Shown here piece by piece: positions 1 to 57,506 of a stretch of DNA of 57,506 bases; the first letter of the stretch is position 1; each line of letters begins with the position of its first letter. Origin of the DNA: Trichocoleus desertorum ATA4-8-CV12. GTDB taxonomy: Bacteria > Cyanobacteriota > Cyanobacteriia > FACHB-46. Below the pieces are notes generated by a model. That model was not told where the DNA came from, did no database searches, and saw nothing but the letters and a program-made list of their open reading frames with translations. The translations under genes and the position numbers were made by a program. The stretch lies in NCBI GenBank assembly GCA_019358975.1, contig JAHHIL010000032.1, forward strand, positions 1 through 57,506, given 5' to 3'.

Positions 1-2
1 AA

Positions 3-116
3 GTAGAAGCTTGGCAAGAGGAGCGCAATCAAGAGAAGACCTGGATTGATTGGCGATTTACGACCGCAGATGCCAGGATAAAACTGCATCGACTTTACCC
101 GTCAACTAATAATTGA
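3..116 (+). pseudogene. IS630-type transposase, C-terminal end (cut by window edge)
   Basis: An open frame enters from the left edge and gives 37 residues before TGA at 114-116. The residues include WRFTTADARIKLHRLYP, which closely resembles the conserved C-terminal end of IS630/Tc1-like transposases common in cyanobacteria. The catalytic DDE residues would lie upstream, outside the window, so I cannot say whether the gene is intact. I did not recognise a terminal inverted repeat between 117 and 245, so the right end of the element is not placed. It reads toward the minus-strand gene at 246-473. Confidence 0.65.
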
Positions 117-240
117 CTGACTAGTAGACCTTTGAGCGAAATCACCTATCAAAACGTGGTGAAGGGCCAGCCTTATCTGCGTTGGGCGATCGCAGATTAA
201 CAATGCAATGAAGCAACACGATAGATATGCTAGAAAAAAA

Positions 241-281
241 TTTGATCAGCGGCTAGGCACATAGCCTAGCCGCTGATCAAA
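241..281 (-). terminator. Intrinsic terminator overlapping the end of the 75-aa gene
   Basis: Positions 241-258 and 264-281 form a perfect 18-bp stem (arm core GATCAGCGGCTAGG) around a 5-nt loop. Read on the minus strand, the stem runs straight into a run of T (complement of the A-run at 234-240), the form of a Rho-independent terminator. The stop codon of the minus-strand ORF is at 246-248, so the last dozen codons of that ORF are the hairpin itself. Confidence 0.8.
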
Positions 282-473
282 GCGTCTATTAGCTTGTCTA
301 TCTGAAGTAACCTCAGCATCAGAACTAGAACCAGAACTCGTCCACTGGTGCTCTAACTTAATTTGTTCAGCGATGATATCGACCAGGCAATGGATGTGCT
401 CGATTGTGGCTCGAATATCATCCAGAGTTCTGACGCGCTCTGCCATCACTTCTTCAAAGGTTCTGTAATTCAT
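246..473 (-). CDS. Hypothetical 75-aa protein
   Basis: I do not recognise a family. The N-terminal half (residues 1-45) looks helical and amphipathic, with LDDIRATIEHIHCLVDIIAEQ. After it comes a serine-rich stretch (SSGSSSDAE) and a basic tail. The ORF starts with ATG at 471-473 and ends inside a strong intrinsic terminator, which supports transcription on this strand. It lies between an IS630-type transposase tail and the divergent MBL-fold gene, so it could be a passenger or remnant gene. A coding role is likely but not proven. Confidence 0.45.
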   Translation of the reverse strand: MNYRTFEEVMAERVRTLDDIRATIEHIHCLVDIIAEQIKLEHQWTSSGSSSDAEVTSDRQANRRFDQRLGYVPSR

Positions 474-715
474 ACTTATGAACTAAATCGACTCATAGAA
501 GCCAGGGGCACCTATGCCACCCAAAGATGACACAGATTTCTAGCACCCCCATCTTCCCGATTGGGCAGATAGCTTTAAAGCTTTTAGTGCCTTTGAATAC
601 ATACAGGCTTGCTGTTCGCTAGCTTAGAGACAATGGGGCTGGAAGGGCGATCGCTAGTTTGTTAGCAAACAACAACTGCGTAGAATAAAGGCAAGAAGCA
701 AGAAGCAAGTAGAAC

Positions 716-1498
716 ATGTATCTGACCTGGCTAGATAGCAACTCTTGGCTGATAGAGATCGGTGGCAAACGTATTCTGCTCGATCCTTGGTTGGTAGGGC
801 CGTTGGTGTTTGGCAATATTAACTGGCTGTTTAAAGGCACCCGTCCTCAAGAGCGTCCCATTCCTGATCGCATCGACCTGATTTTGCTATCCCAAGGTTT
901 AGAAGACCACACCCATCCGCCTACCCTTAAACAACTCGATCGCAGCATTCCGGTCGTCGCTTCTCCCAACGCTGCCAAAGTTGTGCGCGAGTTGGGTTAC
1001 CACCAAGTAACGACGCTGGCGCATGGGGAAAGCTTTAATCTAGACAATCAGGTTAGTATTCAAGCGCTGCCCGGATCACCGATTGGCCCTTTTCTGACTG
1101 AGAATGCCTATTTCCTCAAAGAACTTGCTTCTGAACTCACCCTTTATTACGAGCCTCATGGTTACCATGCCCCCATCCTGAAGGAAATGGAATCTGTGGA
1201 TGTGGTGATCACCCCAGTCATTGACATGAAAGTGCCTGTGTTGGGGCCAATTATTCAAGGGAAAAACAGTGCTTTAGAGTTAGCAGAAGCGGTGAAACCT
1301 CAAGTGATGCTACCCACTGCAGCCGGGGGCGATGTCACCTTTGAAGGAGTGCTGATGGCAGTCATCCAAAGCATGGGTAGCGCGGCTGCATTACGGACTC
1401 AACTGAGTGCCAAGAACCTGCCAACCCAACTATTAGAACCAAAACCCGGCGATCGCATAGAGCTAAAACTCCAACCAAGGGCGATCGCCAAATCATGA
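716..1498 (+). CDS. MBL-fold metallo-hydrolase superfamily protein
   Basis: The 260-aa product has the metallo-beta-lactamase fold signature of UlaG-like proteins: WLDSNSWLIEIGGKRILLDP at residues 4-23, then LILLSQGLEDHTHPPTL near 55-71. The canonical HxHxDH metal motif is degenerate here: the first two histidines are replaced (SQGLEDH), while the Asp-His pair is kept. Catalysis may therefore differ from classical members, and the substrate is unknown. A later VVITPVIDM segment matches the second metal-site region. The gene stands alone and converges on the pentapeptide gene at 1605, with an inverted repeat between them. From memory, close homologues with the same degenerate motif are widespread in cyanobacteria. 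Confidence 0.75.
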   Translation: MYLTWLDSNSWLIEIGGKRILLDPWLVGPLVFGNINWLFKGTRPQERPIPDRIDLILLSQGLEDHTHPPTLKQLDRSIPVVASPNAAKVVRELGYHQVTTLAHGESFNLDNQVSIQALPGSPIGPFLTENAYFLKELASELTLYYEPHGYHAPILKEMESVDVVITPVIDMKVPVLGPIIQGKNSALELAEAVKPQVMLPTAAGGDVTFEGVLMAVIQSMGSAAALRTQLSAKNLPTQLLEPKPGDRIELKLQPRAIAKS

Positions 1499-1527
1499 GC
1501 GGTAGAGACGAAGCATTCGGTAATAGG

Positions 1528-1597
1528 TAGGGGCGAAGCATTCGGTCAAGAGCTTTGGTAATTATCCCAAAAGCCTCTACCGAATGCTTCGCCCCTA
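1528..1597. repeat. Long inverted repeat between convergent genes
   Basis: A perfect 19-bp stem is formed by 1528-1546 and 1579-1597 (core GGGGCGAAGCATTCGGT). The 32-nt interior can partly pair further (AGAGCTTTGG against CCAAAAGCCTCT). A third, degenerate half copy (GACGAAGCATTCGGTAA) lies at 1507-1523. The position between convergent stop codons fits a bidirectional terminator, but the composition also matches small interspersed repeats of cyanobacterial genomes. Confidence 0.7.
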
Positions 1598-1604
1598 AGC
1601 AATC

Positions 1605-2456
1605 CTAACGGTGGGTAGAACCATCAGGGAGAGTGGCTCCTTGCAGATTGGCTTTGTATAGGTTAACCCAGCCCAGTTCAGCTCCTAGCAAATTAGCTCC
1701 TTGCAGATTGGCTCCACTCAAGTTGGTGCCTCGCAGGTTCGTATAACTGAGATTGGCTCCCTGGAGATTGGCCTTGCTGAGATTGGCCCAAGTGCAATTA
1801 GCTTTAGATAAATCCGCTTCGCTCAGATTGGCTCTAGAAGCGTACACCCGACCCAGATGCGCCTGGATTAAGTTGGCCTTGGCAAGGTTGGCTTGGTAAA
1901 GGTGAGCAGTCATAAGTTCAGCGTTGTAGAGAGTGGCGTTGCTGAGATCTGCTTGGCTTAGATTAGCTCCCATCAGGTTGGCTTCGCTCAAGTTGGCTCG
2001 GCTCAAACGCGCTTCACTCAGGTCTGCACCTCGGAGGTTGGCTTCTCGTAGATCAGTACCAATGAGGTTGGCTTGGCTCAGGTCAGCTCGATTAAAATTG
2101 GTGCCCCGCAAATCCGTGCCAATCAGGTTAGCCCCGCTGAGGTTGGCATCACGCAAGTCTGCCTGCATCAGGCTGGCATCAACCAACTCGGCATTACACA
2201 GATACACTTCCACCAAGTCAGCAGCTTGCAGGTTGGCATTGTTGAGAATCGCATGGCTGAGGTTAGCGGCAATCAATTTTGTGTAGCTGAGGTCTACCCG
2301 CTTCAGATTAGCTCCTCGCAAATCTGCGCCTCGGAGGTTGATGCCGCTCAGATCTGCTTCGCTCAAATCCGGGTCTACAGCACCGTTGTGGGTTCTCCAC
2401 TCCAGCCATCGCACAGCACCCATTTTCAATAGGGCCAAATGTTCTGGATTTGCCAT
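1605..2456 (-). CDS. Pentapeptide-repeat protein, 283 aa
   Basis: After an N-terminal cap with LLKMGAVRWLEWR (residues 9-21), residues from about 30 to the C-terminus are tandem A(D/N)LXX units, such as ADLRGANL, ANLSGANL and ADLSQANL. These predict a long right-handed quadrilateral beta-helix. No membrane segment is visible. The cap is typical of cyanobacterial members, whose function is mostly unknown. The gene is 12 bp downstream of ccmP on the same strand, so the two are probably co-transcribed, although a link to carboxysomes is only inference. A second, shorter pentapeptide protein is at 18951-19589. Confidence 0.9.
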   Translation of the reverse strand: MANPEHLALLKMGAVRWLEWRTHNGAVDPDLSEADLSGINLRGADLRGANLKRVDLSYTKLIAANLSHAILNNANLQAADLVEVYLCNAELVDASLMQADLRDANLSGANLIGTDLRGTNFNRADLSQANLIGTDLREANLRGADLSEARLSRANLSEANLMGANLSQADLSNATLYNAELMTAHLYQANLAKANLIQAHLGRVYASRANLSEADLSKANCTWANLSKANLQGANLSYTNLRGTNLSGANLQGANLLGAELGWVNLYKANLQGATLPDGSTHR

Positions 2457-2468
2457 TGAGTGCTTCCT

Positions 2469-3110
2469 TTATTCCTTGCCTCGATCAGTCGGGTTTTCGC
2501 GTCCAGTCACACTTTCAATAGCTCCCAGAGCAGCACTGGAGCCAGCGAGAATGTCTTGCTCATCTCCCCCTAAATACAGCCGTCCAAAGCTACCAAAGGC
2601 TTGCACCTCTAGCAATTTAATTCCTGCTGCCTTTTCTGCTTCATTGGCAGCGAGCGCCGCATACCCGGCAGGTTCGACTTCTAAGACATAAAGGGTTTGG
2701 CCTGCCAAAATCAGATTGCCTCGCCGAAAGCGGTTGATTAACTGAGTTTGGTGAGCGTCAATATTGCGGATAATCTGGCTAGAAACGACCCGTGGCTTCA
2801 GGCGATCGCGCTCTTTCACGCCTAGGGCTTCCAGAATGGCGATCCCAGCGGTACGGGTATCTCCCTGGTTCCGGGAATGCACTTCTAGCAAGCCATACAG
2901 ACGCTCAACGATTTGCAAGCCAGGACGAACCGAAGTGGCTTTGAGGGCAACGTCTGTAATCCGGTTGATTTCAATGCCGGGAGAAATTTCTACCCATAAC
3001 GAAGTGTCCCCTGGAAGAGGCAAGAACCCAGGCACCACGGTTCCCAAAAATGCCGCATGCTGCGGTTGAATATTGTCTAGATAAACGTAGCTGCGTAGTT
3101 CTATACCCAA
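2469..3110 (-). CDS. ccmP: Carboxysome shell protein CcmP (tandem BMC domain)
   Basis: The 213-aa product matches CcmP of beta-cyanobacteria along its whole length as I remember it. There are two bacterial microcompartment (BMC) domains, about residues 5-105 and 106-205. Diagnostic stretches are [47 protein letters not shown] and [12 protein letters not shown]. CcmP forms pseudohexameric trimers that stack face to face and line a gated pore in the beta-carboxysome shell, proposed to pass larger metabolites. The start codon is TTG at 3108-3110: an in-frame TGA lies three codons upstream and no ATG is available. I see no strong ribosome-binding site. It is encoded away from any ccmKLMN cluster in this window, which is usual for ccmP. 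Confidence 0.93.
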
Positions 3111-3258
3111 GGCTAAAGCTCAGTGCGGATCAATTCGCTCAGTGTACGGGTAAAAGTATCGCAGCTAATGTGCCATCCTGCTATGGTGCCGCAGGTATGA
3201 CTTGGGCAAAAGAGCCGCGATCGCCGATAGAAAGGGCTGCGGTTCAATCCCTTAAAAA

Positions 3259-5550
3259 TCACTTCAAGGCTGACTGAGTACGAGGAATTTGGATCACAAA
3301 CTCGGTTCCCTCACCCGGAGATGAGCAGCATATTAAGGTACCACTGTGCTTCTCCGTAATAATTTGATGGCTGATCGACATCCCCATGCCAATGCCCTTG
3401 CCCATCGGTTTGGTCGTAAAAAAGGGATCAAAGAGCCGTTTTTGCACCTGTTCTGGAATACCTGGCCCATTATCTGCGATCGCAATTTTCACCCATTTAG
3501 AACCCACCCATTCTGTACGAATGGTAATGGTAAGCGCTTTAGAGGGGTTGTGCTTGGCAGAACTTTCTTCTAAAACATCGATCGCATTCGCCAAGATATT
3601 CATAAATACTTGATTCAATTGTCCGGCGTAGCATTCTATCCGCATCAAGCCGCTGTACTGCTTAATCACGCGAATTTCGGGGCGATCGGATCTGGCCTTG
3701 AGACGGTTTTGCAAAATCATCAAGGTGCTGTCAATACCTTCATGAATATCCACCTCTTTCATCTCGGCCTCATCCATACGCGAAAAGGTGCGAAGTGAGG
3801 TGACAATTTTTTGAATTCGATCAGCCCCTACCCGCATAGACGTGAGGAGCTTGGGCAAGTCTGCTTGTAGAAACGCTAGATCAATCGTCACAGCCTCGTC
3901 TCGAATTTCTGGGTAGGGTGTGGGGTAATACTTCTGATACAGATGTAATAGCCCTAACAGATCTTGGGTGTAGCCCTCAGCATGAGTGAGGTTGCCATAG
4001 ATGAAGTTCACCGGATTATTGATTTCATGGGCGACCCCCGCCACAAGTTGGCCCAGGCTAGACATCTTTTCGCTCTGGAGCATTTGGGACTGGGTGCGCT
4101 GGAGTTCTTGTAAAATCTGGGCCAGTTCTTGAGCTTTGGCTTGGCTTTGCTGATAGAGTTCTGCTTGGTTAAGGGCGATCGCCAGTTGATCTGTGACAGC
4201 TTGAAGCAGTTCTATCTCACTGGCTGTCCAGCTATGCGCTTGAGTAAGGTGATTACAGGTCAGGCAACCCATGCGCGCTGAACTGGTTCGAATCGGCAGC
4301 AGAACTTCAGATTTGACCCCTAAGCTTTGCAACAGCGAACGGTAGATAGGATCGCCAAATTGCTCAACATCATCAATTTGGATCACTGCTTGTTGCAGCA
4401 GCAACTGGCTGACCGAACCGACGACATCGACCGGGTAAAGCCCCAAAAAGCTGGGATCGCTCTCCCGCTTGGCTTCCTGGACAACTTCCCAAATGGGCGT
4501 TTCTGCCTCAGGACTAAACCAACAAAAGGTGCAGTGATCAGCTTCTAATAAGTTACAAACGGCCTGAAGCGTGGTTTCAATCACGATGTCTAGATCCAGA
4601 GACTGGCGGATCTGAGTGACTAATCGATTCAGCATCGCTTGCCGTTCTGCATAGTCTTGGAGTTGGGCCTCTGCTGCCTTGCGAACGACTTCGTCGCGCT
4701 TCGCTTCGCTGACATCCCGACAGACAATCATTCCCCCCTTTAAGTTACCTGCGGCGTCTTTTAGCGGTTTGCCGCTAATCAGCAACCAAAGCCCTGCTGG
4801 AGCCTGAGCATGGCGAGTAAACATTTCGACATTCTGCGGTTGCTCACCTTGGAGCGTTCGGACGAGGGGTAGGGCTTCCATCGGAAACGGTGTCACTGTA
4901 TCTGGAAGAAACAGCCCATAGTGCTCCGACCAACCTTCTTGGCCAATCTCTACCGCTCCATTGCCAAAGATTTTGGCTGCGGCTGGATTGAAGACCAAAA
5001 ATTTACCTGCCTCATCCGCCACAATCACGCCGTCGCTCATCGATTCCAGGATCAGCTGGGATAACGCTTGTTGTGCTTGGAGTTCAGCTCTGGCCTGTTT
5101 TTGTGCCTCTTCTGCCTGCCTGCGGCGAGTCACATCCATTAACATGCCGTCCCAAACAATATCACCGTTGGATTGAAGTTCTGGACGAGAGGCAGCCTCA
5201 ATCCACTTGAGTTGACCTGACGGCAAGCAAAAGCGCCCTTCCCAGTGCCAGGGTTTTAGAGTTTGGGCTGAATCAGCGACTGATTGGCTAAAGCCAGGAA
5301 GATCTTCTGAATAAATCAGCGCGATCAGCCGCGAGCCATCTTCTCGGATTTCATGGGGTGCCAAATCAAAGAGTTCACGACAACCCAAGCTCACAAACGG
5401 AAAGCTAAACGACCCATCAGGAGCCAATCGGAACTGATAAATCATTCCCGGCAAATTGTCCGCCAGCTTACGAAACCAGGCTTCACTAGGGTCACTGGCT
5501 TGTGATTGCTGGGATTGAACTGTTAGCTTCAGTTCTTCCTGGGATACCAT
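3259..5550 (-). CDS. PAS-PAS-GAF sensor histidine kinase
   Basis: The product (763 aa from the preferred ATG at 5548-5550) has no clear membrane segment and is probably a soluble sensor kinase. In order I see a PAS domain with PAC-like end (about 25-145), a second PAS (about 160-275), a GAF domain (about 310-465), a short coiled coil, a dimerisation/phosphoacceptor box GQLVAGVAHEINNPVNF near 505, and a HATPase domain with N-box NILANAID, G1 DNGPGIP and G2 GKGIGMGMS. A further ATG seven codons upstream (5571) is possible, but an AAAGGAG sequence sits about 10 nt before the 5550 start. The kinase core is a close paralogue of the one at 54478-57342. No partner regulator is adjacent and the ligand is unknown. 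Confidence 0.9.
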   Translation of the reverse strand: MVSQEELKLTVQSQQSQASDPSEAWFRKLADNLPGMIYQFRLAPDGSFSFPFVSLGCRELFDLAPHEIREDGSRLIALIYSEDLPGFSQSVADSAQTLKPWHWEGRFCLPSGQLKWIEAASRPELQSNGDIVWDGMLMDVTRRRQAEEAQKQARAELQAQQALSQLILESMSDGVIVADEAGKFLVFNPAAAKIFGNGAVEIGQEGWSEHYGLFLPDTVTPFPMEALPLVRTLQGEQPQNVEMFTRHAQAPAGLWLLISGKPLKDAAGNLKGGMIVCRDVSEAKRDEVVRKAAEAQLQDYAERQAMLNRLVTQIRQSLDLDIVIETTLQAVCNLLEADHCTFCWFSPEAETPIWEVVQEAKRESDPSFLGLYPVDVVGSVSQLLLQQAVIQIDDVEQFGDPIYRSLLQSLGVKSEVLLPIRTSSARMGCLTCNHLTQAHSWTASEIELLQAVTDQLAIALNQAELYQQSQAKAQELAQILQELQRTQSQMLQSEKMSSLGQLVAGVAHEINNPVNFIYGNLTHAEGYTQDLLGLLHLYQKYYPTPYPEIRDEAVTIDLAFLQADLPKLLTSMRVGADRIQKIVTSLRTFSRMDEAEMKEVDIHEGIDSTLMILQNRLKARSDRPEIRVIKQYSGLMRIECYAGQLNQVFMNILANAIDVLEESSAKHNPSKALTITIRTEWVGSKWVKIAIADNGPGIPEQVQKRLFDPFFTTKPMGKGIGMGMSISHQIITEKHSGTLICCSSPGEGTEFVIQIPRTQSALK

Positions 5551-5852
5551 GCCGCAGCGGCTCCTTTGCATGAGGTGACAAGATTGAAATTAGATTTCCC
5601 AACGAGACTTCCACGCTTAGCAGAACTGATACAGCTCTCAAAGCTAGGGCTCGATTCAGTCCGAGCATCTCGTGTAGGTCAATCTTACAGAGGCGATCGC
5701 CTGTTGGCCGGAAGCGCGGAGAACGGGCCACAAAATTTTTTTAGGTATCCCTGAGGCGCGATCGAGGAGCCACAAAATCTATCGCAATCAATGCAGAGTT
5801 GATTAAAAGTTGATTCGGGGCGACTAGACAAGCAGCAATCAGAACCCATGAT
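5551..5852. other. Intergenic gap, nothing recognised
   Basis: About 300 bp between the kinase start and the small gene at 5853. It contains scattered GCGATCGC-like sites (near 5694 and 5758) and no ORF with convincing composition. It should hold the kinase promoter, but I cannot place boxes with confidence. Confidence 0.4.
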
Positions 5853-6134
5853 TCAAGCAGCAACTAGCATCGGTTGAGCTGCAGCAAAGCCTGAAGGCAG
5901 GGTTCTCAGACTGACCCAGATTTTATACTCAGATCTCATACAAGTGATACACACTTGGCTACCCTGCTCGGCTAAATCCATTGCAAAGGCAAAAGCTTTT
6001 TGTCTGCTACCGACCGGAAATTTTTCCCAGAGGTAGTACAGCTCTTTGCCAGAACACATGCCTTCGCGAATCTCATGGTCATACAAAAATTTAAAGGGAT
6101 GAACCAATTCATGAGAGAGCACCAAGGGCAACAT
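5853..6134 (-). CDS. Small conserved protein, family of unknown function (copy A)
   Basis: The 93-aa product is a diverged paralogue of the protein at 38326-38628. Both begin MLP-x-V and share ELVHxFxF near residue 9, RxGM near 23, a (K/D)LYxL stretch, RxxAxxxAxxLxEQG-like residues, and a strongly conserved Y-x2-WVSLR-x-L near the end. This shared pattern across two unlinked loci argues that both are real genes. No signal peptide or membrane helix is evident. Copy A carries an extra CITCMRS segment with two cysteines. I do not know the family or function. Confidence 0.65.
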   Translation of the reverse strand: MLPLVLSHELVHPFKFLYDHEIREGMCSGKELYYLWEKFPVGSRQKAFAFAMDLAEQGSQVCITCMRSEYKIWVSLRTLPSGFAAAQPMLVAA

Positions 6135-6534
6135 AAAACCTCAGCCAAAGGAACACTCTTAATTCTTACTTAATACTTTATCAAAGAAATGTATTCTCGC
6201 CTACTTAAAGAAAAAATATTGAAATTTTTATATTGTGATAAATAACGAAGGATTTTGCAAGAAAGGCAATAGTAGCATCGCGATATACTCTTACTTCCCT
6301 TAATCGGCCAAAATTCAACACTATCAAAGGGTAGCTAGTTTGAGCTAGGTCATTTAGCGGAGTAAGTTCAGCCATTTAACCGAGTGTTTTTCTGTGGTCA
6401 TGCTCACATCCAAAAGCGCCAAATTTTAAGCTTATTTTGAGCGCTCAGAGCAAAAATCTCAGGTTAATGCTGAGATCGAAATTAGCGATCGCTTGCTAAA
6501 ACAGATGCAAAATAACGCGATCGCAGAATATAAA
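6135..6534. other. AT-rich intergenic region with HIP1 sites
   Basis: About 400 bp with no credible ORF. The part 6160-6260 is AT-rich and should include the promoter of the small gene to its left. Near 6484 and 6516 there are two GCGATCGC sites, immediately left of the terminator at 6535. Confidence 0.4.
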
Positions 6535-6582
6535 AAAAGGGCGATCGCGAAATCCGTAAGAGAATTCTGCGATCGCCCTTTT
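6535..6582 (-). terminator. Intrinsic terminator of the alcohol dehydrogenase-cupin operon
   Basis: Arms 6535-6548 and 6569-6582 pair perfectly over 14 bp (AAAAGGGCGATCGC with GCGATCGCCCTTTT), with a 20-nt loop. On the minus strand the stem runs into TTTTTTT. It begins 12 bp beyond the stop of the cupin gene. The stem is built from two HIP1 octamers. Confidence 0.75.
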
Positions 6583-6593
6583 AAGAGAATTGG

Positions 6594-6935
6594 TTATTGC
6601 TCGTCACGTCCGTGGGCAAAAGCGGGAGGAGAGGTGGCCTCGACTGCTGTAAATGGCTCCAAAACCTTGTAGGTGTGAGAGGCTCCCTTCGGCACGACCC
6701 AAGAATCTCCGGTTTCCAGAAGCACCATTTGACCTTCTATGTGTAATTCAGCGCGACCTTGGATTACATAGCCTACGGTTTCGTATTCACGACGAGTTTC
6801 AGGCTTAGATTCACCCGGTTGCTCGTTTTCCCACATCCGCATGGCAAGGGTCACCCCTCCAGCCAGGTACTTCTGCCCCAACTCACCATGAGGAGATTGG
6901 GCGGATTGAACTTTAATGACTGTGGTATCACTCAT
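6594..6935 (-). CDS. Cupin-domain protein, 113 aa
   Basis: A single small beta-barrel cupin. Residues about 48-90 hold the two cupin motifs in weak form: ETVGYVIQGRAELHIEGQ and the second box GDSWVVPKGASHTYKV. The usual metal-binding histidine pair of motif 1 is mostly absent, while one histidine remains in motif 2 (GASHTY). Such proteins may bind small ligands or act as isomerase or sensor domains, and a specific substrate cannot be read here. It is the last gene of a probable three-gene operon with the 60-aa ORF and the zinc alcohol dehydrogenase, followed by a strong terminator. Confidence 0.85.
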   Translation of the reverse strand: MSDTTVIKVQSAQSPHGELGQKYLAGGVTLAMRMWENEQPGESKPETRREYETVGYVIQGRAELHIEGQMVLLETGDSWVVPKGASHTYKVLEPFTAVEATSPPAFAHGRDEQ

Positions 6936-6959
6936 GATTTTTCGCTCAATAACGACAAG

Positions 6960-7142
6960 TTAAACAATTGGCGATCGCAATGGGGCAAGCTCTAGCCCAT
7001 CCGCCTGACTAGGCGAGTGAGGCTGAAAAGGGTCAGGCTTGATATGCTCAGCTTCTAGAATTTCAACCAAGTTATACAGCTCCGAGAGCAACTGGTTGAT
7101 TAAAGCTGTCTTTTCAAGTTGAGGAGCAGGATCAATCTCCAT
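6960..7142 (-). CDS. Hypothetical 60-aa protein in the dehydrogenase operon
   Basis: An ATG-started ORF sits 9 bp after the dehydrogenase stop and 24 bp before the cupin start, so its spacing fits an operon member. The product has a leucine-rich helical centre (LINQLLSELYNLVEILEAEHI, in two pieces) and a proline-rich tail. I do not recognise a family. Good spacing and the absence of a competing frame support it, but short length keeps the confidence modest. Confidence 0.5.
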   Translation of the reverse strand: MEIDPAPQLEKTALINQLLSELYNLVEILEAEHIKPDPFQPHSPSQADGLELAPLRSPIV

Positions 7143-7151
7143 GACTACGAC

Positions 7152-8321
7152 CTACGGCTTGAGGACAACTTTGATGCAGTTCTCTTTTTTATCTCTAAAG
7201 ATCTCGTAGCCGTGGGGGGCTTGGTCTAGAGGTAGTTTATGGGTAATGACAAAGGAGGGGTCAATCTTGCCTTGCTGTACAGCGTCCATCAAGGGTTTAA
7301 TGTAACGGTGCATATGGGTTTGCCCCATTTTAAAGGTCAAGCCTTTGTTGAAAGCAGCCCCAAAAGGCACTTTATCTAGGAAGCCACCATACACGCCTGC
7401 GAGGGAAACATGCCCCCCTTTTCGACAAGAGAGAATGACTTGACGTAGGGCAGTGGGGCGATCGGTTTCTAGCCGTACCGCTTGCTTGACTTGGTCATAC
7501 ATGGCCATTGGGCCTGTGCCATGTGCTTCCATCCCTACCGCATCAATGCAGCTATCAGGGCCGCGCCCGCCCGTCATCTCTTTGACGGCTTCTCCGGCAT
7601 CAATTTCTTCGTAGTTGATGATTTCAGCTCCACATTGCTCTTTCGCCATCTGTAAGCGTTCGGGTATGCGATCGATCGCGATTACCCGCTCAGCTCCTAG
7701 CATGAAAGCACTCTTGATGGCAAACTGACCCACAGGGCCACAACCCCAAACTGCTACAGTATCTCCTGGCTCGATATTGCAGTTTTCTGCGGCCATGTAG
7801 CCTGTAGGAAAAATATCCGTCAGGAACAAGACTTGATCATCACTGAGTCCATCAGGCACCTTGAACAGACCCACATCAGCAAAGGGAACACGAGCATATT
7901 CTGCTTGACCACCTGCATAACCACCAAACATGTGGGAGTAGCCAAACAGCCCAGAGGGAGAGTGCCCCATTGCCGCTTCAGCAATCCAGCCGTTGGGGTT
8001 GGAGTTGTCGCATAAGGACCACAAATCTCGCTGGCAGAAGAAGCAGTTGCCGCAGGAGATGGTGAAGGGGACAACGACGCGATCGCCAATTTTGACGTTA
8101 TTGACGGCACTACCGAGTTCTACGACTTCTCCCATAAACTCATGACCGAGGATGTCTCCCTCTTTCATAGTGGGAATGTAGCCGTCGAGGATATGGAGGT
8201 CTGAGCCACAAATGGCGGTGGAGGTGATTTTGATGATGGCATCACGGGGATTGAGAATGGTGGGATCGGGGACGTTGCCGATCCGAACGTCGTTGGCTCC
8301 ATGCCAGCAAAGTGCTTTCAT
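7152..8321 (-). CDS. Zinc-dependent alcohol dehydrogenase (copy 1)
   Basis: A 389-aa medium-chain dehydrogenase of the glutathione-independent formaldehyde dehydrogenase-like branch. The catalytic-zinc region shows [13 protein letters not shown] (Cys near residue 38) and [10 protein letters not shown] (about 60-69). The structural-zinc cysteines are [16 protein letters not shown] (about 90-105). The NAD-binding Rossmann motif is [10 protein letters not shown] near 195. [19 protein letters not shown] stretch is characteristic of this branch. It likely oxidises aldehydes or alcohols with NAD. It leads the operon with the 60-aa ORF and the cupin. A paralogue of identical length lies just upstream, on the same strand. 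Confidence 0.9.
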
Positions 8322-8377
8322 TTAGTCTTGCTCCTTTATGCTTTCAAATTAGGTTTTGATATAAACACTGAAAAGAA

Positions 8378-8459
8378 CCGAACCCTTGGGGGCACTCGCT
8401 CCCAAACCCCCGCTGAGGGACGGCTGCGTCCCCCAGACTCCCTCCAGAGGTAACTCTTG
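8378..8459 (-). repeat. Dispersed ~80-bp GC-rich repeat, copy A
   Basis: This copy contains CCCTTGGGGGCACTCGCTCC, CGCTGAGGGACGGCTGCGTC and CCTCCAGAGGTAACTCTTGG in order. Nearly the same series occurs at about 24656-24730, and its reverse complement at about 28275-28357. All three copies lie between genes. The copies contain internal palindromes (CCCTTGGGGGC with GCCCCCAA-like). Confidence 0.85.
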
Positions 8460-8571
8460 GATGAAGTTACACCCCCTATTTACACTTTCTAGCTCCAGAC
8501 ATGGGAATTACGCTCTTAACTTCCCCCAGGATTGGGGGATTGAGGGGGCCAGATGGGGCTAGGGGGTTAGG

Positions 8572-9741
8572 TCACGGTTTAAACATGACTCGCATGCAGT
8601 TATCTTGTTTGTTTTTGAACATTTCGAAGCCGCGTTTGGCTTCTTCTAGGGGTAGGGTGTGAGTGAGGACGGCAGAGGGATCGATGCCGCCGTTGAGGAC
8701 GTGTTCTAGCAACATGGGGATGTAGCGCTGGCCGTGCATTTGCCCCATTTTGAAGGTCAAGCCTTTGTTGAAGGCTGCGCCGAAGGGCATTTTGTCTACG
8801 AAGCCAGAATAGACTCCCATGATCGAGAGAGTGCCGCCTTTGCGACAGGCGACCATCATTTGCCGTAGGACGTTGGGGCGATCGGTTTCTAGGCGAACGG
8901 CTTGCTTGGCTTTGTCGTAGAAGCCTTCTACACCCATGCCATGTGCTTCTAGTCCCACCGCATCAATGCAGCTATCGGGGCCGCGTCCTCCGGTCATTTC
9001 TTTGAGAGCTTCGCCTGCGTCTACTTCTTCGTAGTTGATCACTTCGGCTTTGACCCATTCCCGTGCCATTCGGAGGCGTTCGGGGAAGCGATCGATCGCG
9101 ATCACTCGTTCCGCACCCAGCATATAGGCACTGTGCATGGCGAATAAACCCACGGCACCTGCCCCCCAAACCGCGACGGTATCTCCGGGTTGGATGTCGC
9201 ACATTTCTGCGCCCATGTATCCGGTGGGGAAAGCGTCGGAGAGAAAGAGTAATTTCTCGTCGGGGATGCCTTCTGGAACTTTAATCGCGCCGTGGTCGGC
9301 AAAGGGGACGCGGATATATTCGGCGTGGGCTCCAGCGTAGCCTCCGAAGGCATGGGAGTAGCCAAAAATTCCAGCGGTGGAGTAACCTGTGACTTGTTCT
9401 TGTAGCCAGCCTTTGGGGTTGGAGTTGTCGCACAGAGACCACTGTTGCAGGTTGCAGTAAGAGCATTGACCGCAACCAATGATCGAGGAAACGACGACGC
9501 GATCGCCTCGTTGCAATTTCCGCACTTCGCTGCCCACCTCGACCACTTCGCCCATAAATTCGTGACCAATAATGTCACCGGGCTGCATGGTGGGGATGTA
9601 GCCGTCATAAATGTGGAGATCGGAGCCACAGATGGCCGCTGCTGTCACCTTGATAATTGCGTCTCGCGGATTGAGAATTTTAGGGTCGGGAACGGTGTCT
9701 ACGCGCACATCATTCGCCCCATGCCAGCAAACTGCTCTCAT
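8572..9741 (-). CDS. Zinc-dependent alcohol dehydrogenase (copy 2)
   Basis: A 389-aa paralogue of the gene at 7152-8321 with the same architecture: [23 protein letters not shown], the structural-zinc cysteines [16 protein letters not shown], Rossmann loop [10 protein letters not shown] and [18 protein letters not shown]. The two proteins are similar over their whole length, so this is a tandem duplication. They are separated by about 250 bp containing repeat copy A, so each is probably transcribed on its own or with different neighbours. The likely activity is NAD-dependent aldehyde or alcohol oxidation with unknown substrate. The SRPBCC gene upstream ends 17 bp before this start, suggesting co-transcription with it. 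Confidence 0.9.
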
Positions 9742-9758
9742 CGAATGATTACTCCTGC

Positions 9759-10493
9759 CTAGTGGGACTCGCGACAGGATGTTTGCCCTTCGGTGGTGGC
9801 AATTTCGCCAGCTTCCATCAGCATCTTGAAGCGGCGTAGCTCATCGCCAATTTGCTGTTCGGGTTCTTCGCCCAATAGCTTGGCGATCGCGGCGGAGACG
9901 GCACCACCGGGAATGTTGTATTCCATCACGACTTTGACTTCAGTGCCACGATTACCTGTAGCAGGTTGGAAGCGCACAAAGCCAGAGTTATCAACATCGG
10001 CGTTCTCAGCAGAAGCCCAGGCAATGAAGCGGTTTTCTTCTTCTTGAATGATGTCGGCATCCCACTCAACACTGTTGCCCAAAGGAGCGCTGGCAATCCA
10101 ATGCGATCGCGTATTGTTGTAGGCGGTGACAGACTTGAGATGTTTCATGAACCGGGGCAGGTTCTCTAAGTTGCGCCAAAAACGGTATAACTCTTCGGCA
10201 GGCTTGTTAATCGTCACAGTTTTTTCGACTTTGATGCCCTTGTTAAGACCCACGGCATCTTGAGCCTGCTGAAGCACTCCTTGAGCCTGTTGCACAGTGC
10301 TTTGCTTGGTCATGCCTTGATAAAGCAAGCCCCCGCCTGCAACTGCGGTCAAAACGCCCCGGAGAGAGCGTTGCTGTAAACCTGCTAAAACTAAGGCACC
10401 TCCTCCAAGGAGCGAGGCCCAACGCTCAGCATCACTGGCCTCGCTGTTACTAGACTGGTTAGACATGATCGGCTGATTACTACTTTGTTCCAT
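9759..10493 (-). CDS. SRPBCC-family (cyclase/dehydrase-like) protein with membrane N-terminus
   Basis: In this 244-aa protein, residues about 24-62 hold two hydrophobic glycine-rich segments ([15 protein letters not shown] and [14 protein letters not shown]), probably a membrane hairpin. Residues about 88-230 form a START/SRPBCC hydrophobic-ligand domain: [28 protein letters not shown], and the C-terminal helix [24 protein letters not shown]-type ribosome-binding site precedes the ATG at 10491-10493. The ligand is unknown. From memory, similar proteins often lie near alcohol dehydrogenases and phosphoribosyltransferases in stress-tolerant bacteria, as here. Confidence 0.85.
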
Positions 10494-10534
10494 TTGTTTT
10501 TCCTTTTTTAGAGTTTCAAATTTGAGTTGATTTA

Positions 10535-11206
10535 CTAAACGCCTAGCCGAGCGGAAAGAAAAGAACTATCTTGTGCGCGTTGCAGCAACTCACAGACTTC
10601 GCGATCGCTAGTTTGCGGGAACTCCTCGTACCAGGCTCCGACCGAGTTAAAGCGCTCTGGCATCACAGCACAGATGATGGCGTCTACTTGGGGGCTGATC
10701 TGCTCGTATGCTTGCCGCGCTCCCACCGGAACCGCCACCACAATTTCTTGGGGTTGTTGTTGCCGCACCGCCATGACTGCCGCTCGCATGGTGGCTCCTG
10801 TGGCCAAGCCATCATCAACCAGAATCACCGTCTGTTCTTGAATCGGGAGAGCAGGGCGATCGCCACGATATAGATGTTCTCGCCGTTCTAATTCTTGTTT
10901 CTCGCTCTGCGTTACCTGTTCCAGCGTGGTATCCGAGATCTGCTGCATCTCCACCACATCTTGATTCAGCACCCGCACATCACCGGAAGCGATCGCCCCC
11001 ATTGCTAGTTCTTCGTGACTAGGAACTCCTAGTTTCCGGACGAGGAAAATATCTAGGGGAGCGTGGAGGGCAGTAGCAATTTCAAAGGCAACCGGAACCC
11101 CACCGCGAGGCAAGCCTAAAACCAGCACATCATCGCGCTCGCCATATTGGGTGAGCAAAGCTGCGAGTGCTTGACCTGCTTCGGTTCGGTTTTGAAATCG
11201 CTTCAT
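10535..11206 (-). CDS. Phosphoribosyltransferase-family protein
   Basis: A 223-aa type I phosphoribosyltransferase fold. The PRPP-binding loop is VILVDDGLATGATM (about residues 127-140) and the N-terminal portion includes VLGLPRGGVPVAFEIA and DIFLVRKLGVPSHEELAMGAI. This branch (stand-alone, with no purine or pyrimidine specificity hood I can name) is usually annotated only to family level. The ATG at 11204-11206 has GAGGA-type sequence just upstream (complement of 11214-11219). It lies between the SRPBCC gene and the DJ-1 fusion gene, all on the minus strand, probably one transcription unit. Confidence 0.88.
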   Translation of the reverse strand: MKRFQNRTEAGQALAALLTQYGERDDVLVLGLPRGGVPVAFEIATALHAPLDIFLVRKLGVPSHEELAMGAIASGDVRVLNQDVVEMQQISDTTLEQVTQSEKQELERREHLYRGDRPALPIQEQTVILVDDGLATGATMRAAVMAVRQQQPQEIVVAVPVGARQAYEQISPQVDAIICAVMPERFNSVGAWYEEFPQTSDREVCELLQRAQDSSFLSARLGV

Positions 11207-11262
11207 GGTTCAATCCTCCTAACCAGCCTGGAGCGCTAGCGAACTGCAATTATCCTGTCACC

Positions 11263-12378
11263 TCAACCGCTGACTGCGGCACCGGAGGTAGGCTGAGGGG
11301 GGCTAACTGGTCCAGCGCTGATGCGAGCATGGTAAAGATCGGCGACTTGCTGCTCATGCTTGGCAATGTCGATCTCCATGTGATCGAAAATCAGGGTAGT
11401 GGTGGGGTCTGTCAGCTTATTCCGCAGCGCATAGGTGTCTACAACTCCGGTTTGCAAATCGCCCAAGGCTCGCCGCAAAATCGAAACATCATCACTGCGG
11501 GTCTGCAACCAACCTTTGAGAGTGGCGAGAGTGCCGCTGGCAAACGCTTGCAGAGATTCTTGCTCTCCGAACAGCCGCAACCTTCCTTCTAACTTCTGGA
11601 TATGTTGTTTCTTGGCCGTGCAGACATGCTGAAAAACAGACCGCAACTCACCGTCATCTGTCTTCTCGGCATATTGCTGAAAAGCTTCCAAACCGTAACG
11701 CTCTCCGGCGATCGCTGTATTAATAGCACTAACAATCTCCTGCTTACTGGAGCCGCCCCACTCTTCGCCCAACTTCCACCAACCTGCATCGCGATCGCTA
11801 ACATCCGGCAGAGTCGTGTCGGGAATGCTCAAGCCCAGACGAGTCAAGATCGCAGCCGTAAACATGGGCAAGTCACCCGGACGACGCGAGGTGAGTAGAT
11901 TGCCATCTACAACAAGTGGCTCATCTACATAGTTGGCTCCCGCATTCTGCATATCTTTACGAATGGCTCGGAAACCTGTAGCAGTGCGCCCTTGGAGTAA
12001 GTCTCCCTCGATCAATACTTGAGGGCCGTGGCAAACGGCGGCAACCAACTTGTTTTGGGCGATCGCGTCTTGCACGAAGCGCACCGTTTTCATGTTGGTT
12101 CGCATTTTGTCCGGAGCCATGCCACCTGGAATGATCACCGCGTCAAAGTCAGCGACACGGGCTTCTGTAGTGGTACCATCAGGCTCCTGCGACACTTTGC
12201 CCTGCTTCCCTTTGTACTGCTCATTCATGCGGGAACCGAGAACCACAACTTCGGCCCCAGCTTTCTTAAGAGCGGTATAAGGAACTTGAAACTCTGAATC
12301 TTCAACGCCGTTTTCAATCAGAATAGCAACCCGTCTAGAGGAGGCGGGTGTACCGTTCTGGGAGTAGTTGGATACCAT
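11263..12378 (-). CDS. DJ-1/PfpI amidotransferase-like protein fused to a ferritin-like four-helix bundle
   Basis: The 371-aa product has two parts. Residues about 15-190 are a DJ-1/PfpI domain: RVAILIENGVEDSEF carries the active-site Glu, and AAVCHGPQVLIE carries the nucleophilic Cys in an elbow. This is the family of PfpI/YhbO-type stress proteins. Residues about 205-350 look like a PA2169/DUF892-type ferritin-like bundle: EIVSAINTAIAGERYGLEAF, LRSVFQHVCTAKKQHIQKLEGRL and IFDHMEIDIAKHEQQVADLY, with Glu and His spaced as in di-iron bundles. A short linker (DAGWWKLGEEWGG) joins them. No signal peptide is present. A role in oxidative or carbonyl stress is inferred. Confidence 0.82.
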   Translation of the reverse strand: MVSNYSQNGTPASSRRVAILIENGVEDSEFQVPYTALKKAGAEVVVLGSRMNEQYKGKQGKVSQEPDGTTTEARVADFDAVIIPGGMAPDKMRTNMKTVRFVQDAIAQNKLVAAVCHGPQVLIEGDLLQGRTATGFRAIRKDMQNAGANYVDEPLVVDGNLLTSRRPGDLPMFTAAILTRLGLSIPDTTLPDVSDRDAGWWKLGEEWGGSSKQEIVSAINTAIAGERYGLEAFQQYAEKTDDGELRSVFQHVCTAKKQHIQKLEGRLRLFGEQESLQAFASGTLATLKGWLQTRSDDVSILRRALGDLQTGVVDTYALRNKLTDPTTTLIFDHMEIDIAKHEQQVADLYHARISAGPVSPPQPTSGAAVSG

Positions 12379-12501
12379 AACTAAATTCCGTATAACTAAC
12401 TGCTGGGGTTCTGTGGGGTTGGAACGGGGGAGAGAGGCGCTTAGAAGCCTGAGTAGATTGAATGCAGACTGAATCTAAAGCTACGGTTGGGCCAAAAAAT
12501 C

Positions 12502-12748
12502 CTAGCGGGTCGCTGCGGTTTGTGGGTTGAGTCGCTTCGCCAGCAATGCTTTTGCCCGTTCTGCCCGTCTGCTCTCTTCTTCCTGCAACTCTTGGAAGAA
12601 CTGAGTTAGCTCACTGTCTCCTGCTTCTTCCGCGTCCTGGATTATAGACTTCACAGGTGGCAGCGCCTTCTAAGGCATGGTAGAGCACGCTCACTAGGTC
12701 GTACTGCTCGTCGCTGGTACCAGTCGTATGGTCGCCGTGATGAGACAT
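12502..12748 (-). pseudogene. Small conserved cyanobacterial protein, broken by a +1 frameshift
   Basis: An ATG at 12746-12748 follows a perfect AGGAGG (complement of 12755-12760). It reads MSHHGDHTTGTSDEQYDLVS, then YHALEGAATCEVY, and then leaves frame. Shifting by one base near 12643 restores IQDAEEAGDSELTQFF, QELQEEESRRAERAKALL and AKRLNPQ, up to TAG at 12502-12504. The joined product (about 81 aa) looks like a two-helix cyanobacterial protein of the type YHALxGAxTYxxYIxDA that I know without a function. One extra A in TATAATC explains the break. It may be a real pseudogene, a sequencing error or, less likely, programmed shifting. Confidence 0.75.
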
Positions 12749-13022
12749 GTTGATCCTCCTGGGTTTTGACACGTCGGTTTAGACCCACGTGCGCTTATGA
12801 GCACGCTTCAGCGTAGTCCGCTAGCAACAACCTCTCCTCGCCCTACAGGTAGATCTCAAAGCTACGAAATGTGAGCAATCCTAACTTCCCCGGTAACTGC
12901 TACTTGGATCAATTTTGTAGAATCTAGCCTCAAACTCGCTGAAATGAGTCGCGCTCAGCTTTTCTAGCTAGGCGGAGTTTTGAGCTATCAAATCATCAAT
13001 GCTAAAACTGGTGCGATCGCCC

Positions 13023-13823
13023 TCACTTGCGAGCCTTCACAAAAAAGGCCGTCATGTCTTGCCATACTCCTGCATCTGTTGCCAACTGCGCAATTTCAGC
13101 TCGATATTTCCTCCGAAGTTGTTCCAGTTGTTGAGTAGATAACACAGATAAAGGATTACCTCGTGGATAAAAACCGTCGCTCCAGCTTAATCTGGGGTCA
13201 TTCAAGCTCAAATAACATCCGGACGCCTCTCTAACAACCTCGATCTCTCTAAAGCCCGCTTGCAGCAACAGACGATGACACTTCTCAGGTGTATTCAATG
13301 GTTCGTTAATGTGAGGGAAGGCAAGATTGAATAGCTCCTGATAGACTTTGGCTTGAACTGAAGCTAGGTAAGCAGTGTCCGCCGGACAGGTGAACGCCAC
13401 AAATCCTCCTGACTTGAGAAAACTGTGCCACTTCTGTAAGGTTGTAGGAATATCAGGCAAATAGCTGATCGCAGAGCAACAGAAAATCACGTCAAAGCTT
13501 TCAGGGGCAAATTCTATAGATTCTGCATCTGCTTCCATGAACTCAACATTTTCTAATTCCAAAACTTCAACCTTCTGCCTAGCCTGCGCCAGCATTCCAG
13601 GAGAAAAATCAACTCCTAGCACATAACCCTCTACCCCAACTTTTTGTGCCGCAGCAATTGCTATTAATCCTGTACCTGTAGCAATATCAAGCACACTTTG
13701 CCGCTTTTGTAATGGCACGAAGTTTAATAGCTGATTTGCCTCTTGAGGGTGCCGAGAACCTTCTTTGTCATAGGCAGCTCTCCGATTAAAGAAATCGATT
13801 ACCTGTTGCTTGTATTGATTCAT
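13023..13823 (-). CDS. Class I SAM-dependent methyltransferase
   Basis: A 266-aa protein with a classical Rossmann methyltransferase core: motif I VLDIATGTGLIAIAAA (about 44-59), the acidic ribose-binding GVDFSPGMLAQAR, EFMEADAESIEFAPESFDVIFCCSAI as motifs II-III, and LKSGGFVAFTCP as the post-core loop. The methyl acceptor is not visible from sequence; UbiE/COQ5-like small-molecule methyltransferases are the nearest pattern. It stands alone, oriented away from the DUF6335-like gene, and seems unrelated to the flanking redox genes. Confidence 0.85.
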   Translation of the reverse strand: MNQYKQQVIDFFNRRAAYDKEGSRHPQEANQLLNFVPLQKRQSVLDIATGTGLIAIAAAQKVGVEGYVLGVDFSPGMLAQARQKVEVLELENVEFMEADAESIEFAPESFDVIFCCSAISYLPDIPTTLQKWHSFLKSGGFVAFTCPADTAYLASVQAKVYQELFNLAFPHINEPLNTPEKCHRLLLQAGFREIEVVREASGCYLSLNDPRLSWSDGFYPRGNPLSVLSTQQLEQLRRKYRAEIAQLATDAGVWQDMTAFFVKARK

Positions 13824-14189
13824 GGGCTTTGGAACTAGAGTTGATTTTGGGATGCCTAGAAGCTTTAAGCGTAAGGAATACAGGAGTTATGAGTCAAAAT
13901 CTAGCTCTTTTCTTTACTCTCGAAGCGACGGGTTAAGCTGATGGAAAATTGCGATCGCTTCCCCACCCTTCTGGCTCCTTTCTTCTTACCCCTTACCTCT
14001 CACCCCTCACCCTCTTGTCTATCTAATTACAGAGGACTAAACAGTCAGAACAATTACAGTCCCTCATATGAGCCAATCAGGGCCTCTACGTTTCTGCCTA
14101 TTTGTGGAGTGAGGTTAGCTGTATCTTCGTTAACTTGGCAACTATAGAACTGCAAATTTATAAAACTGTTAAGACAGAGAGGCAGGGCA
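13824..14189. other. Divergent intergenic region, no gene seen
   Basis: About 365 bp between divergently transcribed genes. It holds a pyrimidine-rich stretch near 13975-14015 (repeated CCCCTTACC / CCCCTCACC) and no convincing ORF. It must contain two divergent promoters. A GAGAGGCAGGG sequence just before 14190 can serve as the ribosome-binding site of the next gene. Confidence 0.4.
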
Positions 14190-14702
14190 ATGGCTAACCA
14201 AACCTCATCTGGGGTCAATCCCGAACCAGGACTGAACGCGAGCCAACATGTGGACGCACCAGAGACCAATGAATACACCGATACTAATCCTGCATTATTT
14301 AGCGACGAAGCAGAGGCACCAGAGCAGATCGCAGATGATGACGTACCTCAAGAATTTACAGAATCCTATGGGACTGGGGTGAAAGACCAACCAGGCTGGA
14401 CAACGGGCGGACGCACCATGCAAACCCGTAGACAGGACTACAACGCCACCAGCCCAGAACTGAGCGGTGGGGACGTAGACGCAGCCTGGACTATGCACAT
14501 GGAAGGCGAAGAAATGGTGGGCGGTACGGTTGCGACCCCCGACCAAGATATTGTGGATGACTTGGGCGCAGCGATGGGCACAGAAATGCGCGATCGCGAA
14601 GATTTCTACGGCAACGATAAATTTGCTCAGCGCGATGAGCATCGTTGGGACTTAGATCCTGCCTCCGCCGAGGACTACCAAAATCGACATCAAGAAGAAT
14701 AA
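14190..14702 (+). CDS. Acidic DUF6335-like protein, 170 aa
   Basis: The product is very acidic and mostly disordered in its N-terminal 50 residues. A conserved-looking core follows: SYGTGVKDQPGW, TSPELSGGDVDAAWTMHMEGEEMVGGT (split), VDDLGAAMGTEMRDREDFYG, and a C-terminal HRWDLDPASAEDY. This arrangement (glycine-rich LSGGDVDA-x-W followed by a VGG-x-PTPDQ-like stretch) fits the cyanobacterial DUF6335 group as I remember it. No enzymatic motif is seen. It is followed by three 25-bp tandem repeats and the first membrane-tailed SDR gene, on the same strand. Confidence 0.6.
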   Translation: MANQTSSGVNPEPGLNASQHVDAPETNEYTDTNPALFSDEAEAPEQIADDDVPQEFTESYGTGVKDQPGWTTGGRTMQTRRQDYNATSPELSGGDVDAAWTMHMEGEEMVGGTVATPDQDIVDDLGAAMGTEMRDREDFYGNDKFAQRDEHRWDLDPASAEDYQNRHQEE

Positions 14703-14703
14703 T

Positions 14704-14770
14704 CCCTCAGGGATTTGCAAAGGATAGCCCCTCAGGGATTTGCAAAGGATAGTCCCTCAGGGATTTGCAG
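14704..14770 (+). repeat. Three tandem 25-bp repeats upstream of the SDR gene
   Basis: Units begin at 14704, 14729 and 14754 with exact 25-bp spacing. Each reads CCCTCAGGGATTTGCAAAGG or very close to it, and the third is truncated by GCAATAAGG. Each unit starts with a palindrome (ATCCCTCAGGGAT-like), so it could bind a dimeric regulator or fold in RNA. The array fills the whole gap between the DUF6335-like stop (14702) and the start region of the SDR gene (14790). Confidence 0.85.
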
Positions 14771-14789
14771 CAATAAGGATATAGCGGTG

Positions 14790-15824
14790 ATGCAACTGAA
14801 GCCAATTAATCAGCAGGTCGTGGCGATCGTCGGTGCTTCTAGTGGCATCGGTCGGGAAGCAGCTCTCCAATTTGCTCAACGGGGAGCCAAGGTAGTCGTA
14901 GCAGCTCGGAGCCAGCCTGGGCTGGATTCTTTGGTAGAGCAGATCCAACGAGCGGGAGGTGAGGCGATCGCGGTGGTCGCAGATGTCGCCGATATGCAGC
15001 AAGTCCAGGCGATCGCTGACAAAGCAGTAGAACGCTATGGTCGCCTTGATACCTGGGTGCATGCCGCTGCTACGGGTGTGCTGGCTCGCTTTGAGCAGAT
15101 TACCCCAGAAGAATTTCAGCGGGTGATTGATGTCAACCTAATGGGGCAGTTTTATGGGGCAAAGGCAGCTTTACCTTACTTAAGGCGAGAAGGTCGGGGT
15201 GCCTTGATTCATATCTCTTCAATGGAAGGTCGGCGGAGTCTACCACTGCAAAGCCCATACTGTGCGGCCAAACATGCGCTGCAAGGGATGTTGGAGTCTC
15301 TGCGGGTAGAACTGCAACATGAAGGCATACCGATCAGCGTCACCAGTATTCTGCCTTCTGTGATTAATACGCCGTACTACAACAAGGTGAAAACCAAGCT
15401 GGGTGTAAAGCCCACAGGGATTCCACCTTACTATGATCCGCGCTTGGTCGTAGATGCGATTCTGTATGTGGTAGAGCATCCTACCCGCGACTTTATCGTA
15501 GGAGATGTGGGTCGAATGTTAGATGTAGTGCAGCGGATCTCTCCTCCTCTCATTGACGCAATTTTGACGGTCGTGGGGATTCCAGGGCAGCACACTAATG
15601 AACCAGAGTCAGAAGCTTCTCCAAATAACGTTTTTGCTCCTATCTCCGCCGATCAGGGGCTCGATCGCGTAGATGGCGACTTTGGCAACTTAGTCATTCC
15701 CAGCGTTTCGGACTGGTTAGCCATGCGATCGCCTTTTGCCTGGAGTGCGGTGGCAGGCACTGTGGCAGTCGGAGCACTGGCTTTGCTAACAGCAGGGATG
15801 CTCAACAACTCCCAGCAGCCTTAA
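14790..15824 (+). CDS. Short-chain dehydrogenase with C-terminal membrane tail (copy 1)
   Basis: The preferred start is ATG at 14790, with AAGGA ten bases upstream; it matches the start of the paralogue at 16025 (both MQLKPINQQVVAIVGASSGI). The 344-aa product has the Rossmann motif GASSGIGRE (about 14-22), VDVNLMGQFYG, a catalytic Ser in LIHISSMEGRR and the YxxxK pair in YCAAK. After the SDR core (about 1-265) comes a linker and a hydrophobic stretch AWSAVAGTVAVGALALLTAG near the end, suggesting a C-terminal membrane anchor. It is a longer version of the copy that follows. The substrate is unknown; NAD(P)H-dependent oxidoreduction is expected from the family. Confidence 0.87.
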   Translation: MQLKPINQQVVAIVGASSGIGREAALQFAQRGAKVVVAARSQPGLDSLVEQIQRAGGEAIAVVADVADMQQVQAIADKAVERYGRLDTWVHAAATGVLARFEQITPEEFQRVIDVNLMGQFYGAKAALPYLRREGRGALIHISSMEGRRSLPLQSPYCAAKHALQGMLESLRVELQHEGIPISVTSILPSVINTPYYNKVKTKLGVKPTGIPPYYDPRLVVDAILYVVEHPTRDFIVGDVGRMLDVVQRISPPLIDAILTVVGIPGQHTNEPESEASPNNVFAPISADQGLDRVDGDFGNLVIPSVSDWLAMRSPFAWSAVAGTVAVGALALLTAGMLNNSQQP

Positions 15825-15829
15825 TTAAG

Positions 15830-15952
15830 AACCTAACCCCCAGCCCCTTCCCTTAGAGGGAAGGGAAGCAAGAGCTGTAGCTCCTGTTCATAGCCCCTCT
15901 TGTTTTTAGCCCCTCTCCTGTAGGAGAGGGGTTGGGGAGAGGTCAACCCAGG
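15830..15952. repeat. GC-rich hairpin repeats between the two SDR genes
   Basis: This spacer holds CCTAACCCCCAGCCCCTTCC followed by TTAGAGGGAAGGG, and later CCCCTCTCCTGTAGGAGAGG followed by GGTTGGGGAGAGG. Both pairs can form hairpins. Similar CTAACCCCCAGCCCCTTCCC sequence recurs at about 28206-28240. Such CCCCAGCCCCTTCCC elements are common interspersed repeats in filamentous cyanobacteria and may also act as terminators here. Confidence 0.7.
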
Positions 15953-16024
15953 TTAACCACCAGAAATTTCTATCTCTTCATCTTTAAGCCCAGTTAGCAA
16001 AACCCACTCAAGGAGTTCTAAATC

Positions 16025-17029
16025 ATGCAACTTAAGCCGATCAACCAACAAGTAGTTGCGATCGTCGGCGCTTCTAGTGGCATTGGCCGAGAAACGGCGC
16101 TGCAATTTGCTCGTGAAGGAGCCAAAGTCATTGTTTCCGCCCGGAACCAAGCAGGATTAGATTCCTTAGTGGAGGAAATTCGGCAAGCGGGAGGAGATGC
16201 CACCGCGATCGCGGCAGATGTGAGGGAGTTCCGGCAAGTCCAGGCGATCGCCGACAAAGCAATTCAGCAATATGGCCGCTTGGATACCTGGGTACATCTC
16301 GCAGCCGTAGAACTCTACGCCTCCTTTGAGCAAACCACCCCAGAAGAGTTCAAGCAAATCATTGATGTCAACTTGATGGGGCAAGTGTTTGGCGCGATGG
16401 TAGCTTTGCCACACTTGAAGCGGGAAGGACGCGGGGCCTTGATTCATGTCTCTTCAGTCGAAGCGATCCGAGCCTTACCGCTGCAAAGTGCCTACGCTTC
16501 TTCTAAACATGGCATCAACGGCTTTCTCGAATCGCTGCGGGTGGAGTTGATGCACGACAAAGTGCCTGTGAGTGTCACAGAAGTTCAGCCTGCCTCCATC
16601 AACACCCCGTTCTTTGATAAAGCTCGTACCAAGTTGGGTGTGAAGCCGATGGGTGCTCCACCGCTTTATGCGCCTAGCGATGTCGCCAAAGTCATTCTCT
16701 ATGTAGCAGAACATCCCACACGGGACATTGTGGTGGGAGATGCTGGCAAAGCGATCGCCCTACTCCAGCGGATTTCCCCTCATCTGGTTGATGCCTACAT
16801 GCGCCAGAGTGGTTTTGAGGCTCAGCGGACGGACAAGCCCAAATCTGAAGATGCTCCTGACAACCTATATGAGCCGATTTCGGGCTACGACCAAGTGAAC
16901 GGAGAGTTCTCAACTCAGCCGAGCCTGACCACTTGGCTCGATACCCACCCCACCGTCACTTGGAGCGCGATCGCCGCCACAGCCGCTTTAGGAGCAGCCG
17001 CGCTCTTGGGTTGGGGCAACGAAGTTTAA
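16025..17029 (+). CDS. Short-chain dehydrogenase with C-terminal membrane tail (copy 2)
   Basis: A 334-aa paralogue of the preceding SDR. It carries GASSGIGRETALQFAREG near the N-terminus, VDVNLMGQVFG, catalytic Ser in LIHVSSVEAIR and YASSK as the Tyr-Lys pair. The C-terminal end TWSAIAATAALGAAALLGWG is hydrophobic, again suggesting a tail anchor that leaves the enzyme on the cytoplasmic face. An AAGGAG sequence lies at about 16009-16014, a good ribosome-binding site. Its stop is only 23 bp from the recQ-like start, so the two are probably transcribed together. Confidence 0.87.
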   Translation: MQLKPINQQVVAIVGASSGIGRETALQFAREGAKVIVSARNQAGLDSLVEEIRQAGGDATAIAADVREFRQVQAIADKAIQQYGRLDTWVHLAAVELYASFEQTTPEEFKQIIDVNLMGQVFGAMVALPHLKREGRGALIHVSSVEAIRALPLQSAYASSKHGINGFLESLRVELMHDKVPVSVTEVQPASINTPFFDKARTKLGVKPMGAPPLYAPSDVAKVILYVAEHPTRDIVVGDAGKAIALLQRISPHLVDAYMRQSGFEAQRTDKPKSEDAPDNLYEPISGYDQVNGEFSTQPSLTTWLDTHPTVTWSAIAATAALGAAALLGWGNEV

Positions 17030-17052
17030 TTGACGGGGGCGGAGGAACAACG

Positions 17053-18234
17053 ATGGCAAAACAGCGCAAAACCAAACAGCAAATTCAGCAAATAGCGCAA
17101 GCGCAACTTGGCTATGAACAACTCCGCCCTGGACAAGCTGACGCGATCGCCGCACTCTTAGCAGGACACGACACCTTAGCGGTGATGCCAACTGGGTCTG
17201 GGAAATCTGCGATCTACCAACTGGCAGGTTCGCTCATCCCTGGTATGGTCATCGAAGCTCTGGGGCATCCCTTGGTTTTGGCTTTGACTGCTATCGCTGC
17301 CCCACCTGTGCGCGAAGAAATTGTCGATCGCTTAGGGATGCAGAAGGCCAAGGTTGTAGTGCAAGGGTTCGATCACCCCAACATTCGGTTAGCAGTAGAG
17401 CGCTACGAAGACACTGGCGAGAAGCAAGAAGCCCTGCTCGATCGCGTGGTGAAAGCTGAAAAACCAGGCATTGTTTATGTGGCAACTCGTAAACGAGCCG
17501 AAGAGGTTGCGGCAGCACTAGAGAAGCAAAAAGTGAAAGCCGTGGTCTATCACGCCGGAAAATCTCCCCAAGTTCGCGAAGCCGCTTATCACGCTTTTAT
17601 GGATGACGAAGCAGAAGTCATTGTGGCGACGACCGCCTTTGGGATGGGTGTAGACAAACCAAACGTGCGCTTCGTTTTCCATTACGACATCAGCGACTCG
17701 ATCGATTCCTACTATCAGGAGATCGGTCGAGCTGGACGCGATGCCGAATCTGCTCAAGCGGTTTTGTTCTATAACCCAGTGGAAACTTTGCCTACCGGGG
17801 AAATTGTGCCCAACGAATCAGCACCTGATTTAGAAGAGGCAGTAGAGGCAGCGGTGCGCCTGCAAGAACATCGCCAACAATATGTGCGATCGCGGATCGA
17901 GATGATGCGAGGCTATGCCGAAGTCCGCGACTGTCGCCGCCGTTTTGTCCTCAACTATTTTGGTGAAGATCTCTCCGAACCTTGTGGCTTCTGTGACAAC
18001 TGCAAATCTGGAATCCCGAATGAGTCTGAAACAGGTCATCAGCCTTTCGCGATCACTAGTCGAGTCGTGCATAAAAGTTGGGGTGAAGGCACAGTGATGC
18101 GCTACGAAGACGACAAAATCACCGTGCTGTTTGAAACCGTTGGGTACAAGACGTTAGGCGTCCGCATGGTGCTACTGCGCGGGTTGCTCAAGCGGGTAGA
18201 TACATCTGTCGCAGATTTCACCCTAGGAAACTAA
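17053..18234 (+). CDS. RecQ-family helicase with an internal deletion of motifs Ia-II
   Basis: The start is ATG 17053 after GGAGG at 17041-17045. The 393-aa product begins like RecQ: GYEQLRPGQADAI and Walker A MPTGSGKS (45-52). It then jumps from SLIPG (60-64) to VIEALGHPLVLALTAIAAPP, a stretch that normally follows the DEAH box by about 20 residues. Motifs Ia, Ib and II (DEAH) are absent, roughly 100 codons, and motif III reads TAIA rather than TATA. Motifs IV-VI are intact (GIVYVATRKRAE, VIVATTAFGMGVDKPNVRFV, YYQEIGRAGRDA). Zinc-binding cysteines are present (CRRRF, CGFCDNC), and there is a short C-terminal domain. Without Walker B the ATPase should be dead, so this is either a decaying gene or a truncated accessory form. 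Confidence 0.85.
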   Translation: MAKQRKTKQQIQQIAQAQLGYEQLRPGQADAIAALLAGHDTLAVMPTGSGKSAIYQLAGSLIPGMVIEALGHPLVLALTAIAAPPVREEIVDRLGMQKAKVVVQGFDHPNIRLAVERYEDTGEKQEALLDRVVKAEKPGIVYVATRKRAEEVAAALEKQKVKAVVYHAGKSPQVREAAYHAFMDDEAEVIVATTAFGMGVDKPNVRFVFHYDISDSIDSYYQEIGRAGRDAESAQAVLFYNPVETLPTGEIVPNESAPDLEEAVEAAVRLQEHRQQYVRSRIEMMRGYAEVRDCRRRFVLNYFGEDLSEPCGFCDNCKSGIPNESETGHQPFAITSRVVHKSWGEGTVMRYEDDKITVLFETVGYKTLGVRMVLLRGLLKRVDTSVADFTLGN

Positions 18235-18344
18235 TCACTGGGAAGCTATAAGCCACCAAAAAGGCGGGATGAAAACACAGTTAACCATTATCTTGAACTT
18301 TCTGAATGAGATTGAAGCAAAACCGCAGGTAGGCGCGAAACTTG

Positions 18345-18866
18345 ATGAGTTCGTTATTTAGTATTAATTGGCGAGAACTTTTTATCCCTAGCCTCTCTTT
18401 GGTTGAGCTTTTTATTCGAGGTTCACTCGTTTATTTGGTGTTGTTTGGGATTCTGCGATCGCTCCCCAGCCGCCAGTTAGGTAGCCTTGCGATCACGGAT
18501 TTGTTGGTGGTCGTGTTGTTTGCTGAGGCCGCCCAGAACGCGATGGCGCGAGATTACACCTCAATCACCGAAGGAGCTTTTCTGATCGGTACGGTGATTT
18601 TTTGGAGCTACGCCCTTAACTGGCTAGGCTTTCGCTTTCCAGCCGTGCAGCAATTCCTTAATCCCCCACCGTTACTCTTAATCCAGCAAGGTGATTTACT
18701 GCGGCGCAACATGCGGCGAGAAATGATTACTGAAGACGAACTCATGAGTCAACTTCGCCAACAAGGAGTTGAGACAATTGCAGAGGTCAAGGCAGCCTAT
18801 ATGGAAGCGGATGGCAGTATCAGTATCATCAAAGAGAAGCCTCAAGCTGTGGTTATTAAACTTTGA
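18345..18866 (+). CDS. DUF421/YetF-like membrane protein
   Basis: A 173-aa protein with three predicted membrane helices in the first 95 residues (LVELFIRGSLVYLVLFGIL, LAITDLLVVVLFAEAAQNAM, EGAFLIGTVIFWSYALNWL). A soluble DUF421 domain follows: PPPLLLIQQGDLLRRNMRREMITEDELMSQLRQQG and MEADGSISIIK. The C-terminal domain is a small alpha/beta fold found in YetF/YdfS proteins of spore-formers and many bacteria, of unknown function. A TTG one codon upstream (18342) is also possible. It ends in the gap before the convergent pentapeptide gene. Confidence 0.88.
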   Translation: MSSLFSINWRELFIPSLSLVELFIRGSLVYLVLFGILRSLPSRQLGSLAITDLLVVVLFAEAAQNAMARDYTSITEGAFLIGTVIFWSYALNWLGFRFPAVQQFLNPPPLLLIQQGDLLRRNMRREMITEDELMSQLRQQGVETIAEVKAAYMEADGSISIIKEKPQAVVIKL

Positions 18867-18950
18867 AGCCTTAGATAATAACCCCATAGGTTGAGGGATA
18901 AGGGTGATGTGAGGCTGCAACCCAGTGACTATACCTGCACCAAAGCGTGA

Positions 18951-19589
18951 CTATACCTGCACTAAAGCCAGCATTCCTTCTGGCAAGGTAGCTCCATGCA
19001 ACTTCGCCCCTGTCAGATTGATGCCTGTCCATTGAGTATTACTCAAATCGGCTGCGGTTAAAATAGCATCTGTCAAATCGGCCCGGATCAAACTGGCACC
19101 TAGTAGATCAGCACTGCTCAAATCCACACCGCGCAATGTGGCTCCAATCAGATCTGCTTCATATAAGTGAGCCCGTCGCAAATTAGCTTGATACAGATTC
19201 GCTCCGTGTAGGTCAGCTTCGCCTAAACTGGCTCGATTGAGATTGGCTTGAACTAAGTTGGCTGCTACTAGGTTCGCCCCGACCAAATTGGCTCGGCTAA
19301 GATCGGCTTTGACTAAATCAGCTCGACTCAAATTGGCACCTCTGAGAATTGTGTCTAACAAGCGGGCTTGACTCAGGTTAGCCCCCATCAAGTTAGCGCT
19401 CGTTAGGTTAGCTCCACTCAGGTCAGCACCCCTGAGATCAGCTCCACTAAGATTTGCCCCTACTAAATCAGCTCCTTTGAGACTAATCCCTCTCAGAATG
19501 GCTGCCTGTAGCGGTGCTTTTGGTAATTCTATGCCACCAAAATCCTTCTCACCCGCTGTATAGCGCTTTAGCAGCTCATTCACATTCAT
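18951..19589 (-). CDS. Pentapeptide-repeat protein, 212 aa
   Basis: The N-terminus MNVNELLKRYTAGEKDFGGIEL (first 20 residues given by position 1-20) is a cap seen in many cyanobacterial members. From about residue 25 to 200 there are tandem A(D/N)LxG/xA units (ADLRGADL, ANLSRADL, ADLTDAIL), predicting a beta-helix rod of eight to nine coils. No signal peptide or fused enzymatic domain is seen. It is convergent with the DUF421 gene and lies just left of a tRNA-Ser gene. Function unknown. Confidence 0.9.
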   Translation of the reverse strand: MNVNELLKRYTAGEKDFGGIELPKAPLQAAILRGISLKGADLVGANLSGADLRGADLSGANLTSANLMGANLSQARLLDTILRGANLSRADLVKADLSRANLVGANLVAANLVQANLNRASLGEADLHGANLYQANLRRAHLYEADLIGATLRGVDLSSADLLGASLIRADLTDAILTAADLSNTQWTGINLTGAKLHGATLPEGMLALVQV

Positions 19590-19728
19590 GCTTGCTCACA
19601 CTTTATCCCTAGGAAGCTATGCGAATCATAGCCCAACCCTTCGAGGTGTAAGTAATCACATTGATATACCAGATACGACAAGCGGGGCGATCGCCTTAGC
19701 CTAATATTCGCAAAATATCTTTGGGGAA

Positions 19729-19815
19729 CGGAGAGAGAGGGATTCGAACCCTCGTTAAAGTTGCCCCTAAACAGCATTTCCAGTGCTGCGCCTTCAACCA
19801 CTCGGCCATCTCTCC
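19729..19815 (-). tRNA. tRNA-Ser (anticodon GGA)
   Basis: Read on the minus strand, the acceptor arms are GGAGAGA (complement of 19809-19815) and TCTCTCC (complement of 19730-19736), with discriminator G. The T arm is GAGGG-TTCGAAT-CCCTC. The anticodon arm is CAGCA-CTGGAAA-TGCTG, giving GGA. The long variable arm between the anticodon and T stems is the class II feature of tRNA-Ser. CCA is not encoded. Confidence 0.95.
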
Positions 19816-20140
19816 TGGGGGGTCTGCACTGCTTATTTCAGCACAGGATTTTTATCTTAGCAGATACTACCAGAAGCGGCTAGGTTTTGGCGAGTAATTT
19901 TCAAATAAAATTTTGACCTGCAATTTTACTGACCTAGATCTGACTTTTATCTGACTTTTGCCACTACAAACCAAAATCTGCATCCGCTAACGTAACTTAT
20001 ATCACCCACCTAGAAGCTAGTAGGGTCTTATAAATCCGCTGTTCCTAACGACAATGGGCCTGCTGGCGTTAGCAACACCGCTCCCTTCCATCTGCAATCA
20101 ATTATTCCTGACTATGCTCTATGTCTTCTCTAGGAGTTGA
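19816..20140. other. Intergenic region upstream of the LuxR-type gene
   Basis: About 325 bp without a credible ORF. The part 19900-19960 is AT-rich and repeats CTGACTTTTATCTGACTTTTG. An AGGAG at about 20130-20134 precedes the next start by four to five bases. Confidence 0.4.
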
Positions 20141-20830
20141 ATGCAACCCCTATTTCGGCTTGGAGGAAAAGCTTTGGACTCAAAAGCTCAGATGAGCGGT
20201 ACATTTCCACTCTTTGCCTCACCTGTAGAGGCACAACTAGGGCGATCGCCTGACAGCAACCCTGACAGCAGCATAGAACAGCAGGTAGCAAGGCTGGATT
20301 TAGCCTTACTCAATGCTCTGTTGAATTCCTTAGGACAGGGGTTTATAGTCGTTTCCCCGACCCTCCAGGTCATTTATTGGAATCAGCGAGCGGTAGAACT
20401 CTGCCGTTGGTTTTCTTCGACCCGCTCAGCATTGCCAGAAGAACTAGAAACTTTTTGCCGCCTTTTCTTGCAACGCAATTGCCCGGAGGGCCAAGTGGTT
20501 TTGGCAGACTACCAGATTGAGCCGAGGATGAGACTGCAAGTTTCGGCCCGTTGGCTTAAAGGTATGGCTAACTCTGCTGACTCCACCGCTGCTACCAACC
20601 TGGAACCAGGAATTTTGCTCGTGTTGCAAGATCGCCAAGCCATTCTAGAAGAAGAACTACAACTGGTGCAGACACAACTGGAACTGACCAAGCGAGAAGC
20701 TGAGATCTGGCTGTTGTTAAAACAGGAGTATAGCTACCAAGAAATTGCCCAAACTCTGCAAGTCAGCCTCAACACAGTCAAAACCCATATCAAAAATCTT
20801 TATTCAAAAAAACGGATTTATCAGTGCTAA
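20141..20830 (+). CDS. LuxR-type helix-turn-helix regulator
   Basis: A 229-aa protein. Residues about 175-225 are a LuxR/GerE DNA-binding domain: LTKREAEIWLLLKQEYSYQEIA, then QTLQVSLNTVKTHIKNLYSK. The middle (about 45-155) resembles a PAS-like sensor (LNALLNSLGQGFIVVSPTLQVIYWNQRAVEL, split). A phospho-receiver domain is not present. It likely activates or represses genes in response to a small ligand or redox signal, unknown here. The ferredoxin gene starts 145 bp downstream on the same strand. Confidence 0.85.
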   Translation: MQPLFRLGGKALDSKAQMSGTFPLFASPVEAQLGRSPDSNPDSSIEQQVARLDLALLNALLNSLGQGFIVVSPTLQVIYWNQRAVELCRWFSSTRSALPEELETFCRLFLQRNCPEGQVVLADYQIEPRMRLQVSARWLKGMANSADSTAATNLEPGILLVLQDRQAILEEELQLVQTQLELTKREAEIWLLLKQEYSYQEIAQTLQVSLNTVKTHIKNLYSKKRIYQC

Positions 20831-20975
20831 GCTCCTAGACTTTTCTCAGGGATGGCCAAAAACTGGCACAGTAGTAGATAGTCCATCGTGGTTTTGGTAC
20901 TGGGTGTCCTGCGGAAACTCTGGACTATTTAGATGGACAAATCCCTGATTGCAGTGCTTGCGCGCTTTGAGATTC

Positions 20976-21344
20976 ATGACCCGTTCTTACTCTATTCGTA
21001 TCCATAATCGCCAGAAGGGTACTCACCATACCGTTCAGGTGCCTGAAGATCGCTATATCTTGCACAGTGCCGAAAACCAAGGGGTAGAGCTACCTTTTGC
21101 TTGTCGGAATGGTGCTTGCACGAGCTGTGCGGTGCGCGTTATCTCTGGGGAACTCGCCCAACCAGAAGCAGTGGGTCTTTCTCCACATTTGCGCGATCGC
21201 GGTTATGCCTTGCTCTGTGTTAGCTACCCCCGCTCTGATTTAGAGGTGGAAACTCAAGACGAAGATGAAGTCTATGAGTTGCAATTTGGTCGCTATTTTG
21301 GCAAGGGCAAAATCAAAGTGGGTCTGCCTTTGGACGAAGACTAG
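20976..21344 (+). CDS. Plant-type [2Fe-2S] ferredoxin with C-terminal extension
   Basis: The 122-aa product from ATG 20976 has the cluster motif CRNGACTSC (C-x4-C-x2-C) near residue 42 and the fourth cysteine in ALLCVSYP about 30 residues later. After the core it has an extension EDEVYELQFGRYFGKGKIKV that ordinary photosynthetic PetF lacks. From memory this tail resembles FdC2-type low-potential ferredoxins of cyanobacteria and plants, but that is a tentative match. A TTG nine codons upstream (20949) also opens the frame. It transfers single electrons, partner unknown. The thermonuclease-like gene follows closely. Confidence 0.88.
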   Translation: MTRSYSIRIHNRQKGTHHTVQVPEDRYILHSAENQGVELPFACRNGACTSCAVRVISGELAQPEAVGLSPHLRDRGYALLCVSYPRSDLEVETQDEDEVYELQFGRYFGKGKIKVGLPLDED

Positions 21345-21364
21345 TCGATTTGGGATTTTAGATT

Positions 21365-21931
21365 TTGGATTTTGGATTGAGAGTAGTCCGAGCTAAAGGG
21401 CGATCGCGATTGCAAGGCTTATGGTGGCAGTTGGGAGTGGTCTGCTGCCTTTTGTGGCTGACGGCTTGCCAAAGTGCTATCTCCCCTTCAGGTACCTCAG
21501 CCAGGGTGGAGCAAGTCGTCAGTGGACAAGCCATTGAGGTCAGTCCTACCAAGGACTCCGGGGGTACACCAGAGCGAGTGCGGCTGATTGGCATTGATGC
21601 CCCAGATTTGGCCCAGGAGCCTTGGGGAAAAGAAGCTAAGCAGCAATTAGAGCAGCTCATTGGCAATAAGCCGATCACTTTGGAGCCTGGGCTAGAACCC
21701 CGCGATCGCTATGAACGAACTCTGGCTTATGTCTGGCAAGATGGCAAGCTGCTAAACGAGCAACTCGTGGCTGAAGGCTATGCCTTGGCAGTACCGCGAT
21801 CGCCGAACACCAAGTACGACCAACGATTAAAGCGTGCCCAAGAAAAAGCCAGACTCATGGGGGTGGGCATTTGGAAACCCGACCAACCCATGCGTCTGAC
21901 CCCCGCCGAATTTCGCGCCCAAAATCGGTAA
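21365..21931 (+). CDS. Thermonuclease-like (SNase-fold) lipoprotein
   Basis: The product has an N-terminal membrane segment GVVCCLLWLTAC with a lipobox-like LTAC, implying export and lipid anchoring. Residues about 45-165 form an SNase-like OB-fold: VVSGQAIEVS, RVRLIGIDAPD with the first catalytic Arg/Asp region, RDRYERTLAYVW and LVAEGYALAV. The family hydrolyses DNA and RNA with calcium, although activity in this protein is not proven. The start is uncertain: the frame opens only with TTG at 21365 or 21377, within a GATTTTGGATTTTGGATTG repeat. It ends one base before the convergent glgA stop. Confidence 0.75.
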   Translation: MDFGLRVVRAKGRSRLQGLWWQLGVVCCLLWLTACQSAISPSGTSARVEQVVSGQAIEVSPTKDSGGTPERVRLIGIDAPDLAQEPWGKEAKQQLEQLIGNKPITLEPGLEPRDRYERTLAYVWQDGKLLNEQLVAEGYALAVPRSPNTKYDQRLKRAQEKARLMGVGIWKPDQPMRLTPAEFRAQNR

Positions 21932-23350
21932 TTAATGCACCCCTTCTAATTGCTTCTCTGGGGCTGGAGTCTCATTGGAAATGCCCAGGATGTCGTTATA
22001 GAGATCGGAGTACTCTCTAGCCGATTTATCCCAGCTAAAGTCGGTGTGCATACCGCGTTGCTGCATTTCTTGCCATTGGGGCTTGAAGCGGAAGCCTTCC
22101 CAAGCACGTACCATACAAGTGTAGAGATCAAGGGGTTCGTAGCGATCGAAGCAATAACCTGTACCTGTATGACTCATGGGCTCGTAGTGACTCACGGTAT
22201 CCACTAACCCACCCGTCCGCCGCACAATGGGGACACAGCCATAACGCATCGCTAGCATTTGGCTAATGCCACAAGGCTCAAACCGAGAAGGCATTAAGAA
22301 TGCATCCGATCCCGCATAAATGCGCCGCGCTAAAGCATCGTTGTAGAGCAAGTAAGCCGCCATCCGACCGGGATAGCGAGAAGCAATTTGCCACATTTGG
22401 GTTTCATAGTAGCGATCGCCCGTTCCCAACAAAATAAACTGGGAATCTGTATAGGACATAAAGCGATCGAGCACCTGAATAATTAAGTCGATGCCCTTCT
22501 GATCCACCAATCGCGTCACAATGCCAATCAAGAAAGCTTTAGAGTTGACCTCTAATCCCACTTCTTCCTGGATTGCAATCTTGTTAGCAGGTCGGCGATC
22601 GAGCGTATCAGCGCTAAAAGTTTGCGTCAGCCGCTTATCCGTCTCTGGATCATAAGCATCCATATCAATGCCATTAACAATGCCGCTCAGCTTGCCACTG
22701 ATGAAAGACAGCAACCCCTCTAAGGTTTCACCGTAGGCAGCGGTTTGGATTTGCTGGGCATAGGTGGGCGAAACGGTGGTCACTCGGTCGGCATACTGCA
22801 CTGCTGCCGCCATTGTGTTGTGGCCTTGCATGTACCAGGGGCACCAAGTCATCTGCTCTAGCTTCCAGCGCCATGGCCCTTGGTAAGCCAAGTTGTGAAT
22901 CGTGAACACGGTGCCAATATCAGCAGTTTGGTGCATCCAAACAGGGATCATGCCCGTGTGCCAATCGTGGCAATGAATAATGTTTGGCTTCCAGTAGTTC
23001 CAAGCAAACTCGGCAGCCCCATTGGCAAACAACGTGAACCGCCAATCCTCATCCTCACCGGAGTAGATGTGACGCGGCAAAAAGGCAGGGTGGCCAAACA
23101 AATACAGGGGAACATCAGTGCCAGGAAGCACACTTTCGTAAACAGAAAATGTCTGGAACATGGCGCTGCCCGACCAAACAGGCTCGGCTGGAATTGACAT
23201 CTTATCTGGCAGGAAACCGTAGTAGGGCATAAAGATGCGGACATCGTGGCCCATCTCACGCAACACTTGTGGTAAGGCACCCACCACATCTCCCATCCCA
23301 CCCACTTTGGCAACTGGGGCTGCTTCTGCGGCAACAAACAGAATTCGCAT
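21932..23350 (-). CDS. glgA: Glycogen synthase GlgA (ADP-glucose type)
   Basis: A 472-aa GT5-family enzyme that adds glucose from ADP-glucose to the non-reducing ends of alpha-1,4-glucan. The N-terminal ADP-binding loop is [13 protein letters not shown] (residues 16-28). [33 protein letters not shown] and [13 protein letters not shown] follow, and the GT-B C-domain shows [34 protein letters not shown] and RTGGLVDTV. It is full length, matching cyanobacterial GlgA1. It stands alone: no glgB or glgC is in the window. The upstream gene hemC is on the same strand but separated by about 200 bp and a terminator. Confidence 0.96.
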
Positions 23351-23503
23351 GTTAGTTCCTGTATCCCCTGCAATGGTTAGCTAAACGAGTTCATTTGGCA
23401 ACTTGGCCGAACCAGTACCGTCATCATACCGACTCCTGCCACTTTCTCTCTAGCTGGCTGAATAGCGATCGCGCTCCATCCCCTGTTTCCCTGCAAAATC
23501 CAC

Positions 23504-23529
23504 AAAAAAAGGCACCTACGAGAGGTGCC
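23504..23529 (-). terminator. Intrinsic terminator of hemC
   Basis: A 7-bp GC-rich stem GGCACCT (23511-23517) with AGGTGCC (23523-23529) around a 5-nt loop. On the minus strand it is followed by a run of seven T (complement of 23504-23510). It lies about 25 bp beyond the hemC stop. Confidence 0.8.
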
Positions 23530-23553
23530 CCTACAGTACAAGGCAAAAATAAG

Positions 23554-24519
23554 TTAGCTACGCATTTCAGCAGTAATCTGGTTCAGGATCTCTTGAGCCC
23601 CTTGCTGCTTGGCACGTTTGGCTAGCTCTGTACCTAAGCGATCGGCTTCACTCGCAGGGCCTGTAATACTCTCTTTGATGATGGTTTGGCCGTCCAAGCT
23701 GGCAACCAATCCAGTCAGGGTGAGGGCATCGCCATCAAACTCGGTGTTCACGCCGATGGGCACTTGGCAACCCCCTTCGAGTTCCCGGAGAAAGGCGCGT
23801 TCGGCATAGCAGCGCTGGGCAGTAGGGACGTGCTCTAAGGCTTTGATCACAGCCAACACTTCTGCATCGCCTTCACGGCATTCAATGCCCAGAGCCCCTT
23901 GCCCCACGGCGTGGAGGGAGACTTCGGCGGGAATGGCTTGGTGAATGCGATCGCCCATACCTAAGCGTTGCAAGCCTGCGACTGCCAAGATCAAAGCGTC
24001 ATACTCACCTGCATCGAGTTTGGCTAAGCGGGTGTTGAGGTTGCCCCGCACGTCTTTGAAGCTGAGGTGGGGGTAGTGGTGACGCAGTTGAGCCAGTCGG
24101 CGTAGAGAGGAAGTGCCGATAACTGCTCCAGCGGGCAGGGTGGCGAGTTGCTTGTCTTTATGCTTCTCGTGGACAACCAGAGCATCGGCTGGGTTTTCTC
24201 GCTCGGTGACGCAGCCTAGCACTAAACCTTCGGGCAAGCGAGTGGGCAAGTCTTTGAGGGAGTGGACGGCAAAATCAATCTCGTTGTTGATCATGCCTAG
24301 CTCTAGTTCTTTGGTGAACAGTCCTTTGTCACCAATCTTAGCCAGAGCAACATCGAGGATTTTATCCCCTTGGGTGCTCATGGTGTGCACTTCAAATGTC
24401 CGATCCGGGAAGGCTTTTTGTAACTGTTCCTGAACCCAGTAGGTTTGAACTAAAGCCAATTGACTTTTACGCGAACCGATGCGGATTGTGCGAGCAGGAC
24501 TGGAAACAGCGGGGGACAT
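23554..24519 (-). CDS. hemC: Porphobilinogen deaminase (hydroxymethylbilane synthase)
   Basis: A 321-aa enzyme that joins four porphobilinogen units into hydroxymethylbilane, an early step of heme and chlorophyll synthesis. Motifs in order are [14 protein letters not shown] (substrate-binding Arg and Lys, residues 11-24), [19 protein letters not shown]-type as [21 protein letters not shown] with the catalytic Asp region, [12 protein letters not shown], and the dipyrromethane cofactor cysteine in [12 protein letters not shown]. It is full length. It is transcribed alone and ended by the terminator at 23504-23529. Confidence 0.97.
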
Positions 24520-24655
24520 AAGGCAGTGCAGTGAAAGGGTTATCTTGAAGTCACTCTTTCCAGATTACCGCAGCAATGGACAGCAGGGGCTTGAATGGCT
24601 GCTGCTGAATGGTTACAGATGATTAAGTTGGTGGGAGGTTTCGGTTTGATGGAAA

Positions 24656-24731
24656 CCGAGCCCTTGGGGGCGCTTGCCCCCAAACCCCCGCTGAGGGACG
24701 GCTGCGTCCCCCAGACCCCCTCCAGAAGTCA
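24656..24731 (-). repeat. Dispersed ~80-bp GC-rich repeat, copy B
   Basis: In the same direction as copy A (8378), this stretch holds CCCTTGGGGGCGCTTGCCCC, CGCTGAGGGACGGCTGCGTC and CCAGACCCCCTCCAGAAG in order. It lies in the 262-bp gap between hemC and the response regulator gene. No ORF is disrupted by it. Confidence 0.85.
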
Positions 24732-24780
24732 GAGCTGTCTCATTGGTTCCCCCAAAATTAGAGGGCTAGGGGGGGCTTGG

Positions 24781-25326
24781 CTATTTCAGTTTTTGTTTGA
24801 TGAATCCGGTGATTTGAGCGAGTTGTTTTTTCAAGCTGTCGATGTCTGTCTGCATCTGGTCGAGCTTAGCGTTGAGGGCTGGGATGGCTGAGCTAGGGGT
24901 ACCTGTAGCAGTGGGGGAAGGTTTGGTGGCGATCGCGGCTGGTTTTGGCTTTCTGGATTTGGCGATCGCTGATCGCAAGGCTCCGATTAAGGCTTTTTGC
25001 CCGAAAGGTTTCTCAATGAACTCGAAGCGATCGAATAAGTCTGGTACTTTCTCAACCACTTCTTCTTTGCGTCCTGACATCAATACGAGGGGGATGCTTT
25101 GCAGTTCTGGTTGAGCTTGCATCTGCTCTAAAACTTCCCAACCGTTCATGCGAGGCATGAAAAAATCTAGTAATACGATGTTGGGACGAATTTCACGAAT
25201 TAAATCTAGGCCCTCAACTCCATCTTTGGCTTCTAAAAATTCAAAGCTGCCTTGTGGCAACATGTCGCGCACTTGCATGCGAATGGTTTTTCCATCATCG
25301 ATGACTAAAATTTTTTGATTTGCCAT
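24781..25326 (-). CDS. Response regulator (receiver plus coiled coil)
   Basis: A 181-aa protein. Residues 1-120 are a CheY-like receiver: ILVIDDGKTIRMQVRDML (acidic pair, Asp11-Asp12 region), phospho-acceptor in NIVLLDFFMPRMNGWE (Asp near 54), VLMSGRKEEV and the conserved Lys in FIEKPFGQKAL. After a proline-rich linker, residues about 150-181 (LNAKLDQMQTDIDSLKKQLAQ) form a short coiled coil, likely for oligomerisation. No DNA-binding or enzymatic output domain is seen. This architecture resembles pilus/taxis-type regulators in cyanobacteria, but its kinase is not adjacent. Confidence 0.88.
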   Translation of the reverse strand: MANQKILVIDDGKTIRMQVRDMLPQGSFEFLEAKDGVEGLDLIREIRPNIVLLDFFMPRMNGWEVLEQMQAQPELQSIPLVLMSGRKEEVVEKVPDLFDRFEFIEKPFGQKALIGALRSAIAKSRKPKPAAIATKPSPTATGTPSSAIPALNAKLDQMQTDIDSLKKQLAQITGFIKQKLK

Positions 25327-25636
25327 GACTAATTACTAAAAGTTGAGGGCAGATTGTAATGCCTGAATCTAGGATTAAGTTCAGCTCCCTGAGGCCATCA
25401 GTGACCAATATTACTGTCAGTGCAGAACTTGGCTGCGGCCCTTGGATTTGCTGTTCTTCTTAGCATTCCCTTCCTAACAATCATTGAAACTAGAAATTCA
25501 AATGAGAGGTGGAGGGCGATCGCTCCTACGGTTAGGTTGAGATTGAATCTGCTAGAGTTTTCACTTTTCTCAGCGATTAATCAGCAGGTTGAAACAATTT
25601 TTAGTAATTTATCTTGAGGAATTTGCTTCCAAAGAA
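25327..25636. other. Intergenic region, no credible gene
   Basis: About 310 bp. A 65-codon open frame on the plus strand (25420-25617) begins with a hydrophobic stretch but has no start context or recognisable family, so I do not call it. A HIP1 site is at about 25517. Confidence 0.35.
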
Positions 25637-25681
25637 AACTGCACCAATGACACCGAAAGGGTGATGATCACGGGTGCAGTT
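25637..25681 (-). terminator. Hairpin downstream of the helical carotenoid protein gene
   Basis: Arms 25637-25645 (AACTGCACC) and 25673-25681 (GGTGCAGTT) pair over 9 bp, with an inner CACC-gaaa-GGGTG helix. On the minus strand the arm is followed by TTCTTT. It sits about 110 bp beyond the minus-strand stop, which is far for an intrinsic terminator, so the role is tentative. Confidence 0.45.
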
Positions 25682-25789
25682 GAGTGATTTTGGAAGGGAA
25701 TGCGATTTAAAGAGTGATTGAAAGATTTGAGAGAGCTGAAGAACTCAGCTTGCTACCAAAAATTTTGATTTGAAAGCTCTGAGGTTAAC

Positions 25790-26305
25790 TTACAAACCTG
25801 TTTCGCTGTCGTGCTCAGCGGTTGCAGAGTCAACGCCCATTGGGGAAACCAGGTCACGGAAGAGGGTGATTTGCTGCTGGAACTCTAGCCCTTTGATTTG
25901 CTCTAGCAGATTTTGAGCTTCAGGCGCAAGTTGATAGTCGGCAGGCAGTGGACTGATAGTGCCAGCGTCCATACCTTGAGCCAAACGGTACCAGAACAAC
26001 AACTTGGTGGTGTCGCCTATAGAGCCATACTCACGAGCCAGCAGACCGTTTTTGTGTGTGATTAAATCACGTTGCAGTTGCAGCTGTTCTTCATGGGACA
26101 TGTCCTTGACTTGGTTGAACAAGCCCTCAGCAATTTCGGGAGAAACAGTGCTAGCGCCAGGAGCAGCAGGCGTAATGGCCCCGCCCATCTCTTTGTAAAT
26201 GAAGTAGAACAGCGCCAATTGCTGATCTACATCTAAGCTTTGGAAGGCTTCTACATTGCTTCTAATCGTTTCGTCTTTCGTGAAGGTCATCGGGATCTCA
26301 TTCAT
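25790..26305 (-). CDS. Helical carotenoid protein (OCP N-terminal domain homologue)
   Basis: The 171-aa product matches only the all-helical N-terminal domain of orange carotenoid protein. Alignment by eye gives LALFYFIYKEMG for OCP LALIWFAYLEMG, so Tyr44 is kept and Trp41 is replaced by Tyr. LLFWYRLAQGMDAG keeps Trp110. QQITLFRDLVSPMG keeps the Arg of OCP position 155, which contacts the phycobilisome. Such stand-alone proteins bind a carotenoid and act as singlet-oxygen quenchers or, in some clades, phycobilisome quenchers. I chose ATG 26303-26305 because AGGAG lies 5 nt upstream. A longer start at 26350 is less likely. No CTD homologue is nearby. Confidence 0.9.
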   Translation of the reverse strand: MNEIPMTFTKDETIRSNVEAFQSLDVDQQLALFYFIYKEMGGAITPAAPGASTVSPEIAEGLFNQVKDMSHEEQLQLQRDLITHKNGLLAREYGSIGDTTKLLFWYRLAQGMDAGTISPLPADYQLAPEAQNLLEQIKGLEFQQQITLFRDLVSPMGVDSATAEHDSETGL

Positions 26306-26481
26306 GCAACTCCTGCAAGGTAACAGGGCATTTACATCTCTTAAACCCACTGAAGATAGAGGTGACCAAACCTTACTACAGACAGAGGAAAAGTTCTAAA
26401 GGAGGCAGAGTATGAGGGGTAGCAGGTCGCACTTTGTTTGCGGCTAGCAATTGATGGTCATTTCAACCAGGAGGGTCGCTT

Positions 26482-27360
26482 GTGAGTGGACGTTTAGCAG
26501 GCAAGGTCGCCATTATCACCGGAGCAGGCACAGGAATTGGCGAAGCGATCGCCCACAAGTTTTGTAAAGAAGGAGCCAAAGTAGTCCTGAATGGTTTGCC
26601 TAGCGATCCGCTCCAAGATGTCATGAATGCGATCGCTCAGCAGGGTGGTCAAGCCGTAGTCTACGCCGGAGATGTAGCAGAAGAATCTCAGGCCCAAGCT
26701 TGTGTCCAAGCCGCGATCGATGCTTATGGTCAACTAGACATCTTGGTGAATAATGCGGGTGTGTTTGTCGTTACCGCTGAAACTCAGGATTACCCAGTTG
26801 AAGACTTTGATCGCACCGTACGCATGAATCTTCGCTCCGTCTTCTTGATGACCAAGTATGCCTTACCCTACCTTCAGCAAACTCGCGGCAATATCGTCTC
26901 TGCTGGTTCAGAAGCTGGGTTTAATGGACTCGCTCAAAACACCACCTATGGCGGCACCAAAGGCTGGGTGCACTCCTTCATGAAAGGGGTAGCTGTCGAG
27001 CAAGCTCAGTATGGGGTTCGAGCCAATTGTGTTTGTCCTGGCCCGATCGACACTGCCTGGACGCACAAAGAAACAGGCCCGATGGATGCCGAGATGGAAG
27101 AAATGCTGATTCAAGCGACTCCAATGGCTCGCCGTGGCACTCCAGAAGAAATGGCCAATGTCTACGCCTTCCTTGCCTCCGATGAAGCCAGCTATGTGAC
27201 CGGAGCTTTATGGCTAGCTGATGGTGGAGTGACCGTTGCCAAAGGAGCCGTGGGTCAGAAAGTGCCAGAATCCCTGCGAGCAGAGCCTCAAGGCCAACTA
27301 CACCATCTTTCCCATGCCAAAGACGGTTTAAAGAATAAAGAGACTCGTTCTGTGAAGTAA
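26482..27360 (+). CDS. Short-chain dehydrogenase/reductase (SDR)
   Basis: A 292-aa classical SDR starting at GTG 26482, with GGAGGG eight bases upstream. Cofactor motif GAGTGIGEAIA (about 15-25), LVNNAGVF, MNLRSVFLM, Ser in IVSAGSEAGF and the catalytic YGGTK. The C-terminal part has the usual VCPGPIDTAWT, SDEASYVTGALWLADGG, then a 30-residue extra tail rich in Lys. The pattern resembles FabG-like and glucose dehydrogenase-like enzymes, so the substrate cannot be assigned. It is followed after 40 bp by another SDR on the same strand, probably one operon. Confidence 0.9.
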   Translation: MSGRLAGKVAIITGAGTGIGEAIAHKFCKEGAKVVLNGLPSDPLQDVMNAIAQQGGQAVVYAGDVAEESQAQACVQAAIDAYGQLDILVNNAGVFVVTAETQDYPVEDFDRTVRMNLRSVFLMTKYALPYLQQTRGNIVSAGSEAGFNGLAQNTTYGGTKGWVHSFMKGVAVEQAQYGVRANCVCPGPIDTAWTHKETGPMDAEMEEMLIQATPMARRGTPEEMANVYAFLASDEASYVTGALWLADGGVTVAKGAVGQKVPESLRAEPQGQLHHLSHAKDGLKNKETRSVK

Positions 27361-27400
27361 GCGATCGCTACTAGTCGTCCATTTTAGGAGAGCAAGTTGT

Positions 27401-28183
27401 ATGCAACTGACAGGGAAAGTAGCGCTAGTCACAGGAGCAGGATCGGGGATTGGTAAAGCCGCAGCTCAACTCCTGGCAAAAGAAGGAGCCAAAATAGCTG
27501 CCTTGGGCCGCAGTAACGATGATATTCAACAGACCCTAGCAGAGATTCAAAAATCCGGGGGAGAAGCCATCCCAGTGCTAGCTGACATCTCTCAACCTGA
27601 GGCAATGCAGCAAGCGATTCAGGCGATCGCAGACCAATGGGGCAGGCTAGATATCGTCTTTGCCAACGCGGGTATCAACGGCGTCTGGACCTCCTTAGAA
27701 GAACTAGAACCCGACGAGTGGGATAAAACCCTCAACATCAACCTCAAAGGCACCTTTCTCACCGTTAAATACGCCATCCCGCTGCTGAAAAAACAAGGCG
27801 GCTCCGTGATTATCACTTCCTCCGTCAACGGCACCCGCATGTTCAGCAATACTGGAGCTACTGCCTACGCCTGTTCCAAAGCAGGGCAAGTCGCCTTCAC
27901 CAAAATGGCCGCCCTGGAACTCGCCGAGCACCAGATTCGCGTCAACGTCATCTGCCCCGGAGCCATCACCACCAACATCGACGAAAACACCGAGCGCCGC
28001 GACCTCGAAGACATCCAAGAACCCGTCGAATTCCCCGAAGGCAAAATTCCCCTGACCGACGGCAAACCAGGCACCTCCGAACAAGTCGCCCAACTCGTCC
28101 TCTTCCTCGCCTCCGACAACTCCAGCCACATCACAGGCACCGAAGTTTGGATCGATGGTGCCCAATCCTTGTTGCAGGGATAG
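27401..28183 (+). CDS. Short-chain dehydrogenase/reductase (SDR)
   Basis: A 260-aa classical SDR: GAGSGIGKAAAQLLAKEG (cofactor, about 12-29), VFANAGING, LNINLKGTFLTV, catalytic Ser in VIITSSVNGTR and YACSK as Tyr-x3-Lys. VNVICPGAITTNI and SDNSSHITGTEVWIDGA close the core. It is only moderately similar to the SDR just upstream, so the pair is not a recent duplication. GGAGAGC sits about 9 bases before the ATG. From the middle of the gene onward the third codon position is strongly C-rich, more than in its neighbour. Confidence 0.9.
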   Translation: MQLTGKVALVTGAGSGIGKAAAQLLAKEGAKIAALGRSNDDIQQTLAEIQKSGGEAIPVLADISQPEAMQQAIQAIADQWGRLDIVFANAGINGVWTSLEELEPDEWDKTLNINLKGTFLTVKYAIPLLKKQGGSVIITSSVNGTRMFSNTGATAYACSKAGQVAFTKMAALELAEHQIRVNVICPGAITTNIDENTERRDLEDIQEPVEFPEGKIPLTDGKPGTSEQVAQLVLFLASDNSSHITGTEVWIDGAQSLLQG

Positions 28184-28205
28184 TGTAGAGCTTATGGCTT
28201 AGAGA

Positions 28206-28240
28206 CCTAACCCCCAGCCCCTTCCCTATGAGGGAAGGGG
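28206..28240. repeat. CCCCAGCCCCTTCCC hairpin repeat
   Basis: CTAACCCCCAGCCCCTTCCC is followed by TATGAGGGAAGGGG, forming CCCCTTCCCTatgAGGGAAGGGG. Close relative of the element at about 15833-15866. It may act as the terminator of the SDR pair. Confidence 0.7.
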
Positions 28241-28274
28241 AGCCAGCAGTAAAACAAAACTAACTACCTTACAC

Positions 28275-28357
28275 AAGAGTTACCTCTGGAGGGGGTCTGG
28301 GGGACGCAGCCGTCCCTCAGCGGGGGTTTGGGGGCGAGTGCCCCCAAGGGCTCGGAT
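28275..28357 (+). repeat. Dispersed ~80-bp GC-rich repeat, copy C (inverted)
   Basis: Reverse complement of copies A and B: CAAGAGTTACCTCTGGAGGG, GGTCTGGGGGACGCAGCCGT and GTTTGGGGGCGAGTGCCCCC. It shares the outer CTCTTG / CAAGAG part with copy A, so A and C are most alike. It ends 40 bp before the GH31 start. Confidence 0.85.
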
Positions 28358-28397
28358 TTCCAAAGAATCAAACCGAGAACAATCAGGTTAAACCCAC

Positions 28398-30734
28398 ATG
28401 CCACAAGTATTTGGAAAACTCCCCACCACCGCTCAACCCTGGTCCACCATCGGCGCAGTTCAATCCATCCAAAAAGACGATCGCACCCTTTACCTCGATT
28501 GCGGTGGCCCCCAACTCGCGATCGCCATTCTCGCCCCCAACCTGATTCGCGTCCGCCTTGCCCCCACAGGCAACTTCCAACCTCGCCGCTCCTGGGCCGT
28601 CACCAAAGATGACCATGACTGGTCCGCCATCTCCTTCGACTTTGAGGAAACTCCCAACACCCTCGAAATCAAAACCGAGCAGATCCGCCTCTCCATCCAG
28701 CGAGACACCGCCCAAATCACCTGTTTTGACCCCCAAAATCGTCCCTTCGCCCAAGATATTGCTCCCGGTATGGCTTGGCGAACAGGTGCGATCGCCACTT
28801 GGAAACAGATTGAAGCCGAGGAACACTTCTACGGCTTTGGTGAACGCACCGGATTCCTCGACAAACTCTCCGAAGTCCAGACTAACTGGACCACAGACGC
28901 TCTCGACTACGACGCTCTCAGCGATGAGATGTACCAAGCCATTCCTGTCTTCATGGTGCTGCGACCAGAAGTAGGATATGGCATCTTCTTCAACACCACC
29001 TACTGGAGCCAGTTTGACATTGGCGCAGATCAACCCGGTGTCTGGCGAATGGAAACCCGTGGCCCCGAACTCGACTACTACATCATCTACGGCCCCACCC
29101 CAGCCCAGATCATCCACACCTACACGGAGCTAACCGGACGGATGTCTCTGCCGCCTCAGTGGGCAATGGGCTACCACCAATGCCGCTGGAGCTATGAATC
29201 TGAAGATGTAGTGCAAAAAATCGCCCATGAGTTTCGTCAGCGTCGCCTTCCCTGCGATGTCATCCACCTTGACATCGACTACATGAATGGCTATCGCGTC
29301 TTCACTTGGAGCCCCAAGCGCTTTCCCCATCCCGATAAACTGCTGCGTAACTTGGCTGAAGATGGCTTTAAGACTGTAACCATCGTTGATCCAGGGGTGA
29401 AATACGAGCCAGAAGCCGACTATGCCGTGTTTGACCAAGGACTAGAGAAAGACTACTTTGTGCGGAAACCAGATGGACAGCTATTTCATGGTTATGTCTG
29501 GCCTAGCAAAGCTGTATTTCCCGACTTTTTGCAACCAGAAGTTCGCAGTTGGTGGGCTGACTGGCATAAAAACCTAACTGAAGTAGGGGTCGCAGGTATA
29601 TGGAACGATATGAACGAGCCTGCCCTCGACGATCGCCCCTTTGGAGATAATGGCAACAAAATTTGGTTTCCCCTGGATGCACCGCAAGGCCCAACCAATG
29701 AGCAGGCTACCCACGCAGAAACCCACAACCTCTACGGCTTGAACATGGCTCAAGCTTCAGCCGAGGCTTTAGAAAAGCTTCGCCCTACAGAACGCTCTTT
29801 CGTACTGACGCGATCGGGTTATGCGGGTGTACAGCGTTGGTCCTCCGTATGGATGGGAGATAACCAGTCGTTGTGGGAGCATTTGGAAATGTCTTTACCG
29901 ATGCTCTGCAATATGGGGCTTTCGGGTGTGCCTTTCGTCGGGTGTGATATTGGGGGGTTTGCAGGCAATGCCACGGCAGAGTTATTTGCACGCTGGATGC
30001 AAGTCGGCATGCTATATCCCTTAATGCGAGGACACTCCTCAATGGGAACGGCACAACACGAACCGTGGGTATTTGGCGATCGCGTAGAAGCCATCTGCCG
30101 CGAATATATTGAACTGCGCTATCGGTTGCTGCCCTACCTCTACAGCTTGTTCTGGTCAGCCGCAAACACAGGAGAACCCATTCTGCGACCCTTGCTCTAT
30201 CAGTATCCCAACGACCCCAAAACCTACAGTCTGTACGACCAAGTGTTACTCGGTCCTTCCTTGATGGCAGCACCAGTTTACCGTCCTGGGATCGAGTGTC
30301 GAGCCGTTTATTTGCCAGCAGGGACTTGGTACGACTGGTGGAGCGGAGAACAGTTTGAAGGACCGACACACATTCTGGCCGATGCTCCGTTAGAACGGAT
30401 GCCACTCTATGTCTCCGCTGGCAGTATTATCCCGATGGCTCCGGTGATGCAGTATGTGGGTGAGCGATCGCTAGACGAACTCAGGCTACGGATCTGGCCT
30501 GGAACTGGTGAGTGGACTCATTATGAAGACGATGGCCGTACCTTTGAGTACCGAGATGGTGCTTGGGCCACCAGTCACTATCGCGTCTTCCCAGAAGGCC
30601 AACAAACCGTGGTAGAGATTGCAGCGCGGCAAGGAAACTGGACACCAAGCGATCGCGAGGTGATTGTAGAACTGGTTGGCGTGGGTGAACAGCGCTTTCA
30701 GGATGACGGCAGCGATCGCCGTTTAACCTTCTAA
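28398..30734 (+). CDS. GH31-family alpha-glucosidase
   Basis: A 778-aa protein. Residues about 20-230 form the N-terminal beta-sandwich, including FYGFGERTGFLDK. The (beta/alpha)8 barrel follows: LPPQWAMGYHQCRWSYESED, CDVIHLDIDYMNGYRVFTW, and the nucleophile in GIWNDMNEP (Asp404). The acid/base Asp is in WMGDNQSLWEHLEMSLPM near 485, with RGHSSMGTAQHEPW further on. C-terminal beta domains include VLLGPSLMAAPVY and YEDDGRTFEY. The family hydrolyses alpha-glucosides, mostly alpha-1,4, releasing glucose. There is no signal peptide, so it acts in the cytoplasm, perhaps on glycogen-derived or imported oligosaccharides. No strong ribosome-binding site precedes the ATG. Confidence 0.93.
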   Translation: MPQVFGKLPTTAQPWSTIGAVQSIQKDDRTLYLDCGGPQLAIAILAPNLIRVRLAPTGNFQPRRSWAVTKDDHDWSAISFDFEETPNTLEIKTEQIRLSIQRDTAQITCFDPQNRPFAQDIAPGMAWRTGAIATWKQIEAEEHFYGFGERTGFLDKLSEVQTNWTTDALDYDALSDEMYQAIPVFMVLRPEVGYGIFFNTTYWSQFDIGADQPGVWRMETRGPELDYYIIYGPTPAQIIHTYTELTGRMSLPPQWAMGYHQCRWSYESEDVVQKIAHEFRQRRLPCDVIHLDIDYMNGYRVFTWSPKRFPHPDKLLRNLAEDGFKTVTIVDPGVKYEPEADYAVFDQGLEKDYFVRKPDGQLFHGYVWPSKAVFPDFLQPEVRSWWADWHKNLTEVGVAGIWNDMNEPALDDRPFGDNGNKIWFPLDAPQGPTNEQATHAETHNLYGLNMAQASAEALEKLRPTERSFVLTRSGYAGVQRWSSVWMGDNQSLWEHLEMSLPMLCNMGLSGVPFVGCDIGGFAGNATAELFARWMQVGMLYPLMRGHSSMGTAQHEPWVFGDRVEAICREYIELRYRLLPYLYSLFWSAANTGEPILRPLLYQYPNDPKTYSLYDQVLLGPSLMAAPVYRPGIECRAVYLPAGTWYDWWSGEQFEGPTHILADAPLERMPLYVSAGSIIPMAPVMQYVGERSLDELRLRIWPGTGEWTHYEDDGRTFEYRDGAWATSHYRVFPEGQQTVVEIAARQGNWTPSDREVIVELVGVGEQRFQDDGSDRRLTF

Positions 30735-30740
30735 GTCAAT

Positions 30741-31085
30741 CTATTGCTGTCGCAGAATATCCGCAGGACAGCGAAACCAACAGTCTGGCCCTTGGATATG
30801 CAAATGAGCGGGCGTATCTGCAACCTTCAATAATTTGTTAGCCAGACTCGTGCAGCGCTTGAGCAATCGATCTGTCACAACAATCGTGGGACACATCACC
30901 AACAACACAGTAACATCATTCGCTTCTTCTACAATGCCCCACTCCGAGAGACTGAGCAAAGCTCTCAAGGCTCCATCGCAGGATTGGTAAAAGCGTTGCT
31001 GAGTGCTAATCACAGCTCCCAGTTCTTTCGCTAGCATCCAGTCAGTTGGGCCTAAGGGTTGGGGTTGGTCGTCAGGGTGCCTCAT
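30741..31085 (-). CDS. Hypothetical 114-aa protein
   Basis: I recognise no family. The product has several internal hydrophobic stretches (VTVLLVMCPTIVVTDRLL) but no clear membrane protein pattern, and ends with a region rich in Cys, Trp and Pro (GPDCWFRCPADIL). It ends 6 bp from the convergent GH31 stop and starts at ATG 31083-31085. Lack of a better frame and the tight convergent packing make it probably real. Confidence 0.5.
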   Translation of the reverse strand: MRHPDDQPQPLGPTDWMLAKELGAVISTQQRFYQSCDGALRALLSLSEWGIVEEANDVTVLLVMCPTIVVTDRLLKRCTSLANKLLKVADTPAHLHIQGPDCWFRCPADILRQQ

Positions 31086-31169
31086 GCTGTTTTTTCTACA
31101 AGGGGCTAGGGCTGAATTGCTGCACGGTACCGTGTCAGTATGCCCACCCCAGGTAGCGAGATCGCATGG

Positions 31170-31661
31170 CTACGCCTCGTACTTCTGGCGATGCTCGGCT
31201 AAGAGTTGCAGATAATGCGAGTTAGTTTTGGCTTGAACCCATTTCTCCTTAAAGATTGCCGCCGATTCTGCCTTCACTGGATCTACTTCGTAAGGCAAGA
31301 CTTCTTGTCGTGCCACTTTTTCAGCGGCTTCAGAACCCGCTTTTTGGGGATTTGTTTGATACTTTTTGCCACTTTTATGGTTGGCGTAACGGCGCGATCG
31401 CGTATATCCCATTTGCAAAAATTTCCGAGCCATATCTGCCCCAACAAAATCTCTCTGTTGCAGATAGTCCAGAAACATTTGATAAATCGTTTCGCTAGAC
31501 TGTTTAGCGATCGCAGGAGTTTTGAAACGCCAGTGAGGCAAGATTTCTGACTTGTACGGCTCTACCATCAGCACACCCTGCTCTCCTTTGCCGATGCGGT
31601 ACAGTTCCGGATGCTGACGAAAATCAATGGTTTTGAAGTCCAAAGAATAATCAAATGACAT
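31170..31661 (-). CDS. DUF4385-family protein
   Basis: A 163-aa protein whose sequence fits the DUF4385 family as I remember it: FDYSLDFKTIDFRQHPELYR at the N-terminus, GEQGVLMVEPYKSEILPHW, FKTPAIA, then FVGADMARKFLQMGYTRSRRYANHK. The rest is charged and helical, ending with KEKWVQAKTNSHYLQLLAEH. The conserved Arg/Trp/Tyr residues hint at nucleic-acid or ligand binding, but function is unknown in the literature I recall. It is divergent from the VOC gene. Confidence 0.8.
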   Translation of the reverse strand: MSFDYSLDFKTIDFRQHPELYRIGKGEQGVLMVEPYKSEILPHWRFKTPAIAKQSSETIYQMFLDYLQQRDFVGADMARKFLQMGYTRSRRYANHKSGKKYQTNPQKAGSEAAEKVARQEVLPYEVDPVKAESAAIFKEKWVQAKTNSHYLQLLAEHRQKYEA

Positions 31662-31734
31662 GGTGACTTTAAGGCTGAAACTTTAGAGTGAAGAAAGTGC
31701 TGAACATGCGTCGTGAAATGGAGTAGTAGCCGCT

Positions 31735-32217
31735 ATGCAATCGAGTTCTCCAGTCTGCAATTCCACTTTGACTCCTGGCATCTTGCGTCGCATGCATCAC
31801 ATTGCTTTGAATGTGCAAGATCTCCAAGCCTCACGCCAGTTTTACGGCACCTGGCTGGGATTGCAAGAGCTAACCGGAGATGCGATTCCGAGTACCTTGC
31901 GATCGCTCGTGGAAGCAGGGAAAGTCGCCAACTTTGTTATGCCCGATGGCACTGTGCTCGATTTGTTTTGGGAACCCGATCTCACACCACCCGACCCAGA
32001 TCCCAGCCGAGGCTTTACCCGTGCCAATCATTTAGCCTTTGATATTGAGCCGCAATTATTTGACCAAGCCGTAACAGTGCTGCACCAAAATCAAGTCGCG
32101 ATCGCAGAAGGCCCAGTCACTCGCCCCACCGGACGCGGTATCTACTTTTATGACCCTGATGGCTTCTTGCTGGAGATTCGCTGCGACCCAGAACTAGATA
32201 CAAATACAAGTGCTTAA
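31735..32217 (+). CDS. VOC (glyoxalase/bleomycin-resistance) family protein
   Basis: The product has two betaalphabetabetabeta modules of the vicinal-oxygen-chelate fold: MHHIALNVQDLQASRQFYG (metal His region) and, in the second half, NHLAFDIEPQLFDQAVTVL, then GRGIYFYDPDGFLLEIRC, with the usual Glu ligand in LLEIR. The ATG at 31735 has GGAG eleven bases upstream; an internal ATG at 31792 (MHHIAL) is the alternative and starts exactly at the fold. Substrate unknown; VOC enzymes act on glutathione adducts, dioxygenation or fosfomycin-type compounds. Confidence 0.85.
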   Translation: MQSSSPVCNSTLTPGILRRMHHIALNVQDLQASRQFYGTWLGLQELTGDAIPSTLRSLVEAGKVANFVMPDGTVLDLFWEPDLTPPDPDPSRGFTRANHLAFDIEPQLFDQAVTVLHQNQVAIAEGPVTRPTGRGIYFYDPDGFLLEIRCDPELDTNTSA

Positions 32218-32223
32218 ATTGCT

Positions 32224-32505
32224 TTAGAAACTGCCTTCCCAATCAGGGCAAGTCCCTTGGTTTCCCCAACCATAGGGATGGAATCCACAAATCAACAGAT
32301 TACGGCTCTCAAAAGCGGTGCCATAAGCCACCCCATGATAGTGAGCGCAACCCTGGCAAGCTTTAGGGCGAGAAGGTGCAGTCTCAATAAACCCAACTTG
32401 CGATCGCAAAATTTGCTGCTTGCTCTGCTGTCTATGCCATTTCACATAGTCAGCTCTCCTAAAAAAATAGTTAGCCTTCTGAAACGGATCTTGAGTGGTC
32501 TGCAT
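32224..32505 (-). CDS. Small cysteine-containing protein, cyanobacterial
   Basis: A 93-aa product whose C-terminal half carries four cysteines as CQGCAHYHGVAYG, LLICGFHPYGW and GTCPDWE. The pattern CxxC...C...C with flanking His suggests a zinc or metal site. From memory, the motif LICGFHPYG-x-CPDW is found in many small cyanobacterial proteins of unknown function. The stop lies 7 bp from the convergent VOC stop. No signal peptide or membrane helix. Confidence 0.7.
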   Translation of the reverse strand: MQTTQDPFQKANYFFRRADYVKWHRQQSKQQILRSQVGFIETAPSRPKACQGCAHYHGVAYGTAFESRNLLICGFHPYGWGNQGTCPDWEGSF

Positions 32506-32975
32506 AAAAAGTTTCTATAGGAGGTTTTAGCTTCTAGCCTAACTAAGAAACTTCTGTTATCGCATCACTCTTAAGCATACTTATGCTCTATGGTGTGCCT
32601 AAAAGGCGTTGATTCTATCACTTCCCTAGGAAACGGATGCTAAAGCTTGGTCAGACTTTCTGATGTAATTTCTGGCGATCGCAGCCTCTACAAAACTCAA
32701 TCAATGTTTGTTTTAGAGTAGTATTTTAACCTCCATTCAAGAGACCGTTTGACTGAAAATTGTGTTAAAAAAACGAGTAAAAGTGCGAGTAAAAAGGTAT
32801 TTATACCTCCTTAATTAAGGCCAAATATTGAAATTAACTATGCCCCAAGCGGTACGAATGGATCTGCCACGTCTCTTAAGCTGAACGCAGGATTATAAAA
32901 ATCCCAGGTGAATTTTGAAATATTTTCTAACTTCACTGCGCTGGTTTGATTTAATAGGAGCCTGAGGTCAGAAGT
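32506..32975. other. AT-rich intergenic region before the Mn-catalase gene
   Basis: About 470 bp without a credible ORF, markedly AT-rich from 32690 to 32940. TAGGAG at 32955-32960 is the probable ribosome-binding site of the catalase gene. GATTATAAAAATC near 32890 could be a -10 region, but I cannot fix the promoter. Confidence 0.4.
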
Positions 32976-33665
32976 ATGTTTTTTCATAAAAAAGAACCCA
33001 TCCATACCGTTCAAGTTAGTGAGCCCAATCCTCGTTTTGCTCAGTTGATGCTTGAACAGTTTGGTGGAGCCACCGGAGAGCTCTCAGCCGCCTTACAGTA
33101 TTGGGTGCAGTCTTTCCATGTGGAGAATGCAGGAATTCGAGACATGCTGCAAGACATCGCGATCGAGGAGTTTAGCCACCTAGAAATGGTAGGCAAACTG
33201 ATTGAAGTTCATACAAAAGATGTGGATCAAACAGAAGCTTACAAGAGTACACTCTTTGCGGTGCGTGGTAAGGGACCTCATTTTCTAGATAGCCAAGGAA
33301 ATAACTGGACTGCTAGCTACTTGAATGAAGGCGGAGATGTGGTGCGCGACTTGAGAGCCAATATTGCCGCAGAAGCGGGTGCTCGTCAAACCTACGAAGA
33401 GTTAATCAAGTTATGTACCGATGAAGGAACCAAGAAAACCCTCGTTCATCTGTTGACGCGCGAGATTTCACACACTCAGATGTTTATGAAAGCGCTAGAT
33501 TCTATGGGCAAACTCACTGACCCAATGTTCGGTAACATCCAGCCAGATGAGACGGTAGCGCTCTACTTCAATTTATCGACAGATGGGGATAAGCCAGACG
33601 AACGCGGTCCCTGGAACTCTGAACCCACGTTCCAGTATGTGGCTGACCCACTAAATTCTAAATAA
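32976..33665 (+). CDS. Manganese catalase
   Basis: A 229-aa non-heme catalase that disproportionates H2O2 at a di-manganese site in a four-helix bundle. The ligand pattern is visible: E in GGATGELSAALQYW (about 35), E-x2-H in DIAIEEFSHLEMVGKL (about 66-73), E in NIAAEAGARQTYEEL (about 130), and E-x2-H in LLTREISHTQMFMKAL (about 160). The shorter length (family about 220-300) and C-terminal WNSEPTFQYVADPL fit cyanobacterial forms. It stands alone behind a long AT-rich leader. Confidence 0.92.
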   Translation: MFFHKKEPIHTVQVSEPNPRFAQLMLEQFGGATGELSAALQYWVQSFHVENAGIRDMLQDIAIEEFSHLEMVGKLIEVHTKDVDQTEAYKSTLFAVRGKGPHFLDSQGNNWTASYLNEGGDVVRDLRANIAAEAGARQTYEELIKLCTDEGTKKTLVHLLTREISHTQMFMKALDSMGKLTDPMFGNIQPDETVALYFNLSTDGDKPDERGPWNSEPTFQYVADPLNSK

Positions 33666-33926
33666 GTTCAGAAGAGTAGTTCTAGGGCGATCGCCCCCAT
33701 CTCAGTACCTCATCTCAGCAATAGTGAGTGAGCTTTAATAGGTCGCCTTAACCTTTTGACTGCTAAAGAGTTTAATGGTCAGAGGTTAGGCGATCGCAAT
33801 TTGAGCTCAAAACCCCTGTATCAAAGCCTCTGGAATCGGAGGCGGTCACATCGTGGTACGTTCTACCCAAACCCACAGAGCTTCAGCGGTCACAAGTAAA
33901 TCTTAGTTCTCCTCACTCATCTGCAC

Positions 33927-34976
33927 TCAACTCAGCTCTCTAGCCAGGGGTAAAGTCTTCACTGACTTGGGCTTTTTTCGGACTTTTGTCATCATTTGGC
34001 CGATTTGCGTTAAGTCTACGTTACCGCCACTAATAATCACCCCGATGCGAGCATTGGTTAGCGCCACGACTCCTTCTAACAGAGCCGCTGCTGCTAAAGC
34101 TCCCGTGGGTTCTACCACAATTTTGAGACGTTCCCAGAGCCAGAACATGGTTCGCAAAATTGCGGGTTCTGAAACCGTCACCATGTCATGGACGTAGTGC
34201 AAGACTAAAGGAAAAGTAATCTGACCCAAAGCAGGGGTTCTAGCTCCATCAGCCACTGTGTCAGGGTTGTGAACCGTTTGCAAAGTCCGGGTATAAAAAG
34301 AGCGGGTGGCATCATCGGCGCGGGCGGGTTCTACGCCAATCACTTGACATTGAGGAGAAAGAGCCTGAGCCGCGATCGCGCAACCAGACAGCAAGCCTCC
34401 ACCTCCACAACAAACGAGAAGGAGATCTAATTGTCCCACCTCCTCAATCAATTCCTTGGCTGTAGTGCCCTGACCTGCCACAACATGCGGATGATCGAAT
34501 GGTGGAATTAGGGTGAGACCGCGATCGCGAACTAAACTTTGGCTCAACTCTTCGCGTGAGGTGGTTTGGCGGTTGTAAAGGATTACTTCTGCTCCATACT
34601 CTCGCGTGGCTGCTTGCTTCACCGCTGGGGCATCCTCTGGCATGACGATCGTGGTAGGAATCTCTAGGATTTTTCCCGCTAGGGCGATCGCTTGAGCATG
34701 GTTCCCAGAGGAATAAGCCAAAACACCTTGTTTTCGTTGAGCCTCACCCAGCTGAGCCAGAGCATTATAGGCTCCCCGAAACTTGAACGAGCCTGTGCGC
34801 TGAAAGTTCTCGCACTTAAAGAAAACTTGGCTCTGAGTGCGTTGGTTCACAGTTTGCGAAGTCATGACAGGCGATCGCGTTGCTTGCCCCATTAGCCTTT
34901 GGGCCGCGCTAGCAATGTCGTCATAGGTGACTAACAAAGGCCCAGGCGAAGTGAGTGGAGGGTTAGGGATTACCAT
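33927..34976 (-). CDS. PLP-dependent threonine/serine dehydratase-family enzyme
   Basis: A 349-aa fold-type II PLP enzyme. The Schiff-base lysine is in TGSFKFRGAYNALAQL (about 63), the PLP phosphate-binding SSGNHAQAIALA and the GGGGLLSGCAIAAQ loop follow, and the C-terminal part is IGVIISGGNVDL. No regulatory ACT domain is present, unlike biosynthetic IlvA, so it may be a catabolic dehydratase, threo-3-hydroxyaspartate ammonia-lyase or serine racemase. I cannot tell these apart by eye. It is transcribed alone, away from the Mn-catalase. Confidence 0.88.
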   Translation of the reverse strand: MVIPNPPLTSPGPLLVTYDDIASAAQRLMGQATRSPVMTSQTVNQRTQSQVFFKCENFQRTGSFKFRGAYNALAQLGEAQRKQGVLAYSSGNHAQAIALAGKILEIPTTIVMPEDAPAVKQAATREYGAEVILYNRQTTSREELSQSLVRDRGLTLIPPFDHPHVVAGQGTTAKELIEEVGQLDLLLVCCGGGGLLSGCAIAAQALSPQCQVIGVEPARADDATRSFYTRTLQTVHNPDTVADGARTPALGQITFPLVLHYVHDMVTVSEPAILRTMFWLWERLKIVVEPTGALAAAALLEGVVALTNARIGVIISGGNVDLTQIGQMMTKVRKKPKSVKTLPLARELS

Positions 34977-35270
34977 CGGTTTTAAGTCAGTTATGCCAGG
35001 ATCTATGCCCGGATCGCAGCAGCTCCTATACCAGTTAAATCAAGGCCAGTCGAATCAAGGTTGCCTGCCAGCGGTCATCCCTCAGGCTTAACTGGGCAGA
35101 TCAAGAGGGGTGGCTTCACTGCATGGGGTGTCTGACCTCTATCCTGGCATTCATAAGGTTGCGTTAAGATCATCACAAGTAGATGTGATTTGTCCTCAAT
35201 ACCTAGATAGATCCACTGAAGGCTAGTTGATGGGTATGCTAAAGCTAGGTTCTGGCTTTGAGGGAGCAGG

Positions 35271-35492
35271 ATGCCCAAACTTGTGCAAGGATTGATACAT
35301 GGAGCGATCGCTTTAGGGTTCGTGGGATTGATGGTTGGGTGTGCAACGCAGAGTGAACCGCCACAAGCAACGACACTTGGCCTGCCTCCAGTGAATAAAG
35401 CCAAGAATGCCGCTCAAGATGCTCAACAAAAAGCGCTACAGCGAGAGCAAATAAATCCAGAGGAGCCACAAGCGCAGCAATCAGGTCAGTAA
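35271..35492 (+). CDS. Small putative lipoprotein
   Basis: The 73-aa product has an N-terminal hydrophobic segment IHGAIALGFVGLMVGC ending in a lipobox-like MVGC, then a short mature part rich in Ala, Gln and Pro. GGGAGCAGG lies immediately upstream of the ATG. No family is recognised. It should be exported and lipid-anchored if the signal works. Confidence 0.6.
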   Translation: MPKLVQGLIHGAIALGFVGLMVGCATQSEPPQATTLGLPPVNKAKNAAQDAQQKALQREQINPEEPQAQQSGQ

Positions 35493-35712
35493 GCGACTCG
35501 CAATGCATTTAGTAAAAAGCCATTGCGGGTAAAGTTGCTGTGGTTATCTGTTCTGCTGAGCCCAGCGTGTTGCTAGTGACATCAGCTCTATATCTCCGAC
35601 TATGCCTGCGATAGAGCCTACTAGAGGTTGAACATGTCTCACTCGAAGGAGGATAAGCTACTTACCTTCGAGTTAAATCTAAAAATAGCTTCTATTACCT
35701 CATCTTGTGTGT

Positions 35713-36033
35713 ATGTTCCCTGTGTCTGCATCTGAAGATCCGCTAGTCCCTAGTCCCCGTCCATTCATTTCCCCCGCCTACAGGCAAGCCCTAGAACCCT
35801 ATACAGAACCGGAGCTATTAGAGCTGTGCGATCACAAGCCCCCCATTACGCAACTCGCGATCGCCACTCCTACCGCTACTTTGGTATCTAAGCCCAATCG
35901 CATGGAGGTAGCCTTGGCTTGGTTAGTAGTAGGTGTTTGTATGCTAGGAGTCACTTCCACGTGGAACTTGGCTTTTACAACCCCCTCTGCCACTCAGACA
36001 AATCAAGTTCCATTAGAGCGATCGGGCAGCTAA
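35713..36033 (+). CDS. Hypothetical single-membrane-span protein
   Basis: The product (106 aa from ATG 35713; GTG two codons earlier is also open) has a polar N-terminal half with FISPAYRQALEPYTEPELLELC and one C-terminal hydrophobic helix VALAWLVVGVCMLGVTSTWNLAF. It could be a small anchored protein. No family is recognised. It precedes the coiled-coil gene by 34 bp on the same strand, so the two may be co-expressed. Confidence 0.5.
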   Translation: MFPVSASEDPLVPSPRPFISPAYRQALEPYTEPELLELCDHKPPITQLAIATPTATLVSKPNRMEVALAWLVVGVCMLGVTSTWNLAFTTPSATQTNQVPLERSGS

Positions 36034-36067
36034 GCGATCGACTAAGGCTATTTAAGAGGCAGCTTCC

Positions 36068-36451
36068 ATGAATCGTCGTTGGCTGAGAATTCTTGGGGTT
36101 ACCAGTTTAGTGATTATGGGCTTGGTGCTGTTACCTGGTCGCTTGGCAGCTCAATCTACAGCCTACTTAGAATCTCGCCTGTCGCGATTGGAGTCGGACA
36201 ACTATCAGTTACGGGCTGAGCTGAGTCGTCTGGAATCTCAAATTTATAACCTGAGTCGCTCAGGAGCACGTTTACCAGAGCCTAGTCGTCCTGCCGCGCC
36301 TACCGTTACACCCCCCAGAGCCACTCCTGCTAATACCCCTATTGTGGACCGACTCGCAACCTTACTCATTGAGCTAAAAGAGCGAGTGACGAATATAGAA
36401 GCTCGCATGACTCGTCTGGAAAAAGCTAACGCCTCGCAACGATCGCCCTAA
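36068..36451 (+). CDS. Exported coiled-coil protein
   Basis: A 127-aa product with a signal peptide (LGVTSLVIMGLVLLPGRLAAQS, cut near AAQ). Residues about 35-75 form a leucine/arginine coiled coil (RLSRLESDNYQLRAELSRLE), then a Pro-rich linker and a second amphipathic helix (LIELKERVTNIEARMTRLEK). The architecture suggests a periplasmic or envelope-associated adapter, but no family is recognised. It stands 84 bp before the DUF4230 gene. Confidence 0.7.
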   Translation: MNRRWLRILGVTSLVIMGLVLLPGRLAAQSTAYLESRLSRLESDNYQLRAELSRLESQIYNLSRSGARLPEPSRPAAPTVTPPRATPANTPIVDRLATLLIELKERVTNIEARMTRLEKANASQRSP

Positions 36452-36535
36452 CCATTGCCTGAGTTTGCTAATTCTAATCTCAGCAGCCACCATTGCCGCC
36501 TAAGATCGAGTTAGGCAAAACTAGAACCCCCGATC

Positions 36536-37246
36536 ATGAGCGACGCGCATTCTCAGCAACCGCAAACTTACAAAGGTGGGCCTCTATATCACCTAGTTTG
36601 GATGTCAACGGGCGCGATCGCTCTCACAGCTCTAATCATGGGATTGGGAGTTTGGCGCTCTGGTCAGAAATTTTGGTCAGATTTTCAAGCTCTATGGCGT
36701 CCTGCGGAAACTGCCCCTCAAGTGGACGTGAGGTCGGTAACATTGAGACAAATTCAGGGGGTTAGTGAGCTGAGTACTACGGTTTTCGCGATGGAGGCGA
36801 TCGTCCCTACCCGTCAAGACCGTGAGTTGGCAGGGTTTGTGGTTGGTACTACTAAGCTGCTGTACATTGCTTATGGTGAAGTACAAGCAGGCGTTGATTT
36901 AGAGCAATTACAACCCCAAGATGTTGTGGTAAAGGGTGAGATGATCCAAATTCGTCTGCCACCCCCACGTATCCTAGATGCCAAGATTGACGTGACGCGA
37001 TCGCAAGTGTACGACTACGATCGCGGTCTTTTAGGATTAGGGCCAGATGTTGCGCCTGACTTGCAAACCTCAGCCGAGCGACAAGCCCTAGAAAAGATTG
37101 TGGCGACAGCTTGCCGAGAGGGAGTCCTACAAAAAGCGAATGAGCGGGCACAGCAAGTAGTTAGTCAGCTCCTGAGCACTACTGGATACCCACAAGTTGT
37201 GATTACGACTCAGCCCCCCCTAGCAGAAACTTGCCCTGTAACCTAA
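36536..37246 (+). CDS. DUF4230-family membrane-anchored protein
   Basis: A 236-aa protein with one N-terminal membrane helix (LVWMSTGAIALTALIMGLGVW, about 21-41). The rest is an extracytoplasmic DUF4230-like domain: the characteristic LRQIQGVSELSTTVFAMEAIV, LLYIAYGEVQAGVDL, IQIRLPPPRILDAKID and the C-terminal helix ANERAQQVVSQLL. Function is unknown; members are common in cyanobacteria and Firmicutes. The preceding coiled-coil gene and this one face the same way. Confidence 0.85.
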   Translation: MSDAHSQQPQTYKGGPLYHLVWMSTGAIALTALIMGLGVWRSGQKFWSDFQALWRPAETAPQVDVRSVTLRQIQGVSELSTTVFAMEAIVPTRQDRELAGFVVGTTKLLYIAYGEVQAGVDLEQLQPQDVVVKGEMIQIRLPPPRILDAKIDVTRSQVYDYDRGLLGLGPDVAPDLQTSAERQALEKIVATACREGVLQKANERAQQVVSQLLSTTGYPQVVITTQPPLAETCPVT

Positions 37247-37329
37247 AATGCGACGGGCACCACTTCACTCTAAAATCATCAGCAGGAAAGCTTTTGCCCG
37301 GTGCAGCCATCTGGGAAGGAACCAATAAC

Positions 37330-37776
37330 ATGCCAGAATTTTTCAGCCCCAAACTCGATCCAACCGAGCAAAGTTGGCGGCAACAGCTAGAACTTTTTGT
37401 TGAGTCTCACCAGCAGGAGTTGGCCGCCTTGACTTGGGGAATCTCTCTGAATCCAGCAGCTGAACGAGGAATTCTGGGGGTTGATTTTCAACCATCTCCC
37501 CATTTGGTATTTTGCTCCGTGGAAGCGATCGCCGAACTGAACCGCAAAGTAGGCAACCACATTCAAGAAATTCTAGGGATTATTGATGCTCACCAGCCCG
37601 AAGAAGAAGTCTTGATGCTAGGTCTGGGTAAGGGTAAAGGTTTCGAGTTTAAGCTGATCCAGTTCAAGCCAGAGCCCGCACCACCCCAATGCTACGAACA
37701 AAGCACTACCAGCGGTGAAGCATCACTACAACAGCTAGAACAACAGCTCAACCAGTACTTGAGCCAATGGAGTTGA
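37330..37776 (+). CDS. Conserved cyanobacterial protein, possibly CcmS-like carboxysome chaperone
   Basis: The start chosen is ATG 37330, giving 148 aa. The core shows QELAALTWGISLNP, LGVDFQPSPHLVFCS, AELNRKVGNHIQEILGIID, EEEVLMLGLGKGKGFEFKLI and QFKPEPAPPQCYEQ. From memory this order matches proteins annotated as CcmS, an assembly chaperone that helps pack beta-carboxysome shell protein CcmK. The match is by recollection only. It has no membrane segment. It is separate from ccmP (2469). If the assignment is wrong the protein remains a conserved soluble cyanobacterial protein. Confidence 0.55.
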   Translation: MPEFFSPKLDPTEQSWRQQLELFVESHQQELAALTWGISLNPAAERGILGVDFQPSPHLVFCSVEAIAELNRKVGNHIQEILGIIDAHQPEEEVLMLGLGKGKGFEFKLIQFKPEPAPPQCYEQSTTSGEASLQQLEQQLNQYLSQWS

Positions 37777-37861
37777 TCTTATTAGCAACTAAATCTTGTA
37801 GGCGCGATCGCCTCTAGCCCGAAGATCCTGCGGTAACGCTCTCTGGAAAGAAGCTTAACAG

Positions 37862-38221
37862 CTAGCTCGCAAGACGCAATTCTGGTTGGTACTCTGCTAA
37901 AGCTAAAGATCGCGACCTTTCTGAAAGCTGAGTCAGACAAACCTGATTCTGTTCATCAATCAAATCTTCCTTCTGCAACAGTTCCAGGATCGTTTGACAC
38001 AATAAATTTTCTACCTGCTTGGCCCGACCTGTTAACCAGTGATGAGTACTCGCATCTTCAGGGAACTGCTGGATACAATCACTCGTGTATTGCCGAAAAG
38101 CTCTAACCTCTTGCACCAGACGGACTAAATAGCTGGGGCACTCGCAAGCCAGCACATCCGCCGCCTCACAAATTGCATATAAGTCTTCGTCAGACAGCTC
38201 TGTAGAGATTCTAATTTTCAT
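37862..38221 (-). CDS. Conserved hypothetical protein, 119 aa
   Basis: The preferred start is the ATG at 38219-38221 (MKIRISTELSDEDLYAICEA). A longer start at 38302 would add SLIHQSLIHQT, which derives from a 15-bp DNA repeat and is unlikely. The protein has a Cys-rich start of the core (ADVLACECPSYLVRLVQEVR), followed by HHWLTGRAKQVENLLCQTILELL and a helical C-terminus. I recall similar small cyanobacterial proteins without function. It lies between the CcmS-like gene (convergent) and small-protein copy B. Confidence 0.65.
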   Translation of the reverse strand: MKIRISTELSDEDLYAICEAADVLACECPSYLVRLVQEVRAFRQYTSDCIQQFPEDASTHHWLTGRAKQVENLLCQTILELLQKEDLIDEQNQVCLTQLSERSRSLALAEYQPELRLAS

Positions 38222-38262
38222 AGTCTGGTGGATCAGGCTTTGGTGGATCAGGCTTTGGTGGG
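38222..38262 (+). repeat. 15-bp tandem repeat, two and a half units
   Basis: GTGGATCAGGCTTTG occurs twice in a row from about 38228, followed by a partial GTGGGTCAGG. It lies immediately upstream of the minus-strand start at 38221 and creates a false N-terminal extension with repeated LIHQS residues. Confidence 0.75.
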
Positions 38263-38325
38263 TCAGGTAGCGGGGATTGTGTTGCCAGGTAGAGGCATTC
38301 AAGCAACTCCAGCCAAAAGCTCAGC

Positions 38326-38628
38326 TCAGCAAGCTACTAATCTAGAGGCAGCAGATCTTGTCTGGTTAGCAGGCTTTTCTTCAAGCTGGGTTAGCGATCG
38401 CAAGCTCACCCAAACCGCATATCCTAAGGCTGATGCTGTAACAATGACCGGAACGCCTTCTTCCACTAGTTCACATGCTCTCTGATAAGCAGACAACCGA
38501 GCACTTAAGCTGAAGTCATGAGCGAGTCCATAGAGATCGCCCTGATGGCGCATCCCCTGTCTCACAGAGGCATTGAGATAAAAATTGAAGCGATGGACTA
38601 GCTCTTCGTTTACAACAATGGGCAACAT
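38326..38628 (-). CDS. Small conserved protein, family of unknown function (copy B)
   Basis: A 100-aa paralogue of the 93-aa protein at 5853-6134. It begins MLPIVVNEELVHRFNF and shares the RxGM, LYxL, RLSAYQRACELVEEG-like and YAVWVSLRSL elements. The middle segment CITCMRS of copy A is replaced by VTASALG, so the cysteines are not conserved. The C-terminal ten residues diverge. No signal peptide. The conserved WVSLR-x-L end is the best marker of the family, which I cannot name. Confidence 0.65.
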   Translation of the reverse strand: MLPIVVNEELVHRFNFYLNASVRQGMRHQGDLYGLAHDFSLSARLSAYQRACELVEEGVPVIVTASALGYAVWVSLRSLTQLEEKPANQTRSAASRLVAC

Positions 38629-39537
38629 GGCGACAGCGGTAACGATATCAAGAACTTGGCAAGAGTAGTGGTACTGAGGTGTTTCCTACATATTGTTAAC
38701 GAATGTAACATGTTCTCACAAAACTTATCCTCTGTCTTTGGCGAGATCGTTGTCTCTCTCCTCAGATTCAGCCACTTGGCTGAGACTAAAGCTTGGCACT
38801 CTGAAGCTTTGTGAGGCCACTGACCTTCAAGGCAAAGGGTTACAGGCTGAACAGGTAATCTTCTAGAGCAAACACTAAGCCTAAAGATATTAATTTGGTC
38901 TCTAGCTAAAAAAGCCGCTAGACTACAGCATAAATCGCCTTTGCTCCAAAAGCTTAAGAAATTTTTTAGATTCTTAGAACTATTGCTAAATAGTTCAGAA
39001 TCAGGTTTAAAGCTCTGATTTTTAGCGAATTGTTCAGTTTTCGCTCGAAATACACTAAAATCTAGCTTCAGATTCGGTTTAAGCGTGATTAATTATTCCA
39101 TCGGCTTCACCAACGGTTAATGCGTTACGGTTGTACCTAAGCAACCCTAAGAAATTTTGTTCACTTGCTAGTGGCTAAGTTAGTGTCTAGCTATTTCACC
39201 AGTTCGCACTCATTAGAGGTTGTGTTTCAAGGATGCAACATTTAAGGTAAGTAGAGTTTAGAAAACATTAAAGACAATTACGGTCAGTGGTGTTTTGTCT
39301 CAAAAATTTCGGTTTTTTTACGAATTTCTTGTAAAATCAAGAACTAAGAAATCTTGTATGCGGTTGATTCATGCTTTATCGAGAAAATCTAGAGCGTTCA
39401 ACCTAACCCAGTTCAACCTGACCCAGTAGCTACGAGCCAGTTCGCTACATCGAAGCGCCAGATTGCCGCTTCAGAAATGCCTCGTCCAAGCTTTGTTAGG
39501 AATGCCAGGTGCACTCGTTTCGTCCCTGAGGCAGGAT
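38629..39537. other. Long AT-rich gap without a recognised gene
   Basis: About 0.9 kb with no convincing ORF on either strand. Much of it (38880-39360) is AT-rich. Short repeats are visible, such as CAACCTAACCCAGTT / CAACCTGACCCAGTA near 39400-39430. This is the longest gap in the window and may hold a small RNA or a long leader for the response regulator, but I see no specific motif. Confidence 0.4.
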
Positions 39538-39969
39538 ATGGATTTGAAATGTTTCCTGGAAACCGATCAGCCAAGTTGGGTCGAGCAACCTTTGGTCTTG
39601 GCTGTGGATGACGATGAGGACAATTTATTACTGATTACCCAAGTACTGAGCTTGTCCAACTATTCGTTCATTACGGCAACGAATGGCTTGATGGCTTTAA
39701 GCATGGCTGAAGAGCGGTTGCCAGACTTAATTCTGCTAGATGTGATGTTACCTGATCTCGATGGTGCAGAACTCGTGCGGTGCTTAAGACAGAACCCGCA
39801 AACTGTGAAGATTCCTGTCATTGCAGTCACGGCAATGGCGAGAACGGAAGACCGAGATCGCCTTCTAGCAGCAGGGTGCAATGCCTACATTAGCAAACCT
39901 TACATGGTCGATGACCTAGAAGAGCTTATTCGTCACTATCTCTATTCTCCTCCGCCCCCTGCTTTTTAG
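39538..39969 (+). CDS. Response regulator receiver protein (CheY-like)
   Basis: From ATG 39538 (with GAGGCAGG just upstream) the product has 143 aa. It is a stand-alone receiver: VLAVDDDEDNLLLITQVL with the acidic pocket (about 20-37), phospho-acceptor Asp in LILLDVMLPDLDG (about 67), VIAVTAMA with the Thr switch and Lys in YISKPYMVDD. No output domain is seen. It may act in a phosphorelay with one of the hybrid-type kinases, none of which is adjacent. Longer open starts at 39463 and 39502 exist but are less supported. Its 3' end overlaps the convergent DUF2294 gene by 44 bp. Confidence 0.88.
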   Translation: MDLKCFLETDQPSWVEQPLVLAVDDDEDNLLLITQVLSLSNYSFITATNGLMALSMAEERLPDLILLDVMLPDLDGAELVRCLRQNPQTVKIPVIAVTAMARTEDRDRLLAAGCNAYISKPYMVDDLEELIRHYLYSPPPPAF

Positions 39970-40369
39970 CTTTGGGGATGGAAGCTGGGTCACGGACAGT
40001 GGGAATTGCTTTCAAAACAACGATCGTGCCTGTACGTCCAGTGTCAATTTTGCCATCGCTGAGGAGATCTAACACCTCTATCCCTAGAACTTCCTGAATC
40101 AATTCCCTCAACTGCGGCTCAATCGCTTTAGCTAGATCTGCACGAACTTGTTTGGCGAGTTCTTCTTGACCACTGCTCGCCAACAACTGTTCTGGAGGGG
40201 TAATGGAGTCTTCTAGAACGATCGCTAACTTTTCATCAAAGAGCTGGCACATCACTTTACTAGGTTGATGCCCAAGTTGCTCGCGATAAAGCGCCTGAAT
40301 CCGCTGCGAGAGAGTACGTTCTAGTTGCCCACGGGTAGGGGTAGCTGACATAGACGAAAGGGTGACCAA
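39926..40369 (-). CDS. DUF2294-family protein
   Basis: A 147-aa protein matching the DUF2294 pattern as I remember it: an N-terminal helix RTLSQRIQALYREQLGHQPS, then CQLFDEKLAIVLEDSITPPEQLL, EELAKQVRADLAKAIEPQLRELI, and a C-terminal EVLDLLSDGKIDTGRTGTIVVL. The function of this family is not established. The final 14 codons overlap the receiver gene on the other strand (39926-39969). A further in-frame ATG lies at MSATPTRG (codon 7). Confidence 0.8.
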   Translation of the reverse strand: MVTLSSMSATPTRGQLERTLSQRIQALYREQLGHQPSKVMCQLFDEKLAIVLEDSITPPEQLLASSGQEELAKQVRADLAKAIEPQLRELIQEVLGIEVLDLLSDGKIDTGRTGTIVVLKAIPTVRDPASIPKAKKQGAEENRDSDE

Positions 40370-40742
40370 AAGATAACAGGTTTGAAATCTAGCAATGTAA
40401 AGCTGTGCAAACCTTATTGGAGCTTTATTAGGAATTATTTCTGTTCATTAATCTACCACATGAGTGTTTTTACTTTTCTTATTTCCCACAAAATTTACCT
40501 ACTTAGATAGTTGTTTTTTATTTAATACCTCCTACGAATCAACGGTACGGTTTTTGGCGGGAAGACCTGCACAGAGGTTTGATCTGAGAGCGATCAAGTT
40601 GCCGCTTATCAAGGATCGTTTTGAGTTAGCGAGGGTGTCTGCGGAATCAGAGCGATCGCAACTGTTGAAGTAAACAAGGGCACTTTGTTAGGTAAGAAGT
40701 GACCCGCTTCTACTTAAGAACTCAAAATTCAGAGCAACTCTA
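40370..40742. other. Intergenic region upstream of the prohibitin gene
   Basis: About 370 bp. The part 40370-40540 is AT-rich and should hold the DUF2294 promoter. A 69-codon open frame at 40464-40673 has no start context and unlikely composition, so it is not called. Confidence 0.4.
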
Positions 40743-41606
40743 ATGACTGGAAAGTCAACTCGATCGGCATTACCCAACCCACGCGGAATGCAATCCCTGC
40801 CATCTGCTAGTACGGCTCTCTATATTGCTGGGGGAGTGACCCTTCTCCTAGGAGCAATGCTTTTCCGCCCCTTTGTCATCGTCAACGCCGGGGAACGGGG
40901 CGTAGTGATGCACTTTGGCAAAGTCCAAAATCAAGTGCTGGATGAAGGCATCCACGCAGTGATGCCAGTTTTGACCTCGGTGAAGAAAATGAGTGTCCGA
41001 GTGCATAAAGACGACATTAACGCCCGCGCTGCATCCAAAGACCTACAGGATGTCACCACCGAAGTAGCCATCAACTGGCATATTGATCCGGCGCAAGTTA
41101 ATACGGTGTATCAACGGGTTGGCAACAAAGAGCAAATTGTCAGCGGTATTATTACGCCTGCGGTTTCTGAAGTAGTGAAAGCCGCGACTGCCAAAAAGAA
41201 TGTAGAAGAAATTCTCACCAAGCGCACCGAGCTGAAAGGCGAAATCGATGACCAGTTAAAGAAACGGTTGGCCTCTTACGGGCTGTTGGTAGATGATGTC
41301 TCACTGGTCAACTTTGGGTTCTCACCAGAGTTCAACAAAGCGATCGAAGCGAAGCAAATTGCTGAACAAGAGGCAAAACAAGCAGAATTTACGGCCCTAC
41401 GAGCCAAGCAAGATGCAGAAGCGGCTGTGAACCGAGCGAAAGGTCAAGCCGAAGCTCAAAGATTGCAGCGACTCACGCTCACGCCAGAGCTATTGCAACA
41501 GCAGGCGATCGAGAAATGGGATGGTCGTTTCCCAACAGTGATGGGTGGCAACGGCACTCTACCGTTAGTCAATATCGATCCTGCGACCTTAAATCAGCGT
41601 CGTTAA
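40743..41606 (+). CDS. Prohibitin (SPFH/band-7) membrane protein
   Basis: A 287-aa protein with one N-terminal membrane anchor (ALYIAGGVTLLLGAMLFRPF, about 25-44). The SPFH domain follows: NAGERGVVMHFGKVQNQVLDEGIHAV, VRVHKDDINARAASKDLQDV, EVAINWHIDPAQV, GIITPAVSEVVKAATAKKNVEEILTKR. The C-terminal coiled coil (EAKQIAEQEAKQAEFTALR) supports oligomer rings. Prohibitins form large membrane scaffolds and chaperones for membrane protein quality control. It is close to full family length (about 270-290) and transcribed alone. Confidence 0.93.
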   Translation: MTGKSTRSALPNPRGMQSLPSASTALYIAGGVTLLLGAMLFRPFVIVNAGERGVVMHFGKVQNQVLDEGIHAVMPVLTSVKKMSVRVHKDDINARAASKDLQDVTTEVAINWHIDPAQVNTVYQRVGNKEQIVSGIITPAVSEVVKAATAKKNVEEILTKRTELKGEIDDQLKKRLASYGLLVDDVSLVNFGFSPEFNKAIEAKQIAEQEAKQAEFTALRAKQDAEAAVNRAKGQAEAQRLQRLTLTPELLQQQAIEKWDGRFPTVMGGNGTLPLVNIDPATLNQRR

Positions 41607-41929
41607 AACGTAGCCCGAGTTAGACACCCAACTTAGGCGCAGCTGTAACGCCCGAACTCACAGACAGGGCAGATGATGCGATCGCTCCCAACATCCAATC
41701 TGATTGAAGACTGCTTAAACCTGCCCAAACAAAAAGGTAGCGATCGCAACCAAAGCAGACTGACTGAAAGCTGAGAGCTTAAGAACTTGTTAAAAGTCAG
41801 GGAAAGTCTAAATTTCTAGGGCTACCTTGGTTTTCAAGATACCTCCTAACTGGGTTTTACAGCTCCACCTCTTGTAGCGGAATGCACCGGGGTGGAGCTT
41901 CTGTGTTGTATAGGGGTTAAAGAAGTGGC
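41607..41929. other. Intergenic region with a 9-bp hairpin
   Basis: About 320 bp between convergent genes. AGCTCCACC (41861-41869) pairs with GGTGGAGCT (41891-41899), loop about 21 nt, which may be a terminator for one of the flanking genes although no T-run follows. The rest has scattered GCGATCGC-like sites and no ORF. Confidence 0.4.
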
Positions 41930-42304
41930 TTAACGAGTGCGGGTAATATCAATCGTGATTCTGCCGCCGAAATCGGGGATGGGGGCAGCAGGTTTAGACA
42001 ACTGCACACGGACTTGCTCTACAACTGGTTGATCTGGGTGGGCAGGCAATTGCAGCAAAGCTTCGGCGATCGCGCTAGCTAATCTCTCTACCAATGCAAA
42101 TTTGCTGGTTTTAACCAGTTGCTTCACCGTTTCAATGGCGTTGCGGTAGTCGAGCGTGTCTTCAATGCGATCGCTAGCTCCCGACTTGGACAAGTCCAGC
42201 CACAAGGTTAAATCCACTTCAAACCATTGGCCCAAAACTTGTTCTTCTGGCAAAAAGCCCGTGTATCCGTAAACCCGAATTCCCGTCAGTTGAATGCAGT
42301 CCAT
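41930..42304 (-). CDS. folB: Dihydroneopterin aldolase
   Basis: From ATG 42302-42304 the product has 124 aa. It fits FolB: DCIQLTGIRVYGYTGFLPEEQVLGQWFEVD with the conserved G-x4-E region, the active-site Tyr in DTLDYRNAIETVKQL, LVERLASAIAEALL with the conserved Glu, and VRVQLSKPAAPIPDF. The enzyme cleaves 7,8-dihydroneopterin to 6-hydroxymethyldihydropterin in folate synthesis. It begins 95 bp after the proA stop, on the same strand, and may be co-transcribed. A longer frame upstream (to 42478) overlaps proA and is unlikely. Confidence 0.92.
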   Translation of the reverse strand: MDCIQLTGIRVYGYTGFLPEEQVLGQWFEVDLTLWLDLSKSGASDRIEDTLDYRNAIETVKQLVKTSKFALVERLASAIAEALLQLPAHPDQPVVEQVRVQLSKPAAPIPDFGGRITIDITRTR

Positions 42305-42398
42305 GTATAGATTCAGCGGTAAAGCAGTTGAAAGCAAGGTGACTCTGTAGGGGCGAATTGCGATTGCCCTCATAGGTGTGTTGCTACAGAAGTGGGGT

Positions 42399-43703
42399 CT
42401 ACAGATCCCGGTGAGTAAAGGGTTTAGCGTTAGAGCCAGAGTAGGTAGCAGCAATGTGCCCATCTCCGGTGATCTCATACTTATAAGTCACCAATCCTTC
42501 TAGACCTACAGGACCGCGAGGTGGCATCTTTTGGGTGCTGATGCCCACTTCCGCCCCAAAGCCGTAGCGGAAACCATCAGCAAAGCGAGTCGAGCAGTTT
42601 TGGTACACCCCAGCCGCATCGACTTCCGCCAGAAACTGAGCCGCTGCTTTGGGGTCTTCTGTGGCGATCGCTTCTGTATGCCGAGAGCCATAAGTATTAA
42701 TGTGGTCGATCGCGGCAGCTAAATCGTCTACCACTTTAATAGACAGAATTAAATCGCTGTACTCGGTGGACCAGTCGGCTTCTGTAGCGGCAGCAATATT
42801 CAAAATTGCTCTAGTACGTTCATCTCCACGCAGTTCGACGTTCTTTGATTGGAGCGCTGGAGCTGCTTCTAGCAAAAACTCAGACGCAATGGCTTGGTGA
42901 ACCAGCAGTGTTTCGATCGCGTTGCAAGCCGCCGGATATTGGATTTTAGAGTCTACGGCGATCGCCACCGCTTTTTTAATATCAGCCGCCTTATCTACAT
43001 ATAAATGACAGATACCATCGGCATGCCCCAACACCGGAATCCGCGTATTGTCTTGGACGAAGCGCACGAAGGAATTGGAGCCTCTAGGAATGATCAAATC
43101 CACATATTGATCGAGCTTGAGTAACTCCAAGGTTTCTTCGCGGGTGGTCAAAAGTTGCACGACAGATGGATCAATTTCAGTCTGTGTCAATCCTGCATGA
43201 ATGGCTTTCACCAACGCTTCGCAGGAACGCACTGCTTCTTGGCCCCCTTTGAGGATCACACCATTTCCCGATTTGATCGCCAGTGAGGAAATCTGCATCA
43301 CGGCATCAGGACGAGCTTCGAAAATTACGCCCAACACGCCCAAGGGACAAGAAACCCGCTTCATCACTAAGCCTTGATCGAGTTCGCGGTGAATTTGCAC
43401 CTGTCCCACCGGATCAGTTAAGCGCCCGACATCTCTAACTCCAGCGATCGCCGCTTGCAGTTTGTTTTCGTCTAGCTTTAAGCGAGCATAGAGAGAGTTA
43501 CTAATACCAGCAGTCTGAGCCGCTTCGCAATCAGCAGCATTGGCAGCCAAAATTTCTGGAGCGGCAGCTTCTAAGGCTTGGGCGATCGCTTCAATCGCTT
43601 GATTTTTCGCTTTGGCTGGCAAGGTCGCCAACTTACGTGCAGCTTGACGGGTTTGCCGAGCCAGATCGGGAAGAGACAGGGAAGCAACTTGAGACGCGAT
43701 CAT
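42399..43703 (-). CDS. proA: Gamma-glutamyl phosphate reductase
   Basis: A 434-aa aldehyde dehydrogenase-family enzyme that reduces gamma-glutamyl phosphate to glutamate semialdehyde in proline synthesis. Diagnostic stretches: [75 protein letters not shown] (the catalytic Cys region), [32 protein letters not shown] and [22 protein letters not shown] (split), ending HRDL. It is full length. No proB is in the window. Confidence 0.96.
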
Positions 43704-43839
43704 AGGTTTGGGTAGAGAGCCACAAACAAGCCAAAGTTTAGCAAATCTCGACTTGTCCTTTAAATCCTAACGGGGAATGCTGTCTCTCCATCACTCCTCT
43801 GACTTTTTCTCCTAATCTTGCTTTTTCTTCTAGAAATGT

Positions 43840-44853
43840 ATGCCTAAATTTGCCACCTATCTCCACCCTCAAACCTGCCAAACTTCTAAACCCAGTCATT
43901 TAATTCCCTTTAAAGGTTATTCGTTTCCGCACTACAGCAAGGTGCGGCAAGAGCTTGAGAAAAGTCTCTCTGACTATCCATCGTTGCCAGTCAGACGAGT
44001 GAAATACAGTGAGTATCTGCGAGTGCATAGCCGCGAATATCTGCAACAGTTGGTTTTGCTGGCAGCGGAGAAGCCACTAGAGAAGTTCAACCTATCGATG
44101 CCGCATCTTCTAGGTGGTTGTTGGGGACTGGAGCATTGTCTGCCTGGTTACGCTTACGGGTTGGGTGGCTTGTTTGAGGCGATCGCCCAGATGAAACAAG
44201 GCAACCTAGAGCGGGCCTACTGCTTTAGCTTAGTGGGACATCATGCTCATGCAGATTGGGGTCATGGCTATTGCTTGCTCAATCCGTTGGCGGCAGCAGC
44301 GAAATATGCGCAAGAGCAAGGCTTTGAGAAAATCCTGATTGTGGATTGGGACATTCATCATGGGGATGGCACACAATCTATTTTTAGCGGCGATCGCAGT
44401 GTGTATTGCATTAGCATTCATAGCGCCATCGACCTATACATGGCGAAAGCCTCGGATTTGAAACGTGGTACTACCACAGCTGCCGAAGCAGTGGGGCATT
44501 GCAATATTCCTTTGCTACCTGCCCGGTTTGCCGATGACTTTCCGCCCAAGATGGGGCTAACGGGGCAGTTTTATCGAGCCAGTGAGAGCCTGCCTGCTTT
44601 TCAATCCGCGCTAGATCAAATCCCTTGGACTCCCGATTTAATTTTGATTTTCTCTGGGTACGACTCGCACCGTGATGACTGCGGTAAAGAAACCACAGGC
44701 TGGACAGAGCCAGATTTTGCGGCGCTGACCGTAGCGGTTTTGGAGTTAGCTAAAAAAGCCAATTGCCCAGTGCTCTCCAATCATGGTGGTGGTTACAAAT
44801 TACCACTCACGATCGCCTCAGCAGTAAGTCACGTCAAAACCTTAGCCAGCTAG
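43840..44853 (+). CDS. Histone deacetylase-family (class II-like) hydrolase
   Basis: A 337-aa protein of the arginase/deacetylase fold. The N-terminal part has IPFKGYSFPHYSKV. The catalytic region shows SLVGHHAHADWGHGYCLLN with the paired His, then the zinc ligands in VDWDIHHGDGTQSIF (Asp-x-His) and, further on, FSGYDSHRDD, with SNHGGGYKLP near the end. Bacterial members act on acetylated small molecules such as polyamines or on acetoin-pathway substrates, so the name does not imply a histone substrate. It is transcribed alone. No ATP-binding or regulatory domain. Confidence 0.9.
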   Translation: MPKFATYLHPQTCQTSKPSHLIPFKGYSFPHYSKVRQELEKSLSDYPSLPVRRVKYSEYLRVHSREYLQQLVLLAAEKPLEKFNLSMPHLLGGCWGLEHCLPGYAYGLGGLFEAIAQMKQGNLERAYCFSLVGHHAHADWGHGYCLLNPLAAAAKYAQEQGFEKILIVDWDIHHGDGTQSIFSGDRSVYCISIHSAIDLYMAKASDLKRGTTTAAEAVGHCNIPLLPARFADDFPPKMGLTGQFYRASESLPAFQSALDQIPWTPDLILIFSGYDSHRDDCGKETTGWTEPDFAALTVAVLELAKKANCPVLSNHGGGYKLPLTIASAVSHVKTLAS

Positions 44854-44904
44854 AGCTAAAATCCCGAACGGTTTTAACATTTGCCACGAGGGGCGAACCT
44901 AACG

Positions 44905-44969
44905 TAGGGGCGGGTTTTGAACTGGCTTTTGTGACTCACAACTACATGGCTTGCTAAACCCGCCCCTAC
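44905..44969. repeat. Inverted repeat of the GTAGGGGCGGGTTT type
   Basis: GTAGGGGCGGGTTT near 44905-44918 and AAACCCGCCCCTAC near 44955-44968 form a perfect 14-bp stem with a ~36-nt interior. The sequence resembles small interspersed repeats around 1528-1597 (both begin GTAGGGGCG). It may also terminate the deacetylase-like gene. Confidence 0.65.
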
Positions 44970-45223
44970 CGATCCGTGGGACAACTCGCCTCTAACACCC
45001 CGTGAGTCAACCCATGAAGGCAAGAGCAAAATGACTATTTGTGAACGGATGCTGAAAGGCTGATGGATCTCAGTCAGATCGCTTAAAGATTCTGTGTACT
45101 TTTGCGGTTTACTGGCTAGAGAAAATGGATCTGCGGGTATCAAAAGATCAACTGCACAGGCTGCTGAATCTACCTAAAGCTTTTGTGCTGCGTAATACCC
45201 CTCCTTCTCCACGGAGAATCCTT

Positions 45224-47266
45224 ATGTCATCCCAATCGGGAGCGCTCCAGGCTGGAATAGACGCTCTAAAACAAGGGCGCTACTCGGAAGCCATCAACTT
45301 ATTAGAAACTTTCTGTCGCAGTAATTCTTTGACGGAATCGAAAGAACTATTGCAAGCTCAGATGTGGTTAGTGAAAGCATACCCACGGGCGGGGCAGCCT
45401 GAGAAAGCGATCGCGCTTTGCCGTCAGTTAGCGCTACACGAAAACCCCCAAGTTCACACTTGGGCGCAGCAAACTCTCCAGAAACTTTCCACCCCGTCGC
45501 CTGCTCAACCTGCGAGTTCAACCACGCGGGCGACTGCGCCAGATTCTCCGCCTGCCGCGACTGGCAAACTGAACCGAGCAGCTAAGGCAGGAGCCAAGCT
45601 AGCGATGTCTGGTATTGGTAGCAGCTTAGCGCTGGCTTCGGGAGTAACGATCTCCTTGCTGTTTGGCATGGTGTTTGTCTTGGCCTTGAGTCTGGTGTTT
45701 ATTCTAGGTAGCGATCAGCCGGGAGTTGGCTTGGCGATCGCGCTTGCATCCACCCTCGTTTTTAATCTGCTGGCTTTCTTTATTTCGCCTTGGTTCATGG
45801 ACTTGATCCAAGGTTGGTTCTACGGCACTCGTTGGGTCTCTCTGCCAGAGGTAGCTCGCTACAGCCCAGAAGCTGCGCGGGTAATTCAACAAGTTTGTGC
45901 CCAGAAAAAACTGAAGCAACCTCGCCTTGGGATTATCAACGACGAAAACCCCACTGCGTTCACCTACGGCTCCCTACCCAACAGTGCCCGCTTAGTCGTC
46001 AGCCAAGGCTTGTTTACCTACCTAGACGATGAAGAAGTTGCGACGGTCTATGCCCACGAACTAGGGCACATTGTCCATTGGGACTTTGCGGTGATGACCG
46101 TTGCCGCTACCTTGGTGCAGATTACCTATCTGATTTATAGCTTTGCCCGTCGTATGAGCCGTGGGGGTGGCGACAACAAATTAAAAGATGCGATGGGAGC
46201 TGCCGCGATCGCTGCCTATATCTTCTACCTGATTGGCACCTATCTCGTTTTGTATCTCTCTCGCACCCGAGAATACTTTGCCGACCACTTCGCGGCTGAA
46301 ACTACAGGCAATCCCAACGCGCTCTCTCGGGCTTTGGTCAAAATCGCTTACGGCATTTTAGAAGAAGGCCAAAGAGCCAAGGAACCCAGCAAACTAATCG
46401 AAGGCACACGGGCACTAGGGATTTACGACCCGAAAGCGGCTAGCTCAGTCGGCACTGCTTACCGAGTTGCCTCCTCCCCAGATAAAATTGGTCGCGTCTT
46501 TCTGTGGGATATGTTCAATCCTTGGGGCTGGTTGATGGAGTTGAGTTCTACTCACCCACTGACAGGTAAACGAGTCCGAGCCTTGAGCACCTATGCCGAA
46601 CAGTTAGGTTTAGAAACTGAGTTTGATATGGCGCGGGTGGTCGCTGAGAGCCGCACGCTCAACAAAAACAAGCTCTACGGCAACTTTGCTCTTGACCTAT
46701 TGTTGTACGGTGCTGAGTTTATTGGCTTGGCCGTCGGTCTTCTAATTGGCTTGGTGTTAATGTCGCTGGCTGGCTGGAAGGTTTTAGTCTCTCTCAGCTT
46801 GCTCGGTTTGGGCTTGGGTATCTTGGTCAAGATGCTGGTGACCTTCCCAGATTTCAGCCGAGCCCAAGCCACTGATGTGATGAGCTTGATGTCTGACCCT
46901 TATGCCAGCCCCCTCCGAGGTCGCCCGGTGAAACTTAGCGGGGAGCTGATTGGTCGGGGGGATGCGGGTTATAAATTTGGCTCTGATCTGAAGCTGCAAG
47001 ATCCCACAGGCATGATGTATGTCCACTACGCCTCTCGTTTTGGGCCTTTCGGCAACTTCATGTTTGGGGCCAACCAAGTGCAAGGATTGCTGGGTTCGCA
47101 AGTCAGCGCTGTAGGCTGGTTCCGTCGCAGCATTATGCCCTGGGTAGACTTAGCCCAACTCAAGACAGTGGGTGGCAAAACGGTCGATAGCTACCACCGC
47201 TTCTGGCAGTGTGTCATGGGAGCGGGAGCCATTATTGCTGCCATCGTCGTGCCAGTCGTGTTCTAG
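45224..47266 (+). CDS. M48-family (HtpX-like) membrane metalloprotease with TPR-like N-terminus
   Basis: From ATG 45224 (GGAG nine bases upstream) the product is 680 aa. Residues about 5-85 look like TPR helices (LQAGIDALKQGRYSEAINLLE, AIALCRQLALHENPQ). Two membrane helices follow (SLLFGMVFVLALSLVFILG, LAIALASTLVFNLLAFFI). The zinc site is VATVYAHELGHIVHWDFAVM (HExxH), with Glu in SRTREYFADHFAAE as third ligand. More hydrophobic segments and a C-terminal domain with VNYRF-like absent but QDPTGMMYVHYASRFGPFG present complete it. It should degrade damaged membrane proteins. An upstream open frame (45125) is not needed. Confidence 0.9.
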   Translation: MSSQSGALQAGIDALKQGRYSEAINLLETFCRSNSLTESKELLQAQMWLVKAYPRAGQPEKAIALCRQLALHENPQVHTWAQQTLQKLSTPSPAQPASSTTRATAPDSPPAATGKLNRAAKAGAKLAMSGIGSSLALASGVTISLLFGMVFVLALSLVFILGSDQPGVGLAIALASTLVFNLLAFFISPWFMDLIQGWFYGTRWVSLPEVARYSPEAARVIQQVCAQKKLKQPRLGIINDENPTAFTYGSLPNSARLVVSQGLFTYLDDEEVATVYAHELGHIVHWDFAVMTVAATLVQITYLIYSFARRMSRGGGDNKLKDAMGAAAIAAYIFYLIGTYLVLYLSRTREYFADHFAAETTGNPNALSRALVKIAYGILEEGQRAKEPSKLIEGTRALGIYDPKAASSVGTAYRVASSPDKIGRVFLWDMFNPWGWLMELSSTHPLTGKRVRALSTYAEQLGLETEFDMARVVAESRTLNKNKLYGNFALDLLLYGAEFIGLAVGLLIGLVLMSLAGWKVLVSLSLLGLGLGILVKMLVTFPDFSRAQATDVMSLMSDPYASPLRGRPVKLSGELIGRGDAGYKFGSDLKLQDPTGMMYVHYASRFGPFGNFMFGANQVQGLLGSQVSAVGWFRRSIMPWVDLAQLKTVGGKTVDSYHRFWQCVMGAGAIIAAIVVPVVF

Positions 47267-47371
47267 AGAGGCGTGCGATCGCCCTCATCCCTGTTGAACC
47301 TTTCCTGTTGAATTTTCCTGTTGAACTAAGAATCAATATTGTTGAAGGGGCGCTTACTCTGCGCCCTTTTT

Positions 47372-48217
47372 TCATGAATTCGTTTGGGCTAACTTCGCTT
47401 TTGCCTGTTGCCACAGAGCTTCCAATTCTTCCAAGCTGTAGTCGGTTAAAGGGCGATCGCAGACTGACTCCACTTGCACAAACCGCTGAATGAAACGACG
47501 ATTGGTGCCTTGCAGCGCTTCCGCTGGATCTAACCCCTGCCAACGAGCAAGGTTGACGATTGTGAACAACAAGTCGCCCAGTTCCGACTCTTGATGAGCT
47601 TTGTCATCTGTTTGTAGAGCTTCTTGAAACTCGGCCAGTTCTTCGTGAAATTTACCCCATACCCCCTCAATACTGTCCCACTCAAATCCCGCGCCCGCTG
47701 CTTTCTGAGAGATTTTCATCGCAGCCATCAGCGGGGGTAAGCTGCGGGCGTAGTTGCTGAGTTTGTGGCTGAGGAGGGGTGGCTGAGCGGCGGCTACTTT
47801 TTCTTGATCTTTAATTTGCTCCCAGTTCTGCCGTACCTCTTCCACACTGGCAACTTCTACATCACCAAAGACATGGGGATGACGACGAATTAACTTTTCG
47901 CTAATCCCTTGAACGACTTCAGCCAAGCTAAATTGCCCTTCCTCGCTGGCAATCTGCGCTTGCAGCACTACCTGTAATAGGAGATCTCCGAGTTCTTCCG
48001 CGATCGCCTTTTGATCGCCGCTGCGAATGGCATCTACAGTTTCGTAGGCTTCCTCAATCACATAAGGAATCAGCGTTTGAGGCGTTTGGGCTAAGTCCCA
48101 AGGGCAACCCCCATCAGGCGATCGCAATTTGGCAACCACCTCGATCAGTTGTTGTAGGGCACTTAGGGTAACGATGCTAGGAGAAGCTGGCGGAACTTGT
48201 CCCTCTGGGTGTGTCAT
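47372..48217 (-). CDS. mazG: Nucleoside triphosphate pyrophosphohydrolase MazG
   Basis: A 281-aa protein with two MazG domains, as in full-length MazG. The first shows LRSPDGGCPWDLAQTPQTLIPY and EEAYETVDAIRSGDQKAIAEELGDLLLQVVLQAQ (split) with the EExxE metal motif. The second shows KAAGAGFEWDSIEGVWGKFHEELAEFQEAL and ELGDLLFTIVNLARW. The enzyme hydrolyses NTPs including damaged ones. The extra N-terminal 15 residues are ordinary. It is convergent with the M48 gene; about 105 bp separate them. Confidence 0.94.
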   Translation of the reverse strand: MTHPEGQVPPASPSIVTLSALQQLIEVVAKLRSPDGGCPWDLAQTPQTLIPYVIEEAYETVDAIRSGDQKAIAEELGDLLLQVVLQAQIASEEGQFSLAEVVQGISEKLIRRHPHVFGDVEVASVEEVRQNWEQIKDQEKVAAAQPPLLSHKLSNYARSLPPLMAAMKISQKAAGAGFEWDSIEGVWGKFHEELAEFQEALQTDDKAHQESELGDLLFTIVNLARWQGLDPAEALQGTNRRFIQRFVQVESVCDRPLTDYSLEELEALWQQAKAKLAQTNS

Positions 48218-48251
48218 AGAGCAAACCTAAAGACTGTGTGTAATCTTCACC

Positions 48252-48887
48252 TTAATCAATGTAGTTTTTCGGTTGCCGTTTCGGGGGTATAATCCTCGAC
48301 TGGGATTTAGCGTGAGCAGGTGATTTTCGTTGGCGCTTTTTAGGCTTAACGGCAAACAGCCCTTTCCAACCCTGATTTTTGTAGCGTTTGTGAGTCGATT
48401 TGTAAGTGGAACTCAGCCAATCGCTACAGGAATGACTCAGCGCCCCCAGTTCCAAGCCCAAGCACAGTGCCATCACTTCGGGGCTATACTGCAAAACCAA
48501 CTGTTGAGTAACATGAGTTGCCGTAGTCCAGTCGGGGATGGGGTAGCCAAAACCAGCTGCGATCGCCACGCCAACTAAACTCCCAGCACTCAACCAAGTC
48601 GCCAAATAAAGTAGGCGTAGCATTGTGCCCACTACTGGCCCGTGAGACCAAAAGGAGCGATGGCGCATCATTTTGCGATAGGGTAGCCAAATCCATCGGA
48701 GCCAACCCCACCGTTGATATTGGCGAGAATAAATATCGAGATCAGGACCAAACATCAGGCCTCCAAACAAAAACCCACCTGCCACGATTAAGGTGAGGCT
48801 ACTACTGCGAGTTTGTCCATAGGTCAGCCCTGCTACTAGCGGCAAGCTCCAGAGGGTGATGCGATCGTGAGTTCGACCAGAGGGCAT
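48252..48887 (-). CDS. DUF2227-family putative metal-binding membrane protein
   Basis: A 211-aa protein with HDRITLWSLPLVAG near the N-terminus and GPDLDIYSRQYQRWGWLRWIWLPYRKMMRHRSFWSHG in the middle (split). The His-Asp-His residues in these segments form the putative metal site that gives the family its annotation. Two to three membrane helices (LTLIVAGGFLFGGLMF, LLYLATWLSAGSLVGVAIAAGFG) suggest an integral protein. The C-terminus is highly basic. Function unknown. Its stop is 34 bp from mazG start, on the same strand, probably an operon. Confidence 0.85.
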   Translation of the reverse strand: MPSGRTHDRITLWSLPLVAGLTYGQTRSSSLTLIVAGGFLFGGLMFGPDLDIYSRQYQRWGWLRWIWLPYRKMMRHRSFWSHGPVVGTMLRLLYLATWLSAGSLVGVAIAAGFGYPIPDWTTATHVTQQLVLQYSPEVMALCLGLELGALSHSCSDWLSSTYKSTHKRYKNQGWKGLFAVKPKKRQRKSPAHAKSQSRIIPPKRQPKNYID

Positions 48888-49006
48888 GAAGGTAAATTAC
48901 GAAGAAATCCCAAAAAATTCGAAAGATTAATCTCAAAAAATATTAACAAGAACAAGAATGTCTGCTATATTTAATTCTCGTGCCCAACGGAATGGGCGCA
49001 AATCAC

Positions 49007-49078
49007 GGGCGATTAGCTCAACGGTAGAGCGCCTGCCTTACAAGCAGGATGTTACAAGTTCGAATCTTGTATCGCCCA
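49007..49078 (+). tRNA. tRNA-Val (anticodon TAC)
   Basis: Acceptor arms GGGCGAT (49007-49013) and ATCGCCC (49071-49077) pair, with discriminator A at 49078. The D arm is GCTC-aacggtaGAGC, and the anticodon arm CCTGC-CTTACAA-GCAGG gives TAC. The T arm is ACAAG-TTCGAAT-CTTGT. CCA is not encoded (next bases TA). Confidence 0.95.
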
Positions 49079-49260
49079 TAGCTGTAAATGCTTGTATCGG
49101 TTATCACCTGCTATCTAGTGGGTTACATTATTCTGTCTAATTGACTGAGACAGTCTGCGCAGATAGCGGATGTCTCTACTTGTCATACTCAAGCATCATA
49201 GAGCCATCTAAGTTGATTTGCCTTTAACTCAAGGGCAGGATTTTAGACGGCGTCGCTTCT

Positions 49261-51480
49261 ATGAGTCATCCTCCTAAATCTTCCCTACAGAGCCGAGTAT
49301 CTGCTGAGCCACTGTCAGACTATCCCACTCCACGGGGCTCTAGTTTTCTGGAGTTGCTCACTTGTTGGCCCCTGCATCGAGCTAAAAATATCCGTCAAAA
49401 AATTGGCTGGTCTCATGCCCTGGCCATTGGAGTGGCAGTCGTTGGATCTACGTTTGGTCACTTTTTGGGAGACTCCTACGCGAGAGCTGCAAAGCAACAA
49501 TGGGTAGCGGCTCACCAAGAAGAGAGGCTATTGAGTAGCTTGAATTTGGCAATTTTAGCCGCCCGCAGCCACCAACAACAATTGATTCCCCTCCTCAGAA
49601 ATCCTCAGAAGTTTGAGCATGAGCATACCCATTTTTTAGGGCATGTGCAGACAATTGATCAGCTCATGACAGAGGTGCAGTCTGCGGTTGTAACTCATGC
49701 ACAGTTTAGTGAAGCGAGTGCCGAGTTAGAAGCTTGGCTGCGCAACTATGACAGCACCCTTAAAGTCTATGCTGAGCAACTAGATCAGGTATTGCAAAAG
49801 CTCAATCGCACTGATTTATCAGCAGCCAATGTTTTAGCGGCCCAGCAGTCTCTTCTAGCATTTACTAATAGTGACGTTGCCCTAGAGGTAGACAGCTTTT
49901 CGGACGACCTAAGTCTCCTAATTAACGATGTCCATGCCAGAGAAGTGAAAGCGGACATCGCTATGCACCGAGCCGAAGGCTTACATAGTTTGATTACTTA
50001 CACCAGCTTGTTGTTGTCAGTTCTACTTGCGATTGTTTTAGCTCTGCGAACTAGCCAAGCGATCGCTCGTCCAATTGAGGCTGTGACCCAAGTGGCACAA
50101 CAAGCGGCTCAAAACTCTCGGTTTGACTTGCAAGCTCCAGTCATGACAGAAGATGAAGTAGGCCGATTAGCCACGGCTTTCAACAACCTCATTCGTCAGG
50201 TGGAGCAGTACACCCAAGACCTAGAACTCAGCCGTCAAACTCTGGAATTGCGAGTTGAGGAACGCACTCATGAACTGAAACGGACGATTCAAGAGTTGGA
50301 GAGTGAAATTACGCTTCGTTGTCAAATTCAAGTTGCCCTACATCAAGAAAAAGTCGCTCTCCACAAAAGTGAGCAGCTCTTTCGTTCCTTAAGCGCCTGT
50401 TCTCCTGTAGGCATTTTCTTAGCAGATGTGACAGGAGATCTGACCTACGTTAATCCCCGTTTACAGCGATTGGCTGCTTATAATGCTGAGGCTAATCCGG
50501 CTGAAGCTAGCTTAAAGTCTAGTTGGATGGCTTGGGTGCATTCTGAAGATCGCGATCGCGTCTTTGCGGCTTGGGCTGAGCATACGCAACAAGGCTATAG
50601 CTATGGAGATGAGTATCGGTTGCAGCTGCCCAATGGCAAACTGCGCTGGGTGCAGACGCGATCATCTCCTTTGTTTGCTGACACAGGTCAACTGATCGGT
50701 CACGTAGGGACAGTTGAAGATGTAACAGAGCAAAAGCAAGCAGAGCAAGAGATTCGCCATGCTTTAGAAAAAGAGCGAGAGCTGAATGAGCTGCGAGCCC
50801 GTTTCGTTACCACGGTTTCTCATGAGTTTCGCACACCGCTCACAGTCATCGTTTCCTCTACCGAATTGGTGCAGAACTATGAGCACAAAATGACTCAGGA
50901 GAAGAAACACCAGCATTTTAGGAAAATTCAGGCTGCCAGCCGACACATCACTCATCTGCTTGATGAGATCCTGTTTATCAGCAACGCGAGTAGTGGCGAA
51001 TTGCAGTTTAATCCTGCTCCCATCGATTTAGAGCAGTTTTGCCGCAGTCTGTTGGCAGACATACAGTTGGCAGACATACAGAGCGCTTCGTCCTGCTCCC
51101 ACACCTTGCACTTGAGCTATCAAATTCCTCAAGCTTTGGTTTGCCTCGATGAGAAACTATTGCGCTATATCCTGACCAATTTACTTTCTAACGCGATTAA
51201 ATATTCGCCTCAAGCTCAGGACGTGAACTTTGAGATCACCTGTGATGCTCAAACCGCAATCTTCAGCGTGCAGGATCAAGGCATTGGCATTCCGATGGCT
51301 GACCAGTTACACCTATTTGAGGCGTTTCATCGCGCTAAAAATGCGAGTAATATTCCTGGTGTGGGCCTAGGATTGTCGATCGTCAAGAGCTGCGTAGACT
51401 TACATGGTGGCCGAATCACCGTTGAGAGCAACCCTGAGATTGGCACTAAGTTTATGGTCATGCTGCCGCTGATGTCTTAA
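49261..51480 (+). CDS. Membrane sensor histidine kinase (HAMP-PAS-HisKA-HATPase)
   Basis: A 739-aa kinase. Two membrane helices bracket an extracytoplasmic sensor of about 165 residues (first near 47-65, HALAIGVAVVGSTFGHF; second near 243-260, ITYTSLLLSVLLAIVLAL). HAMP follows (about 262-320), a coiled coil, a PAS domain from LFRSLSACSPVGIFLADVTG with PAC end VGTVEDVTEQKQ, then the HisKA box FVTTVSHEFRTPLTVIVSS, N-box NLLSNAIKYSP, G1 DQGIGIP and G2 GVGLGLSIVKS. It is a classical type, unlike the HEINNP-type kinases at 3259 and 54478. A 15-bp tandem duplication at 51052-51081 repeats LADIQ. No cognate regulator is adjacent. Confidence 0.92.
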   Translation: MSHPPKSSLQSRVSAEPLSDYPTPRGSSFLELLTCWPLHRAKNIRQKIGWSHALAIGVAVVGSTFGHFLGDSYARAAKQQWVAAHQEERLLSSLNLAILAARSHQQQLIPLLRNPQKFEHEHTHFLGHVQTIDQLMTEVQSAVVTHAQFSEASAELEAWLRNYDSTLKVYAEQLDQVLQKLNRTDLSAANVLAAQQSLLAFTNSDVALEVDSFSDDLSLLINDVHAREVKADIAMHRAEGLHSLITYTSLLLSVLLAIVLALRTSQAIARPIEAVTQVAQQAAQNSRFDLQAPVMTEDEVGRLATAFNNLIRQVEQYTQDLELSRQTLELRVEERTHELKRTIQELESEITLRCQIQVALHQEKVALHKSEQLFRSLSACSPVGIFLADVTGDLTYVNPRLQRLAAYNAEANPAEASLKSSWMAWVHSEDRDRVFAAWAEHTQQGYSYGDEYRLQLPNGKLRWVQTRSSPLFADTGQLIGHVGTVEDVTEQKQAEQEIRHALEKERELNELRARFVTTVSHEFRTPLTVIVSSTELVQNYEHKMTQEKKHQHFRKIQAASRHITHLLDEILFISNASSGELQFNPAPIDLEQFCRSLLADIQLADIQSASSCSHTLHLSYQIPQALVCLDEKLLRYILTNLLSNAIKYSPQAQDVNFEITCDAQTAIFSVQDQGIGIPMADQLHLFEAFHRAKNASNIPGVGLGLSIVKSCVDLHGGRITVESNPEIGTKFMVMLPLMS

Positions 51481-51524
51481 GCCCAAGAGATTTCCTGAAT
51501 TTCATTTGCAGCTGCGAGCAACTC

Positions 51525-53030
51525 ATGAGCAATCCATCCGCAAATTACATTCTGGCGTTAGACCTGGGTACCACAGGCAATCGCGCCTTTTTGTTTAACC
51601 ACGATGGCAAAATTGTGGGGCAAGCTTACAAAGAACTGACCCAGTACTACCCACAACCTGGATGGCTAGAGCATGATCCGCAGCAGATTTGGCAAGATAC
51701 CTGCTGGGTGATGCAAAGCGTCGTTCAGCAAGCAGGCATTGCTGCAACTGAAATTGCCGCGATCGGTCTCACCGTCCAGCGAGAGACTTGTTTGCTGTGG
51801 GATAAAACTACTGGGCAACCTTTGCATCCAGCGATCGTGTGGCAAGACCGCCGGACTGCGCCCTTCTGCAACCAATTACAGGAGCAGGGGTACGCCGCCG
51901 AAATTTACGATCGCACAGGTTTAGTCATAGATGCATACTTCTCCGCCACAAAAATCAGGTGGCTGTTAGATCATTTGCCGCCAGAGGTTGATCTCAATCA
52001 GGTCTTGGCTGGAACGATTGACACTTGGGTGCTATGGAACCTGACAGGAGGGCGTGTCCATGCTACCGATGACAGTAATGCCAGCCGCACGATGCTGTTT
52101 AACCTGCGATCGCGGCAATGGGACTCTAAGCTCCTCGATATCTTTGGCATTCCTGCTTATCTCTTACCCCAAGTGCAACCTAGCTTGGGTACGTTTGGGG
52201 TCACTGATCCCAAATTACTCGGAACCGAAATTCCAGTCACCGCCATCCTAGGCGATCAACAAGCAGCTTTGTTCGGCCACGGTTGCGATCGCGCGGGTTT
52301 AATCAAGTGCACTTACGGCACAGGTTGCTTTCTGGTCGCTCATACAGGAACCGAGATCATGCGATCGCCAGGGCAATTGGTTTCGACGGTAGCCTGGACT
52401 CGTTCTGGCGACAATGGCACATCGGAAGTTGGGTATGCGCTCGAAGGCAGCATGTTTACTAGTGGAGCCTGCATTCAGTGGCTACGAGATGGACTGAAGC
52501 TGATTCAAACTGCGGCTGAAACAGAAGCCATAGCCACCCAAGTCGCGGATAATGGCGGCGTTTACTTTGTGCCTGCTTTTAGCGGTTTAGGGGCACCGCA
52601 CTGGGATATGAGCGCCCGTGGGGCTTTCCTGGGTATCACTGGGGGAGTGCAACGAGAGCATTTAGTGCGTTCAGTCTTAGAGGCGATCGCCTACCAAGTC
52701 AAAGAAGTAGTGCAGGCAGTTGATGCTTGTAGCAGTGCCAAGGTGCAGCGGCTCAAAGTGGATGGGGGAGCCTGCGACAACAATTTCTTAATGCAGTTTC
52801 AAGCCGATGTGTTGGGGATTCCAGTGGAGCGGCCCGTCGTCCGAGATGTGACGGTGCAAGGTGTAGCCTTTGCGGCAGGTTTAGCCTCTGGTTTTTGGCA
52901 AGACTACGCGGCCCTCGTCCACAACCGCCAACACGACCGCGTATTTGAACCCAGAACAGCCACAGCAGCGCTAGAAAACTTTGTCACTTGGCAAAAAGCC
53001 TTATCCAGAGCCAAAAATTGGGCCGAGTAG
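51525..53030 (+). CDS. glpK: Glycerol kinase
   Basis: A 501-aa FGGY-family kinase that phosphorylates glycerol to glycerol 3-phosphate. Diagnostic stretches: ALDLGTTGNRAFLFNHDG (phosphate-binding), AIGLTVQRETCLLWDK, IVWQDRRT with the conserved Trp-x-Asp-Arg, FSATKIRWLLDH, TDDSNASRTMLFNLRSRQWD, GLIKCTYGTGCFLVAHTG, VPAFSGLGAPHWD and the C-terminal FGGY signature region in LKVDGGACDNNFLMQFQAD. It is full length. No glpF or glpD is near, and the gene seems to have its own weak leader. Confidence 0.95.
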   Translation: MSNPSANYILALDLGTTGNRAFLFNHDGKIVGQAYKELTQYYPQPGWLEHDPQQIWQDTCWVMQSVVQQAGIAATEIAAIGLTVQRETCLLWDKTTGQPLHPAIVWQDRRTAPFCNQLQEQGYAAEIYDRTGLVIDAYFSATKIRWLLDHLPPEVDLNQVLAGTIDTWVLWNLTGGRVHATDDSNASRTMLFNLRSRQWDSKLLDIFGIPAYLLPQVQPSLGTFGVTDPKLLGTEIPVTAILGDQQAALFGHGCDRAGLIKCTYGTGCFLVAHTGTEIMRSPGQLVSTVAWTRSGDNGTSEVGYALEGSMFTSGACIQWLRDGLKLIQTAAETEAIATQVADNGGVYFVPAFSGLGAPHWDMSARGAFLGITGGVQREHLVRSVLEAIAYQVKEVVQAVDACSSAKVQRLKVDGGACDNNFLMQFQADVLGIPVERPVVRDVTVQGVAFAAGLASGFWQDYAALVHNRQHDRVFEPRTATAALENFVTWQKALSRAKNWAE

Positions 53031-53129
53031 CCCTATAACAAATCCCTCGCCATCATCCGGTAAGGCCAGAACATGACGAGGGGGAAGGGAGATTTACGTA
53101 AACAGAAATCCTAGGAATTGGGCGATCGC

Positions 53130-53414
53130 TTACTCTCTGTAACCAGTGCGGCTGACAACATCAGGCTCTTGGTGGCGAACGTTTTCCTTGGGCTTCCGGA
53201 AGAGATTAGCTAACCCTAAAAGACCGATCAGGCCAAGCCAACCCAAGTTATTGTTGTCGTTCTTGGTTTCCTGAAAGGGGGTTGTGTCAATCGTGGGGTT
53301 ATTGTTGGGGTTGCCATCAGTTTGGGCATGGCTAGGGAGACTCAAGGGGACAACCGCAAGGCTAGCAGCCAGAACGCCAGCACCAACCAACTTAGATAGA
53401 GTCGTCCGTTTCAT
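53130..53414 (-). CDS. WGxxGxxG-family small exported protein (copy 1)
   Basis: From ATG 53412-53414 the product has 94 aa. It has a signal peptide (KLVGAGVLAASLAVVPLSLPSHAQ) and a low-complexity Asn-rich mature start, then the hydrophobic C-terminal motif NNLGWLGLIGLLGLANLFRK and a tail EPDVVSRTGYRE. This signal plus WGxxGxxG plus basic end fits small cyanobacterial envelope proteins of unknown role. A paralogue is 200 bp upstream. AGAGGAA precedes the start by about nine bases. A longer start at 53459 is unlikely. Confidence 0.8.
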   Translation of the reverse strand: MKRTTLSKLVGAGVLAASLAVVPLSLPSHAQTDGNPNNNPTIDTTPFQETKNDNNNLGWLGLIGLLGLANLFRKPKENVRHQEPDVVSRTGYRE

Positions 53415-53541
53415 AGTCAAAATTCCTCTGAATACTTCTAGCGAAAGGGTGCAATGCAACGAAGCAATTAAATAATCGAATAAGACGTTTGTGAGAAGCG
53501 ATGTGAGGAGCGAACGTCCGAAAAAGCTTTAATGAGAGGGG

Positions 53542-53580
53542 CAGAGAAGGACAGAGCCTTCAAGTTCCAGACCTTCTCTG
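53542..53580 (-). terminator. Hairpin between the two WGxxGxxG genes
   Basis: CAGAGAAGG (about 53542-53550) pairs with CCTTCTCTG (53572-53580), loop about 21 nt. On the minus strand it is followed only by a C/T-rich stretch (CCCCTCTCATT), so it is at best a weak terminator for the upstream paralogue. Confidence 0.4.
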
Positions 53581-53620
53581 GCCCTAGGAAAGCGTCAAAC
53601 GCCAACTACGACAATACGAA

Positions 53621-53926
53621 TTAGTAGCGATTCCCAGTGCGACTCACTTCTTCGGGTTCACGATAGCGAGTGGGCTCTTCATGGCTCTTCTTGGTTAAAC
53701 CAGCCAAACCAATCAGACCGAGTAGACCCAACCAACCCCAGTCAAAGTCGCGATCGCCTTCAGCAGCGGTGTTTGTGTTGTTATAAGTAGCAGTAGTATC
53801 TGTACCTGTTGTACCTGTAGTACCAGCCTCGGTTTGAGCAGAAGCAGGCACGGTCAAAGGGAGAGTGGCTAGGCTAAGGCTAAGCACACCAGCACCGATA
53901 AACTTAGATAGAGCAGCAGCTTTCAT
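53621..53926 (-). CDS. WGxxGxxG-family small exported protein (copy 2)
   Basis: The 101-aa paralogue begins MKAAALSKFIGAGVLSLSLA, with signal peptide ending at ASAQ. The mature part has a Thr/Gly-rich repeat-like stretch (TTGTTGTDTTATYNNTNT) and the C-terminal DWGWLGLLGLIGLAGL motif, with tail EPEEVSRTGNRY. Both copies end SRTG-x-R, so the motif and tail are the conserved parts while the middle is variable. AAAAGGAATTTAATC precedes the ATG. The pair points to tandem duplication. Confidence 0.85.
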   Translation of the reverse strand: MKAAALSKFIGAGVLSLSLATLPLTVPASAQTEAGTTGTTGTDTTATYNNTNTAAEGDRDFDWGWLGLLGLIGLAGLTKKSHEEPTRYREPEEVSRTGNRY

Positions 53927-54477
53927 GATTAAATTCCTTTTCTCTTGATAGTGTCTGTAGAAGCTTTAAGAAACGCTTCAAGGTTTGAATACTGTTCGGT
54001 TTAGATGGCACCGATACTTAATAGATTAGGAGATAGCAGTCAGAATCGAATCGCTCTATAGCTGTAACCTACTCGTTGATCTAACTCCCACTCAAGAAGT
54101 AGAAGTTGAGTAACTGGTCAGCCACAAGAGGCAAAAAAGCAGACAACAAATTACAGGTTTTAGAACCCTGATCCGCTCTAAATCGGGGGATCGCTGTACT
54201 GGCAACACTTTCCAAAAGGCACACTCTTATCAGCCACGAATTCAGCAACAGGCCTAGTTAAATTCCCTATCAATATCAGCTGATGCAATCAATAAATCAG
54301 GTGTTTTAGCAGCAGCCAGGATTAAATTAGAATTAGCTGAGAATTAGCTGAGAAATATTTAACCATTCAAAATACTTAAATATTAAAAATATCCCAAAGA
54401 TATTAGTTCAAATTTCTCACTTTCAAGTGTCACAAAAGCTTGTTTGAGCCATCTGAAATTCAGTTTTTTAACAAAAG
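53927..54477. other. Intergenic gap of about 550 bp
   Basis: No ORF is convincing. AT-rich runs, and a small direct repeat GAATTAGCTGAGAATTAGCTGAG near 54331-54352 (20-base pieces). The region lies upstream of the WGxxGxxG gene and downstream of the large kinase, so it should hold the former's promoter and the latter's terminator; neither is clear. Confidence 0.4.
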
Positions 54478-57342
54478 TTAATGCTTTAATCTAGGACGCT
54501 GCTGAATCGGAATTTGCACGATGAATTCTGCCCCGTCTCCTAGCGTAGAAACACAACGCAACTGCCCTTGATGCTTCTCTACGACAATCTGATAGCTAAT
54601 TGACAATCCCAATCCTGTCCCTTTGCCCACCGCTTTGGTCGTAAAAAAAGGATCAAATAGCCGCTTTTGAGTTGACTCCGTCATACCTGGGCCATTGTCC
54701 ACAATGCGAATCATGACTTGATCGGGCGCAATGATAGCCGTGCTAATCCAGATTGTGGGGAGTGGTGTGGGAGAGTCTAGAGTTAGCCTATCGTTTAGAA
54801 GCTCAGTTTCACGGCGGTTTTCTAGGGCATCGATCGCATTTGCCAGCAGGTTCATGAATACTTGGTTCAATTGGCCCGCGTAGCAGTTGATCGAAGGCAA
54901 CTCCCCGTATTCTTTAATCACCTCAATGCCTAGATAGCCTGGTCTAGGCCTCAGTTGATTCTGCAATATTACCAAGGTGTTGTCTAAGCCTTGATGAATA
55001 TCTACTGGCTTCATTTCCGCTTCGTCTAGCCGAGAGAAATTTCTTAGGGAGAGGACAATCTGACGAATCCGCTCGGCTCCCACCTGCATAGAAGCGAGAA
55101 TTCGAGTAAAGTCTTCGCCCAAAAACTCCAAGTCTATTTCTTGGATAGTGGCTTCAATAACTGGGACAGGTCGAGGATAGTGGCTTTGGTACAGGTGGAG
55201 CAGTTGAAACAGCTCTTGAAGATATTGCTTGGCATGAGTTAGGTTGCCGTAGATAAAGTTAATCGGGTTATTAATTTCGTGGGCAACGCCTGCCACCAGT
55301 TGACCCAAACTCGACATTTTCTCGCTTTGTACGAGTTGGGCCTGAGTTTGCTGTAGCTCCTGTAAAGCTTGCTGAAGTTGCTGAACTTTCTCGCGATATT
55401 GCGCTTCTGACTGCCGCAAAGCTGCTTCAGCTCGTTTGCGCTCTGTGATGTTCTCAATCATGCCGAGGCTATAGCAGGCACTGCCTTGCTGGTCTCGAAT
55501 TAAGGTAGCAGTGAGGTTGGCCCAAACAACTTCTTGAGTCTGCTTCAGGTAGCGCTTCTCGATTTGATAACTCGCGATCGCCCCAGTCACCATCTGCTCA
55601 AACAAGCGCAAGTCTTTGTTGAGGTCGGAGGGGTGAGTAATTTCCGCAAATGAACGCTGGGTCAAATCCTCGGCTTCATACATCAGCATTTTGCAGAATG
55701 CCTTGTTCACTTGGACTAAGCGTTCGTCTTCCAAGCTGGCGATCGCCATGCCAATGGGAGCATCCTCAAAAATGCGACGAAAGCGTTCTTCTGTTTTCTG
55801 AATTTGACCGAATAGCTGGGCGTTTTCTAGCGCGATCGCAATTTGACCTGCCAGGGTTTTGAAGGTGTCGAGATCGATGGCGCTAAAGTGATCCGCATAA
55901 GCATCTTGAATATTGAGAATACCAAGTAGGCTCCCACGAGCGACGAGTGGAACGGCGGCTTCCGCACCCATTAACAACGGGGTAGCACTGGCTCCGGTGC
56001 AGGTTTCACGGGCTCTAGATTCCGCAACCGCCAACTGCTGACTCCGAGCCGCACGAGCGACCAAGCTATCTGAACAATCTAAAGCAATACTAATCTCACG
56101 ATGAGCAGACCAAGACCCATCAGCTCCACTCGCCCCCGCTTGCCGACTCAGTTGTTGTGTGTTCGGCTCCAAAAGATAAATCTGAACGTGGTGCAAGTTG
56201 AAACGAGTTTGCAGCAATGTCACTGCTTCTTGCAAAAGCAACTCAGGATCGAGAATCGCTTTTGATAGCTCGCTGACGGCAAACGTGACATGCTGGCTCG
56301 CCTCTAGCTCGTGGGTGCGGTCTTCCAGCCCTTGCAGAAGTTTACCCACTTGCTCTGCCATTGCATTGAAGTTAGTCGCGAGGCTACCGATTTCATCTTT
56401 AGAGGTGACTTGGACGCGGGCGTTAAGCTGACCTGAGGTAAACTGAGCCACTCGTTGCGCTAAATGGACTAGAGGTTTGGCCAACCATTGAGCCATTGCG
56501 ATCGCCATAGCCACAACGGCGATCGCGATCAAAATTGCTAACCTCTGCGCCACTCGCACTTGAGCATAGATGGGTGCCAAAAAAATACTCTGGGGCTGTG
56601 CGAAAATGACAAACCAAGGTTGAGTTCTGAGCCGCACCGCTGCAACCGCACTGAGCTGATGATTCACTGCGGTCAGTTCTGTAGTGAAATAGGCTGGAGG
56701 ACAGGTTCTCACTGCTTTACAGGTGATCTGATTCAGTCCTCGCTCAAGGGCAGGTAAGTCGGTAGCCAGTTCTGTAGCGGGTCGCTTGGGCAAACGCCCT
56801 TCTTGCATCAAGGTTTCAAGCTTATCTGTAGATAGGGGAACCACAGACTTAAATACCAATTCCGGGGCAATGCCATGAGCGAGGCGAATGTGGTTTTCAT
56901 CCAGCAAAACTGCAAAAGATCGAGCCCCTGCCAACCCGTTATTTTGCCCCACTAGTTGTTGGATGGCTGCCGCGTTGTAGCGCACTACCAGCAGACCGAC
57001 AATCGCACCCTTAGTGTTGCGTACCGGGCTACTGAAGTAGAGGCTGACAAAATTATCGCGGCCCAACCGCATGGGCGAAGCGTAAGGAAATCCAGTTTGT
57101 AAAGGTTGCCGCACATAGTCATCATTGGTCTGGTTGCGCCCCACACTCCCCAGATTGGTATCAAGCACACCGCGACCTTGGCGATCGAACAAAGTGTAAG
57201 ACAAGATATTGAGCGAATCTCGTTGAGTTAGGGTGCGCAAAGTAGCAGCTACTTCAGCTTCAGAGGCACTGTTACGACGCTCCTTGACAGGCAAACTGAG
57301 GTATTGAGCTAGATCGGGTAATTGGGCATCTACTCGCACCAC
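54478..57342 (-). CDS. Cache-HAMP-GAF-PAS sensor histidine kinase, N-terminus truncated by an IS end
   Basis: The 954-aa reading starts at GTG 57340-57342. Residues about 1-245 are a dCache-type extracytoplasmic sensor (LSYTLFDRQGRGVLDTNLG, FVSLYFSSPVRNTKGAIVGLLVV), which normally follows an N-terminal signal-anchor helix that is missing here. The second membrane helix (AILIAIAVVAMAIAMAQWL, about 270-288) is present, then HAMP (NARVQVTSKDEIGSLATNFN), GAF (ARGSLLGILNIQDAYADHFS), PAS (IFEDAPIGMAIASLEDERLV), HisKA VAGVAHEINNPINF and HATPase (MNLLANAIDAL, DNGPGMT, GKGTGLGLSIS). The open frame continues upstream into the IS right end to a TAG near 57411. Translation start is therefore unclear; the gene is probably disrupted. 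Confidence 0.87.
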   Translation of the reverse strand: MVRVDAQLPDLAQYLSLPVKERRNSASEAEVAATLRTLTQRDSLNILSYTLFDRQGRGVLDTNLGSVGRNQTNDDYVRQPLQTGFPYASPMRLGRDNFVSLYFSSPVRNTKGAIVGLLVVRYNAAAIQQLVGQNNGLAGARSFAVLLDENHIRLAHGIAPELVFKSVVPLSTDKLETLMQEGRLPKRPATELATDLPALERGLNQITCKAVRTCPPAYFTTELTAVNHQLSAVAAVRLRTQPWFVIFAQPQSIFLAPIYAQVRVAQRLAILIAIAVVAMAIAMAQWLAKPLVHLAQRVAQFTSGQLNARVQVTSKDEIGSLATNFNAMAEQVGKLLQGLEDRTHELEASQHVTFAVSELSKAILDPELLLQEAVTLLQTRFNLHHVQIYLLEPNTQQLSRQAGASGADGSWSAHREISIALDCSDSLVARAARSQQLAVAESRARETCTGASATPLLMGAEAAVPLVARGSLLGILNIQDAYADHFSAIDLDTFKTLAGQIAIALENAQLFGQIQKTEERFRRIFEDAPIGMAIASLEDERLVQVNKAFCKMLMYEAEDLTQRSFAEITHPSDLNKDLRLFEQMVTGAIASYQIEKRYLKQTQEVVWANLTATLIRDQQGSACYSLGMIENITERKRAEAALRQSEAQYREKVQQLQQALQELQQTQAQLVQSEKMSSLGQLVAGVAHEINNPINFIYGNLTHAKQYLQELFQLLHLYQSHYPRPVPVIEATIQEIDLEFLGEDFTRILASMQVGAERIRQIVLSLRNFSRLDEAEMKPVDIHQGLDNTLVILQNQLRPRPGYLGIEVIKEYGELPSINCYAGQLNQVFMNLLANAIDALENRRETELLNDRLTLDSPTPLPTIWISTAIIAPDQVMIRIVDNGPGMTESTQKRLFDPFFTTKAVGKGTGLGLSISYQIVVEKHQGQLRCVSTLGDGAEFIVQIPIQQRPRLKH

Positions 57343-57356
57343 ATCTAAGTTGGCTG

Positions 57357-57506
57357 TTTTGACACTCCCACGGCTAAAACACGTGGGATTCTTGGCTCTA
57401 CGAAACCACTTAACCTAGAGTCCTTGCGTCATCTAGGCCAGAGGTGGGATTCTCCCCAAGCGTTACTTCGGGTATGCCCTACCCTAGTTGCATTGCTGCA
57501 AGTCCT
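57357..57506 (-). mobile_element. IS200/IS605-type element, right end (partial)
   Basis: Read on the minus strand, the segment contains AAGAATCCCACGTGTTTTAG and CCGTGGGAGTGTC, a short hairpin (CCCACG at 57367-57372 with CGTGGG at 57382-57387, extended to 7 bp) followed by GTGTCA. This is the form of the right-end hairpin of IS200/IS605 elements that carry tnpB. It adjoins the truncated kinase at about 57357-57361. The element's body lies beyond the window. Confidence 0.6.
57429..57506 (-). pseudogene. TnpB-like C-terminal tail (cut by window edge)
   Basis: The minus-strand frame enters at the right edge and gives 25 residues, ending SNATRVGHTRSNAWGESHLW and a stop at 57429-57431. The GHTRSNA pattern resembles the variable C-terminal tail of TnpB/IS1341-type proteins in cyanobacteria. 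It is 70 bp upstream of the right-end hairpin, as expected. Too short for a firm family assignment. Confidence 0.4.

Follow-up and report, generated by a model that had tools for sequence, protein, structure and literature searches.

The window, a stretch of 57,506 nucleotides from Trichocoleus desertorum ATA4-8-CV12, makes up all of contig C32 in a draft genome (G000; 6.06 Mb, 90 contigs). The contig terminates inside a repeat, its final 148 bases (57359-57506) being a right end (RE) of the IS200/IS605 type that directly adjoins the C-terminal part of a sensor kinase gene. The features of this region, listed with their basis, are:

54478..57358, minus strand: C-terminal kinase part, Cache-HAMP-GAF-PAS-HisKA-HATPase, consisting of the last 959 codons, the stop codon and the third base of split codon 63 (profiles, orthologue comparison)
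54478..57342, minus strand: longest open reading frame left with a start codon (GTG, 954 aa; ORF list)
54502..54873, minus strand: HATPase_c domain (profile search)
56347..56496, minus strand: HAMP domain (profile search)
56893..57324, minus strand: what is left of the dCache_1 sensor domain, covering profile positions 38-176 of 240 and scoring 25.3 bits against a cut-off of 45 (profile search)
57339..57358, minus strand: the 20 nt of host DNA that follow the RE, where a TnpB guide would lie if the RNA acts as an omega-RNA (position rule for the ISDra2 reRNA, accessible text of PMC8612924)
57359..57365, minus strand: RE terminus GTGTCAA (TTGACAC on the plus strand), element/host boundary 57359/57358 (empty-site comparison with genome G002)
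57367..57387, minus strand: RE hairpin ahead of the terminus (sequence; the matching hairpin, helix 7, covaries in homologues)
57359..57506, minus strand: RE part of the mobile element, corresponding to the 3' domain of a conserved RNA with an omega-RNA-like scaffold, cut by the contig edge (repeat copies; covariance model R2, 158.8 bits)

The original prediction held that an IS200/IS605-type end had cut the kinase, leaving a reading that begins in the middle of a domain, lacks the first membrane helix and has only a GTG start with no ribosome-binding site, and that everything downstream is intact. Comparison with related genomes bore this out. The kinase frame is open from the element (57357) down to 54478, i.e., for 959 codons with zero stops, and includes GAF, PAS and HisKA domains (the last at 26.8 bits against a cut-off of 26.9). 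The dCache_1 profile is entered only at position 38 of 240, and the first start codon of the remnant, the GTG at 57342, is not preceded by a ribosome-binding-like sequence. Orthologues with longer frames are present in two genomes of the same genus, G002 (94% identity) and G001 (82%). The G002 orthologue is an uninterrupted ORF of 1022 aa that begins with a GTG and a hydrophobic helix; it starts not at residue 1 of the window's reading but 63 residues earlier, and the missing helix is among these N-terminal residues.

The missing N-terminus, which the original prediction had suggested to seek beyond a left end (LE), was found at the start of contig C67, joined to such an end. In G002, the 1.5 kb preceding the junction match C67:126-1622 of G000 at 94%. 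On C67, the kinase frame runs to ...TALTLDAF, then enters the LE of the element and meets a stop 17 residues on. The N-terminal stub thus consists of 62 codons, retains the first hydrophobic helix and ends in the element, and the C-terminal part retains the second hydrophobic stretch and the signalling domains. Joined, the two halves align to the uninterrupted G002 gene. The kinase gene is most likely inactive. Read-through from the element may possibly yield a truncated kinase, because sister copies and homologues of the element carry a promoter-like box pointing that way, although the remnant lacks a good start for translation. Beside the remnant, on the minus strand, lie two adjacent and similar small ORFs (53130-53459 and 53621-53926) with a WGWLGLLGL-like C-terminal segment, possibly of the WGxxG type.

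A search of the genome against itself found the 148-bp end repeated at full length, with 97-99% identity, in contigs C58, C4 and C10, and its RE-terminal 126 bp repeated at 99% at the ends of C87 and C31. This agrees with the predicted hairpin and GTGTCA end of an IS605-type element abutting the sensor domain; the location was right, whereas the boundary proved to lie exactly at 57358/57359 and the RE to end in GTGTCAA rather than GTGTCA. In total, six copies were recognised in G000, namely those spanning C67-C32 (the window's own), C43-C31, C47-C58 and C63-C87 and those inside C4 and C10. For two of them, the contig pairs C63-C58 and C47-C87 had been a first guess, which was discarded when alignment with G002 gave C63-C87 and C47-C58 instead. 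Only two copies are assembled through, C4:158457-159005 (549 bp) and C10:46414-46972 (559 bp), both counting the TTAT; the remaining four break within stretches common to the copies. The contig ends have 126-127 bases in common, and a base specific to the window stands at a distance of 128 from the edge, a pattern that points to a k-mer of 127 in the assembly. Of the window's own copy, the 148-bp RE is visible on C32 and about 123 bp of LE on C67; since the interior is unassembled, its content is inferred from the sister copies. Subterminal hairpins are present in the sequence at both LE and RE, that of the RE with covariation as well.

The empty site proposed for a related strain was found in G002, with an exact junction. 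For all six copies, the joined flanks align to an unoccupied G002 site and the junction neither gains nor loses a base. The left flank ends in TTAT in 6/6 copies, and TTAT is present at five of the six corresponding sites in G002, the kinase site there reading TTGT. In the kinase, the joined G000 sequence reads GCC TTT ATA ACA GCC in frame, where the codon ATA corresponds to GTA in G002 and ATC in G001. The insertion is thus exact, 3' of TTAT, inside codon 63, without target duplication and in sense direction. The left flank of the C10 copy contains a 15-base tandem duplication that is absent from G002; the end of this duplication is 8 bases away from the junction, which places the insertion in the second of its copies. 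The copies lie at scattered sites, two of the six inside genes (the kinase and a VKOR-family gene) and both of these in sense direction; the VKOR-family gene is cut between the end of C43 and the start of C31, and its G002 counterpart is a 192-aa ORF. The element itself was not found in G002 or G001, where the only matches were 33-78 bases long and to the ends of related elements.

The insertion had been predicted to be recent. Substitutions were counted by parsimony over 958 shared codons with G001 as outgroup. The G000 branch carries 7 nonsynonymous and 40 synonymous codon changes and the G002 branch 7 and 49, with 45 synonymous and 41 nonsynonymous differences that could not be placed; for the G000-G002 pair, dN is 0.029 and dS 0.251. 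Relaxed selection on the remnant was thus not seen in the comparison of the two branches over these codons, which points to a recent insertion or to continued selection on the remnant. From this comparison the insertion looks recent, in line with the prediction.

By contrast, tnpA and tnpB, which were expected beyond the window edge, are in neither of the two resolved sister copies, from which the window copy is inferred. Neither C4:158457-159005 nor C10:46414-46972 contains a Pfam match to TnpA or TnpB, and the 12 PF01797 matches of the genome all fall outside them. Both contain a small ORF in reverse direction (39 and 42 codons in C4 and C10, respectively), which in C10 is RHH-like, with RHH_1 as its best Pfam match at 18.8 bits, below the cut-off of 20.5. 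Both also contain a noncoding segment of about 320 nt that ends at the RE. The broken copy on C58 also has part of the 5' domain of the RNA described below (model R1, 54.1 bits). A tnpB-bearing copy with closely matching ends was not found in the assembled G000, from which small contigs may be missing. The genome does contain a tnpA/tnpB element, C4:39278-40974, with a Y1_Tnp domain in its tnpA ORF. Over its first 54 bases this element shares 96% and 93% identity with the LEs of the C4 and C10 copies, respectively, and over a stretch of 57 bases 89% with the C67 LE. The LE of a tnpB element on C21 (C21:48408-48474, L108) matches the query LE on both strands as a near-palindrome.

The noncoding segment is conserved far beyond this genome. 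A 334-base query from C10 matched 98 of the 388 genomes of the class (E <= 0.001); many of these matches are to the RE hairpin alone, and in several families 70-85% matches extend over nearly the full length. Homologues of the RNA occur in many genera. With strict filters and no more than 10 candidates scored per genome, a setting in which misses are likely, the 5'-domain model R1 was found in at least 45 of the 388 genomes and at least 34 of 160 genera. An alignment (A1) of 19 members over 375 columns, chosen by eye from 30 fetched loci for intact ends and alignable 5' parts, gave 66 base pairs in RNAalifold, 40 of them changed on both sides. The domain alignments A2 and A3 have 18 rows, L124 being omitted for an insertion. 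In the 5' domain (21 pairs), 97.1% of pair cells are kept and 10 pairs are changed on both sides; the respective values for the 3' domain (41 pairs) are 97.2% and 28. None of 500 shuffles reached the covariation score or the count of pairs changed on both sides in either domain, and two of 500 attained as many further pair types as the 5' domain, a comparison in which related sequences can exceed shuffles. Slid controls keep 25-49% of pair cells, a control that leans towards structure because the structure was derived from those same sequences. Two G-U pairs, one per domain, are kept in 18/18 sequences, which fits an RNA of the LE-to-RE sense strand and not of its complement. A pseudoknot seen by eye in the 5' domain (GAACC-GGTTC) was not counted as evidence, its core columns hardly varying.

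A promoter-like box precedes the RNA. Within the 33 bases ahead of it, examined in 22 of the 30 loci, the best TATAAT match reaches five of six letters in 11 loci, compared to 12.7% of random stretches. TAnnnT stands at offsets -27 to -24 from the RNA anchor in 18/22 loci, compared to 6.3% at random positions, and is directly preceded by TGn in 15 of these 18. The nominal P of 1.6e-18 for TAnnnT is too strong, as motif and register were picked on the same, related loci. Rfam contributed little: at the gathering score, two loci around the C10 copy gave zero matches, and with an E-value limit the C10 element gave one chance-level lncRNA match and three homologous loci gave two sub-threshold matches, SQ1002_RNA and RAGATH-18. 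A further copy of the RNA lies on the Dolichospermum flos-aquae plasmid pAfl69 (NZ_CP051207.1, L106:3001-3320); it is 82% identical to 57% of the C10 element and overlaps no annotated feature. Divergent relatives of the 5' domain (L177-L182 and L186-L190, e.g., in G020, G190, G170, G122 and G386; 38-57 bits) are followed by other 3' parts, and 9 of the 11 end, by eye, in GTCAC; G020 has at least 10 copies of such a relative. Of these loci, R2 matched only L181 (15.3 bits) at E up to 1, and in 14 divergent-relative loci the only Rfam matches at gathering score were NsiR1 and NsiR4, known cyanobacterial small RNAs.

The 3' domain links the RNA to TnpB. R2 matches the 3' ends of tnpB genes, from which omega-RNA (reRNA) is produced, on C3 (101.9 bits), C21 (82.0 bits) and C33 of G001 (89.3 bits). 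Among the 25 tnpB places of G000, 20 were searched with R1 and R2: for R2, two were strong, six weak (13-20 bits) and 12 without a match, one of the latter having just two partial 21-nt hits, and R1 matched none of the 20 tnpB 3' ends, with an antisense match of 29.7 bits beside the tnpB on C48. We also built a tnpB HMM from 18 proteins of this genome and ran it on 81 loci of the RNA (65 distinct places), most of which span about 1.5-2 kb of flank and some of which are cut by contig ends. It matched only four loci, i.e., two places, and at each of these the tnpB is external to the element: at one it follows the RE downstream, and at the other it is upstream, with an LE between tnpB and the RNA. 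TnpB is present in 45/45 genomes with R1, yet also in 13 of 15 genomes without reported R1; as it is this common in the control genomes, the co-occurrence discriminates nothing. G000 contains a second family of short elements, about 230-430 bp long (C7:10218-10613, C7:12263-12658, C1:418387-418803, C8:71991-72409 and C59:15596-15828; L046, L045, L047, L054 and L052), whose ends are of the same type (TTAC flank, RE ...GTGCGTCAA) and whose noncoding interior differs. R2 matches these elements weakly (17.7-28.4 bits) and R1 not at all.

Together, these data make it likely that the kinase was split by a short, probably non-autonomous, PATE-like element derived from IS200/IS605 and carrying a guide-RNA-like RNA, with TnpA and perhaps TnpB supplied in trans. 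According to the accessible text of PMC8612924, TnpA excises single strands and inserts them 3' of a short target, and TnpB, guided by an RNA from the RE, has been proposed to cleave the vacated donor joint, whose repair would bring the element back. By analogy, the Y1 TnpA of another element, with C4:39278-40974 as candidate donor, would move the short element. Transcription of the RNA would start at its own promoter and run on into the flank, giving it a 3' end of host sequence, here the first kinase bases after the RE, as guide with TTAT as target motif. A TnpB encoded elsewhere, for which those on C3 and C21 are candidates, may then use the RNA to cut the empty donor site (TTAT + AACAGCC...) and thereby retain the element.

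An ordinary insertion of the IS605/IS1341 type, with tnpB and perhaps tnpA in the unassembled interior, the short copies being deletion derivatives and the RNA a leftover of the tnpB 3' end, is an unlikely explanation. The window copy is indeed seen only at its two ends (148 bp at the RE, about 123 bp at the LE), and diverged tnpB-bearing relatives with similar ends exist on C21 and on C33 of G001. However, no tnpB-bearing copy with closely matching ends was found in the assembled genome, and a mere leftover would hardly be expected to have a 5' domain that was not found at the tnpB 3' ends searched, a promoter-like box and wide conservation without an internal tnpB. Conservation across many genera and the own promoter-like box would suit a structured RNA with a regulatory role in the cell, for which the IS ends are only a vehicle, but we consider this improbable given that the six copies in G000 are scattered, two of them inside genes, that all six sites are empty in G002, and that the 3' half matches TnpB omega-RNA regions. 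Still further down in probability, and very improbable altogether, is IStron-like self-splicing, in which a ribozyme would leave the kinase mRNA and restore the protein. Both in-gene insertions are in sense direction, which by chance is expected one time in four, and their exact junctions would restore the frame; against this, the 3' half is omega-RNA-like, and no Rfam group I intron match was obtained for the C10 element (E up to 10) or three homologous loci (E up to 1).

If the preferred reading of a non-autonomous element served in trans is extended to the homologues, cyanobacteria may harbour widespread RNA-only selfish elements. We advance this tentatively, at somewhat less than even confidence: such elements would be a few hundred bp long and encode no movement protein, would have ends of the IS605 type and a TnpB-type guide RNA equipped with its own promoter and an extra 5' domain, and would parasitise the TnpA and TnpB of others, TnpB retaining each through a guide copied from its flank. 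PATEs, as noncoding elements related to IS605, are already known, and so are TnpB guide RNAs. A literature search, which included the accessible parts of PMC10711439, PMC11061315, PMC11448079, PMC12558985, PMC3119063, PMC7290912, PMC10278001 and PMC8612924, found no such element described and is no proof of absence from print. If true, an element whose main conserved content is a promoter-bearing guide-RNA-like RNA would suggest that TnpB is exploitable in trans and would offer a naturally occurring collection of TnpB guides whose empty sites are known. For the host, a sensor kinase was most likely lost by an exact insertion that draft assembly hid at a contig edge.

Among known systems, RAGATH-18 is the guide RNA of an IS607 TnpB (PMC11061315, accessible text). 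One homologous locus (L141) matches it weakly at 23.9 bits (E 0.79), below the Rfam gathering score of 44.9, and so is not a member by this test. IS200/IS605 elements such as IS608 and ISDra2 share with the present element subterminal hairpins and insertion 3' of a short target without duplication. The RE of IS608 ends in TCAA, as does that of the present element. The targets of IS608 and ISDra2 are given as TTAC and TTGAT in the accessible text of PMC8612924, compared to TTAT here. In contrast to those elements, neither resolved copy contains TnpA or TnpB. The RNA resembles the omega-RNA or reRNA of ISDra2 TnpB in ending at the RE, with the host flank as would-be guide, but is about 320 nt long compared to about 150 nt there (PMC8612924, accessible text). 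Its 3' scaffold matches the RE of some tnpB elements of this genus, whereas the extra 5' domain, the promoter-like box of its own and the placement in an element without tnpB set it apart. In architecture the element resembles PATE, described in Haloquadratum, which has near-terminal palindromes and IS605-type-like ends, no terminal inverted repeats (TIR), no target duplication and a length too short for a transposase; one of them, HqIRS71, looks like a lengthened terminal segment that includes part of a C-terminal coding region, and is regarded as noncoding (PMC3119063, accessible text). Both resolved copies (549 and 559 bp) likewise have near-terminal palindromes, lack TIR and duplication, and are too short for a transposase. 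Unlike in the PATE description as accessible in PMC3119063, which mentions no RNA, a covarying RNA of about 320 nt with a promoter-like box, common to several genera, fills most of the present element.
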